Assembly (NCBI GenBank): GCA_903859705.1
Contig: CAIONQ010000126.1
Coordinates: forward strand, 1-61,829
DNA length: 61,829 bases
Direction: 5' to 3'
Source: an uncultured Chthonomonas sp.
GTDB lineage: Bacteria; Armatimonadota; Chthonomonadetes; Chthonomonadales; Chthonomonadaceae
In this document: one piece after another, positions 1-61,829 of the stretch
How the letters are laid out: every line of letters starts with the position of its first letter
How positions within the stretch are numbered: position 1 is the stretch's first letter
The notes under the pieces: generated by a model
What the model saw: the letters and a program-made list of their open reading frames with translations, nothing else
Told to the model about the DNA's origin: nothing
The model's database searches: none
Made by a program: the position numbers and the translations under genes

Positions 1-80
1 TCATGCTGCTTAACAAGCAAAGCATAGATAGCATCAGGATTTGAAGCGCAATATCTGTCGAATTCATCGCGAGTGAGCAT
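1..80 (-). CDS. IS66-like transposase, N-terminal fragment (runs off window)
   Basis: Reading leftward from the ATG at 80, 26 codons stay open to the window edge (MLTRDEFDRYCAS..., then DAIYALLVKQH). From memory, this resembles the extreme N-terminus of IS66-family transposases, which often begin LTREEF...GPEAVYALL and continue into a coiled coil. Only this short piece is visible, so the catalytic region cannot be checked. No minus-strand tnpA/tnpB-like gene lies upstream between 81 and 494, which would fit a single-gene IS66 relative or a decayed copy. The match is by eye; a chance resemblance over 26 residues is possible. Confidence 0.5.
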   Translation of the reverse strand, partial: MLTRDEFDRYCASNPDAIYALLVKQH

Positions 81-423
81 ACAAGAAGATACGGATGCCA
101 GAATCAAAAGATTCCCGGACTTAACCCGTCTGAGTAGTTACGCTCAAGAAATAAAAGGCAGAGCACCTTCTGGCCACTTTCCTACGTACCGTGTACTTAG
201 CCATATTATGCATTACCGCCTCCGATTTGCCTGTAAGGCATGTCTTTGCCTGCGATACTCGCAACTGCAGTGGGATCGCATCGCGATCTCAGACGACAAT
301 CGGAACGTATGCGTTACGGAACGACTTCAAAAAGGCATCCCCTTTGCATTGCTGGCTGCGAAGCGTTGTTCCTGCCTACCTCAGCGAAGCTTCCTAACGT
401 CTCCCTCCCGCCCGATGCACATA
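81..423. other. non-coding stretch beside the transposase
   Basis: I see no convincing gene here. The open frames starting at 73, 191 and 240 have low-complexity, cysteine- and arginine-rich translations unlike proteins; the one starting at 240 is only an upstream extension of the gene at 495. Between the transposase start and the promoter at 424 one would expect the end of the insertion sequence. The string GTAACTACTCAGAC (minus strand, about 129-142) is a possible terminal-repeat candidate, but without the other end this cannot be confirmed. Confidence 0.4.
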
Positions 424-452
424 TTGCGCAATTTGCGTGGTTGTTCTATACT
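424..452 (+). promoter_or_regulatory. sigma70-like promoter for the nucleotidyltransferase-uvrA pair
   Basis: TTGCGC at 424-429 and TATACT at 447-452 are separated by 17 bases, a good housekeeping-sigma layout. Transcription would start near 459, about 35 bases before the ATG at 495. A purine-rich GGGAGC at 482-487 can serve as ribosome binding site. Prediction from sequence only. Confidence 0.5.
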
Positions 453-494
453 TGCCCGAGTGTATGTATCGCAATCAGGCAGGGAGCAAACGCG

Positions 495-1463
495 ATGGAC
501 CAGATTAACAACGATGTTCAGGAACGGTACCGGCGTGCATTGGATTCGCTAGTTGGCAAGTTAAAAGAGGACAGCACCGTTCTGGCAGTTGTGCTGATGG
601 GAAGCATGTCTCACGACGTCGTGTGGGAAAAATCGGATATCGATCTGCTAATTGTTACCACCGAAGTAAAGCTCAAAAGCTCCGCCCTGTTTCTTACCGA
701 AGACGATGTAAACATTCACGCGTATTTATACACGCGCTCCGCTTTCCGCAAATCGCTGGATGGCAGCATGCAAAGCACCTTTGTTCACTCTCTGCTTTCG
801 CATGGAACCATGCTTTTCACTCGAGATGTATCCCTGGCAGAGGCCTACGAAGCCCGGCATGAGTATGGTGGTCGCGACCGCATGGCGGTTGCCATGCGGC
901 ACACATCGTGTGTAATTGCACTGCTGGCCAAGGCAGAAAAGTGGCTAACGGTTCGGAGAGATGCCCATTACTGCCTGGTGTACATTCTTACAACGGTGCA
1001 ATACCTGGCTGGCATAGAAACGGCTTTGCAAGGGGAGATTGCCGGTCGAGAAGTTATCCAACAGGCTATCCGGCTCAATCCGCCATTCTTCACCGCCGTA
1101 TACACGCATCTGCTCGAAAATGAACACACTCTGGAGGCTATGCAAACCGCTATTATTGCCATCCAAAAATACTTAAAAACCCGTGCATTTGAAGTGTTTG
1201 TACCTGTATTGGAGTACCTGGAGCAGGAGCGAACTGCCCGTTCTGCTACAGAAATTGCCGATCACTTTGCGCATAACATGCGGGTGGAGGGCGTAGAAAC
1301 ACTCTGTGAATGGCTGGCAGATGAAGGCATCATCCGTAAAATAGCCGTGCCCGTACGCGTTACAGAAAAAAGCAAAATCAGCGTGGAAGAGGCAGCCTAC
1401 TACTTTGATGGCGATATACAAGAGCTGCTGGCCGCCGCCGCCAATAAAGGAGCTGCCAAATGA
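495..1463 (+). CDS. nucleotidyltransferase-domain protein (Pol beta/MNT type) with helical and winged-helix-like C-terminus
   Basis: A 322-residue protein with an N-terminal Pol beta-type nucleotidyltransferase fold: GS at residues 36-37 followed by D48 and D50 ([17 protein letters not shown]), the metal-binding pattern of MNT and kanamycin nucleotidyltransferases. A third carboxylate is not obvious; the expected strand reads NIHAYLY. Residues ~130-230 are helical and loosely HEPN-like. The end (SATEIADHF...[10 protein letters not shown]) looks like a winged helix. The ATG at 495 was chosen because the frame upstream translates to non-protein-like sequence and a purine-rich site precedes it. 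It overlaps the UvrA paralog by 4 bases (ATGA), so the two are translationally coupled. Substrate unknown: it could modify a nucleic acid, a protein or a small molecule. Confidence 0.75.
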
Positions 1464-4330
1464 GAACCTCCATAAGCATTCAGGGCGCACGAGAGCATAA
1501 CCTCAAGAACGTTTCTGTTGAGATCCCGCGAGATCAACTGGTGGTAGTTACAGGGGTTAGCGGCAGTGGTAAATCTTCGCTGGCATTCGATACCATCTAT
1601 GCCGAAGGGCAGCGACGGTACATGGAGTCGCTCTCCTCGTTTGCGAAGCGATTTATCGATCAGGTCCACAAGCCAGATGTGGATTTTATGTTCGGCCTCT
1701 CACCTGTAATCTCCATCGAACAAAAAACAGTGGGACGCAGCCCACGCTCAACCGTAGGCACCCTTACAGATATCAACAGCTACCTGAACCTGCTGTTCTC
1801 ATCCATTGGCCAGGCACACTGCCCGCACTGCCGGAAGCCCATAGCGGTGCGAACGCGCACCCAGATTGTGGAGCAGATTCTGGCTTTGCCAGCTGGTACG
1901 GAACTGGAACTGCGGGCTCCGCTGTTTAAGGTGTACGGCGAAGATCTCAACTATCTGTTTACCGAAGTACGAAAAAAGGGCTACAGGCGTGTGCTACTGG
2001 ATGGCAAGCCAACCGATATTTCAGAAGATCTGGATATAGATGAAGAGAGTGTCCAGCAGTTGGAAGTAATTGTGGATCGCTTTGTGGTGCGGCCAGAAAT
2101 TGAAAAGCAGCTCAAGGTTAGCATTGGCAACGCACTGCTGGTAGGCGAACAGTTCTTATCCTGTATTTTGATATCCTGCCCCTCTGCAGAAGCCGAGAAA
2201 CAGTTTCGGGCAACCGGCGCATGCCCGGATCATCACTATGTGATGGGCGATCTCCAGTCGGAACATTTCATGTTCAACAACCCCTCAAGCGCGTGCCGCA
2301 CTTGCCTGGGATTGGGCACCTACCTGCGCGTGCACCCTACCCTGCTTATCCCCGATCCTGGCCGAAGCATTGAAAATGGTGCTCTGGTTCCTGAGGCGTT
2401 TCGTTACAACCGGGATACCTGGGATGGCAAGCTAATGTACAGCCTTGCAAAAACTTATGGCTTTTCGTTATCCACACCCTGGAACGAGCTATCCCAGGAG
2501 GCTATTAATCTGGTGTTTTATGGCACGCATGGTGAAAAGATTGTGCTGCAAAATCCCGAGGGCGCAAAGACCGAGAACAGCAAGTACACTGGGCAGGAAT
2601 TCCGATTTGAAGGGATCATTCCACGAATTGAGCGTGCCTACCGGCGCTATCGGCAAAGCCAGACCACGCACTCTGGTATGGAAGCCTACCTGGAAAAGGT
2701 GATGGTTGAGTATCTTTGCCCGGATTGTGGCGGCGCACGGGTGCGGTCCCCTCGCCTACTGGTGGAGATAGAAGGCAAGAATGTGTTTGAGGTTGGCGAG
2801 CTCAACTTCGCCGAGCTTCAGGGCTTTCTAAGCAGTATTGAGCACAAAGGGCGAAACCGCGATGCTGGCGATCAGATACTGCGAGAGATACAGTCCAGGG
2901 TGGATCTGCTGCTTGGCATTGGGCTGGATTACCTCAACTTCAATCGTAAATCCGGAACGCTCTCTGGCGGAGAGTCGCAACGCATTCGGCTCTCCACGCA
3001 AATAGGCTCGGGATTAATGGGAATGTTGTATGTGCTGGATGAACCCAGCATTGGCCTGCACCCCAAAGATAACGAGAAGATGATTGCCACACTCAAGCAA
3101 CTGCGCGATCTGGGCAATACGGTTATTGTGGTTGAGCATGACGAGGATACCATTCGCGCCGCAGAGCACATCCTTGAAATGGGGCCCGGAGCGGGCGTTC
3201 ACGGTGGTGAGGTGGTTGCCCAGGGCACTATCGCGGATGTGCTGGCTTGCCCGGCCTCACCCACCGGCCGCTTCTTGAGCGGAACCGAAAAAATTGTAGT
3301 TCCCGCCACGCGCCGCAAAGGCTCAGGCAAAGCGATCACCATTCGGGGAGCCTCAGCGAACAACCTGCAAAACATAACTGTTTCGTTCCCAATGGGTACG
3401 CTTATTGCGGTTACAGGTGCAAGTGGATCTGGTAAGAGCACACTGGTAAATGACATTCTGTTTAACCGCTGCTATGCCCATTTTTACGATAGTCGTGTTC
3501 TCTCTGGCAAACATGAGGGCATTGAGGGCCTGGATAGCATCAAAGATGTCATCGCCATCGATCAATCTCCCATCGGCAGAACTCCGCGCTCCAATCCCGC
3601 CACCTATATTGGCTTTTACGATAATATTCGTAACCTGTTTGCCGCTACAGAGGAGGCCGTAGCCCGCGGATATACGGCATCACGGTTTAGCTTTAACGTT
3701 AAGGGTGGGAGATGTGAGGAGTGTGCGGGAGACGGAACGGTAACTACCCATCTCGGGTTTATGCCAGATGTCGAGGTTCAATGCGAAACCTGCAAGGGCG
3801 CGCGCTATAATGCCGAAACTCTGGAGGTTTTGTACCATGGTAAAACCATTTCAGATATCTTGAACATGTCTATCGAAGAAGGCTCGGTGTTCTTTAAAGA
3901 TCAACCCTCTATCTGCCGAAAAATTCAGATATTAAACGACCTGGGGCTGGGCTACATTACACTCGGCCAGAGCGCCACTACTCTCTCTGGCGGCGAGGCG
4001 CAGCGCATAAAGCTGGCGAGCGAGCTGAGCAAATTACGGCGAGGGGGCTCGATACTGTACATTCTGGATGAACCCACCACGGGGCTGCACCTTGCGGATA
4101 TTGTGCGCCTAATAGACTGCATGCAGCGCCTGGTGGATGCTGGCCACAGCGTTATCGTAATCGAACACCATCTGGATGTGATCAAAACTGCCGACCACGT
4201 GATAGATCTTGGTCCCGAAGGCGGGCACAGGGGCGGAGAGATCCTGTTTGAAGGCACGCCAGAAGGGCTAATGGCCTGCACAAATTCCTACACGGGCCAG
4301 TTTCTTGCCAGGCACGTCGCCGCTTCCTAA
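1460..4330 (+). CDS. UvrA-family ABC ATPase, paralog of the canonical excinuclease subunit
   Basis: A 956-residue duplicated ABC ATPase of the UvrA family. First Walker [10 protein letters not shown] at ~32-40; signature [11 protein letters not shown] and [10 protein letters not shown] in half one; second Walker [10 protein letters not shown]; signature [11 protein letters not shown] and LDEPTTGLH in half two. The C-terminal zinc hairpin is intact (CEEC...CETC). The first zinc module is altered: C255-x2-H258...C279-x2-C282 instead of two CxxC pairs. Family knowledge: UvrA recognises bulky DNA lesions with UvrB; paralogs of this kind (UvrA2-like) may help tolerate DNA-damaging drugs or act with other partners. 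The true uvrA is at 30044-33034, so this copy is accessory. It is translationally coupled to the upstream nucleotidyltransferase, a pairing worth following up. Confidence 0.88.
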
Positions 4331-4354
4331 ATTTGTGTGCTTGCTTCGAAATAA

Positions 4355-4389
4355 GGCGGCACTTATCAAAATTTATTTCTGGTGCCGCC
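4355..4389 (+). other. 8-bp inverted repeat after the UvrA paralog
   Basis: GGCGGCAC (4355-4362) and GTGCCGCC (4382-4389) are perfect complements around a 19-base AT-rich loop. It lies just past the stop at 4330 and before the next gene. No T-run follows on the plus strand, so this is not a textbook intrinsic terminator; it may act as a weak terminator or mRNA-end stabiliser. Confidence 0.35.
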
Positions 4390-4473
4390 ACCACTCTGGC
4401 ACACTGTTGGCATAGCCAGCTTGATAGAATACGGATGAGATAGGCACAGGGCGCAGATATGCACCGTGTGGAC

Positions 4474-4479
4474 TATAAT
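4474..4479 (+). promoter_or_regulatory. -10 box candidate for the addB/addA-like operon
   Basis: A perfect TATAAT lies 33 bases before the ATG at 4512. No good -35 hexamer is seen at 16-18 bases upstream (GCGCAG or similar), so the promoter would be weak or activator-dependent. The AAGGGA at 4498-4503 is a fair ribosome binding site for the gene at 4512. Confidence 0.35.
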
Positions 4480-4511
4480 TCCGAAATGCCTTGTTGTAAA
4501 GGGACCCTTAA

Positions 4512-7205
4512 ATGTCCGACCGACAGTTGATCCTATCCAGACATCCCGCACGTGTGATTGGCGATTGCCAGCATGCGCTGCTGATCTGCCCTGGCGATAT
4601 TGCCGCACGCCAGCTTGGCCGGCCCCCTTTAAGCCTGGATGAAATTTCAGCACAGATATTGGAGCGCAACGGCATTACGCTCGCCCCCGAACATGTGGTG
4701 CTGCGCGTGGCTGCATCTCTGCTTAAGCAGAAGCTAAAAACGGAAGATACAACCGGCATGGCGCGCGCCATGCTGCCTGCAATCAACACTCTGTTGCGAT
4801 CCGGGGCAGACCTGTTTGCCCTATCCCGCGCAATTAGAGGCCGCCCACTGCTGATTACAGAAACTGCCGACCTGCTACGCGGCCACCTTGCAGAAAACCA
4901 CATGTGTGCCCGTCCGGATGCAATAACGCAGGCTGGCGCCCGGCATTTTGAGGATACATTTGTAGCACCGATTGTGGTCTACGGCTATGCCCGGCTATCG
5001 ATGGCAGAATGCCTGCTGGTCGATAAAATAGCCGCCAGCGGCAGCCGCATTGTTCTGCCGGGCACGCCGGGCAACCCCTTGTTTGGAGATAACCACTCAG
5101 CAGCCGAATTCCTGAAGAAGCGCGGCTGGAACGTGACCTACTCGGAAGTTGCCCCAACAACTCCCGGCGAGCAGGCAGCCGATGCCTTCCTGGGTCTGCC
5201 CGCAGATATCAAAGGAATTACCGCGCAAAGCTTCCCCACCCCGGAAGAAGAGGTCCGTGCAGTGTTACGCCACATTAAACTGGCGTTGCTTAATGGCAAA
5301 TATGGCGTTCACGATGTTGCGCTGGTGGCCCGCACAGAAAGCACCTATGGGGAACTGGTGCGGGAGATTGCGTGGGAGTACGAAATGCCCGTGGTTACCC
5401 ACTACGGCATTAGCCTGCTGGAAACACGCGCCGGCCAGTGGCTGAATAGCCTGCTGGAGATTGCAGAGGAAGGCACCTACCCCTTCGAGGCCACAGCACG
5501 CCTTTTTCAGCATGCCCTTGGCAACCGCTTACGCTTTAAAGGGGATACCGAGCGCCTGGATAGCAAGCAGTGGGAAACCGCACGTAAGGGTCACTCCCGA
5601 GGTGCCGAGATGTGGGATCAACATGGTCTGGATGTCTCCTGCATAGCATGGCCACGAGAAGACACGCGCAAGGGGTGGTGCGATCGCATCCGCGCCGCGA
5701 TGGTAACTCTGAACCTGCGAGAGCTTAGCCTGGAACGTGCGCAGGACCTGATCGCCTATCGACGCCTTACCGAAGCCCTGGATGAGTTTGCCCTACCAAC
5801 CGGCGAACTGCTATCTCGTTCTGAGTTTACCTCTCAGCTCCAGGATCTTCTGCGCATCACCAGTGTGCCCAGCGGTGCTGGCTCTGCCGGGTTGGAGGTG
5901 CATACGCCGCTTTCGCTATATGGCGCACGCGTGCCTCATCTGTTTGTGCTTGGCGAGGCCGAGGGCGAGCTGCCACGGCCCGTTTCTGAAGACCCCATGC
6001 TAGACTTTCACGATCGCAAAGTACTTACAGAAACAGGGCACATTCACCTGGAAAGCGCTGCGCAGGCCGCCCGCCGGGAAACCCTCTCTTTCTACTCCCT
6101 GCTGCTTGCCGCAGGCTCATCGCTCAGCTTTTCGTACCAACGCATGGAGGGCACCGCCGCCGTACGACCCAGCCCATTTATTGCACGTATCGGCCTCAAC
6201 GTAATTCATCAAGATGCGTACCCCGAGATTGCTGCCAGCAGGGCAGAGCTTCTTATGGGTGAGCTTGCAGCCGCACCAGCCAAAGAGGACAATGACTTTA
6301 CCCGGCAAGCAAGGCTTGCCGTTGCAGTGGTAGAGCGGCGAGAGAGCTGTGCAGAAATCGATGCCTACACAGGGGATGTAGGGGTACCACAAGATCCAGA
6401 GAAGATGGTGTTTAGCCCCTCTCAGTTCAACACATTCGGGCAGTGCAGTTACCACTGGTTTGCCAACAGGCTGTTGAAGATGCGCGATCCGGATGAGGCA
6501 GACGATGACCTTGCCGCGGATGTGAAAGGCACTCTGTTTCACGCCGTACTGGCGAAACTCGCTGACGAGTGTAAGGACATGCCAGATGTAACCGCCCAGA
6601 TGCTAATCCGCCTCGAAGCTGCATTTGACGAAGCTGCCTCCGGCGCGGCAGAGCTGCTCAGGCTGCCAGGCTGGGCTGGCAGGCGATACGAACTGATTGC
6701 ACAGCTGCAAAAGGCGATATCTGGCGAAGAGTTTTTGCCTGCGGGATCGCACATTCTGCTAACTGAACAAAAGGTAACCGGACAGATCCATGGCCTGCGG
6801 GTTGTGGGAACTGTAGACCGCATAGATAGCGTGGAAGGCGGCTTGAAGGTAGTAGATTATAAAACCTCCAGCACCAGTCCAAAAGGAGTTAAGGATGATA
6901 GCGGCAATCTGAAAACAGACGTACAATTGCCCGTTTACATGCACCTTGCGGCACAGGCGGCGCGCGGCCACGGCAGCGTGGTAAGCGGGGCCTACTACTC
7001 ACTTACTAAAGGCAGCGTTCTGGACACCGCAACACCGGATATCGAACCGCTAATTCCACTTACCGATAAGATAAAGCAATCCATTCGCATGGGTTTATAT
7101 CCGGTAGATCCCGACTCAAAAGAGCAGGCATGCAGCTACTGTGAGCTGGATATACTGTGCCGAAAGGGCCCCTACCTGCACCGTAAATCGGAGGAAACGC
7201 AATGA
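4512..7205 (+). CDS. addB: AddB-like nuclease subunit with iron-sulfur PD-(D/E)XK domain
   Basis: An 897-residue protein resembling the AddB/RexB subunit of the double-strand-break resection complex. It has no Walker A motif near its start, as expected for the inactivated helicase fold of AddB. The C-terminal third is a RecB-type nuclease: FSPSQFNTFGQCSY at ~637-647, GTVDRID, VVDYKTS (D782, K784), and cysteines C645...C874-x2-C877-x5-C883, the arrangement that holds a 4Fe-4S cluster in AddB. It is shorter than Bacillus AddB (about 1,160 residues). It overlaps the helicase gene by 4 bases (ATGA at 7202). The complex would unwind and degrade broken DNA ends in the cytoplasm to load RecA. Symbol assigned by architecture and gene order, not by close identity. 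Confidence 0.8.
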   Translation: MSDRQLILSRHPARVIGDCQHALLICPGDIAARQLGRPPLSLDEISAQILERNGITLAPEHVVLRVAASLLKQKLKTEDTTGMARAMLPAINTLLRSGADLFALSRAIRGRPLLITETADLLRGHLAENHMCARPDAITQAGARHFEDTFVAPIVVYGYARLSMAECLLVDKIAASGSRIVLPGTPGNPLFGDNHSAAEFLKKRGWNVTYSEVAPTTPGEQAADAFLGLPADIKGITAQSFPTPEEEVRAVLRHIKLALLNGKYGVHDVALVARTESTYGELVREIAWEYEMPVVTHYGISLLETRAGQWLNSLLEIAEEGTYPFEATARLFQHALGNRLRFKGDTERLDSKQWETARKGHSRGAEMWDQHGLDVSCIAWPREDTRKGWCDRIRAAMVTLNLRELSLERAQDLIAYRRLTEALDEFALPTGELLSRSEFTSQLQDLLRITSVPSGAGSAGLEVHTPLSLYGARVPHLFVLGEAEGELPRPVSEDPMLDFHDRKVLTETGHIHLESAAQAARRETLSFYSLLLAAGSSLSFSYQRMEGTAAVRPSPFIARIGLNVIHQDAYPEIAASRAELLMGELAAAPAKEDNDFTRQARLAVAVVERRESCAEIDAYTGDVGVPQDPEKMVFSPSQFNTFGQCSYHWFANRLLKMRDPDEADDDLAADVKGTLFHAVLAKLADECKDMPDVTAQMLIRLEAAFDEAASGAAELLRLPGWAGRRYELIAQLQKAISGEEFLPAGSHILLTEQKVTGQIHGLRVVGTVDRIDSVEGGLKVVDYKTSSTSPKGVKDDSGNLKTDVQLPVYMHLAAQAARGHGSVVSGAYYSLTKGSVLDTATPDIEPLIPLTDKIKQSIRMGLYPVDPDSKEQACSYCELDILCRKGPYLHRKSEETQ

Positions 7206-10200
7206 CAGCCCTCACAAACGAGCCCATCGAGCCAGAGCATGTTGCCATCCGTGCGGGCGCCGGTGCCGGCAAAACCACGCGCATAACGCGCCGATACATA
7301 AATCATGTACTGCAGCATGGGCTATCGCCGTTACAGATTGTGGCCGTAACCTTTACCGATGCCGCCGCAATGGAGTTGCGCTCTCGCATTCGGGAGAAGC
7401 TTACCGAAGCCCTTGGAACGGATGACGATAGGCTGGCAGAGTTGGAGGCAGCGCGTATATGCACCTTCCATGCACTTGCGGCCGCCATCTGTCGACAGCA
7501 CCCTCTGGAAGCCGGAGTGCCGGCAGATTTTGCCCTGCTGGATGAAGTGCAGGGCGCATTGTGGGCTGCAGATCACCTGGATGATGCCCTGGATAGCCTC
7601 CCGGCTACTCTGTTTAGTCGGGTGCCATTCACAGGGATGCGAACCATTTTGCGCAGGTTAATGCAGGATCCTATTGCTGCCGAAGAGGCGTTTAAAGCAG
7701 ATCCAGAGGCAACCACTGCGGCAATGGAACAGGCACGCTTCAGGGCCATCGAACAGCTGATTACCGCCCCCGAGTTCATGGATGGCGTTCAGTTCTTAAA
7801 AGTGCATACTGGCGATGGGGCAGACTTATTGGAGCCGATGCGCCAGAAAATGCTGGAGGTAGCCGCTCAGCTGGAGGCAGGCAACACAACAGATACAGCC
7901 GAGCTTGTACAGCAAATAAAGCTAACCGGAGGGCAGCAGAAGAACTGGATTGGCGTAACCCCAAAAGAGATTAGGGAATGCATAAAGCTGCTGCGTGGCA
8001 GTGTGAGCAATGCCCTTACCCAGGGAGTAATTACCCTTAGCCAGGGCCCAGCCGATTTGGAAATGCAAGATCGCCTTACAGATGTGCAAGAAGCGTACAC
8101 GCTGGTTCAACAAAAGCTGAACGAGGCAAAGCGCAGAGACCGCGTGCTGGATTTTAACGATCTGGAAGTGCATGCCCTGCAGGCCCTGGAGAGCCTGCAT
8201 GTTCGTCGCTTCTATCACGAACGTTGGAAGGCCTTTGTGGTGGATGAGTATCAGGATACCAACACCGTGCAAGATCAAATCCTACACCGCCTGAGAGCGC
8301 CAGATGCACGCCAGGCGATTGTTGGCGATGCCAACCAGAGCATCTATGGCTTCCGCAGGGCCGACCCTACCCTGATCGATACCGCCAGCAAATCTATTGC
8401 CGATAAGCAGGGCGTGCTGGAGCTGCTTAAAACCAACTACCGAACACACGGCCTGCTGGTAGAGGAGCTAAACAGCCTGTTTGTGCACATGTTTGCTGCC
8501 GCCACCCAGAGCTTCACCCCGCAGGAAAGCAAGCGCTCCGCACCGCCATCTGCCCAGAACGGAAACTGGATGCGTGTGATTCAGATAGATGCGGAAAAGG
8601 GCACCAGCAATCGGCAAGAGCGCGCCTACCATGAAGCACGCCTGATCGCCGCAGAGCTTAAGCAGCTATTTGAGAGTGGAATGCAGATAAACGACCGTAG
8701 CACCGGAGATCTACGCCCATTGCAATGGTCGGATATCGCCGTTATTAGCCGCACATGGGACTCCCTGGATTTTTACGAAACAGCCTTCGGCGAGTTCGGT
8801 ATCCCCAGCGTCCACATGGGCGGCGGCAACCTCATCAACACACGAGAGGCAAGAGATGGCTGTACGCTGCTTCGATTCCTCGCCGATCCTCAAGATAACC
8901 TGGCGCTCGCAGCCCTGCTCAAGAGCCCGTTCTTCTCTTTCAGCGATACACAGCTGTTTAACCTTCGGCAGGGATACCGGGATATCAGCCTTTGGGAAGC
9001 ATTGAAGATTAGCCACGACCAATCCGAGTCTGCCGAAAAGCTGCAGCGCTGGCTCAACTGTCGAACTTCAGAGGCTCCGTCTCGCCTGGTGCATCGGGCG
9101 GATATCGAATGTGGCTACTCCGCCATTCTCAGGGCGCTGCCAAATGGCGAAAGGCGCCTTGCAGATTGGCGCGCCTTTCAAGATCTGGTCGGAAGCATAG
9201 AGAAAACCAGCTTTGATGCTTTTAGCGTTTCACGCGTGCTTCGCCGGCTGGATATGGCCCGCGCAGATAGAACCATGCGTGTGGATGTGCCCCGGCCACC
9301 CCTGGAGGCGGGCAACGCAATAAGTCTGATGACAATTCACCGCAGCAAAGGCCTTGAATGGCCCGTAGTGATTATGGCGGACCTTGGCAAACAGGCCCAG
9401 AGCGATACCAGCACGCTGTACTGTGACCCTCAGCTTGGAATAGCGCTAAAATCCACAGGCAAAGAAAAGGACGAAGAACAGCCTGCGCTTTACCTGTACC
9501 TTAAGTATCTGCAGGCACAGCGAGAGGCCGCCGAGCAGCGCCGGCTGCTATATGTCGCGGCAACCCGTGCCCGAGACTTTCTGTTTATGGTTGCCGCAAC
9601 CGAAAACGGTGCAAGCAGCAGTACCAGCAGCTGGAGAGTGCTGGAGCCATCCATACAGGCGATAGGCAAAAGCGTGGAACTGCATGCCCATACCTCCGGC
9701 GGTACGGGTCAGCGAACAATGCTGCCACCGAACCCCCTACGGCCCGCCCCACTGCAGGCATTGGGCCCGATAGAGGCAACCCCTACCCGATTACCAGCCA
9801 CCAGCCTCAGCACCTACCGTAGCTGCCCTAAGCGCTTCGAGTTTCAGTTTGTACTGGGCCACCCTGGCCTTGGCGAAGGCGATGACCTTTATGCCCGGCG
9901 CGGAACGCTGGTGCACAAAGCAATACAGTTTGATATCAAAACCGAGGCAGTCCTGCAGCGATACGATAGATCACTCGCCGCCGAAACGGTTAAAGAAGCG
10001 CTTGCCCTGGCGAACGTGTACCGGGAAGATGGTTTCTACGCACGCTACAGAATCGCCGAAACGGTATTTGAAGAGCCAGTAACCGTAGAGATGGGCGGGA
10101 TCACCATTGTTGGGCGTATCGACATGCTTGGCCCAGATTTCGTTCTGGATTTCAAAACCGGGCAACGCAAAAACGAAGAAGAGTACCTTCTGCAGCTATG

Positions 10201-10450
10201 GATATACGGGGTAGCCAGGCAGCGAGAAGAGCTGGTAATCTGCTACTTCGATAGTGGCAAACCAACGTTACGTCAGCGCTCCGAAATGCACGACGCCGAG
10301 GAAACAATACAGGCAATAACAGCAGGCATACGCGCACGCAACTTCAAAGCCACCCCTTCGGCAAGAGCGTGCGAGTACTGCCGTTACAGAGCCCTCTGCC
10401 CGGACAAGGTGGCCGTGGAAAGTAAGGAACGGGAGAACAGCGGAACGTAG
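7202..10450 (+). CDS. addA: AddA-like UvrD-family helicase fused to PD-(D/E)XK nuclease
   Basis: A 1082-residue superfamily 1 helicase. Walker A GAGAGKTTR (K24), motif II VVDEYQDTN (D348, E349), motif III GDANQSIYGFRRADP, motif IV TNYRTHG, motif V TIHRSKGLEWPVV, motif VI YVAATRARD. The last ~200 residues are a RecB-type nuclease (GRIDML, VLDFKTG with D983 and K985). Unusually for an AddA subunit, this domain also has four cluster-type cysteines: C875...C1057-x2-C1060-x5-C1066. In well-studied AddAB only the AddB nuclease has the iron-sulfur cluster. Translationally coupled to the AddB-like gene. Expected role: 3'-5' translocation and resection of double-strand breaks. A phylogenetic assignment to another two-subunit RecB-like family is possible. 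Confidence 0.85.
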   Translation: MTALTNEPIEPEHVAIRAGAGAGKTTRITRRYINHVLQHGLSPLQIVAVTFTDAAAMELRSRIREKLTEALGTDDDRLAELEAARICTFHALAAAICRQHPLEAGVPADFALLDEVQGALWAADHLDDALDSLPATLFSRVPFTGMRTILRRLMQDPIAAEEAFKADPEATTAAMEQARFRAIEQLITAPEFMDGVQFLKVHTGDGADLLEPMRQKMLEVAAQLEAGNTTDTAELVQQIKLTGGQQKNWIGVTPKEIRECIKLLRGSVSNALTQGVITLSQGPADLEMQDRLTDVQEAYTLVQQKLNEAKRRDRVLDFNDLEVHALQALESLHVRRFYHERWKAFVVDEYQDTNTVQDQILHRLRAPDARQAIVGDANQSIYGFRRADPTLIDTASKSIADKQGVLELLKTNYRTHGLLVEELNSLFVHMFAAATQSFTPQESKRSAPPSAQNGNWMRVIQIDAEKGTSNRQERAYHEARLIAAELKQLFESGMQINDRSTGDLRPLQWSDIAVISRTWDSLDFYETAFGEFGIPSVHMGGGNLINTREARDGCTLLRFLADPQDNLALAALLKSPFFSFSDTQLFNLRQGYRDISLWEALKISHDQSESAEKLQRWLNCRTSEAPSRLVHRADIECGYSAILRALPNGERRLADWRAFQDLVGSIEKTSFDAFSVSRVLRRLDMARADRTMRVDVPRPPLEAGNAISLMTIHRSKGLEWPVVIMADLGKQAQSDTSTLYCDPQLGIALKSTGKEKDEEQPALYLYLKYLQAQREAAEQRRLLYVAATRARDFLFMVAATENGASSSTSSWRVLEPSIQAIGKSVELHAHTSGGTGQRTMLPPNPLRPAPLQALGPIEATPTRLPATSLSTYRSCPKRFEFQFVLGHPGLGEGDDLYARRGTLVHKAIQFDIKTEAVLQRYDRSLAAETVKEALALANVYREDGFYARYRIAETVFEEPVTVEMGGITIVGRIDMLGPDFVLDFKTGQRKNEEEYLLQLWIYGVARQREELVICYFDSGKPTLRQRSEMHDAEETIQAITAGIRARNFKATPSARACEYCRYRALCPDKVAVESKERENSGT

Positions 10451-10772
10451 GGAGCAAGGGGAATGAGAGGAATGAGGGGAACAAGTTTCCCGGGGCATGC
10501 CACCCGGCGCACCCTGGTACAGTGTAAGCCGGTCCGTGCCATGGCGCGGTAGTAATCGTCTCGCTGAACGGTGTACGGGCGGTGCCTTGTCCCTGCCCGC
10601 AGACTATCAGATCACACTCTGTAATCAACCAGCAGGCACAGCATTTCAGCCCCAACGCGGCGGCATAGGATAGCGAAGCCCCGCAAGCATAGTGCGGTAG
10701 AAATTGCTCTTCGTAGTCTTCCTGTTCTGGGCCCCCGTGGCCTTGCGTGCAACCTAAAATGCATCACCTTCG

Positions 10773-10817
10773 AGCCACTTCCAGCCCCCCGCCAAACGGT
10801 ACCGTTGCCGCCATAAC
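10773..10817. repeat. direct repeat, copy 1 (~45 bp)
   Basis: Begins AGCCACTTCCAGCCCC and continues through AAACGGTACCGTTG to CCATAAC. It contains the 12-bp perfect palindrome AACGGTACCGTT. The second copy begins 141 bases downstream and is identical apart from one inserted base here (GTTGCCGCC against GTTGCGCC). Function unknown; it could be a dispersed intergenic element or a protein-binding site. Confidence 0.75.
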
Positions 10818-10913
10818 TTCCTCTCGGGTTCACTGCGCGTTGCGATAGCAACTACGGCGTAGGGGCGAGGAACGAGCCATCGGGGAGAGGCAAGGAGAGG
10901 CACACCGTATCCC

Positions 10914-10957
10914 AGCCACTTCCAGCCCCCCGCCAAACGGTACCGTTGCGCCATAAC
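10914..10957. repeat. direct repeat, copy 2 (~44 bp)
   Basis: Second copy of the unit at 10773, identical except for one base fewer near the end, again centred on AACGGTACCGTT. The 96 bases between the copies are GC-rich and not repeated. Confidence 0.75.
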
Positions 10958-11063
10958 CAACCAACTGATGCGGGTGTGGATCACCTTGCGACGTCTGGCA
11001 TGCGTTGCTAAGTGATGGCATGGTTTTGCCTACAACCATCCAAAAATCCAGGTTTGAAACCAC

Positions 11064-11082
11064 ACTACGGTCCCATCGTAGT
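11064..11082. promoter_or_regulatory. small dyad upstream of the ABC transporter
   Basis: ACTACG (11064-11069) and CGTAGT (11077-11082) form an inverted repeat with a 7-base centre, about 40 bases before the ATG at 11124. The position fits an operator for a dimeric regulator. No local regulator gene is evident. Confidence 0.25.
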
Positions 11083-11123
11083 TCAATCATGAATAATTAC
11101 CGAACTACAACCTCGAGGATTCT

Positions 11124-12764
11124 ATGAGTTTCTGGCAGCCTATTGGTGTTTTGCTTGCCCTGCGGTTTGCGATGGCAAAAACTGAGTTCAAGAACAATCC
11201 CACTGCGCAGCTTGGCAGTATCTTAATGACGCTGACACTTGCGGTAAGTGCCAATGGCATGGGCCGTGCTCTTGCACATGAGTGGCGCCGTGCTTCTCCG
11301 GCAGTGGCTGTAACCAGCCTGGAGGGGGTGCTTATGGTAGTAGCAGGCGTGCTGGCCGTTGGCTGCCTTATGCCGGGAATGCTTAGCATGATGGGTGGGC
11401 TTCCACCTGAGGCCATTCTCAAGCCATTTTCCATCACCCGATTGGAGAGGTTGTGTGCCGAACTACTGGCCTGCTTGCTGGATATTCCTACCGTGTTGGC
11501 TATCCTCACAGTTCAGCCATTGTGTGTACAACTAATGCACGCCAACCATTTTGCTGCAGCCATTGCGCTGCTTACCGGCACGCTATTGATTGCGCTAATC
11601 ACGGGATTGTGCATTCGGGGTGCGGCATACCTGGGCTCTGAAGTTATGAGGCGCTTTCATCGCGCAGTGGAAGTTTCCCTGGTTACCACCCTGCTCTTTG
11701 TAGCGGTTTCAATTGCCATGCCGCCCGCATTTGCGGCCCTCACAAACCCGAAGGTGGCAGGCGCAAACCACCCCAATCTACAGTCAGAAACGGGGCCATT
11801 CCGTACGATTTCCCCCATGCATCTTGCAAGCTCCTGTGTTGTATCTGCAAGAGGTGGCGATAACACAGATGCTGCGGAGAGCCTTTGTATGCTTGCATTG
11901 GAGGCGGCTTGCCTCCTGGGTGCGGCCGCATGCATTAGCTGTAGACCCGCACCATTAGCAAACATCGGAAACCGCAGCGGCTTCGGCACCGCCGGCACTT
12001 ACAAACGCAACATAAGGCAAATGGGTGCGCTCCGTATGCCTGGCAATCGGTTGCAGCTATGCGCCCTATTTGTAACCGATCTCAAGCTGATGCTGCGCGA
12101 GCCACTACTATTCATCGGCTTGCGTCGGCCCGCGGCAATAATCCTGGTCGGCTTTTTCGCTTTACTTGCCCCGGATCTTGGCCAGAACCCGGTTTACAGC
12201 GTCAAAGAGATCTTATGCCTCACCGCCACAATTTATCCTTTCCTTTGGCAGCTGCAACTGCTATGTAACCGGTTCGGCGCAGACGCAGGAAAGGCAGCGC
12301 TGCTGTTTGGTTTCTCGCTGAACCGCCATTGGCTTATTGTTGGTAAGAACATCTCGCTTTTTACAATGCTGATGGTTATAAACGGCGGCTCGCTGGCGAG
12401 CCTTGCAGCGGTGGTGGGCTCCTCTCATGCCATTGGGCCCATCCTACTGCGTCTCCCTACAATCCTGATACTGGCAACCGCCGTTGGCAACGTGGTATCT
12501 GTGTTGTTGCCATTTTCTATCCCGCGATCGAATGGGAAGGAGGAGGATCCTCCCAATACGCTCCTTGGTACCTATGCTGGAATTATTGCGGGAATTGCCC
12601 TGTTGATGGAGTGTATGATGCCCATTACTGGCGATGCAGCGCTGACTCACCTGCAGTCTGTAGTACTTGTTTTGGGGTTATACACGGCATCGGTACTGTT
12701 TGCAGCCAGAAAACTTATGCAAACAGAACGCGCCATGATCGGCATTTTGGATGGAGGCAGATAG
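11124..12764 (+). CDS. ABC-2 type transporter permease, polytopic membrane protein
   Basis: A 546-residue hydrophobic protein with many membrane segments, including VLMVVAGVLAVGCLMPGML, FAAAIALLTGTLLIALITGL, SLVTTLLFVAVSIAM and a C-terminal VVLVLGLYTASVLF. I do not recognise a named family; its job is inferred from the ABC ATPase that follows with a 1-base overlap (TAGTG at 12762-12766). Together they would form an exporter or a multidrug-type efflux pump in the inner membrane. Substrate unknown. CGAGGATTCT just before the ATG contains a fair ribosome binding site (GAGG). Confidence 0.65.
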   Translation: MSFWQPIGVLLALRFAMAKTEFKNNPTAQLGSILMTLTLAVSANGMGRALAHEWRRASPAVAVTSLEGVLMVVAGVLAVGCLMPGMLSMMGGLPPEAILKPFSITRLERLCAELLACLLDIPTVLAILTVQPLCVQLMHANHFAAAIALLTGTLLIALITGLCIRGAAYLGSEVMRRFHRAVEVSLVTTLLFVAVSIAMPPAFAALTNPKVAGANHPNLQSETGPFRTISPMHLASSCVVSARGGDNTDAAESLCMLALEAACLLGAAACISCRPAPLANIGNRSGFGTAGTYKRNIRQMGALRMPGNRLQLCALFVTDLKLMLREPLLFIGLRRPAAIILVGFFALLAPDLGQNPVYSVKEILCLTATIYPFLWQLQLLCNRFGADAGKAALLFGFSLNRHWLIVGKNISLFTMLMVINGGSLASLAAVVGSSHAIGPILLRLPTILILATAVGNVVSVLLPFSIPRSNGKEEDPPNTLLGTYAGIIAGIALLMECMMPITGDAALTHLQSVVLVLGLYTASVLFAARKLMQTERAMIGILDGGR

Positions 12765-13543
12765 TGGTATCCAACGATTACGGAATTTTTGCTAATGAGC
12801 TGGTGTACGGGTATGGCTCCGGGCTTGTGCTTAATGGGGCCACTGTTGCGCTTAAACAGGGTGAGTTGTACGGCCTGTTGGGTAAAAATGGTGCGGGCAA
12901 ATCTACCTTTATCCGGGCTCTATGTGGGTTTATGAAGCCGGCCTCCGGCGAAATTGTTGTGGCCGGGGTAGATGTTATGAAAGACCCAGTATCACTTCGC
13001 AGGCATATTGGCGTGGTATCGGAAGACGTTGAGGTTTACGAGAAGCTAACCGCCGTGGAGTTTCTGGTGTTTGCTGGCCAGATGCATGGGCTTGCAGCAA
13101 AGGAGGCCCGCGCCAGGGCCAACGAGCTGCTTGCAATGCTGGAGCTAAGCGCCGCTGCAGACCGGGCAATCCATGGTTTCTCACTTGGGATGAAGAAGAA
13201 AACTGCCTTCGCGGCGGCGCTCATCCATACACCCAGTGTGTTGTTTCTGGATGAACCGTTTAACGGCGTGGATGCAGCATCAGTGCGGGAGCTATGTAAC
13301 CTGCTGTTGTGGCTCACCTCCGAGCGGGGAGTCACCATCCTGCTCACCTCCCATGTAACCGAGATGATACAGCGTCTGTGCACCCGGGTGGAATTCCTGA
13401 TAGATGGAAAGATTGTTAATGAAGAAACCGCTCGAGACCGTTACGAAGAGTCTCTCGGCCACAATGCCTCTCTGGAAGACCTTTTAATTGCGATCTCAAT
13501 CGAAGGAAACGCGACACGGCAGGGCATTGGGTTTTGGAGTTAG
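12764..13543 (+). CDS. ABC transporter ATP-binding protein (ABC-2 export type)
   Basis: A 259-residue ATPase. Walker A GKNGAGKST (K46); Q-loop region around VVSED; signature in the exporter form FSLGMKKK rather than LSGGQ; Walker B VLFLDEPFNGVD; switch histidine in TSHVTEM. This layout is typical of ABC-2 drug, polysaccharide or Nod-type exporters. The GTG at 12764 is chosen as start because GGAGG at 12753-12757 sits at the right distance and it overlaps the permease stop by one base. Earlier in-frame starts would run deep into the permease gene. Confidence 0.88.
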   Translation: MVSNDYGIFANELVYGYGSGLVLNGATVALKQGELYGLLGKNGAGKSTFIRALCGFMKPASGEIVVAGVDVMKDPVSLRRHIGVVSEDVEVYEKLTAVEFLVFAGQMHGLAAKEARARANELLAMLELSAAADRAIHGFSLGMKKKTAFAAALIHTPSVLFLDEPFNGVDAASVRELCNLLLWLTSERGVTILLTSHVTEMIQRLCTRVEFLIDGKIVNEETARDRYEESLGHNASLEDLLIAISIEGNATRQGIGFWS

Positions 13544-13601
13544 GCGATGGGTGGCAAACGCCGCGCAGAAGCCCACTTCCCTTCTTCCCTATTTCCTTTC
13601 C

Positions 13602-14561
13602 TCACAGCTCAAGGCTCATCTGATCGGAATCCGTAAGGGATATCTGGCGAACTTTAGAATCAGTGAGGCGTTCGGAGTAGCGGGAGTAGGCATCCATTAC
13701 ATCTATGCGTACTTTTGCACTGGAGCCCGGATACACGTTGTTTAGCAGCCATTTCCGTTCTTCAAACGCTTCGGAGCGCGGCAGTGCTATCCACCAGGCC
13801 TTTGGCTCTTCGCCAAACCACCGGTACCCCCTGCCCTTCAACAACTCTTTGCGATCAAAAGGTGCATTCAGAGCCCAGATCTTTTCGTCCACCCGGGATG
13901 CCGCCATAAGTATCTGTTTGAGTGCGGGGTTTGCGTGCTTTTCAGTGCGATGCAGTACCTCTAACAGGGCCCTGCAATCCATCATGGCGCCGTGCGCCTC
14001 GTAAAAGAAGCCGCAGCGGTTTGCAATAAACTCAAGGGATGAGCCAGAGAATCCCATATCTTTCCAGGCCACTTCTGCGTAAGAGCATCCCCAGGCAAGC
14101 TGCGCAAATGCCGGGTAACGGCGTTCTATCATCACCCTATCAAAGCGTGCATTGTGTGCAATTACAAGGTGAGCTCCGCTGATGATACGATCTACCGCCG
14201 CATCATCAAACTTCTTGCCCTGGATCATAGGCTGGGTTATGCCATGTACTTTTGTTGCAGATTCTGCAATTGGCACACCGGGATCTTCATACGCCCCATA
14301 GGTATCTGTAATCCGATAAACAGCCCCGGTTACGGCATCAAACTCAAACCGCAGTATGGCAAGTTCAATTACACGATCAGCAGATTCCAATCCGGTGGTT
14401 TCGGTATCGAGTATCAGCCCTATGCGCACCGGCCTGCCAACGGGCGCGTCTCCATAACCATGATGAACAGCAAGGCGGCGCAGCACGCGGTAATCTGGAT
14501 GTGATTCCAGCAGATCGGCGGCTTTTTCCAGTTCAAACAAATCGTCGGCGCTCACACCCAT
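13602..14561 (-). CDS. DEDDh 3'-5' exonuclease (DNA polymerase III epsilon-like)
   Basis: A 319-residue protein with a DnaQ-type exonuclease domain at ~45-215: ExoI LDTETTGL (D52, E54), ExoII in IAHNARFDR, ExoIII HGAMMDC (H-x-A-x2-D, so DEDDh type). The C-terminal ~100 residues (KGRGYRWFGEEPKAWW...) form an extra domain seen in stand-alone exonucleases of this kind. It removes 3' nucleotides, probably in repair or as a proofreading-type activity; fusion to a polymerase is absent. It starts 6 bases after the stop of another exonuclease gene, so they form an operon on the minus strand. Confidence 0.85.
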   Translation of the reverse strand: MGVSADDLFELEKAADLLESHPDYRVLRRLAVHHGYGDAPVGRPVRIGLILDTETTGLESADRVIELAILRFEFDAVTGAVYRITDTYGAYEDPGVPIAESATKVHGITQPMIQGKKFDDAAVDRIISGAHLVIAHNARFDRVMIERRYPAFAQLAWGCSYAEVAWKDMGFSGSSLEFIANRCGFFYEAHGAMMDCRALLEVLHRTEKHANPALKQILMAASRVDEKIWALNAPFDRKELLKGRGYRWFGEEPKAWWIALPRSEAFEERKWLLNNVYPGSSAKVRIDVMDAYSRYSERLTDSKVRQISLTDSDQMSLEL

Positions 14562-14567
14562 CTCCTA

Positions 14568-15422
14568 TCAGAAATCCAGGCCACGCAGCGTGCGCAGTTT
14601 GCGCCACTCATCCAGGAAGATTTGCAGGTGCTCGCTGCCCCCGGCAATCAATTGTTCCAGATACTCCTGAACCATGCGTTGCTCCGTTTTGTACTGTTCT
14701 GCGGTAAAGTGCCCCGCTACATAGGCGGTACGCAGCCACAGCAGGTAGGTTGTGAAGGCATCGAACTGATTGTAGTGAACAATGGCATCCAATTCGCCAC
14801 GCATCCACATGCCAGCCACATCATCGCCAGAGGTACCCAGCTTGCCTGGGATGCCACAAACCACCGCCATCTCGTTTAGTGATATGCCAGAGGTACGCCC
14901 AAAGCCAGCGTAGATATCCATCAGGTCTACATTGCAATCCTGCCCACGGGCAAAGTAATCGTTGCCTTCCCAGGGTTTGTTGGGGCGGGTGCAAAACTCC
15001 TTTGCCTGCACACCAAGGGCGGCGGCACGCTGTACCACAATCTTGAGATCGGCATTGATGGAGTTAAAGCCAACCACTTGCGGCTGATACTTGCCCACAC
15101 CTGATAGAAAAGAGCGAACGATATGGGATTCGGCCACACGCTCAGGGTTACCGGTATCTTCTGGAAGGGTAATAAGCCGCAACCTCACATCGCCAGCACG
15201 GTAGTGGCGCTCCAGCACAACAAGGGAAACCAGGCGGCACATGGCTGTGCGTAAAAACGGCATAGGCTCTTCCTCGGTGGCCCCTGCCCGTTTCCACATC
15301 TCGTGTATCACTTCATGATCGGGCATCTCTTCGGGCAAATGATAGAGCATACGGCCGGAGACCGGGTCCGGTATCCACTCGGAGTCGAAAGCCCAAACGC
15401 GATCGAATACGGACTTAATCAT
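14568..15422 (-). CDS. PolB-type 3'-5' exonuclease-like protein (PF10108 type)
   Basis: A 284-residue protein with features of the 'predicted 3'-5' exonuclease related to DNA polymerase B' family: ExoI-like WAFDSEWIPD (D13, E15), ExoII-like VVGFNSINADLKIV, and a late HYNQFDAFTTYLLWLR with the last acidic residue. Upstream partner of the DEDDh exonuclease. Family knowledge is limited; processing of DNA or RNA 3' ends is expected. The terminator at 15465-15494 separates it from glyA, so its own promoter should lie in 15423-15464. Confidence 0.75.
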   Translation of the reverse strand: MIKSVFDRVWAFDSEWIPDPVSGRMLYHLPEEMPDHEVIHEMWKRAGATEEEPMPFLRTAMCRLVSLVVLERHYRAGDVRLRLITLPEDTGNPERVAESHIVRSFLSGVGKYQPQVVGFNSINADLKIVVQRAAALGVQAKEFCTRPNKPWEGNDYFARGQDCNVDLMDIYAGFGRTSGISLNEMAVVCGIPGKLGTSGDDVAGMWMRGELDAIVHYNQFDAFTTYLLWLRTAYVAGHFTAEQYKTEQRMVQEYLEQLIAGGSEHLQIFLDEWRKLRTLRGLDF

Positions 15423-15452
15423 GAGCTAACCTCTGGCCGCGTGGCCAACAAC

Positions 15453-15494
15453 ATAAAACAAACATGGCTCCAGAGATGCGCGTCTCTGGAGCCA
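15453..15494 (-). terminator. intrinsic terminator of glyA
   Basis: On the minus strand, TGGCTCCAGAGA (15494-15483) pairs perfectly with TCTCTGGAGCCA (15476-15465) around a 6-base loop, followed by TGTTTGTTTTATG. A 12-bp stem plus T-rich tail is a strong Rho-independent terminator just past the glyA stop at 15514. Confidence 0.85.
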
Positions 15495-15513
15495 CAAGGC
15501 ATCTGCGCAGCAA

Positions 15514-16920
15514 TTAGATATCGATGCCCGGTACAGGGAATGCACCGCTCTGGCACAGCTCGGTTACTTCGGCCCGTACCTTGGCCAGCACTTCGGTATC
15601 GAACTTGTACTCTTTGCCGTCCTTGGTACAGGCTGCCGCAACGCGGTCCATCCAATCAGCGATCTGTACCATCTGCGCCTCTTTAAACCCACGGGACGTG
15701 GTGGCCGGAGTGCCGATGCGAATGCCACTTGGCGAGAAGGGTTTGCGCGGATCGTTTGGCACGGAGTTGAAGTTGGTTTCCAGGCCAGCGGTGTACAGCG
15801 CCCTTGCGTAAGGCTTGCCCGGGATATTGCGGGATTTCATAACATCCACCAGTATCAGGTGGTTATCGGTACCACCCGTAACCAGCGAGAAACCACGCTG
15901 CATAAGCGCATCGGCAAGCGCCTTAGCGTTAGCAGAAATCTGCGCAGCATACTGGCGGAACTCTTCGGTTGCAGCCTCTTTAAAGCACACAGCCAGCGCC
16001 GCGATGGTGTTGTTGTGTGGGCCACCCTGCAGGGTTGGGAAAACAGCCTTATCGATACGATCTGGCAGGCGATGATCCGGGTTATCCTTCATTGCGCGAT
16101 CTTTGCACAGGATAAATCCACCGCGTGGTCCACGAATAGCTTTGTGGCTGGTGGAAGTTACAACATCGGCATATGGTACTGGATCGGGATGTTTGCCGCC
16201 AACAATCAGGCCATTGATGTGAGCGATATCTGCAACCAGATAGGCATCCACTTCGTCGGCGATTTCACGGAATCGCTTAAAATCCCAGAACCGTGGATAG
16301 GCAGTGCCACCTGCAAAAATTACATGTGGGCGAACGCGCTTTGCAATTGCGAGAATCTCATCATAATCCAGCAGGCCCGTTTCTGGATCCATACCGGTTA
16401 TGCCCTGCTCTGTATTAATTCCGTAGTAATACGGGTCATATATCATGCCGCTGAAGTTAACCGACCAGCCATGCGTTAGATGACCACCGCTTGGCAGGTG
16501 CATACCCAGCACCCTGTCGCCGGGTTTCATCAGGGCGAAGTACGCAGCCATGTTTGCTGGCGAGCCGCTGTTGGGCTGCACATTCGCATGGTCGGCACCA
16601 AATAGCGCCTTAGCACGGTCTCGAGCCAGGTTCTCTACAAGGTCAACCAGCTCGTTGCCTTCGTAGTAGCGCTTGTCTGGATACCCTTCGGAATACTTGT
16701 TGCAGAACACCGTGGACATCGCCTGCATTACTGCCGCGGTGGTGTAGTTTTCGCTGGGAATAAGGCGGATGATATCTGCCTGGCGCTTCACCTCTTTAAC
16801 GGTGATGTCGTACAGATCAGGATCTACGGCACGCAAGTACTCAAAGCTGGATGTTGTGGAAACATAGGGAGCATCGGCGCGCAACTGTGCGGCCCGGCTC
16901 TGTAATTCTGAAGCTGACAT
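15514..16920 (-). CDS. glyA: serine hydroxymethyltransferase
   Basis: A 468-residue PLP enzyme that interconverts serine and glycine while loading one-carbon units onto tetrahydrofolate. Conserved pieces: IRLIPSENYTTAAVMQAMST, NKYSEGYPDKRYYEGNE, NVQPNSGSPANMAAYFAL, VADIAHINGLI, and the PLP-lysine motif TSTSHKAIRGPRGG (K260). It is longer than the usual ~420 residues, with an N-terminal extension (residues ~1-25), and has an insertion around YYYGINTEQGITGMDPETG. Bacterial SHMT normally has TTTHK; the S-H-K-A variant keeps the lysine. GAGAGG precedes the ATG. Flanked by its own terminator. Confidence 0.95.
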   Translation of the reverse strand: MSASELQSRAAQLRADAPYVSTTSSFEYLRAVDPDLYDITVKEVKRQADIIRLIPSENYTTAAVMQAMSTVFCNKYSEGYPDKRYYEGNELVDLVENLARDRAKALFGADHANVQPNSGSPANMAAYFALMKPGDRVLGMHLPSGGHLTHGWSVNFSGMIYDPYYYGINTEQGITGMDPETGLLDYDEILAIAKRVRPHVIFAGGTAYPRFWDFKRFREIADEVDAYLVADIAHINGLIVGGKHPDPVPYADVVTSTSHKAIRGPRGGFILCKDRAMKDNPDHRLPDRIDKAVFPTLQGGPHNNTIAALAVCFKEAATEEFRQYAAQISANAKALADALMQRGFSLVTGGTDNHLILVDVMKSRNIPGKPYARALYTAGLETNFNSVPNDPRKPFSPSGIRIGTPATTSRGFKEAQMVQIADWMDRVAAACTKDGKEYKFDTEVLAKVRAEVTELCQSGAFPVPGIDI

Positions 16921-17084
16921 TATGTGGGGTTATCCTCTCCAAATATCTGGTGGGTAAAGATGCTTCTATTAATGAAACTGCGCGAAACGTGAAATCGGCG
17001 AAACTGCAAGAGTTATCGGAGCGGGTGCACGGTTTGTGGCAGTTTACCTCTGGCCCTTGCGGGGTGTCAAACCAGGCACAGGCG

Positions 17085-17948
17085 TCAATAATCTACCGGT
17101 CTCAGGTAGTAATCGTTGATTGATGTGGATGAGAGCATTGCTGTGGTCGGCAAATGCCGCTTCCAGTGCGTGCCATCCAGGCGGCGTTTGACGATGCCAA
17201 TCTCCTCTTGCGGGAAGCCCATTTCCAGGAGCCGGGGAACCGTAAATCCGCGAAGGAGATAGAAAAGAATTCGATCAGCTCTGGGATACGATATGCCGAA
17301 ATCTCCTTCATCAGTTTGCCCAACAATCAGGTCGGCCGAGGCGGGCTTGCTAACGATAACTTCGGGAACGCCAACATACCTGGCGATATCCCATACCTGG
17401 GATTTGAACAGATCACCCAGTGGGTTTACTGGGGGGCTATCATCGGCATGCCAGGTGTAGTACCCAAACAGGCGCTCGGTTTTATTGCCAGTGCCTACCG
17501 GGATTGTGCCGAGCTTCTGGCTCTGATCAAACAAAATTGTCATTCGGATGCGTGCCATCACGTTTCCGCGGCGGCGGCCATCGGCATCCGGGCAAAACTG
17601 CAGATACCCATCGGCGGCATCTGTAATTACGATGGTTTGCAGATTTATACCGGAGGCTTGCTGCACCAGCACGGCATGATCCAGGCTATCCTGCGAGGAG
17701 GTTTTGTAAGGCATGCGAATGCCGAACACATTTTCCGGGCCAAGAGCACGCGCAAGCAGGATGGCCACAAGGGCAGAATCCACACCGCCAGATACGCCGA
17801 CCACTGCGGTTTTGAAACCACGGCGGCGTGTAATCTCATCCTGCAGGAAGGCCACAAGCCAATCTGTGAGGAGTTCTACATTAACCTTGAGGTTATCATC
17901 CGATTCCACATCGAGAACGGGAGCCGAAATAATGGGAAGCCGGGTCAT
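17085..17948 (-). CDS. nadE: NAD+ synthase (synthetase domain)
   Basis: A 287-residue ATP-pyrophosphatase-fold enzyme that amidates deamido-NAD+. P-loop GVSGGVDSALVA (S53-S58), GTGNKTERLFGYYTWHADD, KSQVWDIARYVGVPE, KPASADL, QTDEGDFG. The ATG at 17948 is chosen: it overlaps the upstream gene's stop as ATGA, while the longer frame to 18161 merely reads through the neighbour. It lacks the glutaminase domain, which is encoded separately just upstream. Confidence 0.93.
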   Translation of the reverse strand: MTRLPIISAPVLDVESDDNLKVNVELLTDWLVAFLQDEITRRRGFKTAVVGVSGGVDSALVAILLARALGPENVFGIRMPYKTSSQDSLDHAVLVQQASGINLQTIVITDAADGYLQFCPDADGRRRGNVMARIRMTILFDQSQKLGTIPVGTGNKTERLFGYYTWHADDSPPVNPLGDLFKSQVWDIARYVGVPEVIVSKPASADLIVGQTDEGDFGISYPRADRILFYLLRGFTVPRLLEMGFPQEEIGIVKRRLDGTHWKRHLPTTAMLSSTSINDYYLRPVDY

Positions 17949-18895
17949 CTCACGCCTCCTGTATTGCCAGTATCCTGAGAGCCGGCAACCATGCCTGTGT
18001 AGGGATGCCTTGCAATCTGATCCAGCTCCATGGTTACATCTCCAAGGGCGGCCTCCAAATCTGCAAGCAGAGGCGAGGCAGCGCGTGCAGCGGCCACATC
18101 TTCCCTGTCCAGCGTGGCGGTTATCAGGCACTCTTCCAGGGAGGAGCCTTTTACAATGCAATTGCCCCAGGGGTCTACCACCTGAGAGGCACCTGTAAAG
18201 CCCTTGCCGCCTTCAAAGCCTACCAGGCCGGAGTACACAACCCATACGTTGTGTTCGTCTGCAATGCAGGGAAGAAGAACATTCCAGCGTGCCACATTGC
18301 CGATGTGCTGCCCGGAGAAATCTCTGCCAGGGGATGCGCTTACAATATAAAGGATTTGTGCACCTTTAAGTGCCGCGATGGTAGCCGAAACGGAGTGCCA
18401 GGCATCTTCGCAAATAAGCATTGCGGCTCTACCAAAGCGGGTATCCATAGCGGCAACGGATCGCCCACGGGATACAAACCGTTTTTCATCAAATACGCCA
18501 TAGGTTGGCAGAAAGAATTTGCGGTGCACATGAACGAGGGCGGCAGGCACCGAGGAGTCTATCCCGGAAAGCGTTACATAGGCGGCACTGTTATAGTATT
18601 TGCCATCGCCCAGCTCATAAAAGCCAAGGCACACATCCAGCACAGCATCTGTGCGCTTGACCCGGCTTCTATAAAGTGCAAGCAAATCCTGAAAAAGCTG
18701 TTCTCGAGAACGCGCTACATCGCGAACCCCACCCTCCAGAAAGTATCCGGACAGGCAGGTTTCTGGCAGAACCAGTACATCGGTATCTGGCCGTTCATCT
18801 TCAAGCTGTTCAAACAGATCCCCAATTCGGTTGAGGTTGAACGGGTAGTCGCCCTTGCGGGGCTTGATCTGCGCTGCGGCAACATGAACTTTCAT
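17945..18895 (-). CDS. nitrilase-superfamily amidase, likely glutaminase subunit of NAD+ synthetase
   Basis: A 316-residue carbon-nitrogen hydrolase with the Glu-Lys-Cys triad E45 (LPETCLSGY), K126 (HRKFFLPTYG) and C162 (LICEDAWHS). It overlaps nadE by 4 bases (ATGA at 17945-17948) and precedes it. In glutamine-dependent NAD+ synthetases this domain is fused to NadE and supplies ammonia from glutamine, so I infer a two-polypeptide version of that enzyme. It could instead hydrolyse another amide. The minus-strand ATG at 18895 gives an immediate nitrilase start (MKVHVAAAQIKPRKGD). Confidence 0.85.
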   Translation of the reverse strand: MKVHVAAAQIKPRKGDYPFNLNRIGDLFEQLEDERPDTDVLVLPETCLSGYFLEGGVRDVARSREQLFQDLLALYRSRVKRTDAVLDVCLGFYELGDGKYYNSAAYVTLSGIDSSVPAALVHVHRKFFLPTYGVFDEKRFVSRGRSVAAMDTRFGRAAMLICEDAWHSVSATIAALKGAQILYIVSASPGRDFSGQHIGNVARWNVLLPCIADEHNVWVVYSGLVGFEGGKGFTGASQVVDPWGNCIVKGSSLEECLITATLDREDVAAARAASPLLADLEAALGDVTMELDQIARHPYTGMVAGSQDTGNTGGVR

Positions 18896-19214
18896 CGCAA
18901 AAGATGCCTCTCTAAGCCTGGCAGCAGGTGTAAAAGTATGGATGAATTGTACCTTATCCGTCTCGAGGCAGTCGGCGGCGGATGTTGAAGGATTGTTTGT
19001 CGGCTCACAGATAAACTGACCGGGGCTGTTACATCGGTTTTGATTAAATAGGCTGGCAATTTTCTATAACCGCATCAAAGCTCAGCATTCTCTGCGACAA
19101 ACGCCGGATTCAACACCTCATAATAGGTATCAAGAATCTACCCGTCACCATACTGTGTGTGTGGATTGTATGTATGGGCGGCGGCAGCATAGAAATGTAT
19201 GGAAGGAAAGCAGT
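18896..19214. other. divergent intergenic region
   Basis: It separates the minus-strand NAD synthetase operon from the plus-strand cytochrome operon. It holds the promoter candidate at 19040-19069; no gene or RNA is evident. The 5' end of the downstream open frame (19155-19214) translates to unlikely protein sequence. Confidence 0.4.
19040..19069 (+). promoter_or_regulatory. promoter candidate for the DUF1592/DUF1552 operon
   Basis: TTGATT (19040-19045) and CTATAA (19064-19069) are 18 bases apart. This leaves a leader of about 140 bases before the coding region. The fit to consensus is moderate. Confidence 0.3.
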
Positions 19215-21893
19215 TTGCGCTCCCAACCCAATTCCCAGCAACATAAAATCAGGCGAGGCACAGGCACTGTGCGTGCTGCCGCCCTGTTAGGTGGACCTGC
19301 ACTTGCCAGCGCGGCGCTTATTGGTGCAGCGGGCCTTGCCGGTGCGCCATCAGCAACACTACCTGCACTCGCGCAGCAAGATTCCCAGGCACTTCCTGCA
19401 GCCACGGTTGCTTTCATTAGTAAGAACTGTGTTTCTTGCCATGGCAAACAGAGCCCGGCCGGAGCACTGGATATTGCTGCCGCTGTTAAGGCTTTTAAGC
19501 CTTCCGATGCGAAGAGCTTTGGCGTATGGGTTAAGATCCACGACCGTGTGGCTGCAGGTGAGATGCCTCCAAAAGGCAGCGGAACGGTGGCAGCAGCACC
19601 AAAATCTGCTTTTATCGCTTCCGTTGCTAACCGGCTGAATTATGCCAGCGCAGTTCGTGTGCACCGAGATGGCCGTGCCGTTTGGCGCCGCATGAATCGG
19701 TACGAGTATGAAAATTCACTCCGAGATTTGCTGGATGCGCCCTGGCTGCAGGTTAAGCCAATGCTGCCAGAGGATGGACTGGCCTACAGGTTGAACAAAT
19801 CTGGAGAAGCGCTGGATGTATCCCATGTGCAGATTAACCGGTACCTATCCGCGGCAGACTATGCACTGCGTGAGGTGATACCCTCTAGCACAGAGAGGCC
19901 CGTAGGTAAGGTAACGCGTTACTATGCCCGTGAAATGGGATCGTTTGCCGGGCTTGCAAAGTTTAACGAATTTAATGGCTCGCCAGAGCGTGCAACCTTC
20001 CCCATAATTGGCAATGAGGCCGATGTGCCTGCCTTAACGGAGAAGGCACCGATGACGGTTGGCGCAGCCAACCCAGAGAAGCGCGAGCAGGAATCCATTG
20101 GCGTGGTGGCAAGTGCCTACGAGCCAATACAGCCGTACTTCGATCATTTCTATGCGCCCATATCCGGCCATTATAAACTGAGGCTGCGCACCCACACATT
20201 CTGGGCACATCCGCAGGATAACCGCCGCTGGTGGACCCCAAGCCGAACCAATGTATCGGCGGGCCGCACACAGGAGCCTGTTAGCCTCTATGCCCTGCGG
20301 CACCCACAACAGCTTCGCAAGTTGGGCGATGTGGATTCGTTCCCCAACCCTACCACGGGCGAAATTGATGCTTACTTAATTAAAGGCGAAACGGTTTTGC
20401 CGGATGCTGCACGCTTCTTCCGATCTCGCCCGCCCGGCTGGCACAATCCCCTGGCAGAGAGAGATGGGCAGCCTGGGGTAACCTTTCACTGGCTCGAGGT
20501 TGAAGGGCCAATACTGGATGGCGACAGGTGGCCAGGAAAGGGGCAGCAGCTTCTTTTTGGAGACCTGCCACTAAAGGCGGCAGGCGGTAGCGTGGACGTG
20601 GTATCTGCTAATGAAGATGCCGATGCAGCAAAACTGATTGCTGCATTTATGAAGCGTGCCATTCGTCGGCCCGTTAAGCAAACAGAGATAGACCCCTTTG
20701 TGGCGCTATACCACAAAGCCAGAACATCCGGCGTGAGCTTTAAGGATGGCATCCTTACCGCATACACCGGCGTGCTGTGCAGCCCGGCATTTGTAACATT
20801 GGAAGAGCGCCCAGGACCGTTGGATGACTGGGCCCTGGCAACCCGCCTCAGCTATTTTATATGGAACAGTGAGCCAGATGCAGAACTGCGGCGAGCGGCA
20901 GATGCGCATCAGCTTCATCTGCCAGCCGTGCTGCTAAAGCAAACCGACCGCCTGCTGACCAATCCGAAGTCCAAGCGCTTTGTAGATGCCTTTCTGGATT
21001 ACTGGCTGGACCTCAGGAAGGCCGAGAATGCCTCGCCAGATGAGGTGCTTTATCCGGATTACTACCTGGATGACTACCTGGTGCAGTCTTCCGTAGAAGA
21101 GACACGCGCATTTTTTGCCGAACTGCTGCACAGCAACTTACCGGCACGCAACCTGGTAGATAGCGATTTCGTTACCGTGAACGACAGAATTGCATCGCTT
21201 TATGGACTTCCAGATGTAAAAGGCGCGGCTTTCCGGAAGGTTCCGCTGCCAAAGGGCTCCGTTCGAGGGGGCCTCATAACGCAATCCAGCGTGCTTAAAG
21301 TAACGGCAAACGGAACCACCACTTCGCCCGTTTTGCGAGGCGTGTGGATTACAGAGCGTATACTGGGCCAGCCTGTTCCACCACCTCCACCAGCGGTTCC
21401 AGCTGTAGAGCCAGATATTCGCGGTGCCTCCACCATACGGGAGCAATTGGATAAGCATAGAACACTTGCTGCCTGCAAATCTTGCCATGCCCGCATCGAT
21501 CCGCCAGGCTTTGCACTGGAGAGCTTTGATGTGTTCGGAGGGTACCGAGATCATTACCGCGCCCTGGGTGATGGCAAACGCACACCGGGGTTTGGTAAGA
21601 ACGGCCAGCCGTTCACTTTTCACGATGCGCTGCCCGTGGATGCCTCCGGGGATCTTACCGATGGCAGGCACTTTGCCGATGTTCGAGGCCTCAAACAGCT
21701 GATATTGCAGGATCAGAGGCAGATAGCGCGTAATCTTGTACGGCAGCTTGTAACCTACTCTACCGGAGCACCGGTGCAATTTGGAGACAGGCAGACCGTG
21801 GAAGCCATATTGGACCAGTCTAAGGCAGACGGATACGGGGTTCGAACCCTCATCCATGCCATCGTCAAAAGCGAACTATTCAGGAACAAGTAA
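19215..21893 (+). CDS. secreted DUF1592/DUF1588-family cytochrome c-like protein
   Basis: About 892 residues. A signal segment ([19 protein letters not shown]) precedes a heme c motif, [11 protein letters not shown]. Then come PSD-type domains in the usual order: DUF1587 ([20 protein letters not shown]), DUF1595 ([15 protein letters not shown]), DUF1592 ([15 protein letters not shown]), DUF1588 ([14 protein letters not shown] with [20 protein letters not shown], a second CxxCH) and DUF1585 at the end ([16 protein letters not shown]). The start is uncertain: I prefer TTG at 19215, preceded by GGAAGGAAAG; ATG 19170 and GTG 19155 are alternatives. Biochemical role unknown; these proteins are probably periplasmic redox partners or hydrolytic complexes. 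Operon with the DUF1552 gene 5 bases downstream. Confidence 0.88.
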
Positions 21894-21898
21894 CAAGC

Positions 21899-23224
21899 AT
21901 GAAACCTGTGCATATACAATCTGGTTCGAAAGCCATTTCACGGCGACACTTGCTGCGCGGCGCCGGCGTACTGCTGGGCTTGCCGCTGCTGGATGCTATG
22001 ATCCCGGCATTTGCCTCAGCGGATCCGACTAAGCTGGCCCCTGCGCGCTTCCTCGGCATCTGCAACAATCTGGGCCTGGTTCCGGATAAGTTCTTTCCAG
22101 ATCCCGCACTGGCTGGCCGCAACTACAAGCTCTCGCCGTATCTGGAGCATCTGAAAGCGCATCAAAACGATTTCACGCTCTTCAACGGCGTATCCCACCC
22201 GGATGTGGATGGTGGGCACCCGGCAGATATCTGCTTCCTTACAGCCGCACCCCACCCCTCCAGCGGTGGCTTTCATAACACAATTTCGCTGGATCAATAT
22301 ATTTCAGAGCGCGTTGGGTATCAAACACGCTTCCCATCGTTAACCCTCGGCGTTAACGTAGGCGGCGTACGTAGCCTATCCTGCACTGCAGGCGGTGTGC
22401 TGCTGCCGCAAGAGGAAAAGGCAAGCGAAGTGTTCCGCAAGCTGTTTCTTGGTGGCTCTCCGCAAGAGGTTCAGGAACAATCTCGCAAGCTGGCACTTGG
22501 TCAGAGCATTATGGACACCATTGGCGAACAGACTAAGAACCTCTCTCGTAGCGTTGGTGCAAGGGATAAAGAACGGCTGGATCAGTACTTTACCGGCGTG
22601 CGCGAGCTTGAACAGCGCCTGGTAATGTCGGCTGATTGGGAGAAAAAGCCCCGCCCTGTCACCACTGAAAAAATGCCAATTGATCCCAAAGACCCGCGCG
22701 AATACATGGAAAAGGTGCGTCTGATGTATGACATGGCGCGCCTGGCTTTTGCCACAGACTCGACACGCTGCATTACCCTGATGATGGATAGCGTGAACTC
22801 GCCTGCAATTGAGGTTGAGGGAAAGACGGTATCCGACGGGTACCACAACCTCTCACACCACGGGCAAAATCCAGACAAGCTGGCACAGTTGGATCGCATT
22901 GATCGTGAGCACATGAAACTGCTGGCCGGGCTGTATGGTGGATTGAAGGCAGAAAAAGAGGGAAACGAGTCGCTATTCGATCACACCATGGTACTTTACG
23001 GCAGCAACCTCGGCAACGCAAACACGCACGTAACCACCAACCTGCCTGTGATTTTCGCAGGTGGCGGCTTCCAGCACGGCCAATATCTGGTATTCGACAG
23101 AGAGCGCAATTACCCGCTGCCCAACCTGTTTGTGAATGTGCTGCACAGATTCGGAATTGAAACAGATAAGTTTGCATCCAGCACCGGCACAATGCGGGGT
23201 CTGGAGATGCGCAAAACAGTTTGA
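21899..23224 (+). CDS. Tat-exported DUF1552 protein
   Basis: A 441-residue protein with a twin-arginine signal ([18 protein letters not shown]) and the DUF1552 hallmark H-x2-S-H-H ([14 protein letters not shown]). It also carries [25 protein letters not shown] and the C-terminal [14 protein letters not shown]1552 proteins are metal-binding-looking secreted proteins related to the alkaline-phosphatase/sulfatase-like DUF1501 group and almost always follow a DUF1592 cytochrome, as here. Activity not established. Confidence 0.9.
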
Positions 23225-23277
23225 TAGGATTGACAGGGCAAGGGCCGATTGGAGATTTCCACCCGGCCCTCGCTGTA

Positions 23278-23286
23278 TGCTATACT
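23278..23286 (+). promoter_or_regulatory. extended -10 promoter element
   Basis: TGCTATACT matches an extended -10 box (TGnTATAAT-like) and lies 34 bases before the ATG at 23320. No good -35 sits at the right distance, which extended -10 promoters tolerate. It would drive the four-gene operon 23320-29942 separately from the upstream DUF1552 gene. Confidence 0.4.
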
Positions 23287-23319
23287 GCCGAATACGTATA
23301 GAAACCTCGGCAGTGATTT

Positions 23320-25803
23320 ATGTTTTCAGGGGCTGCAGAATACTTGAACCCATTTTCGGACCGCGGCATATTCCGGGCTAATCTTTGTGGCCTCTTCGCC
23401 GCGGCCATCCTGTTTGTCGCCTGCCCATTTTGCTCGCCAGCTAACTCACAGAACAAGCCGCTTGCTGTATCCATCGCCGCTACAGAACTGCCGTGTGGCG
23501 CATGGGGACCTTACTCACGTATGCATTCCGGGCCATGTTACCTTGCACAACGTTTTCCGTTTCAGTTGCTCTCATTCCCGATTATTGTTGGCCAACGGCG
23601 CGTAGAGCGTATAAGGCAGCTCAAATCTGCCGCAGACAGCCGTGGCAAACTGGCCTCAGACGACATGGTGTTGCGAAGGCGAGTACTGGGCACTTCTCCC
23701 ACCAGTGGCAACCAGGATGACCTGGCCGGGACACGGCAAATGAACCGAAGGGCAGTGGCCACCGAGGCAGATTATGAGGGCTTGTTGTGGACGCTGGAAG
23801 CACACTTTGCCCCTTCGCCACTGTTGCAGAATGCGGCTCCATTGCCCGCACCCAATGGTGCCCCGATACGCCCGGCCCCCTGGGGCGCTGGCCGCACACG
23901 CATCACATGGTTTCCTGCGTTCGCCGATAATGCAGATGGCCTCTTGATCCGCGTTGAGCTCGAAAACAATTCAACCGAATCTCAGAGCTGGTACATCGAT
24001 CAGCTTGAAGGCATCGATACCGTAACGGATAAACTCTCTCCGGTTGAGCTGGTGTTCGACCCCCAACAAGAGTCGTCCAGCCTCGCAATGCGTCACCAGA
24101 ACCTCAGCACCGTTTTTGCCGCAGCAGTGGTAAACCGCGATTTTCCCCCTACCTTCCACACCGTATCCAGCGCGTACTTTGCGCCGGAGGCATCGCAGTC
24201 TCACATAGAGCGCAATGGTTCATCGCCCCCCACGGGGGAACTCGCCGCCGACACGGTTCCCACCGCGGGCCCAATACCGGGAAGGTGGGGGCTAATGCGC
24301 CTGGACGACATTGTGGTTGCCCCGGGACAGAAGCGCGTACTCTGGCTTTGTATTGGAGTAGGTGGGGATGCTGGTGCTGCCGTATCCTCGGCCAGATCGC
24401 TGCTCAGAACGGCTGAGGGTAACCCTGGTGCCGGGATTGCAGGCGCCTATGCCGCTGCACAGGCCGCACATCTGCTCGCTCAATCCCTGCCAGGCACCGA
24501 TGCGCTGAACCGATTGCTGTCGCAAACTCTGCTTTGCACTCCCGCTAATGGGGCTCGGCGACTGGGCGCGCCTTCACGGTTAATGCCAGAGGGGGCTGTT
24601 TACAATCCAGAGTTTGGTGCGCTGGAGGCGTTGGCCTGGATGGATACCCGGCCAGAACGGGCTGCCGCACAGCTGAATGCGTGGTTCTCGGTGTTGTCAA
24701 ACCCCGATGCGCCCATAAGCAAAACGCACGCTCGGCCGGCACTGGATCTGTTTGTGTTATGGCAGTTGCACCAACTCGATACATCGCCGGAGTTGTTGAA
24801 ACGAGTGTACCCGTTTGCGCGGAAACGCTATTTGGAGTTACTGGCAGGTTGCCGCCTGGGCGATACCGGACTGTATGGCTGGCCAAGCATAGATATTGCG
24901 CGTGGCGATGCAGGCGTAAAGCCTGGACCGCCTACCCGCGATTGCAGCGCAACGATCGGTGCAGAGGCCGGCCTGCTGGCCCGCATTGGCCAGATTGTTG
25001 GGGTACCGGATGCAGAAATAAATCAGTATCGCACTGAGGCATCGGCAGCTCTGGACGCCATGGGCAAGCAAGATGGCAGTTTTAACAGTGGTACCGATAC
25101 AGCTGATTCCCTGATGCCTTTGCTGTTTGGTGTGAACCTGCCAACTGCATCGCTGGAAACTACACTCACCCGCCTTAAGGATACAGGCAAATTTCTATCA
25201 CCTTTTGGATTGCGATCCGTTTCTAAAGATTCTAGTCGTTACCACGCAGGGGTTGCTAATCAGGGGGCGATCTCTTACAAACAAAATTGGCAGCTTTTCT
25301 TGAGCTTGCTTGATATCGGCCGAGGGGAAATTGCCGAAGAGATTGCTGATAAGCTGGTGCGGGGATACTCAGCGGCTGCGAGCTCGCAAACTGACAACCC
25401 ACTACCCCAGTGGCTGGACGGAGACACGGGAGCTGGAGGTGGAGTATCCGATTGGTGTGGAGACTCTGCGGCACTGATCTGGCTGAACCAGCGCCTTGTT
25501 CGCCCTGGTGGCTTTGCATCTGGAGCGCGCCTGGAGCTTACGGAACGTAAATATGATGCCATTCAGGATACCTACACCCTGGCAATCCGAACTTTTGAGC
25601 CATCCCCTGAAGGTTACACTCCTGTTTGCGTGCTGTGCCTTGGCAAGCCCGCCGGCAAATACATTGTTAAGGGCGCAAGCACCAGGACCTTGACTGCGGA
25701 TGCCATGGGGAGAATTGTGGTGGCCGGGTCGGCCATACCGGAAACACTGCATATTGCGATTTCGCCCGCAAGTAACGGAGGCAACAAATCGTGCACTCCG
25801 TAA
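23320..25803 (+). CDS. secreted protein of unknown function, glycoside-hydrolase-like alpha/alpha barrel in C-terminal half
   Basis: An 827-residue protein with an N-terminal hydrophobic export segment (ANLCGLFAAAILFVACPF). Residues ~70-370 look like a beta-rich domain (GRTRITWFPAF, LLIRVELENNSTESQSWYI). Residues ~400-720 have the helical-pair rhythm and aromatic-acidic motifs of (alpha/alpha)6 barrel sugar hydrolases (LFVLWQLHQLDTSPELL, YGWPSIDI, GGVSDWCGDSAALIWL). The tail is a beta domain. I cannot name the family. No Shine-Dalgarno is seen at the ATG; an upstream -10 box at 23278 argues for a short leader. It overlaps the next gene by 13 bases. A periplasmic or outer-surface carbohydrate-active enzyme is the best guess. 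Confidence 0.6.
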   Translation: MFSGAAEYLNPFSDRGIFRANLCGLFAAAILFVACPFCSPANSQNKPLAVSIAATELPCGAWGPYSRMHSGPCYLAQRFPFQLLSFPIIVGQRRVERIRQLKSAADSRGKLASDDMVLRRRVLGTSPTSGNQDDLAGTRQMNRRAVATEADYEGLLWTLEAHFAPSPLLQNAAPLPAPNGAPIRPAPWGAGRTRITWFPAFADNADGLLIRVELENNSTESQSWYIDQLEGIDTVTDKLSPVELVFDPQQESSSLAMRHQNLSTVFAAAVVNRDFPPTFHTVSSAYFAPEASQSHIERNGSSPPTGELAADTVPTAGPIPGRWGLMRLDDIVVAPGQKRVLWLCIGVGGDAGAAVSSARSLLRTAEGNPGAGIAGAYAAAQAAHLLAQSLPGTDALNRLLSQTLLCTPANGARRLGAPSRLMPEGAVYNPEFGALEALAWMDTRPERAAAQLNAWFSVLSNPDAPISKTHARPALDLFVLWQLHQLDTSPELLKRVYPFARKRYLELLAGCRLGDTGLYGWPSIDIARGDAGVKPGPPTRDCSATIGAEAGLLARIGQIVGVPDAEINQYRTEASAALDAMGKQDGSFNSGTDTADSLMPLLFGVNLPTASLETTLTRLKDTGKFLSPFGLRSVSKDSSRYHAGVANQGAISYKQNWQLFLSLLDIGRGEIAEEIADKLVRGYSAAASSQTDNPLPQWLDGDTGAGGGVSDWCGDSAALIWLNQRLVRPGGFASGARLELTERKYDAIQDTYTLAIRTFEPSPEGYTPVCVLCLGKPAGKYIVKGASTRTLTADAMGRIVVAGSAIPETLHIAISPASNGGNKSCTP

Positions 25804-27140
25804 AGCTACAGTACATTTGCGGGTTATTGGCTGCTCTGCTATGTTGTGCCGGTTGCGGGCAAAAAAAGGCTCCTCGTTATCCTGATGTGCCCGCGCTGCC
25901 TTCGCAGCCGGCGGGTATTTATCGGGATATCAATCCACGGTGGTCCCATGATGGTAGCCGCATTGCGTTTTTACGATCTACTCCCAACCGAAAGCTTCAA
26001 CTGTTTATATCAGACAGAGAGCTGGAGCGGCCGATTGCGATGCTGGATGCGGAGTTGGTTAGTCCGGATAGGCCTTACAGCTCCGATGCCAATAGGTACT
26101 GCAGTCCAGATACCATAGCATGGTCGCCAGACGACCGCCTGATAGCATTTGAGCGAATTGAATGGTTTACGTACGAGGATGGTGACCGCCTGCCAGGTAC
26201 TGGCCTGTGGGACTACGATACGATTACTGGGGATACCCGCCCACTGGCAACCCACACATCGCACTATACGAGTTACTTCTATTTTTATCATGCGCCAACA
26301 TGGTCGCCAGATGGCAGGTATCTTGCCTTTGTGGGCGAGGGAGTAAATGGGCAGCGGCGAATTTTCGTGCATGCCATGAAAGGGCAGGCGCAGATATTCC
26401 CCTCTTCTCGCTTTGACTACTACGACGATAGCGATTGGCCATCGTGGCGTGTGATTCGTCCCGATTCGCTAACCGATAACGATGACTTTTTGGATCCAGG
26501 GGTGGCTGGCATTCCAAATGTGCTCAGCTTCCGCCAGGGTGTGCGGCGCAATGCAATGGCACCACCGGCAGAACTCATCCGAACCCTTTCGCCGGGCACT
26601 CCCAGTGCGGATAACTGCCGAAAGGTAACGCGTGTTACAGCAACGGCATACACACAGATAACGGGTGACTCACTGCCCACGAATGTGCATGTTTCACCGC
26701 GTATAGGCAGCATTAGCTGGTCGCCAGATAGTCGTAGGCTAGTGTACACACTTACGCCATCTGCACATGAAATCAACCGATACCAGATATGGGTGAGTGA
26801 AGCCGATGGCAGCGGGGCTCGCAGGATTTCGCCACTGGGCGGGACGGGCTACATTGCACCAGTTTGGATAGATAATCGGCGCATTGGTGCGTTGAGCCCC
26901 AATGGAGACCACTATAACGTGGTGACGCTGGATGCGCCCGATACGGATTCTGCACCGGGGCCGTCTAACGTCCATCTGCTTGGCCGCATCGATACAGCAG
27001 ATTGCGATTGGTCGCTGGACCGAACCAAAATAGTATATGCCGTTTCATCAAAGTTTCGCAGCCCGGAGAACGACGATCCTACCGGGCTTCAGATATTCCA
27101 TACCGGTTTGCGCCGTAGGAGGGTAAGCAATGTTCGATAG
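25791..27140 (+). CDS. TolB-like beta-propeller lipoprotein
   Basis: A 449-residue protein. The signal ends in a lipobox-like LLCCAGCGQ, so it is probably lipid-anchored. WD40-like/TolB repeats recur: PRWSHDGSRIAFL, IAWSPDDRLIAFE, PTWSPDGRYLAFVG, ISWSPDSRRLVYT and CDWSLDRTKIVYA. Such propellers bind protein partners or glycans. GTG start at 25791 with ACGGAGG 8 bases upstream; 13-base overlap with the previous gene and 11 with the M61 peptidase gene. Function unknown beyond scaffold or recognition. Confidence 0.8.
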   Translation: MHSVKLQYICGLLAALLCCAGCGQKKAPRYPDVPALPSQPAGIYRDINPRWSHDGSRIAFLRSTPNRKLQLFISDRELERPIAMLDAELVSPDRPYSSDANRYCSPDTIAWSPDDRLIAFERIEWFTYEDGDRLPGTGLWDYDTITGDTRPLATHTSHYTSYFYFYHAPTWSPDGRYLAFVGEGVNGQRRIFVHAMKGQAQIFPSSRFDYYDDSDWPSWRVIRPDSLTDNDDFLDPGVAGIPNVLSFRQGVRRNAMAPPAELIRTLSPGTPSADNCRKVTRVTATAYTQITGDSLPTNVHVSPRIGSISWSPDSRRLVYTLTPSAHEINRYQIWVSEADGSGARRISPLGGTGYIAPVWIDNRRIGALSPNGDHYNVVTLDAPDTDSAPGPSNVHLLGRIDTADCDWSLDRTKIVYAVSSKFRSPENDDPTGLQIFHTGLRRRRVSNVR

Positions 27141-28713
27141 GTCCCCTGCTCGCCGATTGCCTTGCATCATTGGGTTGGTAAGCATTCTCAGCCTTTTTGC
27201 GGCAACTGCCACCCGGGCGGATTTTAAGATCCCCACACGGGGAGGCATGGGCATTCGCTATGTGGTTACCCCACAAATGGATGCTTCGGAGCGGCACCTT
27301 GATGTAGACATGAGTTTCTACATCATGGGGAAGGCGGACAGCCTTACCGTGCAACTACCTGTATGGTCGCCGGGCGATTACCACGTACAGAACCATGCGC
27401 AGTTTGTTCAAAATCTGCAGGCCACAGCCTCCCCAGGAGATGCGCTTCAAGAGCAGCCCGCTACTGTAACCCACACGGATGCAAATAGCTGGACCATTGC
27501 ACTGAAGCCAGATTCACAGAGCATACACATTCGATATTCGATACCTTCTACACCCCCCGGCATCTTCAGTGAGAATGTGAAGCTGTTGACGCACTTTGGG
27601 TTTGTTAACGGGCCGGCGGCATACCTGTATGTAGCTGATCACAAAGATGTACCGATTTTCCTGGATGTAAAAGTGCCGGGAGGCTGGAGCGTAACGGCCC
27701 CACTTCCGCTTAAAGAAGCTAATGGAGTAATATTGCCAGCTACGTTTGTTGCAAAAGACTACGATACACTGGCAGACTCTCCGCTGGTATTCGGCGATAA
27801 GCTTGGATTAAAGACGCAGATATTTCAACAGGATGGCATCGATTACAAAGTGGTGCTCTTTCGTAACCCGGATAAATTTACTGCAGTGCCGGAACTGCTT
27901 AAGGTTGTCAAAGCCTTAGTCAAGAGCGAAGGCACAATAATGGGCCCACCGGCAACGGGCCCGTATAGCTTTATATTTGATGTGGATGGACCGGGCGGTG
28001 GTCTGGAGCATCTCAACTCATTTCGCATAGGTTACCCATCCTTTGTGCCGCCAGTGCGGCTAGCAAGCATGATTGCGCATGAGTACTTCCATCATTGGAA
28101 TGTTAAGCGGATTCGGCCCGAAGTGCTTGGCCCATTCGATTATGTCAACCCTCCTAAATCACACAATCTCTGGTTTGCAGAGGGAGTAACCGAGTATTAC
28201 GCCGAGATTGCAACGCATAGAGCTGGACTGAGTAGTGCTCAAGATTTGCTGAGACATTTCGGGCAGACAATCGCCTATTACAACACAGTGCCTGCGCGCA
28301 AAACAGTTTCGGCAGAGGAATCGAGCTATCGCGTATGGGAGGCGGGAAACAGCTCGGGGTTCGGGGGTATGAACTATTATCTTAAAGGTGAGATAATAGG
28401 GCTATTGCTTGATCTGAAGATTAGGGCACTTACTGCAGGTGGACGCTCATTGGATGATGTGATGCGCCTGCTGTACAAACGGCACAACTTTCCACAGGCA
28501 GGATACACGGAGGATGAACTGCGTACTGTGGTGAACGAAGTAGCGGGCCAGGACATATCCGACTTCTACAATCGGCTTGTTCGCAAAACAGACGAACTAC
28601 CAACAGAGGAAGCGATATCCCCATTTGGGCTTGGCGAAGATATGACGCCTGTAGCCGGAGAAACTCCGGCAATGCGCAGACTGCGCGAGGCGTGGTTGGA
28701 GGGAACGAATTGA
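27130..28713 (+). CDS. M61-family metallopeptidase (glycyl aminopeptidase-like)
   Basis: A 527-residue secreted peptidase. The N-terminal signal (IIGLVSILSLFAATATRA) is followed by the beta-rich domain typical of M61, GGGLEHLNS, and the zinc motif H317-E-Y-F-H321 (MIAHEYFHHWNVKRIRP) with the third ligand E351 in WFAEGVTEYYAE. M61 enzymes usually end in a PDZ domain; here only about 60 residues follow the catalytic domain and no PDZ is visible, so this is a short form. It should remove N-terminal glycine or alanine from exported peptides. RBS is AGGAGGG before the ATG. Confidence 0.88.
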   Translation: MFDRSPARRLPCIIGLVSILSLFAATATRADFKIPTRGGMGIRYVVTPQMDASERHLDVDMSFYIMGKADSLTVQLPVWSPGDYHVQNHAQFVQNLQATASPGDALQEQPATVTHTDANSWTIALKPDSQSIHIRYSIPSTPPGIFSENVKLLTHFGFVNGPAAYLYVADHKDVPIFLDVKVPGGWSVTAPLPLKEANGVILPATFVAKDYDTLADSPLVFGDKLGLKTQIFQQDGIDYKVVLFRNPDKFTAVPELLKVVKALVKSEGTIMGPPATGPYSFIFDVDGPGGGLEHLNSFRIGYPSFVPPVRLASMIAHEYFHHWNVKRIRPEVLGPFDYVNPPKSHNLWFAEGVTEYYAEIATHRAGLSSAQDLLRHFGQTIAYYNTVPARKTVSAEESSYRVWEAGNSSGFGGMNYYLKGEIIGLLLDLKIRALTAGGRSLDDVMRLLYKRHNFPQAGYTEDELRTVVNEVAGQDISDFYNRLVRKTDELPTEEAISPFGLGEDMTPVAGETPAMRRLREAWLEGTN

Positions 28714-29942
28714 CCGGCAGCAGCGCTGCGGCAGTGAACGGAGGGACTCCTGTTCGCGACACCGCACAAAACCCCTGGCCAAAATGGCCGATTTATGATG
28801 AGACGGAGGAGCGGGCGCTTCTCGAGGTACTGCACAGCGGCGCCTGGTGGTCCGTAGAAGGCACTCAGGGGAAGCAGTTTGAACACGAGTTTGCTACGTT
28901 TCAGGATGCAAAGTTTGGCGTAAACTGCACCAATGGAACCGCTGCACTCGAGATTTGCCTGCGAGCCCTGGGCATTGGTTGCGGCGATGAAGTGATAGTG
29001 CCGCCATACACCTTTGTTGCGACCGCAAGCGCAGTGCTTGCCGTGAGCGCAACCCCCATTTTTGTCGATATTGAGTCCGATACTCTCAACATCGATCCAA
29101 ATCTCATTGAAGCAGCCATCACTCCGCGCACCAAAGCGATTATTCTGGTGCATATGGCTGGTCGCCCGGCAGATATGGATGCCATCCCTGCGATTGCACG
29201 CAAGCATGGCCTATACCTGATTGAAGATGCGGCACAGGCCGTTGGGGCTGCATGGCGCGGCACCCGTGTGGGAGCCATAGGCGATCTTGGAACGTTCAGT
29301 TTTCAGGCAAGCAAGAACCTCAACTCTGGCGAGGGCGGCATCATTCTAAGCAATGATGAGGGCCTTGCAGACAAGGCATGGTCTGTTGCTAATGTAGGGC
29401 GTGTGCGCAGTGGCCGCTGGTACGAACATCAGGTTCTGGGTGGCAACTACCGACTTACCGAGTTTCAGAGCGCCATACTGCGCGCTCAGATGACGCGAGT
29501 ACCGGATCAAACGGAGCGGCGGGCAGACAATGCCGAATACCTTAGATCCCTGCTTGAAGGCGTGGATAGTATTCAGCTAATGCGGAAGGATGACCGCATA
29601 ACCACGCATGCCAACCATCTGTTTACCTTTCGATACAAAAAGGAAGCATTTGGCGGAATTGGCTATGCAAACTTTGTGAAGGCACTTGCTGCAGAGGGCG
29701 TACCCGCAACAACAGGCTATGTGCCGTTATACAAAGAGCATCTGTTTGCGCGCTTTACCCTTAAAGAGGGCTCCTGGTGCCAGAACAGCCGCACGCCTAA
29801 CTACCCGGCACTGGTGCTTCCTGAGTGCGAAGCCATTTGCCAGGATCTGGTGTGGATACATCAAACGGCTCTACTGGCTACCCACAAAGACATGGACGAT
29901 ATTGCGACGGCAATCGCGAAATTGGGTTCAGTCCTTAAGTAA
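28710..29942 (+). CDS. DegT/DnrJ/EryC1 PLP aminotransferase
   Basis: A 410-residue sugar-aminotransferase-type protein. NCTNGTAALEICLRALGI, VIVPPYTFVATASA, VHMAGRPADMD, LIEDAAQAVGA, and the PLP lysine in FSFQASKNLNSGEGG (K202). The TTG at 28710 is the best start: GGAGGG lies 6-7 bases upstream and it overlaps the M61 stop as TTGA. A GTG at 28692 is possible. Such enzymes make amino sugars for cell-surface glycans or antibiotics; some are regulators or oxidoreductase partners. No other sugar biosynthesis genes lie beside it, so its substrate is open. Confidence 0.9.
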   Translation: MTGSSAAAVNGGTPVRDTAQNPWPKWPIYDETEERALLEVLHSGAWWSVEGTQGKQFEHEFATFQDAKFGVNCTNGTAALEICLRALGIGCGDEVIVPPYTFVATASAVLAVSATPIFVDIESDTLNIDPNLIEAAITPRTKAIILVHMAGRPADMDAIPAIARKHGLYLIEDAAQAVGAAWRGTRVGAIGDLGTFSFQASKNLNSGEGGIILSNDEGLADKAWSVANVGRVRSGRWYEHQVLGGNYRLTEFQSAILRAQMTRVPDQTERRADNAEYLRSLLEGVDSIQLMRKDDRITTHANHLFTFRYKKEAFGGIGYANFVKALAAEGVPATTGYVPLYKEHLFARFTLKEGSWCQNSRTPNYPALVLPECEAICQDLVWIHQTALLATHKDMDDIATAIAKLGSVLK

Positions 29943-29968
29943 AGCACTGCACCAAGTAAGATAATGAA

Positions 29969-30010
29969 GCCCCACCTTAGAGGTGCCAACTGGCACACCG
30001 TAGGTGGGGC
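29969..30010. terminator. bidirectional terminator between convergent genes
   Basis: GCCCCACCT (29969-29977) pairs with AGGTGGGGC (30002-30010); inside it GTGCCA/TGGCAC (29983-29996) forms a second stem. It sits between the DegT gene and uvrA, which face each other. T-rich stretches follow on both strands (TAATTTATT on plus, TTCATTATCTT on minus). Confidence 0.7.
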
Positions 30011-30043
30011 TAATTTATTCAGAGTACGTTTGGTGTAGAAAGC

Positions 30044-33034
30044 TTACGAAACCACCGGCTTTAGCGAGCGTGCTAAGTAGCGGCCCGTGTGGCTTTCTGG
30101 CACCGCTGCAACGGCTTCGGGCGGGCCAACAGCCACCACCTTTCCGCCACCATCTCCACCTTCTGGCCCCATGTCTATCAGCCAGTCTGCTGTTTTTATA
30201 ACATCCAGGTTGTGCTCGATTACCAGAACCGTGTTACCAGAAGTAACGAGGCGCTGTAGCACAAATATTAGCTTCTCTACATCTGCAAAGTGAAGGCCCG
30301 TTGTGGGTTCATCCAAAATATAGATGGTTCTGCCAGTACTGCGCTTTGCAAGCTCAGAAGCCAGTTTAACACGCTGAGCTTCTCCGCCAGAAAGTGTGGT
30401 GGCGGGCTGCCCCAGGCGAATGTAATCCAGGCCGACATCATGGAGTGTCTGGAATTTGCGGGCTATGTTGGGCAATGGTCCGAAGAACTCAACGGCCTCG
30501 CTAACCGTCATATCCAGCACATCAGCAATCGATTTGCCTTTGTACTTCACTTCCAGAGTTTCGCGGTTGTAGCGCTTCCCTTTGCAGGCTTCGCATGGCA
30601 CGTAAACATCTGGAAGGAAGTGCATCTCAATCTTGAGAATTCCATCTCCTTTGCAGCTTTCACACCGCCCACCTTTAACATTGAAAGAGAAGCGGCCAGG
30701 TTGATAACCACGCACACGTGCATCTTGCGTTTTGCTGAACAGTTCCCTGATCAGATCAAACACGCCCGTGTAGGTTGCAGGATTGGAGCGTGGTGTTCTG
30801 CCGATAGGAGATTGATCGATATCAATGATCTTATCCAGATGCTCAAGCCCACGTATATCATTGTGCTTGCCCCATACAGCGTGCGTACCGTAAACATGAT
30901 GCATTAACAGAGGATACAGAGTTTCCTGAATGAGCGTGGATTTGCCGCTGCCACTAACCCCGGTGACAGCAACAAACATCCCAAGTGGGATCCGCACATT
31001 CACATCCAGCAGATTATGTGCGCCGGCTCCATCCAGTTCAATCCAGCGCTCACCGGGTGTTCGCCGGATTGCGGGTATCTCAATCTGCCGCTTGCCGCTG
31101 AGATAATCACCGGTTACTGAACCCGGCGTTGCCTTAACCTGTGCAACGGTTCCCTGAGCCACCACATGGCCGCCATGTTCGCCAGCACCTGGGCCAATAT
31201 CAATCAGCCAATCGGCGGCTTCCATTGTCTCTTCATCATGCTCAACAACCAGGATGGTATTCCCGAGATCGCGCAGGTGCTCCAGCGTTCTGATCAAGCG
31301 TGTATTGTCTCGCTGATGCAGCCCAATGCTGGGCTCATCCAGAATATACAGCACACCCATCAGGCCGGAGCCGATCTGAGTTGCAAGGCGGATGCGTTGC
31401 GCTTCGCCGCCAGCCAGGGTAGCGGCCCCACGATCAAGAGTGAGGTAGTTTAAGCCAACGTTCAGGAGGAAGCCAAGACGTGTTCGTATCTCTTTAACAA
31501 TCTGGCGTGCAATAATCTGCTCTCGATCTGTAAGGGCGAGTCCATTGAAGAAGCCAGCAAGTTTTTCAAGCGAGAGCGAACAAAGATCTGAGATATTTGT
31601 TTCGCCAACAGTAACGGAAAGCGCCTCCGGCTTTAAGCGTTTGCCATTGCACGCAGGGCAGGGCTTTAAGCTCTGATACTGCTGCATTTCCTCTTTAATC
31701 CATTCACTGCTTGTATCTGTAAGCCGCCGCTCGAGCAGAGCAATTATCCCCGGATAATCGGTGTCAAATCGACGCGTTCTGCCCCACTTATTGTGATGTT
31801 CTACTGTTACGGTACCCTTCACTCCATGAAAAAGCTGCCGATACTGTTCGGCGCGCAGTTGCGAGAGTGGGGTTGTCATCTCAAAACCAAGTTTTTTGCA
31901 AACACCTTCCAGCAGGCCCTGCATGGAGGGGTGCAGCTTATCGTTGCCAGTTTTGGGAGCAAATGGTCGAAGCACGCCCTCTGAAATGCTTAAGTTTTTG
32001 TTGGGTGCAATTAATAGCGGTTCAAACTCGGAACGCGTGCCCAGGCCATGGCACTCTGCGCATGCACCGTAGGGCGAGTTAAACGAAAACAGGCGCGGCT
32101 CAATCTCTTCAAAGTTGAAATTACCATCGGTGGTGGTGTAATTCTCGTTGAAGTGCAGTTCCTGCGCCGGTGTATCCCCCATTGCAAACACATCCGCAAT
32201 GGCAAGGCCCTTACCACGCTTCAGCGCCTGCTCCAGAGAATCGGTTACGCGGCTCCGCAGTCCCTCTTTTATAATCAGGCGATCCACCACAATCTCAATG
32301 GTGTGCTGCTTGTAGCGCTCCAGATCCGGAATGGCTTCGCTCAGATCGTGCATTTCACCATCAATCCGGACCCGGACGTAGCCTTCCTTAAGGGAATCTT
32401 CCAGCTCCTTCTTGTACTCCCCTTTTCGGCCACGCACGATAGGTGAGAGGATCTGCAAGCGGCTGGCTTCTGGAAGAGCCAGAATGCGATCTACCATCTC
32501 TTCGATAGATTGCTTGATGAGTGGCTCTCCGGTAACGGGATCGTGCGGAATACCAACACGCGCATACAAAAGGCGAAGATAATCGTAGATTTCCGTTACG
32601 GTACCAACAGTGGAGCGCGGGTTTCTGCTGGTAGATTTCTGATCAATTGAAACGGCGGGGCTAAGACCATCGATCTGATCGACATCGGGTTTATCGTGCT
32701 GGCCAAGAAACTGGCGAGCATAGGCGGAAAGGCTCTCGACATACCGGCGCTGCCCCTCCGCGTAGAGAGTGTCAAAAGCAAGAGACGACTTGCCGGAACC
32801 GCTGAGGCCCGTAATCACCACCAGCTTATCGCGCGGAATATCGATATCAATATTCTTAAGGTTGTTCTGGCGTGCGCCCCGAATGCGGATGACATTTCGA
32901 TCCGGAAGTTCTGCGTCGGCCTTTTCAATGGCAGAAATTCTGGCTGCCAGAGCTGCCTCCTCGGCGGCATCCAGCGTATCCAGCTCATCCCCAGCAACGT
33001 AGCCCGAAGCCTTACGGTCTTTTACCCTATCCAT
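30044..33034 (-). CDS. uvrA: excinuclease ABC subunit UvrA
   Basis: A 996-residue canonical UvrA, the damage-sensing ATPase of nucleotide excision repair. Walker [10 protein letters not shown] (K82); [11 protein letters not shown] and [10 protein letters not shown] in half one; [20 protein letters not shown] and [10 protein letters not shown] in half two; C-terminal zinc hairpin CESC...CEAC intact; CPAC...motif also present. In the first zinc module only C325-x2-C328 remains: the usual first CxxC is replaced by [14 protein letters not shown]. It carries a ~46-residue N-terminal extension before [10 protein letters not shown]. Start ATG 33034 preferred; an in-frame ATG at 33097 gives an unlikely extension. 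Monocistronic on the minus strand. Confidence 0.95.
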
Positions 33035-33175
33035 CCGCCAGTGTGCCCCTCTCGTACATCCGCTCTGCCCCACCTGTGGCGCAGAAACGCCAAACATATA
33101 TACATAATTCTAACATATTGTGTTCCAAGGATACCAGTAGACAGCACCCACGGTTGCTCACAATTTGGAGTGATT

Positions 33176-34498
33176 TCAGCCCAGGATGGTGTGAACCGAT
33201 AGCCGTACTGCCGCGATGCGCCTCATATCCGCCAGAGTAACACTTTGTACAAGCGCTGGCAGAGCCGCATCCATTGCATAGCCTGCCCCCATCACCTCAA
33301 ACCAACCTGGCAGGAAGCTTCGTTCAGAAACCCGTTCGTGCCGTAGCAAGTACTGGCCAGAAGTAAAGTTCCTGGCTCTATCAACATCTGCCTGTGTGAT
33401 AGAAGAGGGATCTTTGCCTGGGCGATCCATAAGCTCAACTATCTTCTCGGTAACTGCATCAGGTGATGTTGGCCTTCGAACCGTATCTGCCCCTGTATCC
33501 CATGCGACATAGCCTACGATTGGTGCGGATTCTTCCCACCGGTATGCTGTGCCAACGGTGTAACCGATGCCTGCCTTCTCTCTCAGTTCTTGAAACAGAA
33601 CGCTTGCATGCCCGCCACCAAGCAGATTACTTACTGCCAGCGCTCCAGGGAAATCTGGATCGGTAACGTAGGGTGCCGGGCTTGCAACCATGGCCCAGGC
33701 TGCCTCAGTGGCCCCATTGGGCCGGTTATACATCACCTTCTTCGGTGGTGGGCCTGGTTGCAATGGAGCTGCAACGGGCTCTGTGGTCTGAACATCGCGG
33801 TCAAACTCAAACAGATTATTATCTAATGAGCGCTGCAGCGCTGCGCCGTCAAAGTGCCCGGCTGCACTGAAAACCGTACGCACCGGCACGAAGTTACGGC
33901 GGTGGTAACCGATTGCTGCCTCTGTGTTTACGTGCCTCAGATCGATTTCATCCGGTTCGGGGCGCGCAGTAACGGCTCGGCACAGGGCATCGTACGCCCC
34001 CAAAAAGGGATCGCTACGCCTGTCCTGCCTCGCCTGGAGCAGGCCAACCCTGGCACGTTCAAGCGCGTCTTTATCGAACTGGGCATTCTTGAGGGCTTCA
34101 CATAGCAGATAGGCCGCATTACGGATCTGATCTGGAGAGGTGAGAACAGTAACGCAGTATCCATCCGGAAGCGTGCGCGGGATCACACTTCCCAATTTAC
34201 GAACGGAATCCAGAATTGTATCCAGAGACATATGCGTGCTGCCGCCGAACAGAGCGGTGTTCACCATTCTGCGCACAGCCTCATCAGCAGTGTTTGCACT
34301 GCGGGGCTGCCGCACAAACATCGTGATGGCCACAGTATCGCCAGATATCTGGGGCTGCATTACCAGGCGTACGCCTTCCGAAAGGCGGACCATCCTTGCT
34401 GGCGTTAGATCCGCAACAGCTGGCACCGATCGAAGCGTTAGCAGAGCGGCTGTGGTACCAACAAAATTGCGGCGAGTTATCTTCGGCGTACTTGTCAT
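33176..34498 (-). CDS. M16-family peptidase-like protein lacking the zinc motif
   Basis: A 440-residue protein with a twin-arginine-like signal (TRRNFVGTTAALLTL) and an M16 fold: MVRLSEGVRLVMQPQISGDTVAITMFVR, then RMVNTALFGGSTHMS where active M16 enzymes have H-x2-E-H. The motif is absent. The second M16 domain (FSAAGHFDGAALQ, AVSNLLGGGHASVLFQELREKAGIGYTV) is well kept. Such inactive partners pair with an active subunit, as in mitochondrial processing peptidase. Its ATG overlaps the stop of the active M16 gene by one base (TGATG), supporting a heterodimer in the periplasm. Confidence 0.85.
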   Translation of the reverse strand: MTSTPKITRRNFVGTTAALLTLRSVPAVADLTPARMVRLSEGVRLVMQPQISGDTVAITMFVRQPRSANTADEAVRRMVNTALFGGSTHMSLDTILDSVRKLGSVIPRTLPDGYCVTVLTSPDQIRNAAYLLCEALKNAQFDKDALERARVGLLQARQDRRSDPFLGAYDALCRAVTARPEPDEIDLRHVNTEAAIGYHRRNFVPVRTVFSAAGHFDGAALQRSLDNNLFEFDRDVQTTEPVAAPLQPGPPPKKVMYNRPNGATEAAWAMVASPAPYVTDPDFPGALAVSNLLGGGHASVLFQELREKAGIGYTVGTAYRWEESAPIVGYVAWDTGADTVRRPTSPDAVTEKIVELMDRPGKDPSSITQADVDRARNFTSGQYLLRHERVSERSFLPGWFEVMGAGYAMDAALPALVQSVTLADMRRIAAVRLSVHTILG

Positions 34499-35877
34499 CA
34501 GTTTTTTGCCTCCGCATTTGTATAAGCACGCACTTCACGCTCTTTAATCAGCCATTGCTGCGCAAAGGTAAGCAGGCCTGCCGGACCGACTTTACCAGCA
34601 AACTCTACCATCTTTTCAGGAGCCACTTGCCCGATTGCCTCTGCTCGGCCCACCGCCTGAGCCATACCAGCACAGGTCTCAATATCGTACTCTATCTCAC
34701 CCTGTACGGTTCTTGCAGCTATTGCCACTTCTCTGGCACCGGCCACTCTGGTAGAGAGAGCGAGTACCTCCGCTTCTATGGCGACAAGCAACTCCTGTGT
34801 GGTTCGAAAATTAGGCTCTGTGGGTGCCTCAAACGGCCTTGGCGGCACGGGCCGTGGTAACTGTGCTGTAATAACCAGAAGGCTAACACCTTTGCGTGGC
34901 ACATAGAGCACAGAGGCATGCGTGCCGGCCCAGCGCTCGGTTCCTAATCGCCCACCAAGGCCGTCGCCACCCAGCAGGGCAGCGCCTACCAGGGCGTTGC
35001 AGACCCCAGCTGTATCCGATGCAGCAGGAGCTGGAAAGGCAATGGAAACCGTTGGCTGTTCTGTGATGCGCTGCAAAACATCAGGATCGGGTGCAATCGG
35101 TTTCTCAACATTCGGCTGCTGTACAGGTGCTGCTGCCGGGCCGGCTTGCCAGGTACCAAAGGCCTTTGTGGCCTCGGTCATTACCTGAGCTACGGTAACA
35201 TCTCCGGCTACTGACAGAACACAATTTCCTGGCACATAGAGGCGGTTGCAATAGGCAGCCAGCGTATCGCGACCCCTGGCTTTGATTGCAGCGGGGGAGC
35301 CACCTGGAGAGCGTGAATAAGCTGCCCCCGGGAAGGCGCGCTCATACAATCTATCGGTTAGCCGCGCTGTTGGATCTGTTGACCGTTTTGCAAGTTCATC
35401 CAGAATTACCGAGCGTTCTCTTTCTACCTCCACATCAGGAAACGCGGGATTTCGGATCATATCTGCGATAACGCGCAGCGCCCGCGCGAGGTTTTCGGCA
35501 GGCACCTCGGTATAGTAGTGCGCATAATCCGCACCTGTGGCGGCATTTAGCTGCCCACCGGCAAGCTCTATGGCATAGTCTGCGGCAGATCCCGCCTGAT
35601 TAGTAGTGCCTTTAAAGAGCGTATGTTCAAGAAAGTGTGCGGCACCATACTCCCCCGTGCGTTCATCGGCTGAACCTGCCCTCACCCACAAATCCACGGC
35701 AACGACGGGTGCTGAGTGTTTTTCGCGGATGGCTATTCGTAGCCCGTTCGGCAGTTCAGCGGTAGGTATCTGTGCCCCACTGCACACAGGCATGCACAGG
35801 GAAAGCAATAGCATTACCGGCAGGTATAGCCAGGAGACTCTCACAGGTATTCGCAATCTGCTTGGCGATAAATTCAT
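34498..35877 (-). CDS. M16-family zinc peptidase, active subunit
   Basis: A 459-residue protein with an export signal (WLYLPVMLLLSLCMPVCSGAQ) and the inverted zinc motif H81-F-L-E84-H85 in GAAHFLEHTLFKGT. The third ligand is probably a Glu in VERERSVILDELAKRS. The second M16 domain is present (NALVGAALLGGDGLGGRLGTE). M16 enzymes degrade short peptides inside a clamshell chamber. First gene of a two-gene minus-strand operon; its partner lacks the metal site. Confidence 0.9.
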   Translation of the reverse strand: MNLSPSRLRIPVRVSWLYLPVMLLLSLCMPVCSGAQIPTAELPNGLRIAIREKHSAPVVAVDLWVRAGSADERTGEYGAAHFLEHTLFKGTTNQAGSAADYAIELAGGQLNAATGADYAHYYTEVPAENLARALRVIADMIRNPAFPDVEVERERSVILDELAKRSTDPTARLTDRLYERAFPGAAYSRSPGGSPAAIKARGRDTLAAYCNRLYVPGNCVLSVAGDVTVAQVMTEATKAFGTWQAGPAAAPVQQPNVEKPIAPDPDVLQRITEQPTVSIAFPAPAASDTAGVCNALVGAALLGGDGLGGRLGTERWAGTHASVLYVPRKGVSLLVITAQLPRPVPPRPFEAPTEPNFRTTQELLVAIEAEVLALSTRVAGAREVAIAARTVQGEIEYDIETCAGMAQAVGRAEAIGQVAPEKMVEFAGKVGPAGLLTFAQQWLIKEREVRAYTNAEAKN

Positions 35878-35998
35878 GCGCCAACATTACCACAGAATCA
35901 CACTCATTTTTTCAGGTGTATTGGAATGGCATTGCCCGGGCACCACTATTTATGAGTAGCCCAGTTTGGCGAAATGTGCACCGTGACAGGCAATCCGT

Positions 35999-36013
35999 GG
36001 TGAATTATTCACC
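35999..36013. promoter_or_regulatory. perfect 7+1+7 palindrome, operator candidate
   Basis: GGTGAAT-T-ATTCACC lies in the divergent region between the M16 operon and the DUF5060 gene. A dimeric regulator of the LacI or MarR type could bind. A -10-like CATACT (36023-36028) follows 17 bases after GTGAAT (36000-36005), so the dyad may overlap the promoter. Confidence 0.35.
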
Positions 36014-36073
36014 CGGAAATGGCATACTTCACTGCATTCGCGGCTACGGCGCTAAATCGTGAGAAACGCAGAC

Positions 36074-36110
36074 CGCGCAGGGGCGTCTAATGGTGCAGGG
36101 AGCCTGCGCG
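36074..36110 (+). other. leader hairpin upstream of the DUF5060 gene
   Basis: CGCGCAGG (36074-36081) pairs with CCTGCGCG (36103-36110) around a 21-base loop. It is followed by TTTATAT, 47 bases before the TTG at 36157. It could be an attenuator or mRNA stabiliser; no known riboswitch consensus was recognised. Confidence 0.35.
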
Positions 36111-36156
36111 TTTATATGCGCCAGGTGTGTATTCCGCAGCCAGGGAGGTTTCGATT

Positions 36157-38742
36157 TTGATCCGATCCATTGCCGGGTTAAGGAAAACGGTGCGCGCCAC
36201 CGCTACCGGATTTACGGTTATTGCTGCAACCAGCCTGATGGCGGTTAGCCTGCAGGCTCAGCAGGCAACTGCACCAGCGGTGCAATCTGCCACGTCGGAC
36301 CTGCATATTGCAGCCGACAGTGCCCCATTCCACCTCAAGTTTGATGGAGAATCGGGTTCTTTAACGCAGCAAGCCTTCGGCGGCGCGGGAGAGCACCGTT
36401 CTTCGGTTTCTTACCTCCACTCGCAGCCCGGTCCAACCGGGTATTCAAAGCATCTTGTGTGGCTACTGGGGCGTGATAACAGAGGCTTCAGCCTGATGTG
36501 GTGTTACCTGGACGATGCTGGCAAAGATTTTTGGTGCTGGCTATATCGTTACCCGGATAACCAACTAACCACCCAGAAGTTTACCGGTGAGTATAAGTTT
36601 ACAACCGCACCGAAGGCACGTGAAACGGCCGAGCCCGGCTTTGCGATTCAGGATATTCCCGCCTACACCGGCCCAAACTTTACATTTCCGGGTTGGACCC
36701 GTAAGAGCGGTACGATTTCCCGACTGGATATCTTTACGCCGCCAGTTGTTACCGAGCGATCGCCAACTGCGGTAGCCAACCGCGAGGTTGTGCCAGACCA
36801 AAAGCCCGTTCGTGCCCTTGAAAATCTCGAGGTGCACCCGCTCCACCAGTTGATGGTGGGCAGTGCGAATGGCTGGCGCACAGGCGGCTGGGAAGAGTTG
36901 CATAGCATTGCGTTTGATGCTGCCAGAGATCCTTACTACCTTATTCTCTACACCAACTCCCGACGCGGATTTGTTGTTGATGTTAAGCGTGGAATGACCT
37001 ACACAGCGGACTTCGGCAGTAAGGTTGCCTTTACGGACGACCCCAAGGAGTTTGGCCCCAAGGGCGCGGGCGGCACCGTATCCGATGTGCCCTCAGTTAA
37101 GCGTAACCAGCCCTATGAGCTGGCATTTACCGGGCAAAAGACCTACGAAAACCCGTACACCGAAGTTCTGCTGGATATCGAGCTGGTTGGCCCTGATCGC
37201 CGAACTATTCGCATCCCGGGATATTGGGACGGCGGAAAAACCTGGAAGATGCGCTTTGCGCCACCCAAGGTTGGCACCTGGACCTGGAAGACTTACTCCA
37301 ACGATAAAGACCTGGACGGCAAACTTGGCGTAGTAGAGTGCGCCCCGGAAACGGACCCAACAACTGGCTTCTTCCGTGTGCATCCATATCGATCCCATAT
37401 TCGCCACTTTGCTGTGGGGCAGTCCACCACCTTTTATCCGTCGTTCATCTACGATCCAGTTCAGTACGATGTGCCGGTATCGGGTGCAATGGCTACTAAG
37501 CAGGCGGCGTATGTTGCACAGAAAGCTCCTGCAAGTTTCACGGCATTTCAGGCGCGAATGGATGCTTTGCACGCAGCTGGCTTCAATCGACTAACCGGTG
37601 GATTCCTTATAAATGGAGATACCGCACAGGGAGAGCCAAAGAACGAAGGCGGCAACCCCTTTATTGGCGGCGATGTTACGAAGCTTAATCCAGATTACTT
37701 TAGCTGGATGGAGAAGCGAATTGCCTACTGCAACTCCCTTGGTATGATCCCAGATGTTGGGATTGCGAAATCCACTGCAGTGGTGTTTGCAGCCAATAAA
37801 GATGCACAGCTTCGCCTGCTATGGCGATATGTGCTGGCTCGTTTCTCATCTTACGATGTTTGCTGGGATCTGTTTGGCCCTGTACCTGCAGATAGTGCAG
37901 ATGCGATTAACAGAATTACACCCTTTGCACAGCTGGCAAGCCGATTTGACCTGTTCCACCACCCGATCACAACCGACTTAATCATCACTGAAGAGTACAT
38001 CAAGAAAGTGTCTGTAACCATGGCGCCCAACAAGGCCATGGCAGGCGCACGCAACCCGCTGCCGACAACGGATGGCCCACTGCTTGGGTTGCCAATGTGG
38101 ATGAGTTATGTCTCGGTGAAAACGGCCGATCCTAAGATCCTGTACTCTCTCCAGGCTCTTAAGAAACCGCTGGTCGTATCGGCGGATATTAACGCCGGTG
38201 CCGTTACTGAAGATGTGGCGCGTGGGTTGCTGTGGGGCTCAAGAATGCGCTCTGGATACTTTACAAACAGCATTACTACGGGCCCGGCTCCGGCGGTTGA
38301 TAGCCCGCTTGAGAAGGCAGTAGCCATCTGCGATACCTTCTTCAAACAGACTCACTTCTCTCGACTGGATCCGCATCTTGAGATGCTCGCGCCGCGGGAT
38401 GAAACTCCGGAGCAACGCCGAAGGCGTCACCTGGCGAACATTCAGGCTGGCATCCCAGTTGATACGGGTGCTCCCGCAGCCGCGGGTGAGCAAAATGCAC
38501 AAACAAATACCGCAGTGGTCCTATCAGACCCTTCACGGGAGTATGTTCTGTACTTCTTCCACGGCGGCAATGTAAACATCGATCTGCTCGAAGCTACTGG
38601 CCACATCAAGGTGTACTGGTTTAACCCACGCACCGGTGAGATGAAAGAAGACCTGCAGATAGTGGGAGGCACCTACCACGCCTTCTCCGCCCCGGACGAC
38701 AAAGACTGGGTGCTGTACCTGAAACGCGTGATGGGCAGCTAA
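36157..38742 (+). CDS. secreted DUF5060/DUF4038-like glycoside hydrolase
   Basis: An 861-residue protein with a signal peptide (FTVIAATSLMAVSLQAQQ). Residues ~15-290 are a beta domain of unknown type. DUF5060 is at ~310-400 (YELAFTGQKTYENPYTEV, TWKMRFAPPKVGTWTWKTYSND). A TIM-barrel-like DUF4038/apiosidase-type region follows (YRSHIRHFAVGQSTTFYP, MDALHAAGFNRLTGGFL, LLWRYVLARFSSYDVCWDLFG). The C-terminal domain is collagen-binding-like (YVLYFFHGGNVNIDLLE, VYWFNPRTGEM). TTG at 36157 is preferred because AGGGAGG at 36142-36148 is ideally spaced; GTG 36127 would bury this site. Likely role: extracellular hydrolysis of plant or microbial polysaccharide. It ends with a strong terminator. Confidence 0.82.
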   Translation: MIRSIAGLRKTVRATATGFTVIAATSLMAVSLQAQQATAPAVQSATSDLHIAADSAPFHLKFDGESGSLTQQAFGGAGEHRSSVSYLHSQPGPTGYSKHLVWLLGRDNRGFSLMWCYLDDAGKDFWCWLYRYPDNQLTTQKFTGEYKFTTAPKARETAEPGFAIQDIPAYTGPNFTFPGWTRKSGTISRLDIFTPPVVTERSPTAVANREVVPDQKPVRALENLEVHPLHQLMVGSANGWRTGGWEELHSIAFDAARDPYYLILYTNSRRGFVVDVKRGMTYTADFGSKVAFTDDPKEFGPKGAGGTVSDVPSVKRNQPYELAFTGQKTYENPYTEVLLDIELVGPDRRTIRIPGYWDGGKTWKMRFAPPKVGTWTWKTYSNDKDLDGKLGVVECAPETDPTTGFFRVHPYRSHIRHFAVGQSTTFYPSFIYDPVQYDVPVSGAMATKQAAYVAQKAPASFTAFQARMDALHAAGFNRLTGGFLINGDTAQGEPKNEGGNPFIGGDVTKLNPDYFSWMEKRIAYCNSLGMIPDVGIAKSTAVVFAANKDAQLRLLWRYVLARFSSYDVCWDLFGPVPADSADAINRITPFAQLASRFDLFHHPITTDLIITEEYIKKVSVTMAPNKAMAGARNPLPTTDGPLLGLPMWMSYVSVKTADPKILYSLQALKKPLVVSADINAGAVTEDVARGLLWGSRMRSGYFTNSITTGPAPAVDSPLEKAVAICDTFFKQTHFSRLDPHLEMLAPRDETPEQRRRRHLANIQAGIPVDTGAPAAAGEQNAQTNTAVVLSDPSREYVLYFFHGGNVNIDLLEATGHIKVYWFNPRTGEMKEDLQIVGGTYHAFSAPDDKDWVLYLKRVMGS

Positions 38743-38772
38743 CCTCGCTAAGGGGAAGCAAATTGGGAGGGT

Positions 38773-38803
38773 CGGGTGGCGATTGCCACCCGGCCTTTTT
38801 TTT
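38773..38803 (+). terminator. intrinsic terminator of the DUF5060 gene
   Basis: CGGGTGGC (38773-38780), loop GATT, GCCACCCG (38785-38792), then GCC and eight Ts (38796-38803). A textbook Rho-independent terminator 30 bases after the stop at 38742. Confidence 0.92.
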
Positions 38804-38901
38804 CTGTATAGGAAATGACATTAACCTCAGGCACACTGTACTGAAAACAGCACTCGTGCTTAGCCAGTTGTTAACCGGGAAGGCCGACTAACCTCGATAC
38901 C

Positions 38902-39405
38902 TTACTCCTTGTTATCCTTTGTACCGGAACGCAGCAATGATCGCCAATCTATATCACCGTTTGAGGGGTGCAACAGATTACTGCCGTCGTTATGAACAGC
39001 GCTGCGCAGTAAGGTATCCTTTTCAGTCCCCACAGTATAACGCGCACAGACAGTAGCCACACATGCCGTAGCAGCCTGTTGTACGTCAGGGCGTTTCATT
39101 GCTGCGCCTCGCCCATCGGTAAGCAGGTTCAAAACTGGAAGTGCATTCAGGTGGGCTAATTTGCTGATAATCGGCAGCGCGACCAGCGCAAATTCCGCCA
39201 TTGGATACCTGAGCGCCCTTACAAGTGCCTTGGTCCGGTGTGGAGACAATCGTTGGATTTCTACTTCTGTTATGCCCTGCAACAGATTTACCAGTTTCTT
39301 AACTGCTGGATCGAACTGGCGAGCAGATCGCCAACTAAGGTTTGCGGAAGCGATCAGATCACAAATCTGCCCTACCGAGCTTGGATCATTGAGATCTGGG
39401 ATCAC
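38902..39405 (-). CDS. hypothetical protein, HEAT-repeat-like
   Basis: A 167-residue soluble protein with helical-repeat character (YPMAEFALVALPIISKLAHL, QQAATACVATVCARYTVG). No family recognised. It lies 33 bases downstream of a small membrane protein gene in the same direction, so the two probably form an operon. Start ATG 39405 is the only good choice. Confidence 0.6.
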   Translation of the reverse strand: MIPDLNDPSSVGQICDLIASANLSWRSARQFDPAVKKLVNLLQGITEVEIQRLSPHRTKALVRALRYPMAEFALVALPIISKLAHLNALPVLNLLTDGRGAAMKRPDVQQAATACVATVCARYTVGTEKDTLLRSAVHNDGSNLLHPSNGDIDWRSLLRSGTKDNKE

Positions 39406-39438
39406 GTGTAGGGCATCCCTGATAGTGATTTTTGTTCT

Positions 39439-39723
39439 TTACACCACCGGAATAAGCCCAGTTACAATGCACATCGAAGCCAATACAGAAGTGCTACCAG
39501 AATTGACTGACCGTGCTTCAAGCCCCTGAACGCAGAGGAACAGAACACCAAGGGAAATCATAACGGCTGAGTATATACGTAATTTAAGAACTAGCTGAGC
39601 CAGAGTAAATCGTGAGTGGGAACCGATTTCACCAGGTTTGCCCCTCGAAATCAGTGCTTCACGCTGTACTACTGGCAGAGGTCGCTCCGTATCATTATGC
39701 CCGGTGGTTACCGTTGTCTTCAT
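39439..39723 (-). CDS. small membrane protein, unknown
   Basis: A 94-residue protein with two hydrophobic segments near its end (IYSAVMISLGVLFLCVQGL and VLASMCIVTGLIPVV) and a polar N-terminus. The ATG at 39723 has TCAGGAG upstream; the frame extends to 39774 but without a ribosome site. No recognised family. A possible anti-sigma- or sensor-type accessory, but nothing in the sequence proves it. Confidence 0.55.
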   Translation of the reverse strand: MKTTVTTGHNDTERPLPVVQREALISRGKPGEIGSHSRFTLAQLVLKLRIYSAVMISLGVLFLCVQGLEARSVNSGSTSVLASMCIVTGLIPVV

Positions 39724-39804
39724 ATTTTGAAAACTCCTGACACCGATCGTGTTATCCACTGTTCGATTATACAATTAGGGTGCGCAGATTCCGTACCCGT
39801 TTCT

Positions 39805-41736
39805 CTATAAGCTTTTCACCAACCGCACAACCAGAAACCCCTCATTTTCATATAACTGCTCTATCTTCCAGCCAGCCTTGTCTGCTTCGGGTTTGAGTTG
39901 TGTTTCGAGCGATTTTCTTGAGAGGGCAACGTCTACACCTCGCTCGATTGGCCCGTCCCCCGAGATGTTCAGGCTGTGTAAATAAGGCAGTAGCGGAGTT
40001 TCTTTGCGCTCGATGGGAGAGTAGGTTTCAGCATAGTAAAGCATGCTGGGCAAGCGTGGACTAATGTTGTAGAAGATAACGGGAATGCCCTCAGCAGCAT
40101 CCTTGCGGGCAAATACTGCCGCCTGCTGAAAAGGCGATTGCACAAATTTATCTGCCACTGAGTAACCGAGCGTAGACGCTTCCAGTACCACTACCGTCAT
40201 GCACGCCATTAGAGCAGCGATGCCAAATCTGCGCCAGCGCGCCACTTCTCCATTGCGCATTGCAACCCACGCTGCAGCGCTGCCTGCAAGCAGCGTGAGC
40301 GTAATTATCCTTACTACGCTCAATACATCGGCAGGTGCAAGCGGCTTGCCGTGAAGCTGTGTGGGTGCAAAGCAGGCCACGCCAGCAAGCAGAGCAGCGA
40401 CTGCAGAAACGCCACGTATGGCCCGCAGCAGAGCGCGGAATCGGGTGGCATCGTTCAGGCAGATATCGAACCAACTGCCAATTAAAAGTGCCGCCGCGGG
40501 ATAGGCAGGAACGATATAGGTTGGAAGCTTGGCAGCGCTGATTGAGAAGAAGGTGAATATGGTCCAAAACCACACCAGTAGAAAACGGTGCCTGTCATCT
40601 TCTGGCCTTGAAGAGTGAATTACGCTTGGCCACGGAAATGCATGGTGCTCACCTTCCTGCCCGGCGGTAGCAGCTTCTGTAACGCTTGCTTCCTGCCTGC
40701 TGCCCTCAAACTCCGGATTGCGGAACGCAGTTGGAGCGAAGCAAGCCCAGGGAAAGAAGCCTACCAGAAAGTAAAGAAAATAGGTGTAGATGGGTGCGTT
40801 ATGCACCGTGTCACCGCCCCGAAAGCGGCCGATATGCTGGCGAATTATGTACTCCTGCACAAAGTTTCTGCCTTCAGCATCCGGGTTATGTGTTCTAAGG
40901 ATGGCAAGGTGCCAGGGTGCTGCCACAAGCACCAGCACAAGAATACCGATTATGGGTTGAAGCCGCCCAATAACTGGCCGCACCTGCGCAAATCGGTTCC
41001 AGCGTGCCCCTATCGCGAGTTCACCGGGCGCACGCCCTGCCCATCGAAACCGAAACCGCAGCTTCTCAAACACAACGTTTACAACAATGATCATTGCCGG
41101 CAGCAAGAGCCCTACAGCCCCTTTTATGAGGATGGCAACACCGCACATGGCCCAGAACAGCAGCACATAGCGCCGATACACAGTTCGATTTGCCGAGTGT
41201 GCCCCACTCTGCCAGAAGCTTACAAGGGCTATCGTGAGGGCACAAACCAGCAGGCTATCAGTGGTCATTTGCCGGGCGTCCAACACCGTCATTGGTGCCG
41301 TAGCGTACACTGCTGCGGATAGCAGCCCCGCCCTTCGGTTAAACCACTTGCAGCCTGCAAACCAGATAAACCATGTGGTTAGCAGGCTGCTAAGCGCTGC
41401 CGGAAGCCTTGCTGCAAGCTCTGAAACGCCAAACAGTTTCATAGAAACGGCCGAGCTCCAGTAAACCAGGATCGGCTTTTCATAGAAGGGAACCATCGTT
41501 ACGTTGGGCGAGCGCATGGGCCGGGAATTTAGTAGCGGCGTTACCCAGTTGCCCTTAACCGCCATGTTACGAGCGCAGGTTACGTACAGCGCTTCATCAA
41601 GATCAAAAATTCGTGCTCCACCAAGCCGAAAGAAGAACAGAAATACGCACAGCAACACCAGGGCAATTTCTGGAACCCTGTTGCGAGATCTTATGCTGGG
41701 CGAAGCGGCACTGTTTGCTGAGGTGTCTGCGGTCAT
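39805..41736 (-). CDS. GT-C glycosyltransferase (ArnT/PMT-like)
   Basis: A 643-residue polytopic membrane protein. N-terminal TM (IALVLLCVFLFFFRLG) then the catalytic acidic motif ARIFDLDEALY, FYEKPILVYWSSA, a run of TM helices, and FTFFSISAAKLPTYIVPAYPAAALL, characteristic of family 39/83 transferases such as ArnT. The C-terminal ~110 residues form a periplasmic domain. It should move a sugar from a polyprenyl-phosphate carrier onto lipid or protein on the outer face of the membrane. Confidence 0.85.
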   Translation of the reverse strand: MTADTSANSAASPSIRSRNRVPEIALVLLCVFLFFFRLGGARIFDLDEALYVTCARNMAVKGNWVTPLLNSRPMRSPNVTMVPFYEKPILVYWSSAVSMKLFGVSELAARLPAALSSLLTTWFIWFAGCKWFNRRAGLLSAAVYATAPMTVLDARQMTTDSLLVCALTIALVSFWQSGAHSANRTVYRRYVLLFWAMCGVAILIKGAVGLLLPAMIIVVNVVFEKLRFRFRWAGRAPGELAIGARWNRFAQVRPVIGRLQPIIGILVLVLVAAPWHLAILRTHNPDAEGRNFVQEYIIRQHIGRFRGGDTVHNAPIYTYFLYFLVGFFPWACFAPTAFRNPEFEGSRQEASVTEAATAGQEGEHHAFPWPSVIHSSRPEDDRHRFLLVWFWTIFTFFSISAAKLPTYIVPAYPAAALLIGSWFDICLNDATRFRALLRAIRGVSAVAALLAGVACFAPTQLHGKPLAPADVLSVVRIITLTLLAGSAAAWVAMRNGEVARWRRFGIAALMACMTVVVLEASTLGYSVADKFVQSPFQQAAVFARKDAAEGIPVIFYNISPRLPSMLYYAETYSPIERKETPLLPYLHSLNISGDGPIERGVDVALSRKSLETQLKPEADKAGWKIEQLYENEGFLVVRLVKSL

Positions 41737-41853
41737 TTCTGCTGTATCCGGCGTTGCTTTGCGTTCTTGGAATTTCCCTCATTATACAGGTTAATGGTTT
41801 CGGTGTGCGTGAGGTTGTTAGTACTCCGCCGGATAAAACGAAAGGCTGAGCAT

Positions 41854-41900
41854 GCAATTCAAAAGGGATTCAGGAGACGCATGCGGAAGCTTTGAATTGC
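41854..41900 (+). other. 10-bp inverted repeat in the leader of the secreted protein gene
   Basis: GCAATTCAAA (41854-41863) and TTTGAATTGC (41891-41900) are exact complements with a 27-base spacer that itself contains GCATGC. If transcribed it forms a long hairpin that ends 60 bases before the GTG at 41961. No T-run follows. Regulatory role unproven. Confidence 0.35.
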
Positions 41901-41960
41901 GATGTGACAGCCGGGCGCACACTTTTGGCCGCACTGTTGCGGGAAGAAAAGGACCCAAGC

Positions 41961-42944
41961 GTGAAAACCGAATCCAGTTTGGTAAGAAAACGTCGGCTTG
42001 TGGCAGCACTGACTGCCGTTCTTATTACAGGAGGACTGATGCTAATTCCGGCACTGCATCGTCCTGTTCGATCCGAAGCACACAGGCACACGTTAAACGG
42101 CAAGAGCATTTTCCCTGCAGATAATCCGTGGAACCTGGATATATCCAATCTGCCTGTTGATCCACAGTCAGACAGGATGATTGCAAGTATCGGCAGCAGC
42201 AGGCCCTTACATCCTGATTTCGGCACCGTTTGGAATGGTGCCCCCATGGGCATCCCATACGTGCTGGTTCCCGGCAATCAACCCAGAGTGCCAATTAACG
42301 CGGAGTACTCCGACGAGAGCGATCCGGGCCCATACCCTATTCCGCCCAATGCCCCGATAGAGGGTGGGCCAAATAGCGATGGTGACCGACATGTGCTGGT
42401 GATAGACCGCGACAACTGGATGCTTTACGAGTTGTGGAATGCGCACCCTCTAAACGGCGGCAAAAGCTGGAACTGCGGATCGGCAGCTATTTTTGATCTC
42501 AAATCTAACAAGCAGCGCCCTGCCGGATGGACATCTGCAGATGCGGCTGGCTTGCCCGTATTTCCCGGCCTTGTGCGGTATGACGAAACGGTGGAGCAAA
42601 AGGTTATAAACCATGCATTACGGTTTACCGTTCAAAAAACCCGAAGGGCTTATATTTCTCCAGCTCGCCACTTTGCTTCCCGATCCAATGATCCCTCTCT
42701 GCCCCCCATGGGGATGCGCGTTAGGCTAAAAGCGAACTACCCTATAGCCAACTATCCGCCCTCTGCCAGGGTAATCCTTACTGCTCTGAAAAAGTACGGA
42801 ATGATCCTGGCGGATAACGGCAGCAACTGGTTTGTTAGCGGAGCGCCAGACCCGCGTTGGAATGATGACGATCTGGGTACGCTGAAGCGAATACGTGGAA
42901 GCGACTTCGAAGTCGTAAATATGGGGCCACTTACCGCAAGGTAA
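41961..42944 (+). CDS. secreted or anchored protein of unknown function
   Basis: A 327-residue protein with an N-terminal anchor or signal (LVAALTAVLITGGLMLI). The mature part is rich in Pro, Gly, Asn and Asp, with motifs DNPWNLDISNLPVDPQSD, IGSSRPLHPDFGTVWNG, DESDPGPYPIPPNAPIEGG and HVLVIDRDNWMLYELWNA. I recall similar uncharacterised proteins from Acidobacteria and soil actinobacteria; they may be surface carbohydrate-binding or hydrolase-like. The GTG at 41961 has AAAAGGA upstream; earlier TTG at 41892 would put about 23 residues ahead of the signal. Confidence 0.7.
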   Translation: MKTESSLVRKRRLVAALTAVLITGGLMLIPALHRPVRSEAHRHTLNGKSIFPADNPWNLDISNLPVDPQSDRMIASIGSSRPLHPDFGTVWNGAPMGIPYVLVPGNQPRVPINAEYSDESDPGPYPIPPNAPIEGGPNSDGDRHVLVIDRDNWMLYELWNAHPLNGGKSWNCGSAAIFDLKSNKQRPAGWTSADAAGLPVFPGLVRYDETVEQKVINHALRFTVQKTRRAYISPARHFASRSNDPSLPPMGMRVRLKANYPIANYPPSARVILTALKKYGMILADNGSNWFVSGAPDPRWNDDDLGTLKRIRGSDFEVVNMGPLTAR

Positions 42945-42951
42945 CCTGTAG

Positions 42952-43974
42952 TTAGCGCTTCCAGGTGGCAGGGCGGTTCCAAAACTCATCCGCCCTGCCT
43001 CCATAAAACTCTTCCAGTGCAGAATCCATCACTCTTGAAGTTATGGCGCCACTGGTACCTGTGGATGGGCTCAGTCCGTGGCCCAACAGGTGATCCACGA
43101 TCGATTGAATCATTGGCAGTTGAATATGTACCGGGTTGGGAAGATCGTAGATGCGCATGTTGTTCCCGGCCTCAACCGTTAGCGGGTCGTTACCGAATGT
43201 TGTGATAAGTAGGCGGCCTTTTGTGCCATTAATCTCAATGAGATCCTCGCTACGATCTGCCGCGAAGCACCAGCTAGCGCTGCCACAGGCCCCAGTTTCG
43301 GTTTTAAAACTCAAGGTCACGGTGTCTTCAACCATATATGGGCCAGCCATGCGGGATGCAAACCCGCTGCTCTCCACAATTTCACCTGCCATAAATGCAA
43401 CGATATCCAGGGTGTGGCAGCCAAGATCGAGAAACAGACCGCCGCCGGCATGCTCAGCCTGCAATCGCCATGGCAAATTTTCGGCAGTATACGGTTTTGC
43501 TGGGCAGGCATAACGTATTTGGATATGCGTAACTCCCCCGATGTCACCATTCGCAATAACATTGCGTGCGTGCACAAACCTATCCAGAGCACGCCTGTAG
43601 TAGGCGGTAAACAGGGGGATATTGGCGGCAGCAAAGGCATCCGCCATGGCCTTGCACTCCGTGTAGTTGCGGGCCATGGGTTTTTCAACATAGACAGGTT
43701 TGCTAGCTGCACATACTTTAAGGGCCAGTTCCAGGTGGCTGCCGGGCGGAGTGGCAATGTATACGGCATCCACATTGTCATCATTAATCAGGGCATCGGC
43801 GTCTGTATACCAGGCCTCCACACCATGCCTTGTTGCATAAGATTCAGCAAGAGTGGCGTTACGGCGCATAACTGCCGTAAGGCGGCTACCTGATGCCAAC
43901 TGGAATCCCGGCCCGCTCTTTACTTCGGTAACATCACCACAGCCAAGAATTCCCCACCGGATTGGCGACTGCAT
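42952..43974 (-). CDS. Gfo/Idh/MocA-family oxidoreductase
   Basis: A 340-residue NAD(P)-dependent dehydrogenase. Rossmann start WGILGCGDVTEVKSGPGF, DAVYIATPPGSHLE, the signature VYVEKPMARNYTEC with the catalytic Lys of the EKP motif, and GGGLFLDLGCHTLDIVAF, where His is the expected catalytic residue. These enzymes oxidise or dehydrate sugars, inositols or their derivatives. It converges on the secreted protein gene with a 7-base gap. Substrate unknown. Confidence 0.9.
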   Translation of the reverse strand: MQSPIRWGILGCGDVTEVKSGPGFQLASGSRLTAVMRRNATLAESYATRHGVEAWYTDADALINDDNVDAVYIATPPGSHLELALKVCAASKPVYVEKPMARNYTECKAMADAFAAANIPLFTAYYRRALDRFVHARNVIANGDIGGVTHIQIRYACPAKPYTAENLPWRLQAEHAGGGLFLDLGCHTLDIVAFMAGEIVESSGFASRMAGPYMVEDTVTLSFKTETGACGSASWCFAADRSEDLIEINGTKGRLLITTFGNDPLTVEAGNNMRIYDLPNPVHIQLPMIQSIVDHLLGHGLSPSTGTSGAITSRVMDSALEEFYGGRADEFWNRPATWKR

Positions 43975-44118
43975 TTGCCCACTCCTTGCTCTAGTCTAAA
44001 CCAACATGCCGCATGGTGGCGTCTTAATTGCTGTCACTCAACGGCAGACAATCTGTCTAAATAAGTAGAATACGTGTCAACCGCTGATGCACATCTGCAA
44101 GCGGCATAGATATTCCAG

Positions 44119-44124
44119 TATACT
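44119..44124 (+). promoter_or_regulatory. -10 box candidate before the second DUF1592 operon
   Basis: TATACT lies 58 bases before the predicted start at 44182 within a divergent intergenic region (43975-44181). No convincing -35 is seen; TCTGCA at 44094-44099 is the closest at 19 bases. The rest of the region shows no gene. Confidence 0.3.
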
Positions 44125-44181
44125 GTTTCCGGTAACCGGTATGCACCGGCCCACATTCCCTGCGAGTTCGAAACGAGACCA

Positions 44182-46587
44182 TTGGCCGTGTACAAACGCT
44201 CCAGATCTGCTGCTGGCCGCCGCCAGCAAATGCGCGGATACTCTCGATCCGCCCTTATGCCTCTGCTGTTTGCTCTCCCACCCGCAGCTATCCTCTGCGC
44301 TGCTGCGGTGCCGCCCGCTCGTTCACACAGGGCTGCCCCGGCTGCTACGCCACAGGCAGCCGGTTTTGAGAGCACTATGGGTGCCCTGGTTAAGAAGTAC
44401 TGCGTGGCCTGCCATAGTGGCAGCATGCCTGCGGCAGGAATAACGCTATCTTCTAACCGCACCATCACAGAGATTTTAAAAGAGCACGATACATGGGATA
44501 GAGCTGCTGCAGCCATTCGGGGTGGGCAGATGCCTCCTGCCGGCTCACCAGCACCAACCGCCGCAGAGAAATCAAAAGGGCTTGGCTGGCTGGAAACTGC
44601 AATAACGCAGGCACAGTGCAAGCTGCAAGATCCCGGCCGTGTAACTTTGAGGCGGCTCAACCGCTTTGAGTACAATACTACCATCCGAGATCTGGTTGGC
44701 GCCGACTTTAAAGTTGCAGACGACTTCCCAACCGATGATACCGGCTACGGTTTCGACAACAATGGCGATGTTCTATCTATATCGCCTTTGTTGATGGAAA
44801 AGTATCTTAAGACTGCAGAGAAGATTGCCGAGGCGGCCATTGCTACGCCAGAGGGCGCTTCCAAACCAGTGAGAATCGATGTCGGCAAAATGGGCTCCGA
44901 TATCAACGCCGGTGTATCAGGCAGGGGCGCCCGCAGCCTCGGCACTACTGGCGAAGTATTTACAGATTACGACTTTCCTAAAGCTGGCGACTACACCTTG
45001 CAAGTAACCGCCTACGGCGATCAGGCCGGTACCGAACCAGCAAAAATGCAAGTTAAGCTGGATGGCAACGCGGTTCACATCTTCGATATCCCCTCCACAG
45101 AGAGGAACCCGGATACGGTGCAGGTTCCGCTAACGGTAACTGCTGGCAAGCACCGCGTGGCAATGCGCTTTACCAACGATTATTACGAACCGAACAACCC
45201 CAACCCACGCCGGCGAGATCGCAACCTGTACGTGCTTGCAGTAACCATCCATCCACCTTCCGGTATGCCGGCAGAGCTGCCGCCAACACATACGAAGATC
45301 GTGTTCTGCCAGCCTTCAGCATCCCTCACCGAAGCAGCGGCTGCGCGGCGGATTGTCACTGCATTTGCACGCAAAGCCTTCCGACGCCCTGCCACCCAAA
45401 ATGAAGTAGACCGCCTGGTTGGTTACGTTACCCGGGCACGGACGAAGGGGCAGAGCTTTGAACGAGGTATACAGCTGGCGGTAGAAGCTGTACTTGTATC
45501 TCCCAACTTTCTTTTCCGTGTTGAGATTGATCCGCATCCCAACGATCCTGCATCAAAACGTGTGCTAAGCGATTACGAGTTCGCTACACGCCTGAGCTAC
45601 TTCCTGTGGAGCAGCATGCCGGATGACGAGTTGTATCGCCTGGCCGCTGCAGGCAAGCTTCAGAACCCGGTGGTGCTGGAAGCGCAGATTAAACGGATGC
45701 TGAAAGATCCAAAGGCGAAAGCACTGGCAGATAACTTTGCCGGGCAGTGGCTAGAGCTGCGTAACCTTGCAATCTCCTCACCGGATCCTGGCCGGTTCCC
45801 GGATTTCAACGACACTCTGCGTGCCTCAATGAAAACCGAAACCGAGATGTTCTTTCAATCCATCGTATCGGAAGACCGGAGCATTCTCGACTTTATAGAT
45901 GCGAAATACACCTACCTTAACGAGCCGCTGGCAAAGCATTACGGTATAGATGGTGTTACGGGAGATAACTTCCGAAAGGTCGTGCTTAACACGCCAGAGC
46001 GTGGCGGATTGCTTGGGCAAGCAAGCATCCTTACGGTAACCTCCAACCCTACGCGCACATCCCCGGTTAAACGCGGAAAGTGGGTGCTGGAGCAGATACT
46101 TGGTACGCCGCCTCCGCCCCCGCCACCCAACGTGCCAGCGCTGGATGACAAAAAGCGCCCGCTTACAGGAACGCTACGGCAGAGGATGGAACAGCATCGT
46201 AAAAACCCTATTTGCGCAAGCTGCCACAAAACTCTGGATGTAATGGGCTTCGGGCTTGAGAACTACGATGCAACGGGCAAATGGCGGAATCAAGACGAGG
46301 GCCAACCCATCGATGCATCCGGCGTTTTGCCCGGAAACCAGAAATTTTCCAGTCCACTTGAGCTCAAAGTTATCCTGCGCGCTAAAAAGGTGCAGGTTGC
46401 AAGATGCCTTACGGAGAAATTGCTAACATATGGTCTGGGCCGGGGCGTAGAGTCGACTGATAAGTGCTGGATAGACAGCATTGTAACAAATGTGCAAAAG
46501 AAAGACTATCGTTTCTCCGCTGTAATTACAGCGATCGTTGAAAGTGATCCTTTCCGCAAGCGGAGAGGCGATGGAGGGAAGATATGA
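44182..46587 (+). CDS. secreted DUF1592/DUF1588-family cytochrome c-like protein, second copy
   Basis: About 801 residues. A signal (LMPLLFALPPAAILCAAAV), heme c motif YCVACHSGSMP, DUF1587 (LRRLNRFEYNTTIRDLVG), a carbohydrate-binding-like beta domain (YDFPKAGDYTLQVTAYGDQA, KHRVAMRFTNDYYEP), DUF1595 (AFRRPATQNEVDRLVGYV), DUF1592 (FATRLSYFLWSSMPDDEL), DUF1588 (RGGLLGQASILTVTSNPTRT, with second motif ICASCHKTLDVMGFGLENYD) and DUF1585 (CLTEKLLTYGLGRGVE). The start is uncertain: TTG 44182, GTG 44188 and ATG 44230 are possible. Overlaps the DUF1552 gene by 4 bases (ATGA). Shorter than the copy at 19215 and with a different middle domain. Confidence 0.9.
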   Translation: MAVYKRSRSAAGRRQQMRGYSRSALMPLLFALPPAAILCAAAVPPARSHRAAPAATPQAAGFESTMGALVKKYCVACHSGSMPAAGITLSSNRTITEILKEHDTWDRAAAAIRGGQMPPAGSPAPTAAEKSKGLGWLETAITQAQCKLQDPGRVTLRRLNRFEYNTTIRDLVGADFKVADDFPTDDTGYGFDNNGDVLSISPLLMEKYLKTAEKIAEAAIATPEGASKPVRIDVGKMGSDINAGVSGRGARSLGTTGEVFTDYDFPKAGDYTLQVTAYGDQAGTEPAKMQVKLDGNAVHIFDIPSTERNPDTVQVPLTVTAGKHRVAMRFTNDYYEPNNPNPRRRDRNLYVLAVTIHPPSGMPAELPPTHTKIVFCQPSASLTEAAAARRIVTAFARKAFRRPATQNEVDRLVGYVTRARTKGQSFERGIQLAVEAVLVSPNFLFRVEIDPHPNDPASKRVLSDYEFATRLSYFLWSSMPDDELYRLAAAGKLQNPVVLEAQIKRMLKDPKAKALADNFAGQWLELRNLAISSPDPGRFPDFNDTLRASMKTETEMFFQSIVSEDRSILDFIDAKYTYLNEPLAKHYGIDGVTGDNFRKVVLNTPERGGLLGQASILTVTSNPTRTSPVKRGKWVLEQILGTPPPPPPPNVPALDDKKRPLTGTLRQRMEQHRKNPICASCHKTLDVMGFGLENYDATGKWRNQDEGQPIDASGVLPGNQKFSSPLELKVILRAKKVQVARCLTEKLLTYGLGRGVESTDKCWIDSIVTNVQKKDYRFSAVITAIVESDPFRKRRGDGGKI

Positions 46588-47930
46588 GCCTGAGCGCAAA
46601 GATTTCACGGCGTACGCTGCTGCATGGTGTTGGTACTGCAATGGCGCTTCCATTTCTGGAAGCAATGATCCCAACCAGCGTACTCGCACAGTCTGCTAAA
46701 AAGCGCCCGAACCGAATGGCATTTATTTTTGTGCCAAACGGCATTCATATGGCTTCCTGGACGCCTAAAACGACAGGGATCATGTCTGAACTTCCGCAGA
46801 CTATGCAGCCACTGAACAACGTTCGAGGCTCCATCAACGTATTGTCTGGCCTGGCCCAATCCAACGCATTTGCCCTTGGAGATGGCGGCGGCGACCATGC
46901 GCGTTCTGCTGCGGCCTTCCTTACCGGTTGCCACCCACGCAAAACTTATGGTGCCGATATTAAAGCCGGTATTTCCGTGGATCAACTTGCGGCTGCAAGA
47001 ATCGGCAATCAAACGCGTTTTGCATCGCTGGAAATTGGTTGCGAGCGTGGTGGAATTAACGGTAACTGCGATAGTGGTTACAGTTGCGCCTACTCTTCCA
47101 ACATATCATGGCGTGGTGAAGCCCAGCCAATGGCCCACGAAGTGGACCCCCGCGCCGTGTTTGAGCGCCTGTTTAATAATGGCGACCCGGAAGAGACCGC
47201 CGAAAGCCGCCAGCTTCGCCAGAATGACCGCATGAGCGTTCTGGATTTTGTTCTGGAAGATGCCAACAAGCTCAAGGGCAAACTGGGATCTCACGATCAG
47301 AACAAGCTCGACGAGTACTTCACCGGCGTTCGTGAAATTGAACGCAGGGTGGCACTTGCGGAGAAATCCAACATTGCGGGCAGACTGGCTGGATCAGACA
47401 AACCAACCGGAATACCCAACGAATTTGGCGACCACATGCGCCTAATGTTCGACATGATGCTGCTTGCCTTCCAGGCAGATATGACCCGAATTGTAACCTT
47501 TATGGTTGCGAACGATGGCAGCAACCGCGGTTATAAAGACATCGGGGTGCCAGAAGGCCACCACGATTGTTCTCACCATGGCGGAGATGTTAAGAAGCTC
47601 GCCAAAGTACAATCTATCAACCAGTACCACGTAACGCAGCTGGCCTACTTCCTCAACAAAATGGAATCCATCAAAGAGGGAGAGGGATCTATGCTCGATA
47701 ACTCGATGATTGTGTACGGAGCGGGCATCAGCGATGGCGATCGCCATAACCATGATGATCTGCCAATACTGCTTGCAGGCAAGGGTGGCGGAACCATTAA
47801 ATCTGGCCGCCACATGGCTTACAACAACCCCACCCCAATGACCAACCTGTTCCTTTCCATGCTCGATCGTGTGGGTGTGCCTGCAGATCATATTGGAGAC
47901 AGCACTGGGCGGCTTCAGCAGCTGTTCTAA
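46584..47930 (+). CDS. Tat-exported DUF1552 protein, second copy
   Basis: A 448-residue protein with a Tat signal (SRRTLLHGVGTAMALPFLEA), SLEIGCERGGINGNCDSGYS, and the H-x2-S-H-H motif (HHDCSHHGGDV). Also DNSMIVYGAGISDGDRHNHDDLP, and FTGVREIERRV, which parallels the first copy. Obligate partner of the overlapping DUF1592 cytochrome by gene order. Biochemical activity not established. Confidence 0.92.
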   Translation: MSLSAKISRRTLLHGVGTAMALPFLEAMIPTSVLAQSAKKRPNRMAFIFVPNGIHMASWTPKTTGIMSELPQTMQPLNNVRGSINVLSGLAQSNAFALGDGGGDHARSAAAFLTGCHPRKTYGADIKAGISVDQLAAARIGNQTRFASLEIGCERGGINGNCDSGYSCAYSSNISWRGEAQPMAHEVDPRAVFERLFNNGDPEETAESRQLRQNDRMSVLDFVLEDANKLKGKLGSHDQNKLDEYFTGVREIERRVALAEKSNIAGRLAGSDKPTGIPNEFGDHMRLMFDMMLLAFQADMTRIVTFMVANDGSNRGYKDIGVPEGHHDCSHHGGDVKKLAKVQSINQYHVTQLAYFLNKMESIKEGEGSMLDNSMIVYGAGISDGDRHNHDDLPILLAGKGGGTIKSGRHMAYNNPTPMTNLFLSMLDRVGVPADHIGDSTGRLQQLF

Positions 47931-47955
47931 GCCTCTGAGCTAACCTGGAAACCCT

Positions 47956-47993
47956 TGAAAGGCCCCTCATCAGGGAAGATGTGGGGTCTTTCA
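47956..47993 (+). terminator. terminator after the DUF1552 gene
   Basis: GAAAGGCCCC pairs with GGGGTCTTTC (one G-U) around a ~17-base loop and is followed by AATTTCATTT. It should separate the DUF1592/1552 operon from the DUF1549/1501 operon. Confidence 0.6.
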
Positions 47994-48047
47994 ATTTCAT
48001 TTATCGTCGGATAGATAGAGTTATCCGGCTATGGTACAGGACCCCGA

Positions 48048-51000
48048 ATGAGCATTCTCCCGTCCGTAAAGCATCGCTGCTTCGTGCCTTTCACCGCCGC
48101 CCTCGCCCTGTTTGCGCCGGCCGTTCTGGCCGCGCCGTCGTCTCCGCCAGCTCCCCATCGGCTTAAACAACAGGTGGCCACTGCGGCTGCCAGACTGCAG
48201 GCTGTGGATTATGATCAGGACATCCGCCCCATCCTGTCCGAAAACTGTTTCAAGTGCCACGGCTTTGATGAGAAACAGCGGATGGCTGGTTTACGGCTGG
48301 ATACACCGGCCGGAGCATTGCAAAAGTTGGCGAGTGGCGGGCAGGCGATTGTGCCTGGCAGCATAGCCAAAAGTGAACTATGTGCACGCATTTCGGAACA
48401 TGGCGCACTTATGATGCCGCCAGCCTCCTCGGGCAAAACGCTAACGCCTGCGCAGGTGGCCATCTTAAAACGCTGGGTGGCTGGTGGGGCGCATTACAGC
48501 CCACACTGGGCATTTGTGCCCCCAAAACGACCGCTTTTGCCAGCCGTGAAGCTTACCGGTTGGGTACGCAGCCCTATTGATCGATTTATACTTGCTAAAC
48601 TTGAGTCGCGTGGATTAAAGCCTTCACCAGAGGCAGATCGCCTGCAATTACTTCGGCGCGCCACCCTCGACCTCACCGGCCTTCCGCCAACTTTGCAGGA
48701 GCAAGAAACCTACCTTACTGATAAGTCTGCTACGGCATACGAAAAGCTGATAGATCGGCTACTGGCCTCTCCGCACTTCGGCGAGCGCATGGCCCTTACC
48801 TGGCTGGATTTGGCCCGCTACGCGGATACCCATGGTTACCACATCGATAGTGGGCGCGATATGTGGCCATGGCGAAACTGGGTAATTGATGCCTACAACC
48901 ACAACATGCCCTACGACCAGTTTGTTACCGAACAGCTGGCCGGCGATCTGCTGCCAAAAGCTACACTTTCACAAAAAATTGCAACTGGCTTTAACCGCAA
49001 TCACCCAATAAACTTTGAAGGCGGTGCCATTCCGGAAGAGTACGCGGCGGCATATATCTTCGACCGCATAGACACCACGGCCACAGCATTTATGGGGCTA
49101 ACTATGCGGTGTGGGCAATGCCACGATCATAAATACGATCCGGTATCTCAGAAGGACTATTACAAGTTCTTTGCCTTCTTCCACAACGTCCCAGAGAATG
49201 GGCTGGATGGGCAAGCTGGCAATGCTGCTCCTTTTCTGAAGGCGCCAACGCCCGAGCAACAGGCAAAGCTCACATCTCTTACCGATCAGGCAACGAAACT
49301 CGAAGCCGATGCGAAATCGAGAGCAGCCGAAATTGCGCCAGAACAGGCGGCCTGGGAAGCAAAGATGGTTGCAAATGCCTCTGCTCTTCCAGAAGTAACC
49401 GCGGGCATCGAAGCGAGATTCAAGCTGGACGAAGGCGTTGGAGCCGACCTCAAAGACAGTGCAGGCAAGCTTGCCGTTGCGCACATAGATGGCAAACCCA
49501 TATGGGGAAAAGGGCTTTCTGGCAATGCCCTTACACTGGATGGCAGTACATCAGCAGCGATCAATGGACTAAACTTCGACCGCAACAACGCCTTCTCTTA
49601 CGGTGCATGGGTATACCCAACCGATGCGGGATCGCTCACCGTAATATCCCACATGGATGACAAGACAGGCATCCGTGGCTGGGACCTATTCATGCAGAAT
49701 GGTACCGTGTTTGCCCACTTCATTCATGAATGGGAAACCAGCGTACTGCGCGTGAATACAAAAGCCACCTTACCGCTAAACAAGTGGACCCACCTATTTG
49801 TAACCTACGATGGCTCCAGCAAAGCAGCGGGCATAAGCATATACGTTAACGGACAATCTGCCGAGCTCATGCGCACACATGACACGCTCAACGGAACCCT
49901 CCTTGTAGATACGCCTGCTCACATTGGTCGCCGTAACCCTGCGGCTCCGTTTAAAGGCATGCTTCAAGATGTGCGGGTATACTCGCGTCTTCTCTCTGCC
50001 ACAGAAGTTGGCAGCATCGTTTCGCTTGGCCCCATTCGGGATGCACTGGCGAAGAGCGCAGAGAAGCGTACGCCGGAGCAGGCAGAGGCATTGGCACGGT
50101 ATTACCGCGAGAGTGTAGATGCGAGATATCGAGGCATAACTGAGGAACTCGCAAAGGTACAGAAAGAGAAATCAGAACTGGATGCAGCCATCCCCACAAC
50201 GATGGTGATGCAGGAGATGGAAAAGCCAAGGGACACTTTTGTGCTTGTGCGCGGCCAGTACGATAAGCCTTCTGATAAAGTATCGGCAGGAACACCGGAT
50301 TTTCTGCCACCTCTGCCGGCCAATTTAACGGCTAACCGCCTTGGGCTGGCAAAGTGGCTCACATCCCCAACACACCCACTTACGGCGCGTGTTGCCGTTA
50401 ACAGGTTGTGGCAGCAGGTGTTTGGATCGGGCATTGTGCGAACGCCGGAGAACTTTGGCGTGCAAGGCGATCGACCAACCCACCCTGAGATGCTGGATTG
50501 GCTTGCCACCGAATTTGTTAGAACCGGGTGGGATCAAAAGCGCCTTATCAAGATGCTGGTTACTTCGGCAACTTACCGGCAGAGCGCAAAAACCACCGCT
50601 GCTATGCAGGAGTTAGATCATGAAAACCGCCTGCTTGGCCGCAGCCCACGATATCGGCTCCCTGCTGAGTTTGTTCGCGATCAGGCACTTGCGGCAGGCG
50701 GCCTGCTGGTACCCACCATCGGTGGCCCATCAGTTAAGCCTTACCAGCCTGCCGGCCTATGGGAAGAGCTGGCATTTGGCGGAGGCTTTAGCCAGCAAAA
50801 GTACGTTCAAGATCATGGGGAAAATCTGTATCGCAGATCTATGTACACGTTCTGGAAACGTACCTGCCCGCCCGCAACACTGCAAACTTTTGATGCCCCC
50901 GAACGTGAGTTTTGCATTGTGCGCCGATCCACAACCGATACCCCCTTGCAAGCGTTGGCGCTCATGAACGACCCAACATATGTAGAATCGGCCCGAAAGA

Positions 51001-51287
51001 TGGCAGAGCGCCTATTCGCTGAGGCGGGACCAACCGCTGCTGCCAAACTGGATCTGGCATTCCGGCTAACGGTGTGCCGCCATCCTCGCCCGGCGGAGGC
51101 AAAGCTGATGATGGGTGTGTATACCCAGCAGCTTGCAAGGTTCCGTAAGGATGCCGAGAGCGCGCACAAGCTGCTTTCCGTTGGAGAAGCCATGCATAAC
51201 GAACACCTGGATCAGGCTGAACTTGCAGCATGGACGTCCGTATGCAGCGCAGTACTCAACCTTGACGAAACCATAACACGAAGCTGA
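48048..51287 (+). CDS. secreted PSCyt1/DUF1549/DUF1553 cytochrome c protein with LamG-like insert
   Basis: A 1079-residue protein. Signal ([17 protein letters not shown]); PSCyt1 heme motif [11 protein letters not shown] with the family's LDTPAGAL segment; DUF1549 ([60 protein letters not shown] with another CxxCH); a concanavalin/LamG-like domain at ~470-650 ([36 protein letters not shown]-like strand); then DUF1553 ([54 protein letters not shown]). Widespread in Planctomycetota and relatives; exact role unknown. AGGACCCC before the ATG gives a fair ribosome site. Confidence 0.92.
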
Positions 51288-51306
51288 ACAAAGATCAGGA
51301 ACAGTA

Positions 51307-52773
51307 ATGGACCCAATACGCGAATTCGAACTCCAGGTAACTCGCCGTCAGCTGTTCGGCAAAACAGCATCTGCAGTTGGCACGGCGGCGCTTGCTTCTT
51401 TGTTAACACCAGAAGCATTTGCAGACTCCTTAAAGGGTGCAAAAAACAGTGGCTTGCATGGCAGCCTTAAGGCGCTGCATTACCCCGCACGCGCCAAGCG
51501 GGTGATCTATCTGTTTCAGAGCGGAGCTCCTTCACACCTGGACCTGTTCGACAACAAACCAGGTCTGGAGAGCCACCGGGGCATCGAGTTACCAGACAGC
51601 ATACGCATGGGGCAGCGCCTTACGGGCATGACCTCCGGGCAAAAGACAAAGCCAGTTGCACCCTCTATATTCAAGTTTGCAAAACATGGTAAATCTGGCG
51701 CTGAGCTAAGTGAGCTGCTGCCCCACACCGCAGAAGTTGCAGATCACCTGTGCATCATCCGCTCAATGCACACAGAAGCTATAAACCACGACCCGGCTAT
51801 TACATTTATCCAAACCGGCAGCCAGCAACCGGGGCGTCCATCCATTGGTGCCTGGATGAGCTACGGGCTGGGCAGTGAAAATCAAGATCTGCCGGCCTAC
51901 ATCGTTCTGATAAGCCAGGGAACTGGCAATACCAACGATCAGCCACTCTTTGGCAGGTTATGGGGCAGCGGTTTCCTGCCCTCGGTGCATCAAGGGGTTA
52001 AACTTCGCTCAACGGGCGACCCGGTGCTGCACCTGGCAAACCCGCCTGGCGTTGATGCGGCCTCTCGGCGCAAGCTGCTAGATGCCGTAGATGCCATGAA
52101 CAGGATGGAGAAGGCTGAGTTTGGTGACCCGGAGATTAACACGCGTATAGCCCAGTATGAAATGGCGTACCGAATGCAAACCTCTGTGCCAGACCTGATG
52201 GACCTCTCCAAAGAGCCAGCATCGACGTTTGAGATGTATGGCCCGGATAGCCACAAGCCCGGCACCTTTGCGGCCAATGCTTTACTTGCGCGCAGGCTGC
52301 TGGAGCGCGGCGTGCGATTTGTTCAGCTGTTTCATCGCGGCTGGGATCAGCACGGTAACTTGCCCGCGCAGCTAAGAAACCAGTGCCGAGATACAGATCA
52401 ACCCAGCGCAGCGCTGATTAAAGATCTGGCGCAACGCGGCCTGCTTGAAGACACCCTGGTGGTGTGGGGTGGTGAGTTTGGCCGAACCGTGTATAGCCAG
52501 GGTGAGCTAACGAAAGACAACTATGGCCGAGATCACCATGGGCGCTGTTTCTCTGTATGGGTGGCAGGTGGTGGCATAAAGGCCGGAACCATTGGGGAAA
52601 CAGATGATTTTGGATACAACATCGTTAAAGATCCCGTGCACATACACGACCTTAATGCCACCATCCTGCATCAGCTTGGGATTAACCATGAAAGGCTAAC
52701 CTACCGATATCAGGGCCGAGATTACCGGCTAACTGATATTGCTGGCACACTGGTGAAGCAGGCTATTTCTTAG
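51307..52773 (+). CDS. Tat-exported DUF1501 protein
   Basis: A 488-residue protein with a Tat-type signal ([23 protein letters not shown]). It carries the DUF1501 pattern: [80 protein letters not shown] and [15 protein letters not shown]. The fold resembles alkaline phosphatases and sulfatases. It follows the DUF1549/1553 gene by 19 bases with AGGAAC before the ATG, the standard pairing. Its last 11 bases overlap the convergent YkgJ-type gene. Confidence 0.93.
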
Positions 52774-53344
52774 GCCCAGCTTTGCCCACCACTCCTCGAA
52801 AGCCAAGTTTTACCTTAAGCTGCTGCCATACATTGAAAACAATGGGGCAGCAGCGGCAGTTTTCCACCATTGAAATGGACCTCGCAACAAAATGTGGTTC
52901 TGCAAGGTATGGGTAATCCATGCAGGCACGGGGCCTATCCTCATACACCTTACATTTACCGTCGTCAGCAAGAAACACGCATGGCCGGGATTTAAGTACC
53001 ACAGTTTTATCTGGCAACACCTCGCAATAGTTGGTTTTGAATTGAGCCATGCTGATGTGCAACCTGGCGGCGAGTTTGGTTATGTCTTTTGCGTCCACCT
53101 CGATGCTCAATGTCTTACAGCAGTTTGCGCATGCCACACAATCAATCTGGCTCCATACCTCGTCGGTAGTCTCCTTCACAATTAAGTCAGTCTGTTCGCG
53201 CGGCATATTTAGCCGCGTTTTCAGGTACTCACGAAATCGCAGATCATCTGGAAAGTTACTGCGAGAGTAGCGATCAATCAACTTGACTTCCCTGATCAAT
53301 GGTGGCAATGGTGGAGTTTGTTTTGGTTTCTGTACTTGGGGCAT
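52763..53344 (-). CDS. YkgJ-family cysteine-cluster protein
   Basis: A 193-residue protein with the CxxCxxCC core ([12 protein letters not shown]), followed by [24 protein letters not shown], the zinc or iron-sulfur cysteine cluster pattern of PF03692. Members include factors whose function is mostly unknown; a few modify or stabilise flagellin (FliB). The N-terminal ~60 residues are a Pro-rich and then helical extension. It converges with the DUF1501 gene, overlapping by 11 bases at the 3' ends. Confidence 0.85.
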
Positions 53345-53598
53345 GGGTGAGCTTCTATTCTGTGGGATGGTGTAACGCCATCCTTACGATGTGGTGGAAT
53401 ACATTTAACAAGAAAATTCTTTTAGTTGAATTTCAATATTAATGTATTTCGATGTGTACTGTACGCATCTTACCACTAAGCGCAGCATGAAAGTGCTGCT
53501 TAACTCGGCAAATGAATGCCAGGGCATTGCGTTTCGGCGCAGTGTAAGCGATACCTACCAGCCCCCAGACGGGCTGAATCGGCTTTATAGAGTAAAGT

Positions 53599-53626
53599 CG
53601 GGCTGTGCCAGGAGGCCAGCAGCCCG
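53599..53626 (-). terminator. weak terminator candidate in the 53345-53639 gap
   Basis: CGGGCTG (53599-53605) pairs with CAGCCCG (53620-53626), with an inner TGGCC/GGCCA. On the minus strand it follows the stop of the gene ending at 53640 and leads into ACTTTACT. The rest of the 295-bp gap is AT-rich and shows no gene; the region just before 53344 would carry the promoter of the YkgJ-type gene. Confidence 0.4.
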
Positions 53627-53639
53627 GGATGGCAACCCT

Positions 53640-54782
53640 CTACTTTCCCTCAGATGTTCCGAACACCTCACGGATGGCATTAACATATGCCAACCCGTGC
53701 TGTGTGTCTGGCTCCAGGTAGCTCCCCTCTGTCCATTCGTTCCAGCAGTTGATGTTTAGTATCCTATCCCGTTCGGGCTCTCGCTTTAGTTTCTCTGCAA
53801 CAATCTCCAGGCTCTGTTTAAACCGCTCTGGCGAGTTTCCGCTAATTGTATTGGTAAACGGGTATCCGGAGTTATCAAACGTATCTTCCTGGCTTGCGCG
53901 TGGGCTCGAATCCCAACCTACGGAAACGTTTGGATAGTACGGCACATCATACTGTACTCTGGCAGTTTCCCAGTACTTAAAGTAGGCGTCTTGCACTTCT
54001 ACAAAATCAGTTTCTTGCTGGTTAAGTGGCACATGGTGAATCCACACATAGCTTGTAACGCTATCAAATCCCAGCTGTCTTACCAGTGCTACAGGGTCTG
54101 CGGGAACTTTCTCGATAGGAAGTACAGGCTGCCCCCACACTACAGCGTTGAGGTGAAGACCGGGTATACCGGCATCTGCTGCCTGCTTACGAAACCGGTC
54201 CAGTGCTCTGCGCGTTTCCTCCACAGAACCAAAACTCTGAAGCAGAGAGGTCAGATCATAAAATGAGAAGTAAGGATGTCCATCAATTCGCCAGTACTGC
54301 GGATGCGAAAAGCAGTTTTGGATCAGATGTTGCGTGATGGTTTGGAACGTTGCCGGAGTTATAACACCGGGATAAAGTAATTTATGAGGTCTGCCCTTTT
54401 TGTAAGGGTGGATATCGATCCAATCATGGTTAGCCCACATGAATGCAAACTTCATTCTGCCGTTATTGGTTGCCCCTTTAAAGCCGCGCTCTATTGGCGC
54501 TTCCAAAAATGGGCCATCGTTGTACCAGTACCAGTCGAATAGAAACACATCTATTCCATGATCTGCAGCACAATCAATTTTCTGCGCCATCACCTGGGGA
54601 TCAGATTCATCCTGATAACCCCACAATGGAACACGTGGTTGTTTGTGACCGTGAAAGCGTGGGCGGGCAGCCTTTACAAGCTCCCATTCGCTCCAGGCAT
54701 CGCCTTTGATCTGGGTATTTCGAGCATCGCCTGGATGATAATTGCCAAAGTAATAAGCTGCAATAGTGGGCCTGTAGGTCAT
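53640..54782 (-). CDS. WbsX-like glycan-associated protein (GH99-like fold)
   Basis: A 380-residue protein with WbsX (PF14307) features: IAAYYFGNYHPGD at the N-terminus, WSEWELVKAARPRF, ADHGIDVFLFDWYWYNDGPFLE, FMWANHDWIDIHP, IDGHPYFSFYD and the C-terminal NINCWNEWTEGSYLEPD. WbsX proteins occur in surface-polysaccharide loci and belong to a GH99-like TIM-barrel family; some may be endo-acting mannosidases. No signal peptide is visible. ATG 54782 preferred over 54809 because CCGAGGG precedes it at 5 bases. Confidence 0.82.
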   Translation of the reverse strand: MTYRPTIAAYYFGNYHPGDARNTQIKGDAWSEWELVKAARPRFHGHKQPRVPLWGYQDESDPQVMAQKIDCAADHGIDVFLFDWYWYNDGPFLEAPIERGFKGATNNGRMKFAFMWANHDWIDIHPYKKGRPHKLLYPGVITPATFQTITQHLIQNCFSHPQYWRIDGHPYFSFYDLTSLLQSFGSVEETRRALDRFRKQAADAGIPGLHLNAVVWGQPVLPIEKVPADPVALVRQLGFDSVTSYVWIHHVPLNQQETDFVEVQDAYFKYWETARVQYDVPYYPNVSVGWDSSPRASQEDTFDNSGYPFTNTISGNSPERFKQSLEIVAEKLKREPERDRILNINCWNEWTEGSYLEPDTQHGLAYVNAIREVFGTSEGK

Positions 54783-54892
54783 GTAAACCCTCGGAATCTT
54801 ACTGAACAAAACGGTATATACCAGTTCACTTCCCCGCCTATTAACCGTTTCCCTTCCGAGGGTAATTTCTATGTGCCACTACGTACAATTTG

Positions 54893-55660
54893 CTATGCTG
54901 GTGGTGCCAGATTTAGCCTTAAGCGCAGCAGCAAATCATGCAACTGCTTCTGCAGGTTTGGTCTCTCAGGGGGCAAGTGAGTTGCAGCCTGAGCATCCTC
55001 CAGCTCTCTATGCAGCCTGTTTACCTCAGAATTATACAAGTCCAGATCCCTTGTCTTAATAACTGCGCGCTCTGGGCCAGATGTTTTCTGGCCAATCAGA
55101 TCCTCCAGGTATGGCAGCTTTGCTTGCATGTTCAGACGACCTAGATTTGGCTCTATCTCTCCGGTTTTCATCAAGTGAATACCAGTTAGCAATACGCGGA
55201 ATGTATACAGTAGCGGTTTAACTCTGTGTTCTGAGTCCTTCTCGAACAGGGCAAACTGACTATACGCGAAGCCGCGATAGTGTGCCGCGTGGAAACTGGT
55301 TGCGCTGTTTCGCGCAATTTCGATTAGCTCCTGATGTACGTCGGAAGTAACCACAACGTGCTCGCTGAGGATCTGCTCTAGAATATAACCGTTCTTCTTG
55401 AGCATCAACTGGAACAACCTGGCGGCATCGTAAGTAACCAGGCCAAGTTCCAGGTCGCCCCGCATTCCCATCTGTTCTATAGTTTGCGCACCAGGCTCAA
55501 GGCCAACTACCTGGTCAAGAGGCAACAGGTGAGCTCCACGCATATCAAAGTCAGAATCCCTAGATGGAAACCCATAGAGATGGGCGCCACTTACGGTTAC
55601 ATACAGCAAAGGATATTGGTGTGCCAGCGCAATCTGTTTTAGTTCGGTGTAGGGTATCAA
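54893..55660 (-). CDS. RlaP/YcgL-type nucleotidyltransferase
   Basis: A 255-residue protein of the Pol beta superfamily group called RlaP or YcgL (PF10127). SGAHLYGFPSRDSDFDMRGAH gives the G-S-like loop and the D-x-D metal residues. FSVYEIE-type motifs are replaced by LELGLVTYDAARLFQLMLKKNGY, and EQILSEHVV follows, all typical of the family. In phage T4 and many bacteria it is associated with RNA ligases and tRNA repair; no ligase is present here. Substrate is unproven. Confidence 0.85.
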   Translation of the reverse strand: MIPYTELKQIALAHQYPLLYVTVSGAHLYGFPSRDSDFDMRGAHLLPLDQVVGLEPGAQTIEQMGMRGDLELGLVTYDAARLFQLMLKKNGYILEQILSEHVVVTSDVHQELIEIARNSATSFHAAHYRGFAYSQFALFEKDSEHRVKPLLYTFRVLLTGIHLMKTGEIEPNLGRLNMQAKLPYLEDLIGQKTSGPERAVIKTRDLDLYNSEVNRLHRELEDAQAATHLPPERPNLQKQLHDLLLRLRLNLAPPA

Positions 55661-55734
55661 ATCTCAAACTCCTTCAACCCGTGCTTCAACCAGACAAAGA
55701 GACAGATATTTGAAGTGGACAGTTGCACGGCGAT

Positions 55735-55771
55735 GAAAAAAGTCCCTGCGACTGAGGTGCCGCAGGGACTT
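55735..55771 (-). terminator. intrinsic terminator of the XRE-regulator gene
   Basis: On the minus strand, AAGTCCCTGCG (55771-55761) pairs perfectly with CGCAGGGACTT (55750-55740) around a 10-base loop and is followed by TTTTT CATCG. It ends transcription about 45 bases past the regulator's stop at 55817. Confidence 0.9.
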
Positions 55772-55816
55772 ATTGAAATTAGAATCATCCATGAATGATG
55801 ATCGCCGCCGGGCAGA

Positions 55817-56197
55817 TTAACTGCCAGTACGCCGGTGAAGCTTAAACTCTACGTACTCGATTACTTCCTGAAGTGAGGTTTCATCGAGTTCTTTCAGCAT
55901 CGACGATAGCCGGTGCAGTTGAATGGCACGAATGCCGTTCAACTCCTCTAGTACCACCGACCCATCGTTATAGCCAGCCGCCTGCCGAGCAGTGCTCTCT
56001 GGCACTTGTAGCACTTTCGCAACCAGATTGACCGTCTCGAGATGAGGGCGGTTCGTTCTGGTTTCAAGGTAGTGCCATTGCTGTGCTTTCATTCCTGCCT
56101 GCCGCGCACATTCAGCCTGCGACATGCGCAGACCAATCCTGGTTTCTCGAATCCATTCAGAAAATTCAGTGCTTTGTGCCTTAGCGGGCCTCGCCAT
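55817..56197 (-). CDS. XRE-family helix-turn-helix regulator
   Basis: A 126-residue protein with a lambda-repressor-type HTH at ~10-70 (FSEWIRETRIGLRMSQAECARQ, QQWHYLETRTNRPHLETVN). It ends in an acidic helical tail (LSSMLKELDETSLQEVIEYVEF) likely for dimerisation or ligand sensing. ATG 56197 is chosen; an extended frame to 56263 reads into unlikely sequence. AGGGG lies 10 bases upstream of the ATG. Targets are unknown; the divergent FemAB gene at 56445 could be one. Confidence 0.82.
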   Translation of the reverse strand: MARPAKAQSTEFSEWIRETRIGLRMSQAECARQAGMKAQQWHYLETRTNRPHLETVNLVAKVLQVPESTARQAAGYNDGSVVLEELNGIRAIQLHRLSSMLKELDETSLQEVIEYVEFKLHRRTGS

Positions 56198-56363
56198 AGT
56201 GATTAAACCCCTGCTTGTGTAGACTCGAACCCAATTAGTATGTAACAAAAGCGAGCAATTCAAGGCGATTATAGCAGACGAGCGAGGAAAATCTCTCTAT
56301 ATTATGCAATTCATAGCTCAATCTCCGTGGTTTGGCATATGGAAGCATGCCCGGATTCCGGAA

Positions 56364-56372
56364 TGCTATACT
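56364..56372 (+). promoter_or_regulatory. extended -10 element before femAB
   Basis: TGCTATACT, the same nonamer as at 23278-23286, 72 bases before the ATG at 56445. No -35 at standard spacing. GAGAGG at 56421-56426 lies 18 bases before the ATG and is too far for an ideal ribosome site. Confidence 0.4.
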
Positions 56373-56444
56373 GTTTAAGTATGGTTGCACGTGCTGCACA
56401 AGTGCGGATAACCAGCCCTTAAGAGAGGACACCAGAACATACTG

Positions 56445-57542
56445 ATGCGAATTCGCGAAGCGACAGAGGCAGACAGGGCACCATTCAATCAATTTGCCGC
56501 AGACTTTGAAACGGGAGACCTGCTTCAATCTTATGAGTGGGGCGATTTGAAGGCACGATCCGGCTGGACTCCTGTGCGGGTAATTGGCGAAACAGACGGC
56601 AACATTGTATGCGTGGCATCCCTGCTTAAGCGCAAACTGCCAATACCGGGCAAATCAATATTGTATGCTTCTCGTGGGCCAGTAATGGATATGACCAATG
56701 CGGACCTGGTGCGCGAGTTCACCACGGGCATTCGCCATATTGCACGCAAGCACGGCGCAATTCTCGTAAAAATTGATCCGCCTGTACCCATTGAAGACGC
56801 CGTAAGCAAGCAGAATATCGAGGCATGCGGATGGAAGTTACTCTCTAGCGGAGGATTTGGCGGCACCCAACCAAAGTGCGTTATGCAATTGGACCTTGGC
56901 ACTTCTGAAGAAGAACTGATGCGCAGCTTTAAAGAGAAGTGGCGCTACAACATACGCCTGGCAGACCGTAAGGGCGTTGTGGTAACTGAGGAGTGCACGC
57001 GGGAAGAGCTACCCGAGTTTTATAAGCTGCTGCAGGAAACTTGTGAACGTGATGGATTTTTGGTGCGAAGCCAGAAGTACTTTGAAGACATGTGGGATGT
57101 GCTGGTACCAGCCGGCTACATGAACCTCGCTATCGCAAGGTTTGAAGGCAAGCCTCTTTCAGCTGTGCTCATTTATACCTTTGGTAAACGCACGTGGTAC
57201 ACGTACGGTGCCTCTTCGAATGAAAACCGGAACGTAATGCCAAACCACCTCATTCAGTGGAAGATGATTCGCCGGGCACTGTGTAACGGCTCTCAATGGT
57301 ACGATTTTCGAGGTGTCAGTCCCAAAACAGGGGATGGTGATGCCCACCTGGAAGGGCTAAACCGGTTTAAAGAGGGCTTCTCGCCGCGATTTGTTGAGTA
57401 CATTGGGGAATACGATCTTGTGCTATCTCCGTCGTTGTATTGGGCCTGGAACATTCTGAGACCACGCATACAGAAACTGATGAAAGCACGCAGCCGCAAA
57501 GAGGCTGCACGCAAGAGCGCCCCCCAGGCAGCCGGCCTGTAG
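56445..57542 (+). CDS. FemAB-family aminoacyltransferase
   Basis: A 365-residue protein with two tandem GNAT-like folds of the FemABX/Lipid II bridge-forming family. YEWGDLKARSGW, RGPVMDM, FKEKWRYNIRLADRKGV (typical of the family's substrate loop), GKRTWYTYGASS, and a C-terminal FRGVSPK. These enzymes add amino acids from aminoacyl-tRNA to the peptidoglycan stem in the cytoplasm. The adjacent alanine racemase makes D-Ala for the same wall precursor, supporting the role. The extreme C-terminus is Lys/Arg-rich. Confidence 0.88.
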   Translation: MRIREATEADRAPFNQFAADFETGDLLQSYEWGDLKARSGWTPVRVIGETDGNIVCVASLLKRKLPIPGKSILYASRGPVMDMTNADLVREFTTGIRHIARKHGAILVKIDPPVPIEDAVSKQNIEACGWKLLSSGGFGGTQPKCVMQLDLGTSEEELMRSFKEKWRYNIRLADRKGVVVTEECTREELPEFYKLLQETCERDGFLVRSQKYFEDMWDVLVPAGYMNLAIARFEGKPLSAVLIYTFGKRTWYTYGASSNENRNVMPNHLIQWKMIRRALCNGSQWYDFRGVSPKTGDGDAHLEGLNRFKEGFSPRFVEYIGEYDLVLSPSLYWAWNILRPRIQKLMKARSRKEAARKSAPQAAGL

Positions 57543-57560
57543 GTGCGGGGAGATGGCAAC

Positions 57561-58670
57561 GTGAAAGTGCATGATGCCTGGGTTGAAGTGAATGTTAAGG
57601 CACTTCGCTACAACCTGCTGCAAGTAAAAACGCTGCTCGGCCCCAATGTTAAGGTAATGGCAGTAGTTAAGGGAAATGGCTTCGGGCATGGGTATGCAGT
57701 GCCAGCCCGGGCATTTGTAGGAGCTGGTGCCGAGTATCTCGGCGTAACACGCCTTGAAGAGGCCGCCCACATACGATCGGCCGATATTCAGGTGCGTACA
57801 TTGTTGTTTGCGCCTATACAGCCAGAAAGTGCAGATGAAGCGCTCGCGATGAATCTCGACCTTACTGTGGATAGCATCCGCCTCGCGGAGGTTATATCCA
57901 ATGTGGCCAGCCGCCGTGGGTTACAGGCTCGGGTGCACATTAAAATCGATACGGGGATGTCTCGGCTGGGAATGCCTCCGGAAGAGTTTGAAGCCGCCTT
58001 TGCAGCCATGTCTCGGATGCCTTCCATTACCGTAGCCGGAGTATATACGCACTTTGCGGAAGCTGGGGGTGCCGATCCCGCAATAACTCGCAAGCAAAAC
58101 GAGCGGTTTCACACCGTTGTTCAGAAGCTCAGGCTGCATGAACAGTACCCGCCCATAATGCATGCAGCCAATAGTGCGGCATACCTCCGCTTTCCCGAAA
58201 CACGATATAACATGGTGCGCATTGGTACTCTGTTGTATGGCCAATACCCCGGCGGCGAGGTGCCACGCAAGCTAACCCTGGAAGATACGTGGCGGTTAAA
58301 AGCACGGATTTGTACCGTAAAAAAGCTGCCTGCTGGCAGCCGCGTTGGCTACGGTGGTGAGTTTGTAACAAAACGTCCCACACGTATGGCAATTGTTCCA
58401 ATAGGATACGCAGATGGTTTCACCATGGCTGCAGAAGGCCCCATTTACCGGCAATCTCCGCTTAAGTTTCTGGCGAAGAGGCAAAAACGCCAACTTACGG
58501 TAGATTTGCATGGCAGACCGGTGCCCGTTATCGGCCGAGTATCGATGCAGATGACCGCACTGGATGTTACAGATTGTCTGGAAGTAAGCGTTGGAGATGT
58601 GGTTACATTGCCAGCGATGCGCCTTGCTACTAATCCAGATTTACCTCGCGTGTACATAGACAACGAATAA
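57561..58670 (+). CDS. alr: alanine racemase
   Basis: A 369-residue PLP enzyme making D-alanine for peptidoglycan. PLP lysine K37 in VVKGNGFGHG (usual VVKANAYGHG); KIDTGMSRLGM; catalytic tyrosine Y264 in VGYGGEFVT; VPIGYADGFT; and GRVSMQMTALDVTD. GTG 57561 is preferred: GGGGAG lies 8 bases upstream. GTG 57543 is an alternative, starting directly after the FemAB stop. Co-transcribed with the FemAB gene. Confidence 0.95.
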   Translation: MKVHDAWVEVNVKALRYNLLQVKTLLGPNVKVMAVVKGNGFGHGYAVPARAFVGAGAEYLGVTRLEEAAHIRSADIQVRTLLFAPIQPESADEALAMNLDLTVDSIRLAEVISNVASRRGLQARVHIKIDTGMSRLGMPPEEFEAAFAAMSRMPSITVAGVYTHFAEAGGADPAITRKQNERFHTVVQKLRLHEQYPPIMHAANSAAYLRFPETRYNMVRIGTLLYGQYPGGEVPRKLTLEDTWRLKARICTVKKLPAGSRVGYGGEFVTKRPTRMAIVPIGYADGFTMAAEGPIYRQSPLKFLAKRQKRQLTVDLHGRPVPVIGRVSMQMTALDVTDCLEVSVGDVVTLPAMRLATNPDLPRVYIDNE

Positions 58671-58719
58671 CCCGCTGCTACAAGAGCCATTATTAGATTC
58701 AGTTACTGAAGGAGTGATT

Positions 58720-59283
58720 ATGCTGCCCATTTCCCGCCCCTGTTTCATTGCCACATCTGCTTCCTTACGGCTTGCGCTGGCTTCTTGCATCTGCGTTCTC
58801 AGTACTGGTGTTGCGGTGGCACAGCCTGTGCCTGTTGTTCCGGGCCATTTCGAGCAATTTAAAGCGCTGGAGGGGGAGTGGTTAGGAGCAACAAAAGAAA
58901 CAACTGGCCTGCGGGTTGTGTACCATGTAACCTCCGGCGCATCTGCCGTGATTGAGACGATAGCTCCGGGCTCGCAGCACGAGATGATAACGGTGATCAC
59001 CAAAGATCGTGAATCTGTATCGCTCACTCACTACTGCGCCATAGGCAACCAGCCACATATGATGGCGCCAGATTCAGATGGCGGGAAAGTGGTGGCGTTT
59101 AAGTTTCAGAGTGCAGGTAATCTGAAGTCTGAAAATGATATGCACATGCGCGAAGTCACCTATACATTTGTTGACAAAGACAATTTGAAGACCATATGGA
59201 CTACCTACAACGGCGGCAAACCAGCAGGTAACCAGGTATTTGTTCTTAAGCGCAAGAAGGTGGCCACACACACTGCGCATTAA
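58720..59283 (+). CDS. secreted protein, lipocalin/DUF1579-like
   Basis: A 187-residue protein with a signal peptide (LRLALASCICVLSTGVAVAQ). The mature part opens FEQFKALEGEWLGATKET; the G-x-W with an early strand resembles beta-barrel lipocalin-like or DUF1579 proteins. Strands alternate through VIETIAPGSQHEMITVI and YTFVDKDNLKTIWTTYNGG. ATG 58720 has AAGGAG 6 bases upstream. Function unknown. Confidence 0.65.
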   Translation: MLPISRPCFIATSASLRLALASCICVLSTGVAVAQPVPVVPGHFEQFKALEGEWLGATKETTGLRVVYHVTSGASAVIETIAPGSQHEMITVITKDRESVSLTHYCAIGNQPHMMAPDSDGGKVVAFKFQSAGNLKSENDMHMREVTYTFVDKDNLKTIWTTYNGGKPAGNQVFVLKRKKVATHTAH

Positions 59284-59317
59284 GGGCACCGGCAGAGCTG
59301 TTGGTTCGGAGATCAGC

Positions 59318-59665
59318 ATGATCCATGTGGTGCTAACGACTCGCGAGTGGATGCGGCGCAAACTGTTTGAGTCGCTGGAATTTACCGGCAACGAAATCAC
59401 GTTTGTTTCGTCTCTTGAAACAGAACAGTTATCGCGCTGGAATGAACAACAGATCGTTCTGATAGCCGATATGACCTATCCCAATGCTCGAGAAGTGCTT
59501 ACAGGATTATACAATAGCAACTTCATAGTGTTGGCGATTATTTCTATAGGTGACGGGCAAGAGAAGGAGATCGAACTCGTTAGATCTCTGCATCGCGCTG
59601 CATTTGTTACTCAGCACTTTCATCCGCTGGAAGTAAGAGCCATGATAAAGCGTTTGCTTACGTGA
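59318..59665 (+). CDS. degenerate receiver (CheY-like) protein
   Basis: A 115-residue protein with the size and pattern of a response-regulator receiver: IVLIADMTYPNAREVL has an Asp at the phosphorylation strand, and FVTQHFHPLEVRAMIKRLL resembles the TKPF...EEL end, but the conserved lysine is replaced by a Q-H pair. No output domain follows. ATG 59318 is chosen because CGGAG precedes it; the frame from 59240 runs inside the previous gene. It could be a phosphorylation-independent signalling protein. Confidence 0.55.
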   Translation: MIHVVLTTREWMRRKLFESLEFTGNEITFVSSLETEQLSRWNEQQIVLIADMTYPNAREVLTGLYNSNFIVLAIISIGDGQEKEIELVRSLHRAAFVTQHFHPLEVRAMIKRLLT

Positions 59666-59701
59666 AAATGCCTTATCGGCACGAAGTCAGTGTTACAAAT
59701 T

Positions 59702-59748
59702 AATCAAAGTGGGTACCGGGCTATATTGGCACGGTACCCGCTTTGATT
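59702..59748. terminator. long stem-loop terminator, both strands
   Basis: AATCAAAGTGGGTACCG (59702-59718) pairs with CGGTACCCGCTTTGATT (59732-59748) with a single G-U, giving a 17-bp stem around a 13-base loop. On the minus strand it is followed by AATTTG. It separates the convergent receiver-like gene and the DUF2961 fragment. Confidence 0.85.
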
Positions 59749-59756
59749 TATCCATA

Positions 59757-60176
59757 CTAAATAACTTCCAGTGCGTTGCGGTCTCCCAGCGGTGCAAAGC
59801 GGCTGTGCGGCTCTGTTTGATACCAGTAAGCCACGGAAGCAATGTCGTCTTGCAGCGGCAGGTATCTGCCTTCACTGCGCCAACCAATAGCCTGCATGGT
59901 AACGCGCAAATCTGATTCGAACCGGATAGGATCCATGATGTGGAATCGATACAGGCCGTGGCGCGCCCCCACCCTGTTAGAAGCATCACCGTAGGGATAG
60001 CCCAGATAAGGCGCGCTAAAGGTCTCACCAAAGCACCAGGCACCGCCAAAGTAGTCTTCCGTGCCGGTGCCACAAAGCGTTGGGAACTCTCCATCCCCAT
60101 CCATAAAGAACTTAATTTCGCCCTCGCCCCACCAGCCGCTGTTGATAAGGTGGACGAATACCACAAAAGTATCCAT
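59757..60176 (-). pseudogene. DUF2961 gene, C-terminal remnant
   Basis: About 140 codons encode the end of a DUF2961 protein (SGWWGEGEIKFFMDGDG, CGTGTEDYFGGAWCFGE, LYRFHIMDPIRFES, LQDDIASVAYWYQTEPHS). Intact members are about 330-400 residues, so over half is missing. Reading upstream from the remnant, the recognisable sequence ends around VVFVHLIN (about 60165), and a stop (TAG at 60191-60189) belonging to the regulator gene follows in the same frame. The break coincides with the change in DNA character and the dyad at 60147-60183. The ATG at 60176 is probably fortuitous. Related proteins are secreted and implicated in glycan breakdown (DfA-type anhydrosugar enzymes). Confidence 0.82.
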
Positions 60177-60183
60177 CCACCTT
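60147..60183. other. imperfect dyad at the element junction, candidate attachment site
   Basis: AAGGTGGACGAATAC (60147-60161), centre CACAAAA, then GTATCCATCCACCTT (60169-60183). The arms match at 13 of 15 positions. Two inverted arms around a 7-base centre are the layout of tyrosine-recombinase core sites (binding arms plus overlap region). It sits exactly where the DUF2961 gene is cut and the phage-like block begins. The recombinase gene and the other end are not in the window. Confidence 0.5.
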
Positions 60184-60188
60184 CTTGA

Positions 60189-60593
60189 CTAAACATTCAA
60201 TTTACGCAGCGTTTTTTGGTTATCTTCGTGGAACCCTGTTATCATCATGTCCACTGCCTTCTTCTGGTGATCCAGGAGGCATCGATACTGATGTTGCAGA
60301 AGTACATCCATGCCGCTACCCTGAAATTCTGACGGAGGCTTTAATCCTGCTTGAAGATACGCTTCTGTAGGATCGAGGTCTAAAATAGCTATTGCCAGGT
60401 CTACTGTCGTTTTTGAGATGTTAGCTCTTGGTATCATTTCCATGTTTCTCCAAGTGCTCTCTCTTCCTTGTTTAAGAAGTCCGAGTTCAACTCCACGCGA
60501 TCCACAGTCTGCGCATGTCATACCGAGTTCCTCTCTCTGCGCTCTAAGGTATTGTCCAAAGGTATTGTTTTTAACAACCGTCTGTCTCGCCAT
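60189..60593 (-). CDS. XRE-like HTH protein, repressor candidate
   Basis: A 134-residue protein. HTH-like segment at ~10-80: FGQYLRAQREELGMT, then LLKQGRESTWRNMEMIPR and ISKTTVDLAIAILDLDPTEAYLQAGL, echoing the chromosomal XRE regulator's tail-like AGY motif. Two cysteines (CADC) sit in the recognition region. ATG 60593 is chosen; a longer frame to 60755 reads through the promoter region. Faces away from the gene at 60817; by position it would control the divergent region like a phage immunity repressor. Confidence 0.65.
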   Translation of the reverse strand: MARQTVVKNNTFGQYLRAQREELGMTCADCGSRGVELGLLKQGRESTWRNMEMIPRANISKTTVDLAIAILDLDPTEAYLQAGLKPPSEFQGSGMDVLLQHQYRCLLDHQKKAVDMMITGFHEDNQKTLRKLNV

Positions 60594-60637
60594 CTTGATT
60601 ACGCTCCATAGTGAATACTGATACATCAACGAATGGA

Positions 60638-60666
60638 ATTGTACCACAGTTTGTACGGTTTCGCAA
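60638..60666 (-). promoter_or_regulatory. promoter for the repressor-like gene
   Basis: On the minus strand TTGCGA (60666-60661) and TACAAT (60643-60638) are exactly 17 bases apart. It lies 45 bases before the ATG at 60593. The spacer contains GTACCACAGTTTGTAC-like dyad sequence that could be an operator. Confidence 0.6.
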
Positions 60667-60748
60667 CTATTATTCGACTCCTTTGCTATCTTTACGCTCA
60701 AACCATAGTTCTGTATCATATTTTGTCGCATTATTTTGTGCGTTTGTA

Positions 60749-60778
60749 TTGACAAATGAAAGGAGGTGGTGCCATACT
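60749..60778 (+). promoter_or_regulatory. promoter for the rightward genes
   Basis: Perfect TTGACA (60749-60754) and CATACT (60773-60778) with an 18-base spacer, 39 bases before the ATG at 60817. The AGGAGG at 60761-60766 lies inside the spacer and has no usable start codon after it, so it is not a ribosome binding site in use. Confidence 0.55.
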
Positions 60779-60816
60779 TTTAGTGAGTAAACGACCGTGC
60801 TAAAGAATGGAACACA

Positions 60817-61071
60817 ATGAAGAGCATCACTGATTGCGAAAAGCTTATAACCAGATTTGATAATGTACTTATCGACTATGCGGTCGCGTCTGCGGGATGT
60901 GATGTGTACAAGGATGTGGTCGAGACAACGCAAGACAGACTGGTGGCTGAGCAAGCATTAGTATCTGCGCGGCTTGAGGTTATCAATGTAGCCGAAAAGA
61001 TTGCATTCAAGCACGCAAGAAGTGTTTTGAAGAAATACAAGTCGAAGAGAAAGGATGTAGCAAGAACATGA
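60817..61071 (+). CDS. small helical protein of the element
   Basis: An 84-residue, charged and mostly helical protein (KLITRFDNVLIDYAVASAG...) with a Lys/Arg-rich end (ARSVLKKYKSKRKD). No family recognised. It overlaps the next gene by 4 bases (ATGA at 61068). Weak ribosome site (AATGGAA). Product probably acts on or with the following protein. Confidence 0.55.
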   Translation: MKSITDCEKLITRFDNVLIDYAVASAGCDVYKDVVETTQDRLVAEQALVSARLEVINVAEKIAFKHARSVLKKYKSKRKDVART

Positions 61072-61829
61072 CATTAGCGTTACTCGATCCGGAATATAAA
61101 TTTACTCCGGATCGAGACGCGGTACCATTTAATCCGCGTATCCCAATGACAATCGAGCAAGCCCAGGAATCAATTGATCGGCTAAAGGAAGCTGGCCAAG
61201 AAATCGATAGGCACACGGACCAGATTGTGCAAGAAGCATGGAAGCTTAAGCAAGAAGTGGATGGTGTTCCTAACTGGAAGTTGGTAGCCGAGATCCTTGG
61301 AATGAGCAGCTGGGAAGAAATATGCGTGCGTTTCTTCCATTCCTATCGGCAAGACATTGAGCGACGGTTGAAGCGTTACGATGTTGTGAAGGACCTTCGC
61401 CCTAAGCAAACAGGTGGACAGCTCAAAGGATCACACATTGATGCTCTGATACCTGTACCGAAAGCATTGAGGGCTGAAGTGCTAACAAAAGCGTGGGAAA
61501 TCGCCCCCCCCAACAAGTTCAGTAAGACTGGTGGCAAATTGGTTAGCGCAAAAACTATTACTGAAGCTGCAAGGCAAGTAAGAGTAGAGGAAGCGAGACT
61601 CCAAAGTATTGCAGAAGCTACGGAAGAAGAACCGTCTGCTATGGATACATTCTTTGGAGAGCCTGCAGCGCCTCCAGTAAAGCTGGAAGCACCTGTAATG
61701 AAGCCACATAACCCTGACAAGATCGAAAGTAAGCAAAGAGTTGCATCTTCACCTACTACGTCGATACAGGATGATGTTGAAGATGACCCGGGAACTGAAC
61801 TTCCAGATGAAGAATGCGACTTATTCTCA
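61068..61829 (+). CDS. element protein, DNA-binding-like, open at window end
   Basis: 254 codons remain open to the edge. The first ~60 residues are polar and helical (AQESIDRLKEAGQEIDRHTD); the middle (GGQLKGSHIDALIPVPKALR...LTKAW...VSAKTITEAARQV) has the flavour of a ParB or phage HTH 'SH...LLPVP' module. A long acidic and Pro/Lys-rich tail follows (ETATEEEPSAMDTF-like, DDVEDDPGTELPDEE). A ParB-like or replication-initiator-related role is possible but speculative. C-terminus unknown. Confidence 0.5.
   Translation, partial: MTLALLDPEYKFTPDRDAVPFNPRIPMTIEQAQESIDRLKEAGQEIDRHTDQIVQEAWKLKQEVDGVPNWKLVAEILGMSSWEEICVRFFHSYRQDIERRLKRYDVVKDLRPKQTGGQLKGSHIDALIPVPKALRAEVLTKAWEIAPPNKFSKTGGKLVSAKTITEAARQVRVEEARLQSIAEATEEEPSAMDTFFGEPAAPPVKLEAPVMKPHNPDKIESKQRVASSPTTSIQDDVEDDPGTELPDEECDLFS

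What the first reader, a model, noticed from the sequence alone, without database searches (positions are those of the whole stretch)
9824..10399. AddA-like subunit also carries four iron-sulfur-type cysteines
C875...C1057-x2-C1060-x5-C1066 in the helicase subunit copies the AddB pattern C645...C874-x2-C877-x5-C883 in its partner. In Bacillus AddAB only AddB has the cluster. A two-cluster resection complex may be an unusual AddAB branch.
Basis: partly seen in the sequence, partly recalled or inferred. Interest (0 to 1): 0.5.

Follow-up and report, generated by a model that had tools for sequence, protein, structure and literature searches.

The report
AddAB repair enzyme with two cysteine staples
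This bacterial DNA-break-processing enzyme carries the four-cysteine set for an iron-sulfur cluster in both of its subunits instead of one, a real and conserved feature that also occurs in several other bacterial groups although the textbook Bacillus enzyme lacks it.

Summary
The AddA-type subunit (7202-10450) has C875, C1057, C1060 and C1066, and its AddB partner (4512-7205) has C645, C874, C877 and C883, in the same order and spacing. Both sets flank an intact PD-(D/E)XK nuclease core and align column by column with each other (hhalign E 3.9e-30); the AddA set also aligns with AdnA of the PDB. Among 184 AddA-like frames, 42 have all four, 105 have a nuclease with none, 4 are mixed and 33 show no nuclease. 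So AddA is very probably a second 'iron staple' nuclease. Metal binding is untested, and cysteine distances could not be measured because model coordinates are not returned. 'Unusual' is only half right: AddA quartets also occur in several families of this phylum, in Ignavibacteriota, some Bacillota and Myxococcota/delta-type genomes, and on cyanobacterial and Deinococcus plasmids. All 29 AddB seen beside a quartet AddA carry staple cysteines (28 full, 1 cut by the locus end). The window pair does belong to a distinct branch with a P-loop-less AddB, often on plasmids, in which Thermus lost the AddA quartet. The single-cluster Bacillus form may be derived. New variant of a known kind, moderate interest.

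The parts
7202..10450 (+). AddA-type subunit, 1082 aa: UvrD-family SF1 motor (P-loop AGAGAGKT at residue 18) plus C-terminal PD-(D/E)XK nuclease
   Evidence: Pfam UvrD-helicase, UvrD_C and PDDEXK_1; NCBIfam addA_Gpos 1.6e-90 but below that model's cut-off; top structural match of the model is an AddAB A chain, 4ceh_A, Z 32.0, 935 aligned, rmsd 21.9 over the whole flexible chain; P-loop
9797..10402 (+). PD-(D/E)XK nuclease domain of AddA (residues 866-1067)
   Evidence: PF12705 over cut-off; H905, E957, D974, D983, K985, Q998, Y1002 invariant in 15 of 15 branch members
9824..9826 (+). C875, N-terminal staple cysteine
10370..10399 (+). C1057-x2-C1060-x5-C1066, C-terminal staple triple
   Evidence: the AddA nuclease profile aligns this triple to CANCPVRSSC of AdnA (6ppu_A)
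4512..7205 (+). AddB-type subunit, 897 aa, no P-loop; its stop overlaps the AddA start (ATGA at 7202-7205)
   Evidence: PDDEXK_1 6.9e-36; NCBIfam addB_Gpos 5.5e-19, below cut-off; the five top structural matches are AddAB B chains, Z 25.1-25.9, e.g. 4ceh_B 807 aligned, rmsd 10.7; no GK[ST] anywhere in the protein
6411..7163 (+). PD-(D/E)XK nuclease domain of AddB with the staple quartet C645, C874, C877, C883
1460..4330 (+). UvrA-type protein upstream; also upstream in the same-genus genome; membership of the system not claimed
   Evidence: Pfam UvrA domains; 77% identical frame upstream of the AddB frame in G001, with other frames between

Best explanation
The pair is an AddAB-type DNA-end resection enzyme with one SF1 motor (AddA) and two nuclease domains with intact active sites, each of the 'iron staple' kind, in which one cysteine before the nuclease core and three after it hold a 4Fe-4S cluster that clamps the two ends of the domain together. 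Shown here: the genes, their overlap, intact catalytic motifs, both quartets, their homology and co-conservation. From knowledge of the family (recalled unless a paper is cited in the report): the AddA motor unwinds from a break, the AddA nuclease cuts the 3'-ended strand and the AddB nuclease the 5'-ended strand, and the AddB cluster is needed for end binding. Inferred: AddA's own cluster stabilises the 3'-strand nuclease. Inferred: the AddA quartet was inherited from the common ancestor of AddA and AddB nuclease domains and has been lost as a whole several times (Bacillus type, Thermus).
For: Quartet positions; two PDDEXK_1 domains; profile-profile alignment of A and B nuclease domains with all four cysteines in register, E 3.9e-30; AdnA aligned through all four, while the matches to the AddAB A chain and to AdnB stop before the triple; structural alignments reach model residue 1069 with AdnA (6ppr_A Z 24.1, 541 aligned, rmsd 17.6) and 1076 with AddB (3u4q_B Z 19.7, 773 aligned, rmsd 19.2) but 1024 with the AddAB A chain 4ceh_A; quartet present or absent as a set, 42 and 105 against 4 mixed, with a median of 104 (39 rows) against 62 (99 rows) residues after the last DxK-type motif; AddB nucleases are one clade apart from all AddA nucleases in the tree, so the AddA quartet is not a recent copy from AddB; both catalytic sites intact in the branch.
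Against: No metal was measured; the same four-cysteine arrangement binds zinc in a DUF3799 protein (PMC3466216, passages) and [2Fe-2S] in one Cas4 (PMC4176176, title and abstract start). Cysteine distances were not measured; the structural alignments have large overall rmsd. The set-wise pattern is not significant once relatedness is allowed for: 4 independent pairs agree, 0 oppose, 2 show no difference, p 0.125. Counts of changes cannot tell gain from loss. Thermus AddA keeps its catalytic residues without the quartet, so the staple is not indispensable for an AddA nuclease; conversely one quartet AddA of 42 (L132) has altered catalytic positions. The genome holds a further AddA/AddB-like pair on other contigs, so which pair does the cell's resection is unknown.
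Confidence: 0.77

Rival explanations
1. The AddA quartet binds zinc, or no metal in the cell, and acts only as a structural knot; only AddB carries a cluster.
For: A four-cysteine RecB-like nuclease with zinc in place of Fe-S is described in PMC3466216 (passages); across the 42 quartet AddA the triple's spacing is loose, x2-5 then x4-10 (list).
Against: In the window's branch AddA spacing is the same x2/x5 as in the window's AddB and in AdnA, except x4 in L115; a partial f17 frame not placed on the tree (L119) has x7.
Confidence: 0.15
2. The AddA nuclease domain was copied from an AddB-like or Cas4-like gene in this lineage, so the second quartet is a recent acquisition.
For: The two quartets look alike in the window (C-x2-C-x5-C in both).
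Against: AddB nucleases are one clade (99*, 17 rows) that excludes the 40 quartet AddA domains and 33 cluster-less AddA domains in the tree; the window's AddA and AddB domains each group with their own kind. Cas4 itself was not in that tree.
Confidence: 0.06
3. The pair is mainly a plasmid- and defence-type DNA degradation module rather than a repair enzyme.
For: Best matches in the plasmid collection cover 92-98% of AddA (25 rows listed of 141 records). Of 9 of those loci that I opened, 8 are annotated, and 5 of the 8 have CRISPR, BREX, McrC, restriction or AIPR genes within 5 kb. addAB loss in T. thermophilus raises transformation about 1000-fold (PMC9751324 abstract).
Against: No plasmid background rate was measured. 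The window pair sits near UvrA and a Pol-beta-type gene, as in the same genus, and the family f17 neighbours that Pfam named are metabolic or transport genes. PADLOC gives AddA RTasHel and GajB helicase hits (25 of 52 families shown) and AddB Cas4-type ones, shared-domain matches rather than a system. The T. thermophilus abstract also reports damage sensitivity.
Confidence: 0.2

Closest known systems
Bacillus subtilis AddAB (3u44, 3u4q, 4ceh; organism from the papers, not from the PDB tables)
   Same: Subunit order, one UvrD-type motor, two PD-(D/E)XK nucleases, AddB staple quartet; top structural match for both subunits
   Different: Its AddA ends before the triple (profile match stops at chain residue 1231 of 1232); its AddB chain has 1166 residues against 897; 4 of 4 Bacillus-relative AddB that I checked have a P-loop, the window's has none
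Mycobacterial AdnAB (6ppu, 6ppr, 7sjr)
   Same: AdnA nuclease domain aligned over its whole length with all four cysteines; that AdnA binds an Fe-S cluster is recalled
   Different: The profile match to AdnB stops before the triple; both Adn subunits have motors (recalled), whereas no P-loop was found in AddB of this branch
Cas4, Dna2 and ACE1 iron-staple nucleases
   Same: Matched by the AddA nuclease profile or the AddB model; same 1+3 cysteine arrangement described for Cas4 and Dna2 (passages)
   Different: Not part of an AddA/AddB heterodimer
UvrD-Cas4 fusion proteins (PMC5704561, section 8 read)
   Same: SF1 UvrD-type helicase fused to a PF12705 nuclease
   Different: Described as stand-alone or in restriction-modification or Dcm/Vsr contexts; no AddB partner is mentioned there
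Picosynechococcus PCC 7002 pAQ6 WP_012308552/WP_012308553
   Same: Same branch, both quartets, AddA 36% identical
   Different: On a mobilizable plasmid among toxin-antitoxin genes; I made no literature search for it

Membership tests
AddAB-type helicase-nuclease | AddA: SF1 UvrD motor plus C-terminal PD-(D/E)XK nuclease | tested here: met
   structural match 4ceh_A Z 32.0, 935 aligned, rmsd 21.9 over the whole chain, and 4cej_A Z 31.9, 801 aligned, rmsd 3.4 over residues 2-840
AddAB-type helicase-nuclease | Adjacent AddB with a helicase-like fold and an iron-staple nuclease | tested here: met
   structural match 4ceh_B Z 25.9, 807 aligned, rmsd 10.7
AddAB-type helicase-nuclease | Curated NCBIfam addA/addB equivalog cut-offs | tested here: not met
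   addA_Gpos 304.5 bits against 707.65; addB_Gpos 67.4 against 903.7. These models are narrow: AddA of L040 (Ignavibacteriales, 315.1 bits) and L218 (G662, 237.9 bits) also fall short
AddAB-type helicase-nuclease | Break resection modulated by Chi | not testable with these tools
   needs purified enzyme
Iron-staple nuclease (AddB, Cas4, Dna2, AdnA) | One N-terminal and three C-terminal cysteines spanning a PD-(D/E)XK core with H, D, (D/E)xK, QxxxY | tested here: met
   AddA and AddB both
Iron-staple nuclease (AddB, Cas4, Dna2, AdnA) | The four cysteines meet in space | tested here: inconclusive
   model m877b3da54af9 made but no coordinates are given; support is only by alignment with solved relatives
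Iron-staple nuclease (AddB, Cas4, Dna2, AdnA) | Bound 4Fe-4S cluster | not testable with these tools
   needs purified protein
AdnAB | P-loop motor in both subunits (recalled) | tested here: not met
   no P-loop in window AddB or 16 other AddB of the branch; all 15 AddA of the branch have one, as do 4 of 6 comparison AddB
UvrD-Cas4 fusion | Stand-alone or in R-M/Dcm-Vsr loci | tested here: not met
   overlapping AddB gene; no R-M, Dcm or Vsr family among the 12 window proteins between 240 and 23221 that I scanned with Pfam

The most novel reading that the evidence does not exclude
Two staples are the ancestral state of AddAB, and the Bacillus enzyme on which the field's model rests has lost one. 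In the single-motor branch of the window the AddA cluster makes the 3'-strand nuclease depend on an oxidation-sensitive cofactor, so that loss of the cluster would switch the enzyme from two-strand DNA destruction to 5'-strand resection, a Chi-independent control; Thermus has fixed the cluster-free AddA.
Probability: 0.2. Interest if true: 0.65.

Novelty: new variant of a known kind. Interest (0 to 1): 0.38.

Why it matters
AddAB is modelled on Bacillus, where one subunit has the staple. If many AddAB enzymes carry two staples and the Bacillus form is reduced, the role of the cluster (clamp, DNA-end binding, redox sensing) can be tested separately in each strand's nuclease, using natural pairs with and without the AddA quartet in one branch (cyanobacterial or Deinococcus plasmids against Thermus).

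Tried and rejected
Domain swap from AddB was tested and disfavoured. Chance was tested by shuffling. An 'A-only' state was suspected in Ignavibacteriota, where the gene upstream of AddA is a histidine kinase in the 2 loci scanned, and rejected: 4 of 4 genomes searched have an AddB on another contig with full quartet and catalytic residues. A first reading that ignavibacterial AddB lacks DxK, from a regular expression, was wrong; the profile alignment shows D and K. A P-loop pattern missed 2 of 15 AddA, so I repeated it with a looser pattern, which found all 15 AddA and still no P-loop in 17 AddB; the Thermoflavimicrobium AddB (L033) and the partial L034 AddB frame have none either, so the lack is not peculiar to this branch. 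The first single-protein genome-contig scan found no relatives.

Limits of the survey: it is not an even sample. AddA-like frames were those of at least 385 bits against profile A2, with contained or repeated frames dropped, 184 kept of 250 hits; per search only the best 2-30 places became loci; 33 of the 184 had no nuclease hit, some because the frame is cut. 'Quartet' means a cysteine at the N-terminal profile column plus a C-x2-5-C-x3-10-C in the tail. The helicase tree used 180 of 184 rows, the nuclease tree 40 of 42 quartet rows, every third of the 105 others (33 used) and 17 AddB; trees are FastTree or quick IQ-TREE with long branches and no outgroup. Fisher's p of 2e-32 ignores relatedness; the corrected pair test is not significant. 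The plasmid loci opened were 9 of the 25 listed.

Literature: searches listed no paper whose title or shown abstract start describes an AddA cluster (one listed none at all); main texts were seen only as passages, one section and one full abstract. Yeeles et al. 2009, the key paper, is not held, so this is no proof that a two-cluster AddAB is unpublished.
Full report
What was checked. The AddA-type frame 7202-10450 (1082 aa) has cysteines 875, 1057, 1060, 1066 with codons at 9824, 10370, 10379, 10397; the AddB-type frame 4512-7205 (897 aa) has 645, 874, 877, 883. The AddB stop overlaps the AddA start (ATGA at 7202-7205), so the two are probably translated together. A C-x2-C-x5-C arises in 24 of 20,000 shuffles of AddA and 29 of 20,000 of AddB.

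What the proteins are. AddA: UvrD-helicase, UvrD_C and PDDEXK_1 (residues 866-1067); AddB: PDDEXK_1 (634-884). NCBIfam addA_Gpos and addB_Gpos are the top models but score far below their cut-offs. AF2 models (AddA mean pLDDT 77.4; AddB 66.5) match AddAB A chains (4ceh_A Z 32.0, 935 aligned, rmsd 21.9) and B chains (4ceh_B Z 25.9, 807 aligned, rmsd 10.7) first. The AddA alignment with the AddAB A chain ends at model residue 1024, those with AdnA and AddB at 1069 and 1076: the stretch after 1024 holds the triple. Overall rmsd values are large because whole flexible chains are aligned.

Homology of the quartets. An alignment of 21 AddA nuclease domains from six sampled groups, chosen for having the quartet, lines up C875, C1060 and C1066 in all and C1057 in at least 90%. 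Profile against profile, AddA and AddB nuclease domains align with all four cysteines in register (E 3.9e-30). Against the PDB the AddA profile aligns AdnA through its N-terminal CP and its CANCPVRSSC triple; the match to the AddAB A chain ends with that chain, and the match to AdnB stops before the triple.

Survey. Of 184 AddA-like frames kept, 42 have the quartet, 105 have a nuclease without it, 33 have no nuclease hit (some are cut), and 4 are mixed. One of the 42 (L132) has altered catalytic positions. Quartets by set: own phylum including the window 21 of 48 (loci); phylum of an ignavibacterial genome 9 of 15; phylum of Thermoflavimicrobium 4 of 29; of a myxococcal/delta-type genome 3 of 21; of a Trueperaceae genome 1 of 9; of a Hydrogenedentota genome 0 of 24; named GTDB genomes 4 of 38; tallies. 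With an AddB seen in the locus: quartet AddA with full-quartet AddB 28 of 29 (the 29th AddB is cut; its N-terminal cysteine is seen in a longer locus), while 13 quartet AddA had none in the locus; cluster-less AddA with quartet AddB 76 of 91, with cluster-less AddB 11 of 91, with partial AddB 4 of 91, none seen for 14. No quartet AddA with a cluster-less AddB was seen. In a re-run with a lower threshold and 28 pairs, AddB's catalytic D/D/K is intact in 27; the exception is Thermoflavimicrobium. The all-together pattern is strong if rows are taken as independent but not significant after correction for relatedness (4 pairs agree, 0 oppose, 2 neutral, p 0.125).

The window's branch. Closest relatives: same genus G001 (AddA 47-49%), family f17 of the same phylum (32-38%), G662 from the Trueperaceae set (36%), and plasmids of Kovacikia minuta (38.9%), Picosynechococcus (36%), Thermus (32-34%) and Deinococcus (30%). 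They form a 98* branch of 21 rows in the helicase tree, with the nuclease columns left out: 13 with the quartet, 5 Thermus-type without, 3 without a nuclease. In 15 AddA of the branch the quartet is complete in 13 and wholly absent in the 2 Thermus plasmid copies; AddB has its quartet in 17 of 17; catalytic residues are intact in all of these. None of the 17 AddB has a P-loop, all 15 AddA do, so this is a single-motor, two-nuclease enzyme. AddB is 820-1062 aa as open frame, against a 1166-residue solved AddB chain.

Gain or loss. AddB nucleases form one clade apart from all AddA nucleases, so quartets in AddA are not recent copies. As AddB, AdnA and Cas4 also carry the staple, the simplest reading is an ancestral staple in AddA lost in blocks: the Bacillus type, the Hydrogenedentota set, the two alphaproteobacteria sampled and Thermus. 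The fewest changes between quartet and none are 6 in the 72-row tree and 7 in the 180-row tree; direction is inferred, not shown.

Genome setting. The same genome has, on other contigs, a nuclease-less AddA-like gene (C133, 915 aa) and an AddB-like gene (C163, 954 aa) whose catalytic positions read Q and I in a weak alignment while the triple is kept and no N-terminal cysteine was found. Nuclease-less AddA-like genes are usual in the family. The window pair therefore looks like a second AddAB, the one with both active sites intact. Upstream lie UvrA and a Pol-beta-type gene, also upstream in G001. On plasmids the branch keeps other company: Cas3 (T. thermophilus JL-18), BrxB/BrxC (Deinococcus QL22), McrC (NW-56), a restriction endonuclease (T. 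brockianus), AIPR and toxin-antitoxin genes (PCC 7002), DUF499/WYL (D. psychrotolerans); NIES-970 has one toxin-antitoxin-like gene, D. actinosclerus transposases, and Kovacikia no annotation. No background rate was measured.

Function. Thermus AddAB sequences fall in this branch. For T. thermophilus HB27 the abstract of PMC9751324 reports more damage sensitivity and about 1000-fold more transformation without addAB; a discussion passage of the same paper says that sensitivity is not significantly higher and that the mutants carry further mutations. I did not check that HB27's own gene is in the branch. This fits, loosely, an end-degrading resection enzyme that also destroys incoming DNA. In Bacillus the cluster is needed for end binding (passage of PMC4176176) and called critical for domain integrity (passage of PMC7430649, which also says that iron-staple domains seem to be rare in nature). 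The counts here suggest that they are not rare among AddA proteins. A zinc form of the same fold exists (PMC3466216 passages).

Verdict. Real, conserved, very probably a second staple; recurring in several groups rather than unique; the Bacillus state is possibly reduced. New variant of a known kind.

Noticed in passing
G000:C133 (L256 6029-8773 -) and G000:C163 (L264 1357-4218 +): The window's genome has a second AddA/AddB-like pair on two other contigs: AddA without a nuclease domain, and AddB with changed catalytic positions in a weak alignment but a kept cysteine triple. G003 AddB (L269) is also catalytically altered with all four cysteines kept, which would fit a role for the staple without cleavage.
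   Followed up: partly
L292, L296 (Thermus plasmids): Thermus AddA of this branch has lost N-terminal cysteine and C-terminal tail together while keeping the catalytic residues: a natural cluster-free comparison.
   Followed up: partly
L033 2792-5947: Thermoflavimicrobium AddB keeps four staple cysteines but has lost aligned catalytic residues and has no P-loop, while its AddA keeps quartet and catalytic residues.
   Followed up: no
L289, L292, L293, L295, L297: Plasmid-borne members of the branch sit beside AIPR and toxin-antitoxin genes, CRISPR Cas3, BREX, WYL/DUF499 or McrC genes.
   Followed up: partly
G000:C39:7139-7861 (L261): A stand-alone 284-residue PF12705 nuclease frame with its own CADCDFLSRC triple, Cas4-like in size.
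   Followed up: no
window 240-4330: A Pol-beta-type nucleotidyltransferase frame overlaps the start of the UvrA-type gene; the two are also neighbours in the same genus (58% and 77% identity).
   Followed up: no
window 19155-23224: A DUF1592-type protein with a planctomycete-type cytochrome C domain, followed by a DUF1552 protein.
   Followed up: no

Follow-up and report, generated by a model that had tools for sequence, protein, structure and literature searches.

A likely insertion of foreign DNA in a DUF2961 gene of one uncultured Chthonomonas strain, seen from one end

The window (i.e., the whole stretch of DNA analysed) comprises 61,829 bases and corresponds to the entire contig C126, so that position 61829 is also the end of the contig. 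The genome bin of the host (G000) consists of 179 contigs, 6.24 Mb in total. The following features are present towards the right end of the window.

59757 to 60144, minus strand: interrupted DUF2961 gene, of which the 3' (C-terminal) part is present, covering positions 131-235 of the 235-position profile
60144/60145: junction between the last base common to the intact allele and the first foreign base, placed by the break in identity against contig C137
60145 to 61829: foreign block, set apart from the host by GC and tetranucleotide composition
60147 to 60183: dyad of two 15-base arms around a 7-base spacer, predicted to form a 16-bp hairpin with two G-U pairs on minus-strand RNA
60189 to 60593, minus strand: small regulator-like gene of 134 aa with a weak helix-turn-helix resemblance, transcribed towards the junction
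60749 to 60778, plus strand: promoter-like site TTGACA-18-CATACT for the divergent operon, overlapping 60760-60781, where the dyad arm is partially repeated
60817 to 61071, plus strand: ORF of 84 aa without relatives, overlapping the next start codon
61068 to 61829, plus strand: ORF without relatives, at least 254 aa long and still open at the contig end

As the sequence-only reading of this locus had stated, homology to DUF2961 stops at the junction, leaving a truncated gene. Contig C137 of the same bin terminates in a DUF2961 gene with profile positions 1-215, which are complementary to the window's 131-235. The last 253 bases of C137 are identical to window positions 59892-60144 at 250 positions, the three single-base differences being located at 60021, 60045 and 60078. 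Beyond 60144 the identity falls to chance, with 47 of the next 200 bases matching. Given an ordinary DUF2961 reading frame runs on past the break point in C137 (HYVGTYMAWQQNNSGWWGEGEIKFF...), this contig is, judging from its sequence, the uninterrupted allele. The three differences suggest the interrupted allele belongs to a strain other than that of C137. A second junction with the DUF2961 5' part was not found in the bin, where the 5' part is present only within the intact allele.

The sequence-only reading had proposed a comparison with a relative in which the DUF2961 gene is intact, and this comparison was performed. In the same-genus genome G001, contig C348 has a GH4-like gene together with the 5' part of DUF2961, as on C137, and reads through the break point uninterrupted; on contig C556 the 3' part of DUF2961 is followed by an alanine racemase, the order seen in the window. 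Further relatives align across the break point too, and none of the matches listed for the 61 genomes searched presents the same break as the window. Given G001 shares the gene order and reads through the break, the window allele is the derived one, produced via insertion or rearrangement with foreign DNA. The orthologous gene of G001 is itself split in the assembly: C348 and C556 end about 32 bases apart, within the conserved EIKF...CGTGTEDYF motif. The assembly probably breaks there because many DUF2961 genes have that motif.

GC content averages 0.538 in the host but is 0.448 in the block at 60145-61829. The block's tetranucleotide correlation with the host is 0.17, whereas host stretches as long as the block reach 0.79 +/- 0.07, with a minimum of 0.56. 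Since this composition is far outside every host stretch, the block is foreign DNA. It had been described as phage-like; however, its ORFs have no match in PHROGs or Pfam, its DNA has no match in phages or plasmids and no exact stretches in viral contigs, and composition alone marks it as foreign. The 254-aa ORF has no relative in viral contigs, genome contigs, phages, plasmids or 291 genomes of the phylum. Likewise, no relative was found for the regulator protein in viral contigs, genome contigs, phages or the 291 genomes, nor for the 84-aa ORF in viral contigs. The term phage-like would thus reflect only the gene layout, i.e., a small regulator with a divergent operon.

The stop codon of the regulator-like gene is located at 60189-60191 on the minus strand, where the sequence-only reading had placed it. 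The 134-aa protein has no family match and a weak PDB match (3fym, E=0.37). Two structure predictions made without an alignment are poor (pLDDT of 56 and 40). Promoter-like sites such as that at 60749-60778 are no commoner than in shuffled sequence. The 1.7 kb of block seen includes no recognisable gene of a recombinase, phage or plasmid, and no contig in the bin provides a continuation past 61829. The block also contains a second strong dyad at 61083-61116 (CTCGATCCGGAATATAAATTTACTCCGGATCGAG), a few bases into the 61068 ORF; were translation in fact to begin at the later ATG at 61146, this dyad could be a site bound by a regulator.

The dyad next to the junction was confirmed as described from the letters: its arms AAGGTGGACGAATAC (60147-60161) and GTATCCATCCACCTT (60169-60183) are complementary at 13 of 15 positions and flank the spacer CACAAAA (60162-60168). 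Dyads this strong with a loop of 6-8 nt are expected 0.18 times per shuffled window, and those of the same quality with loops of 3-12 are expected 0.69 times. The dyad thus exceeds the chance expectation, but the real window contains 8 distinct dyads of this class, several of which resemble gene-end hairpins between genes. The claim that the dyad sits exactly at the edge of the block needs correction. Because identity with the intact allele extends no further than 60144, the dyad begins 2 bases into the block, lies wholly within it, and does not straddle the edge.

This position bears directly on the proposal that the dyad is an attL or attR, i.e., the core of a tyrosine-recombinase element with CACAAAA as its overlap. 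Both the 15-7-15 geometry of arms and spacer and the location within a few bases of the edge speak for it. In tyrosine-recombinase integration, the host arm and the overlap are retained in one junction, and the overlap is common to host and element. Hence, if the dyad were the core, junction and empty site would have to agree across the left arm and on to the end of CACAAAA. Against the C137 empty site, however, the left arm region matches at 5 of 17 positions and the overlap at 1 of 7; identity ends 18 bases before the overlap begins, and matches past 60144 are at chance. CACAAAA was therefore rejected as the crossover, and any site-specific core, if present, would lie at or left of 60144.

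Further searches covered the bin, in which the element is incomplete. A second CACAAAA-centred dyad, as the sequence-only reading had suggested looking for, was absent from the bin at up to 3 mismatches, save for a chance-like site on C157. The only tyrosine recombinases in the bin are an XerD-like protein (C167), an XerC-like protein (C76) and a broken fragment (C133), and no plausible integrase gene is found in the visible 1.7 kb of the block or plausibly linked to the dyad in the bin. Searches for serine recombinases, terminases and Mu transposases yielded a Tn3-type resolvase on another contig as their sole match. Since Rfam and tRNA searches at the block edge returned nothing, no tRNA-type attachment site is indicated there. 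An att core at the dyad is very improbable: the alignments already refute the proposal provided that C137 represents the ancestral empty site, and G001 agrees with C137. The case illustrates the need to check the empty site before naming a dyad close to a junction an att core.

Other mobile or repeated DNA was observed in the same genome. The broken recombinase fragment, a 145 aa open frame at the right end of G000:C133 (L052 1462-2090), lies beside tandem repeat copies containing GTATGTACCAGGGTGCGCCGGGTG, and fragment and repeats are probably the remains of another mobile element. Near 28505-28903 of G000:C47 (L053), a resolvase adjoins a large ORF resembling a Tn3-family transposase. Near-identical 22-mers (AAGAAGTTGGGTTTGTACCTTT) are found on six G000 contigs (C48, C58, C99, C100, C102 and C163); these are a dispersed repeat family, unrelated to the dyad at 60147-60183.

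A role for the dyad in the regulator's own transcript fits its pairing better. On this minus-strand transcript, the dyad corresponds to a 16-bp stem starting a few nt past the stop codon, with a folding energy of -25.9 kcal/mol for the 70-nt stretch with the hairpin. Both arm mismatches become G-U pairs on the minus-strand RNA only, being A-C mismatches on the other strand, and this strand bias favours a transcript-end hairpin. The stem has no T-run directly after it, hence the hairpin is not a textbook terminator; the missing T-run may be due to the element ending there, or to a different role of the dyad. From the pairing pattern, the dyad most likely forms a hairpin at the 3' end of the regulator's transcript, which it would terminate or insulate ahead of the host DNA; a protein-binding site near the element's end would be less likely. 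Elsewhere in the window, the 59240-59665 ORF and the DUF2961 3' end converge on a near-perfect dyad at 59705-59745, which looks like a two-way terminator.

The half-site AGGTGG-N4-ATAC has exactly three copies in the window, all in the block: two in the dyad and one over the promoter-like site at 60749-60778. The dyad arm recurs in this operator region (60760-60781) with 17 of 22 positions matching. In a fairer test this recurrence presented a p of about 0.02, and 3 of 36 control stretches recurred as well; it was dropped as firm evidence and kept as a lead.

Taken together, the locus probably presents one end of foreign and presumably mobile DNA inserted in the DUF2961 gene of one strain, C137 being the intact gene of a second strain. 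The observations behind this reading are the intact and the interrupted allele, the exact break at 60144/60145, the synteny of G001, the foreign composition and the location of the dyad wholly on the foreign side; it is drawn from one junction and 1.7 kb of foreign side. In this respect the sequence-only reading, which had an element integrated inside a DUF2961 gene, is well supported by the intact allele, by relatives intact across the point and by the composition of the block. A foreign, probably mobile element would have landed in the gene in one strain of the sampled population and would end at about 60145. Its outermost gene would be the small regulator, reading towards the edge, with the divergent operon reading inwards, and its recombinase or transposase would lie in the missing part beyond 61829. 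The dyad would act as the 3' hairpin of the regulator's transcript, ahead of host DNA.

The main competitor, though a distinctly less likely one, is an assembly chimera, in which the contig end would fuse the real DUF2961 3' part to a short stretch of unrelated sequence from a phage, a plasmid or another organism. The block is indeed short, terminal and seen once, occupying the final 1.7 kb of the contig; it differs from the host in composition, the bin also holds the uninterrupted allele, and the same gene breaks the G001 assembly within the conserved DUF2961 motif. A chimera formed through that shared motif would, however, lead into another DUF2961 gene rather than into unrelated DNA, and the three differences from C137 fit a separate strain haplotype. 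At the contig's other end, window positions 1-141 are exactly 141 identical bases common to C28:55619-55759, which is the terminal stretch of contig C28, and to C179:26487-26627. The shared bases suggest a branching repeat at this end, and these exact 141-base overlaps suggest a de Bruijn short-read assembly with k = 141. Given de Bruijn contigs consist of k-mers seen in reads, we infer the junction probably existed in the reads, which argues against a chimera.

A lower probability still is assigned to the left end of a Mu-like transposable phage or similar transposing element, with near-random insertion in a coding gene and with transposase-binding sites both near the end and in the operator region. 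Mu has the same order of edge, regulator (minus), divergent promoter and early ORFs (plus). The host sequence at the break shows nothing like an att core, the block start is readable as TG at 60143-60144, and the dyad arm recurs in the operator region. Yet the visible ORFs match neither a Mu transposase nor Ner or a repressor, the recurrence of the arm is weak by the test given above, and with the element cut at the contig end neither its second end nor a target duplication can be seen. PF09299 has no match in the bin either, although the control of that search gave none. A more speculative and doubtful variant takes the block, which has no protein relatives in any collection searched, as the end of a new mobile-element family, perhaps a transposing phage, in which the inverted AGGTGG-N4-ATAC pair and the third copy over the early promoter would couple regulation with end recognition. 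The preferred reading remains an insertion by a foreign element, apparently an ordinary strain-variable one that is visible from one end. Because the genome has about ten other DUF2961 genes, its effect on the cell is probably small. With both alleles present in the assembly, the end of the element can be placed to the base.

In comparison with known systems, the window copy is a truncated member of the DUF2961 (PF11175) proteins: its 3' part matches well above the cut-off, whereas the 5' part is replaced by foreign DNA. The locus resembles the lambda-type attL and attR of temperate phages and integrative elements in its sharp junction of host and foreign DNA within a gene, and in having inverted arms around a 7-bp spacer near that junction. 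It differs in that host identity stops before the left arm, and hence the spacer is not a shared overlap, and in that neither an integrase nor a partner site is seen. Relative to intrinsic terminators, the dyad lacks the T-run; it shares with terminator-like hairpins a strong stem that follows a stop codon by a few nt in the coding-strand transcript, and the window has comparable intergenic stems at other places (e.g., 59705-59745). The left end of phage Mu has a regulator next to the end, a divergent promoter and early genes. Although no transposase or Mu-family protein is recognised here, and neither the other end nor a target duplication can be seen, the locus is like it in having a regulator beside the end that reads outwards, a divergent early operon, and an insertion in an ordinary coding gene.
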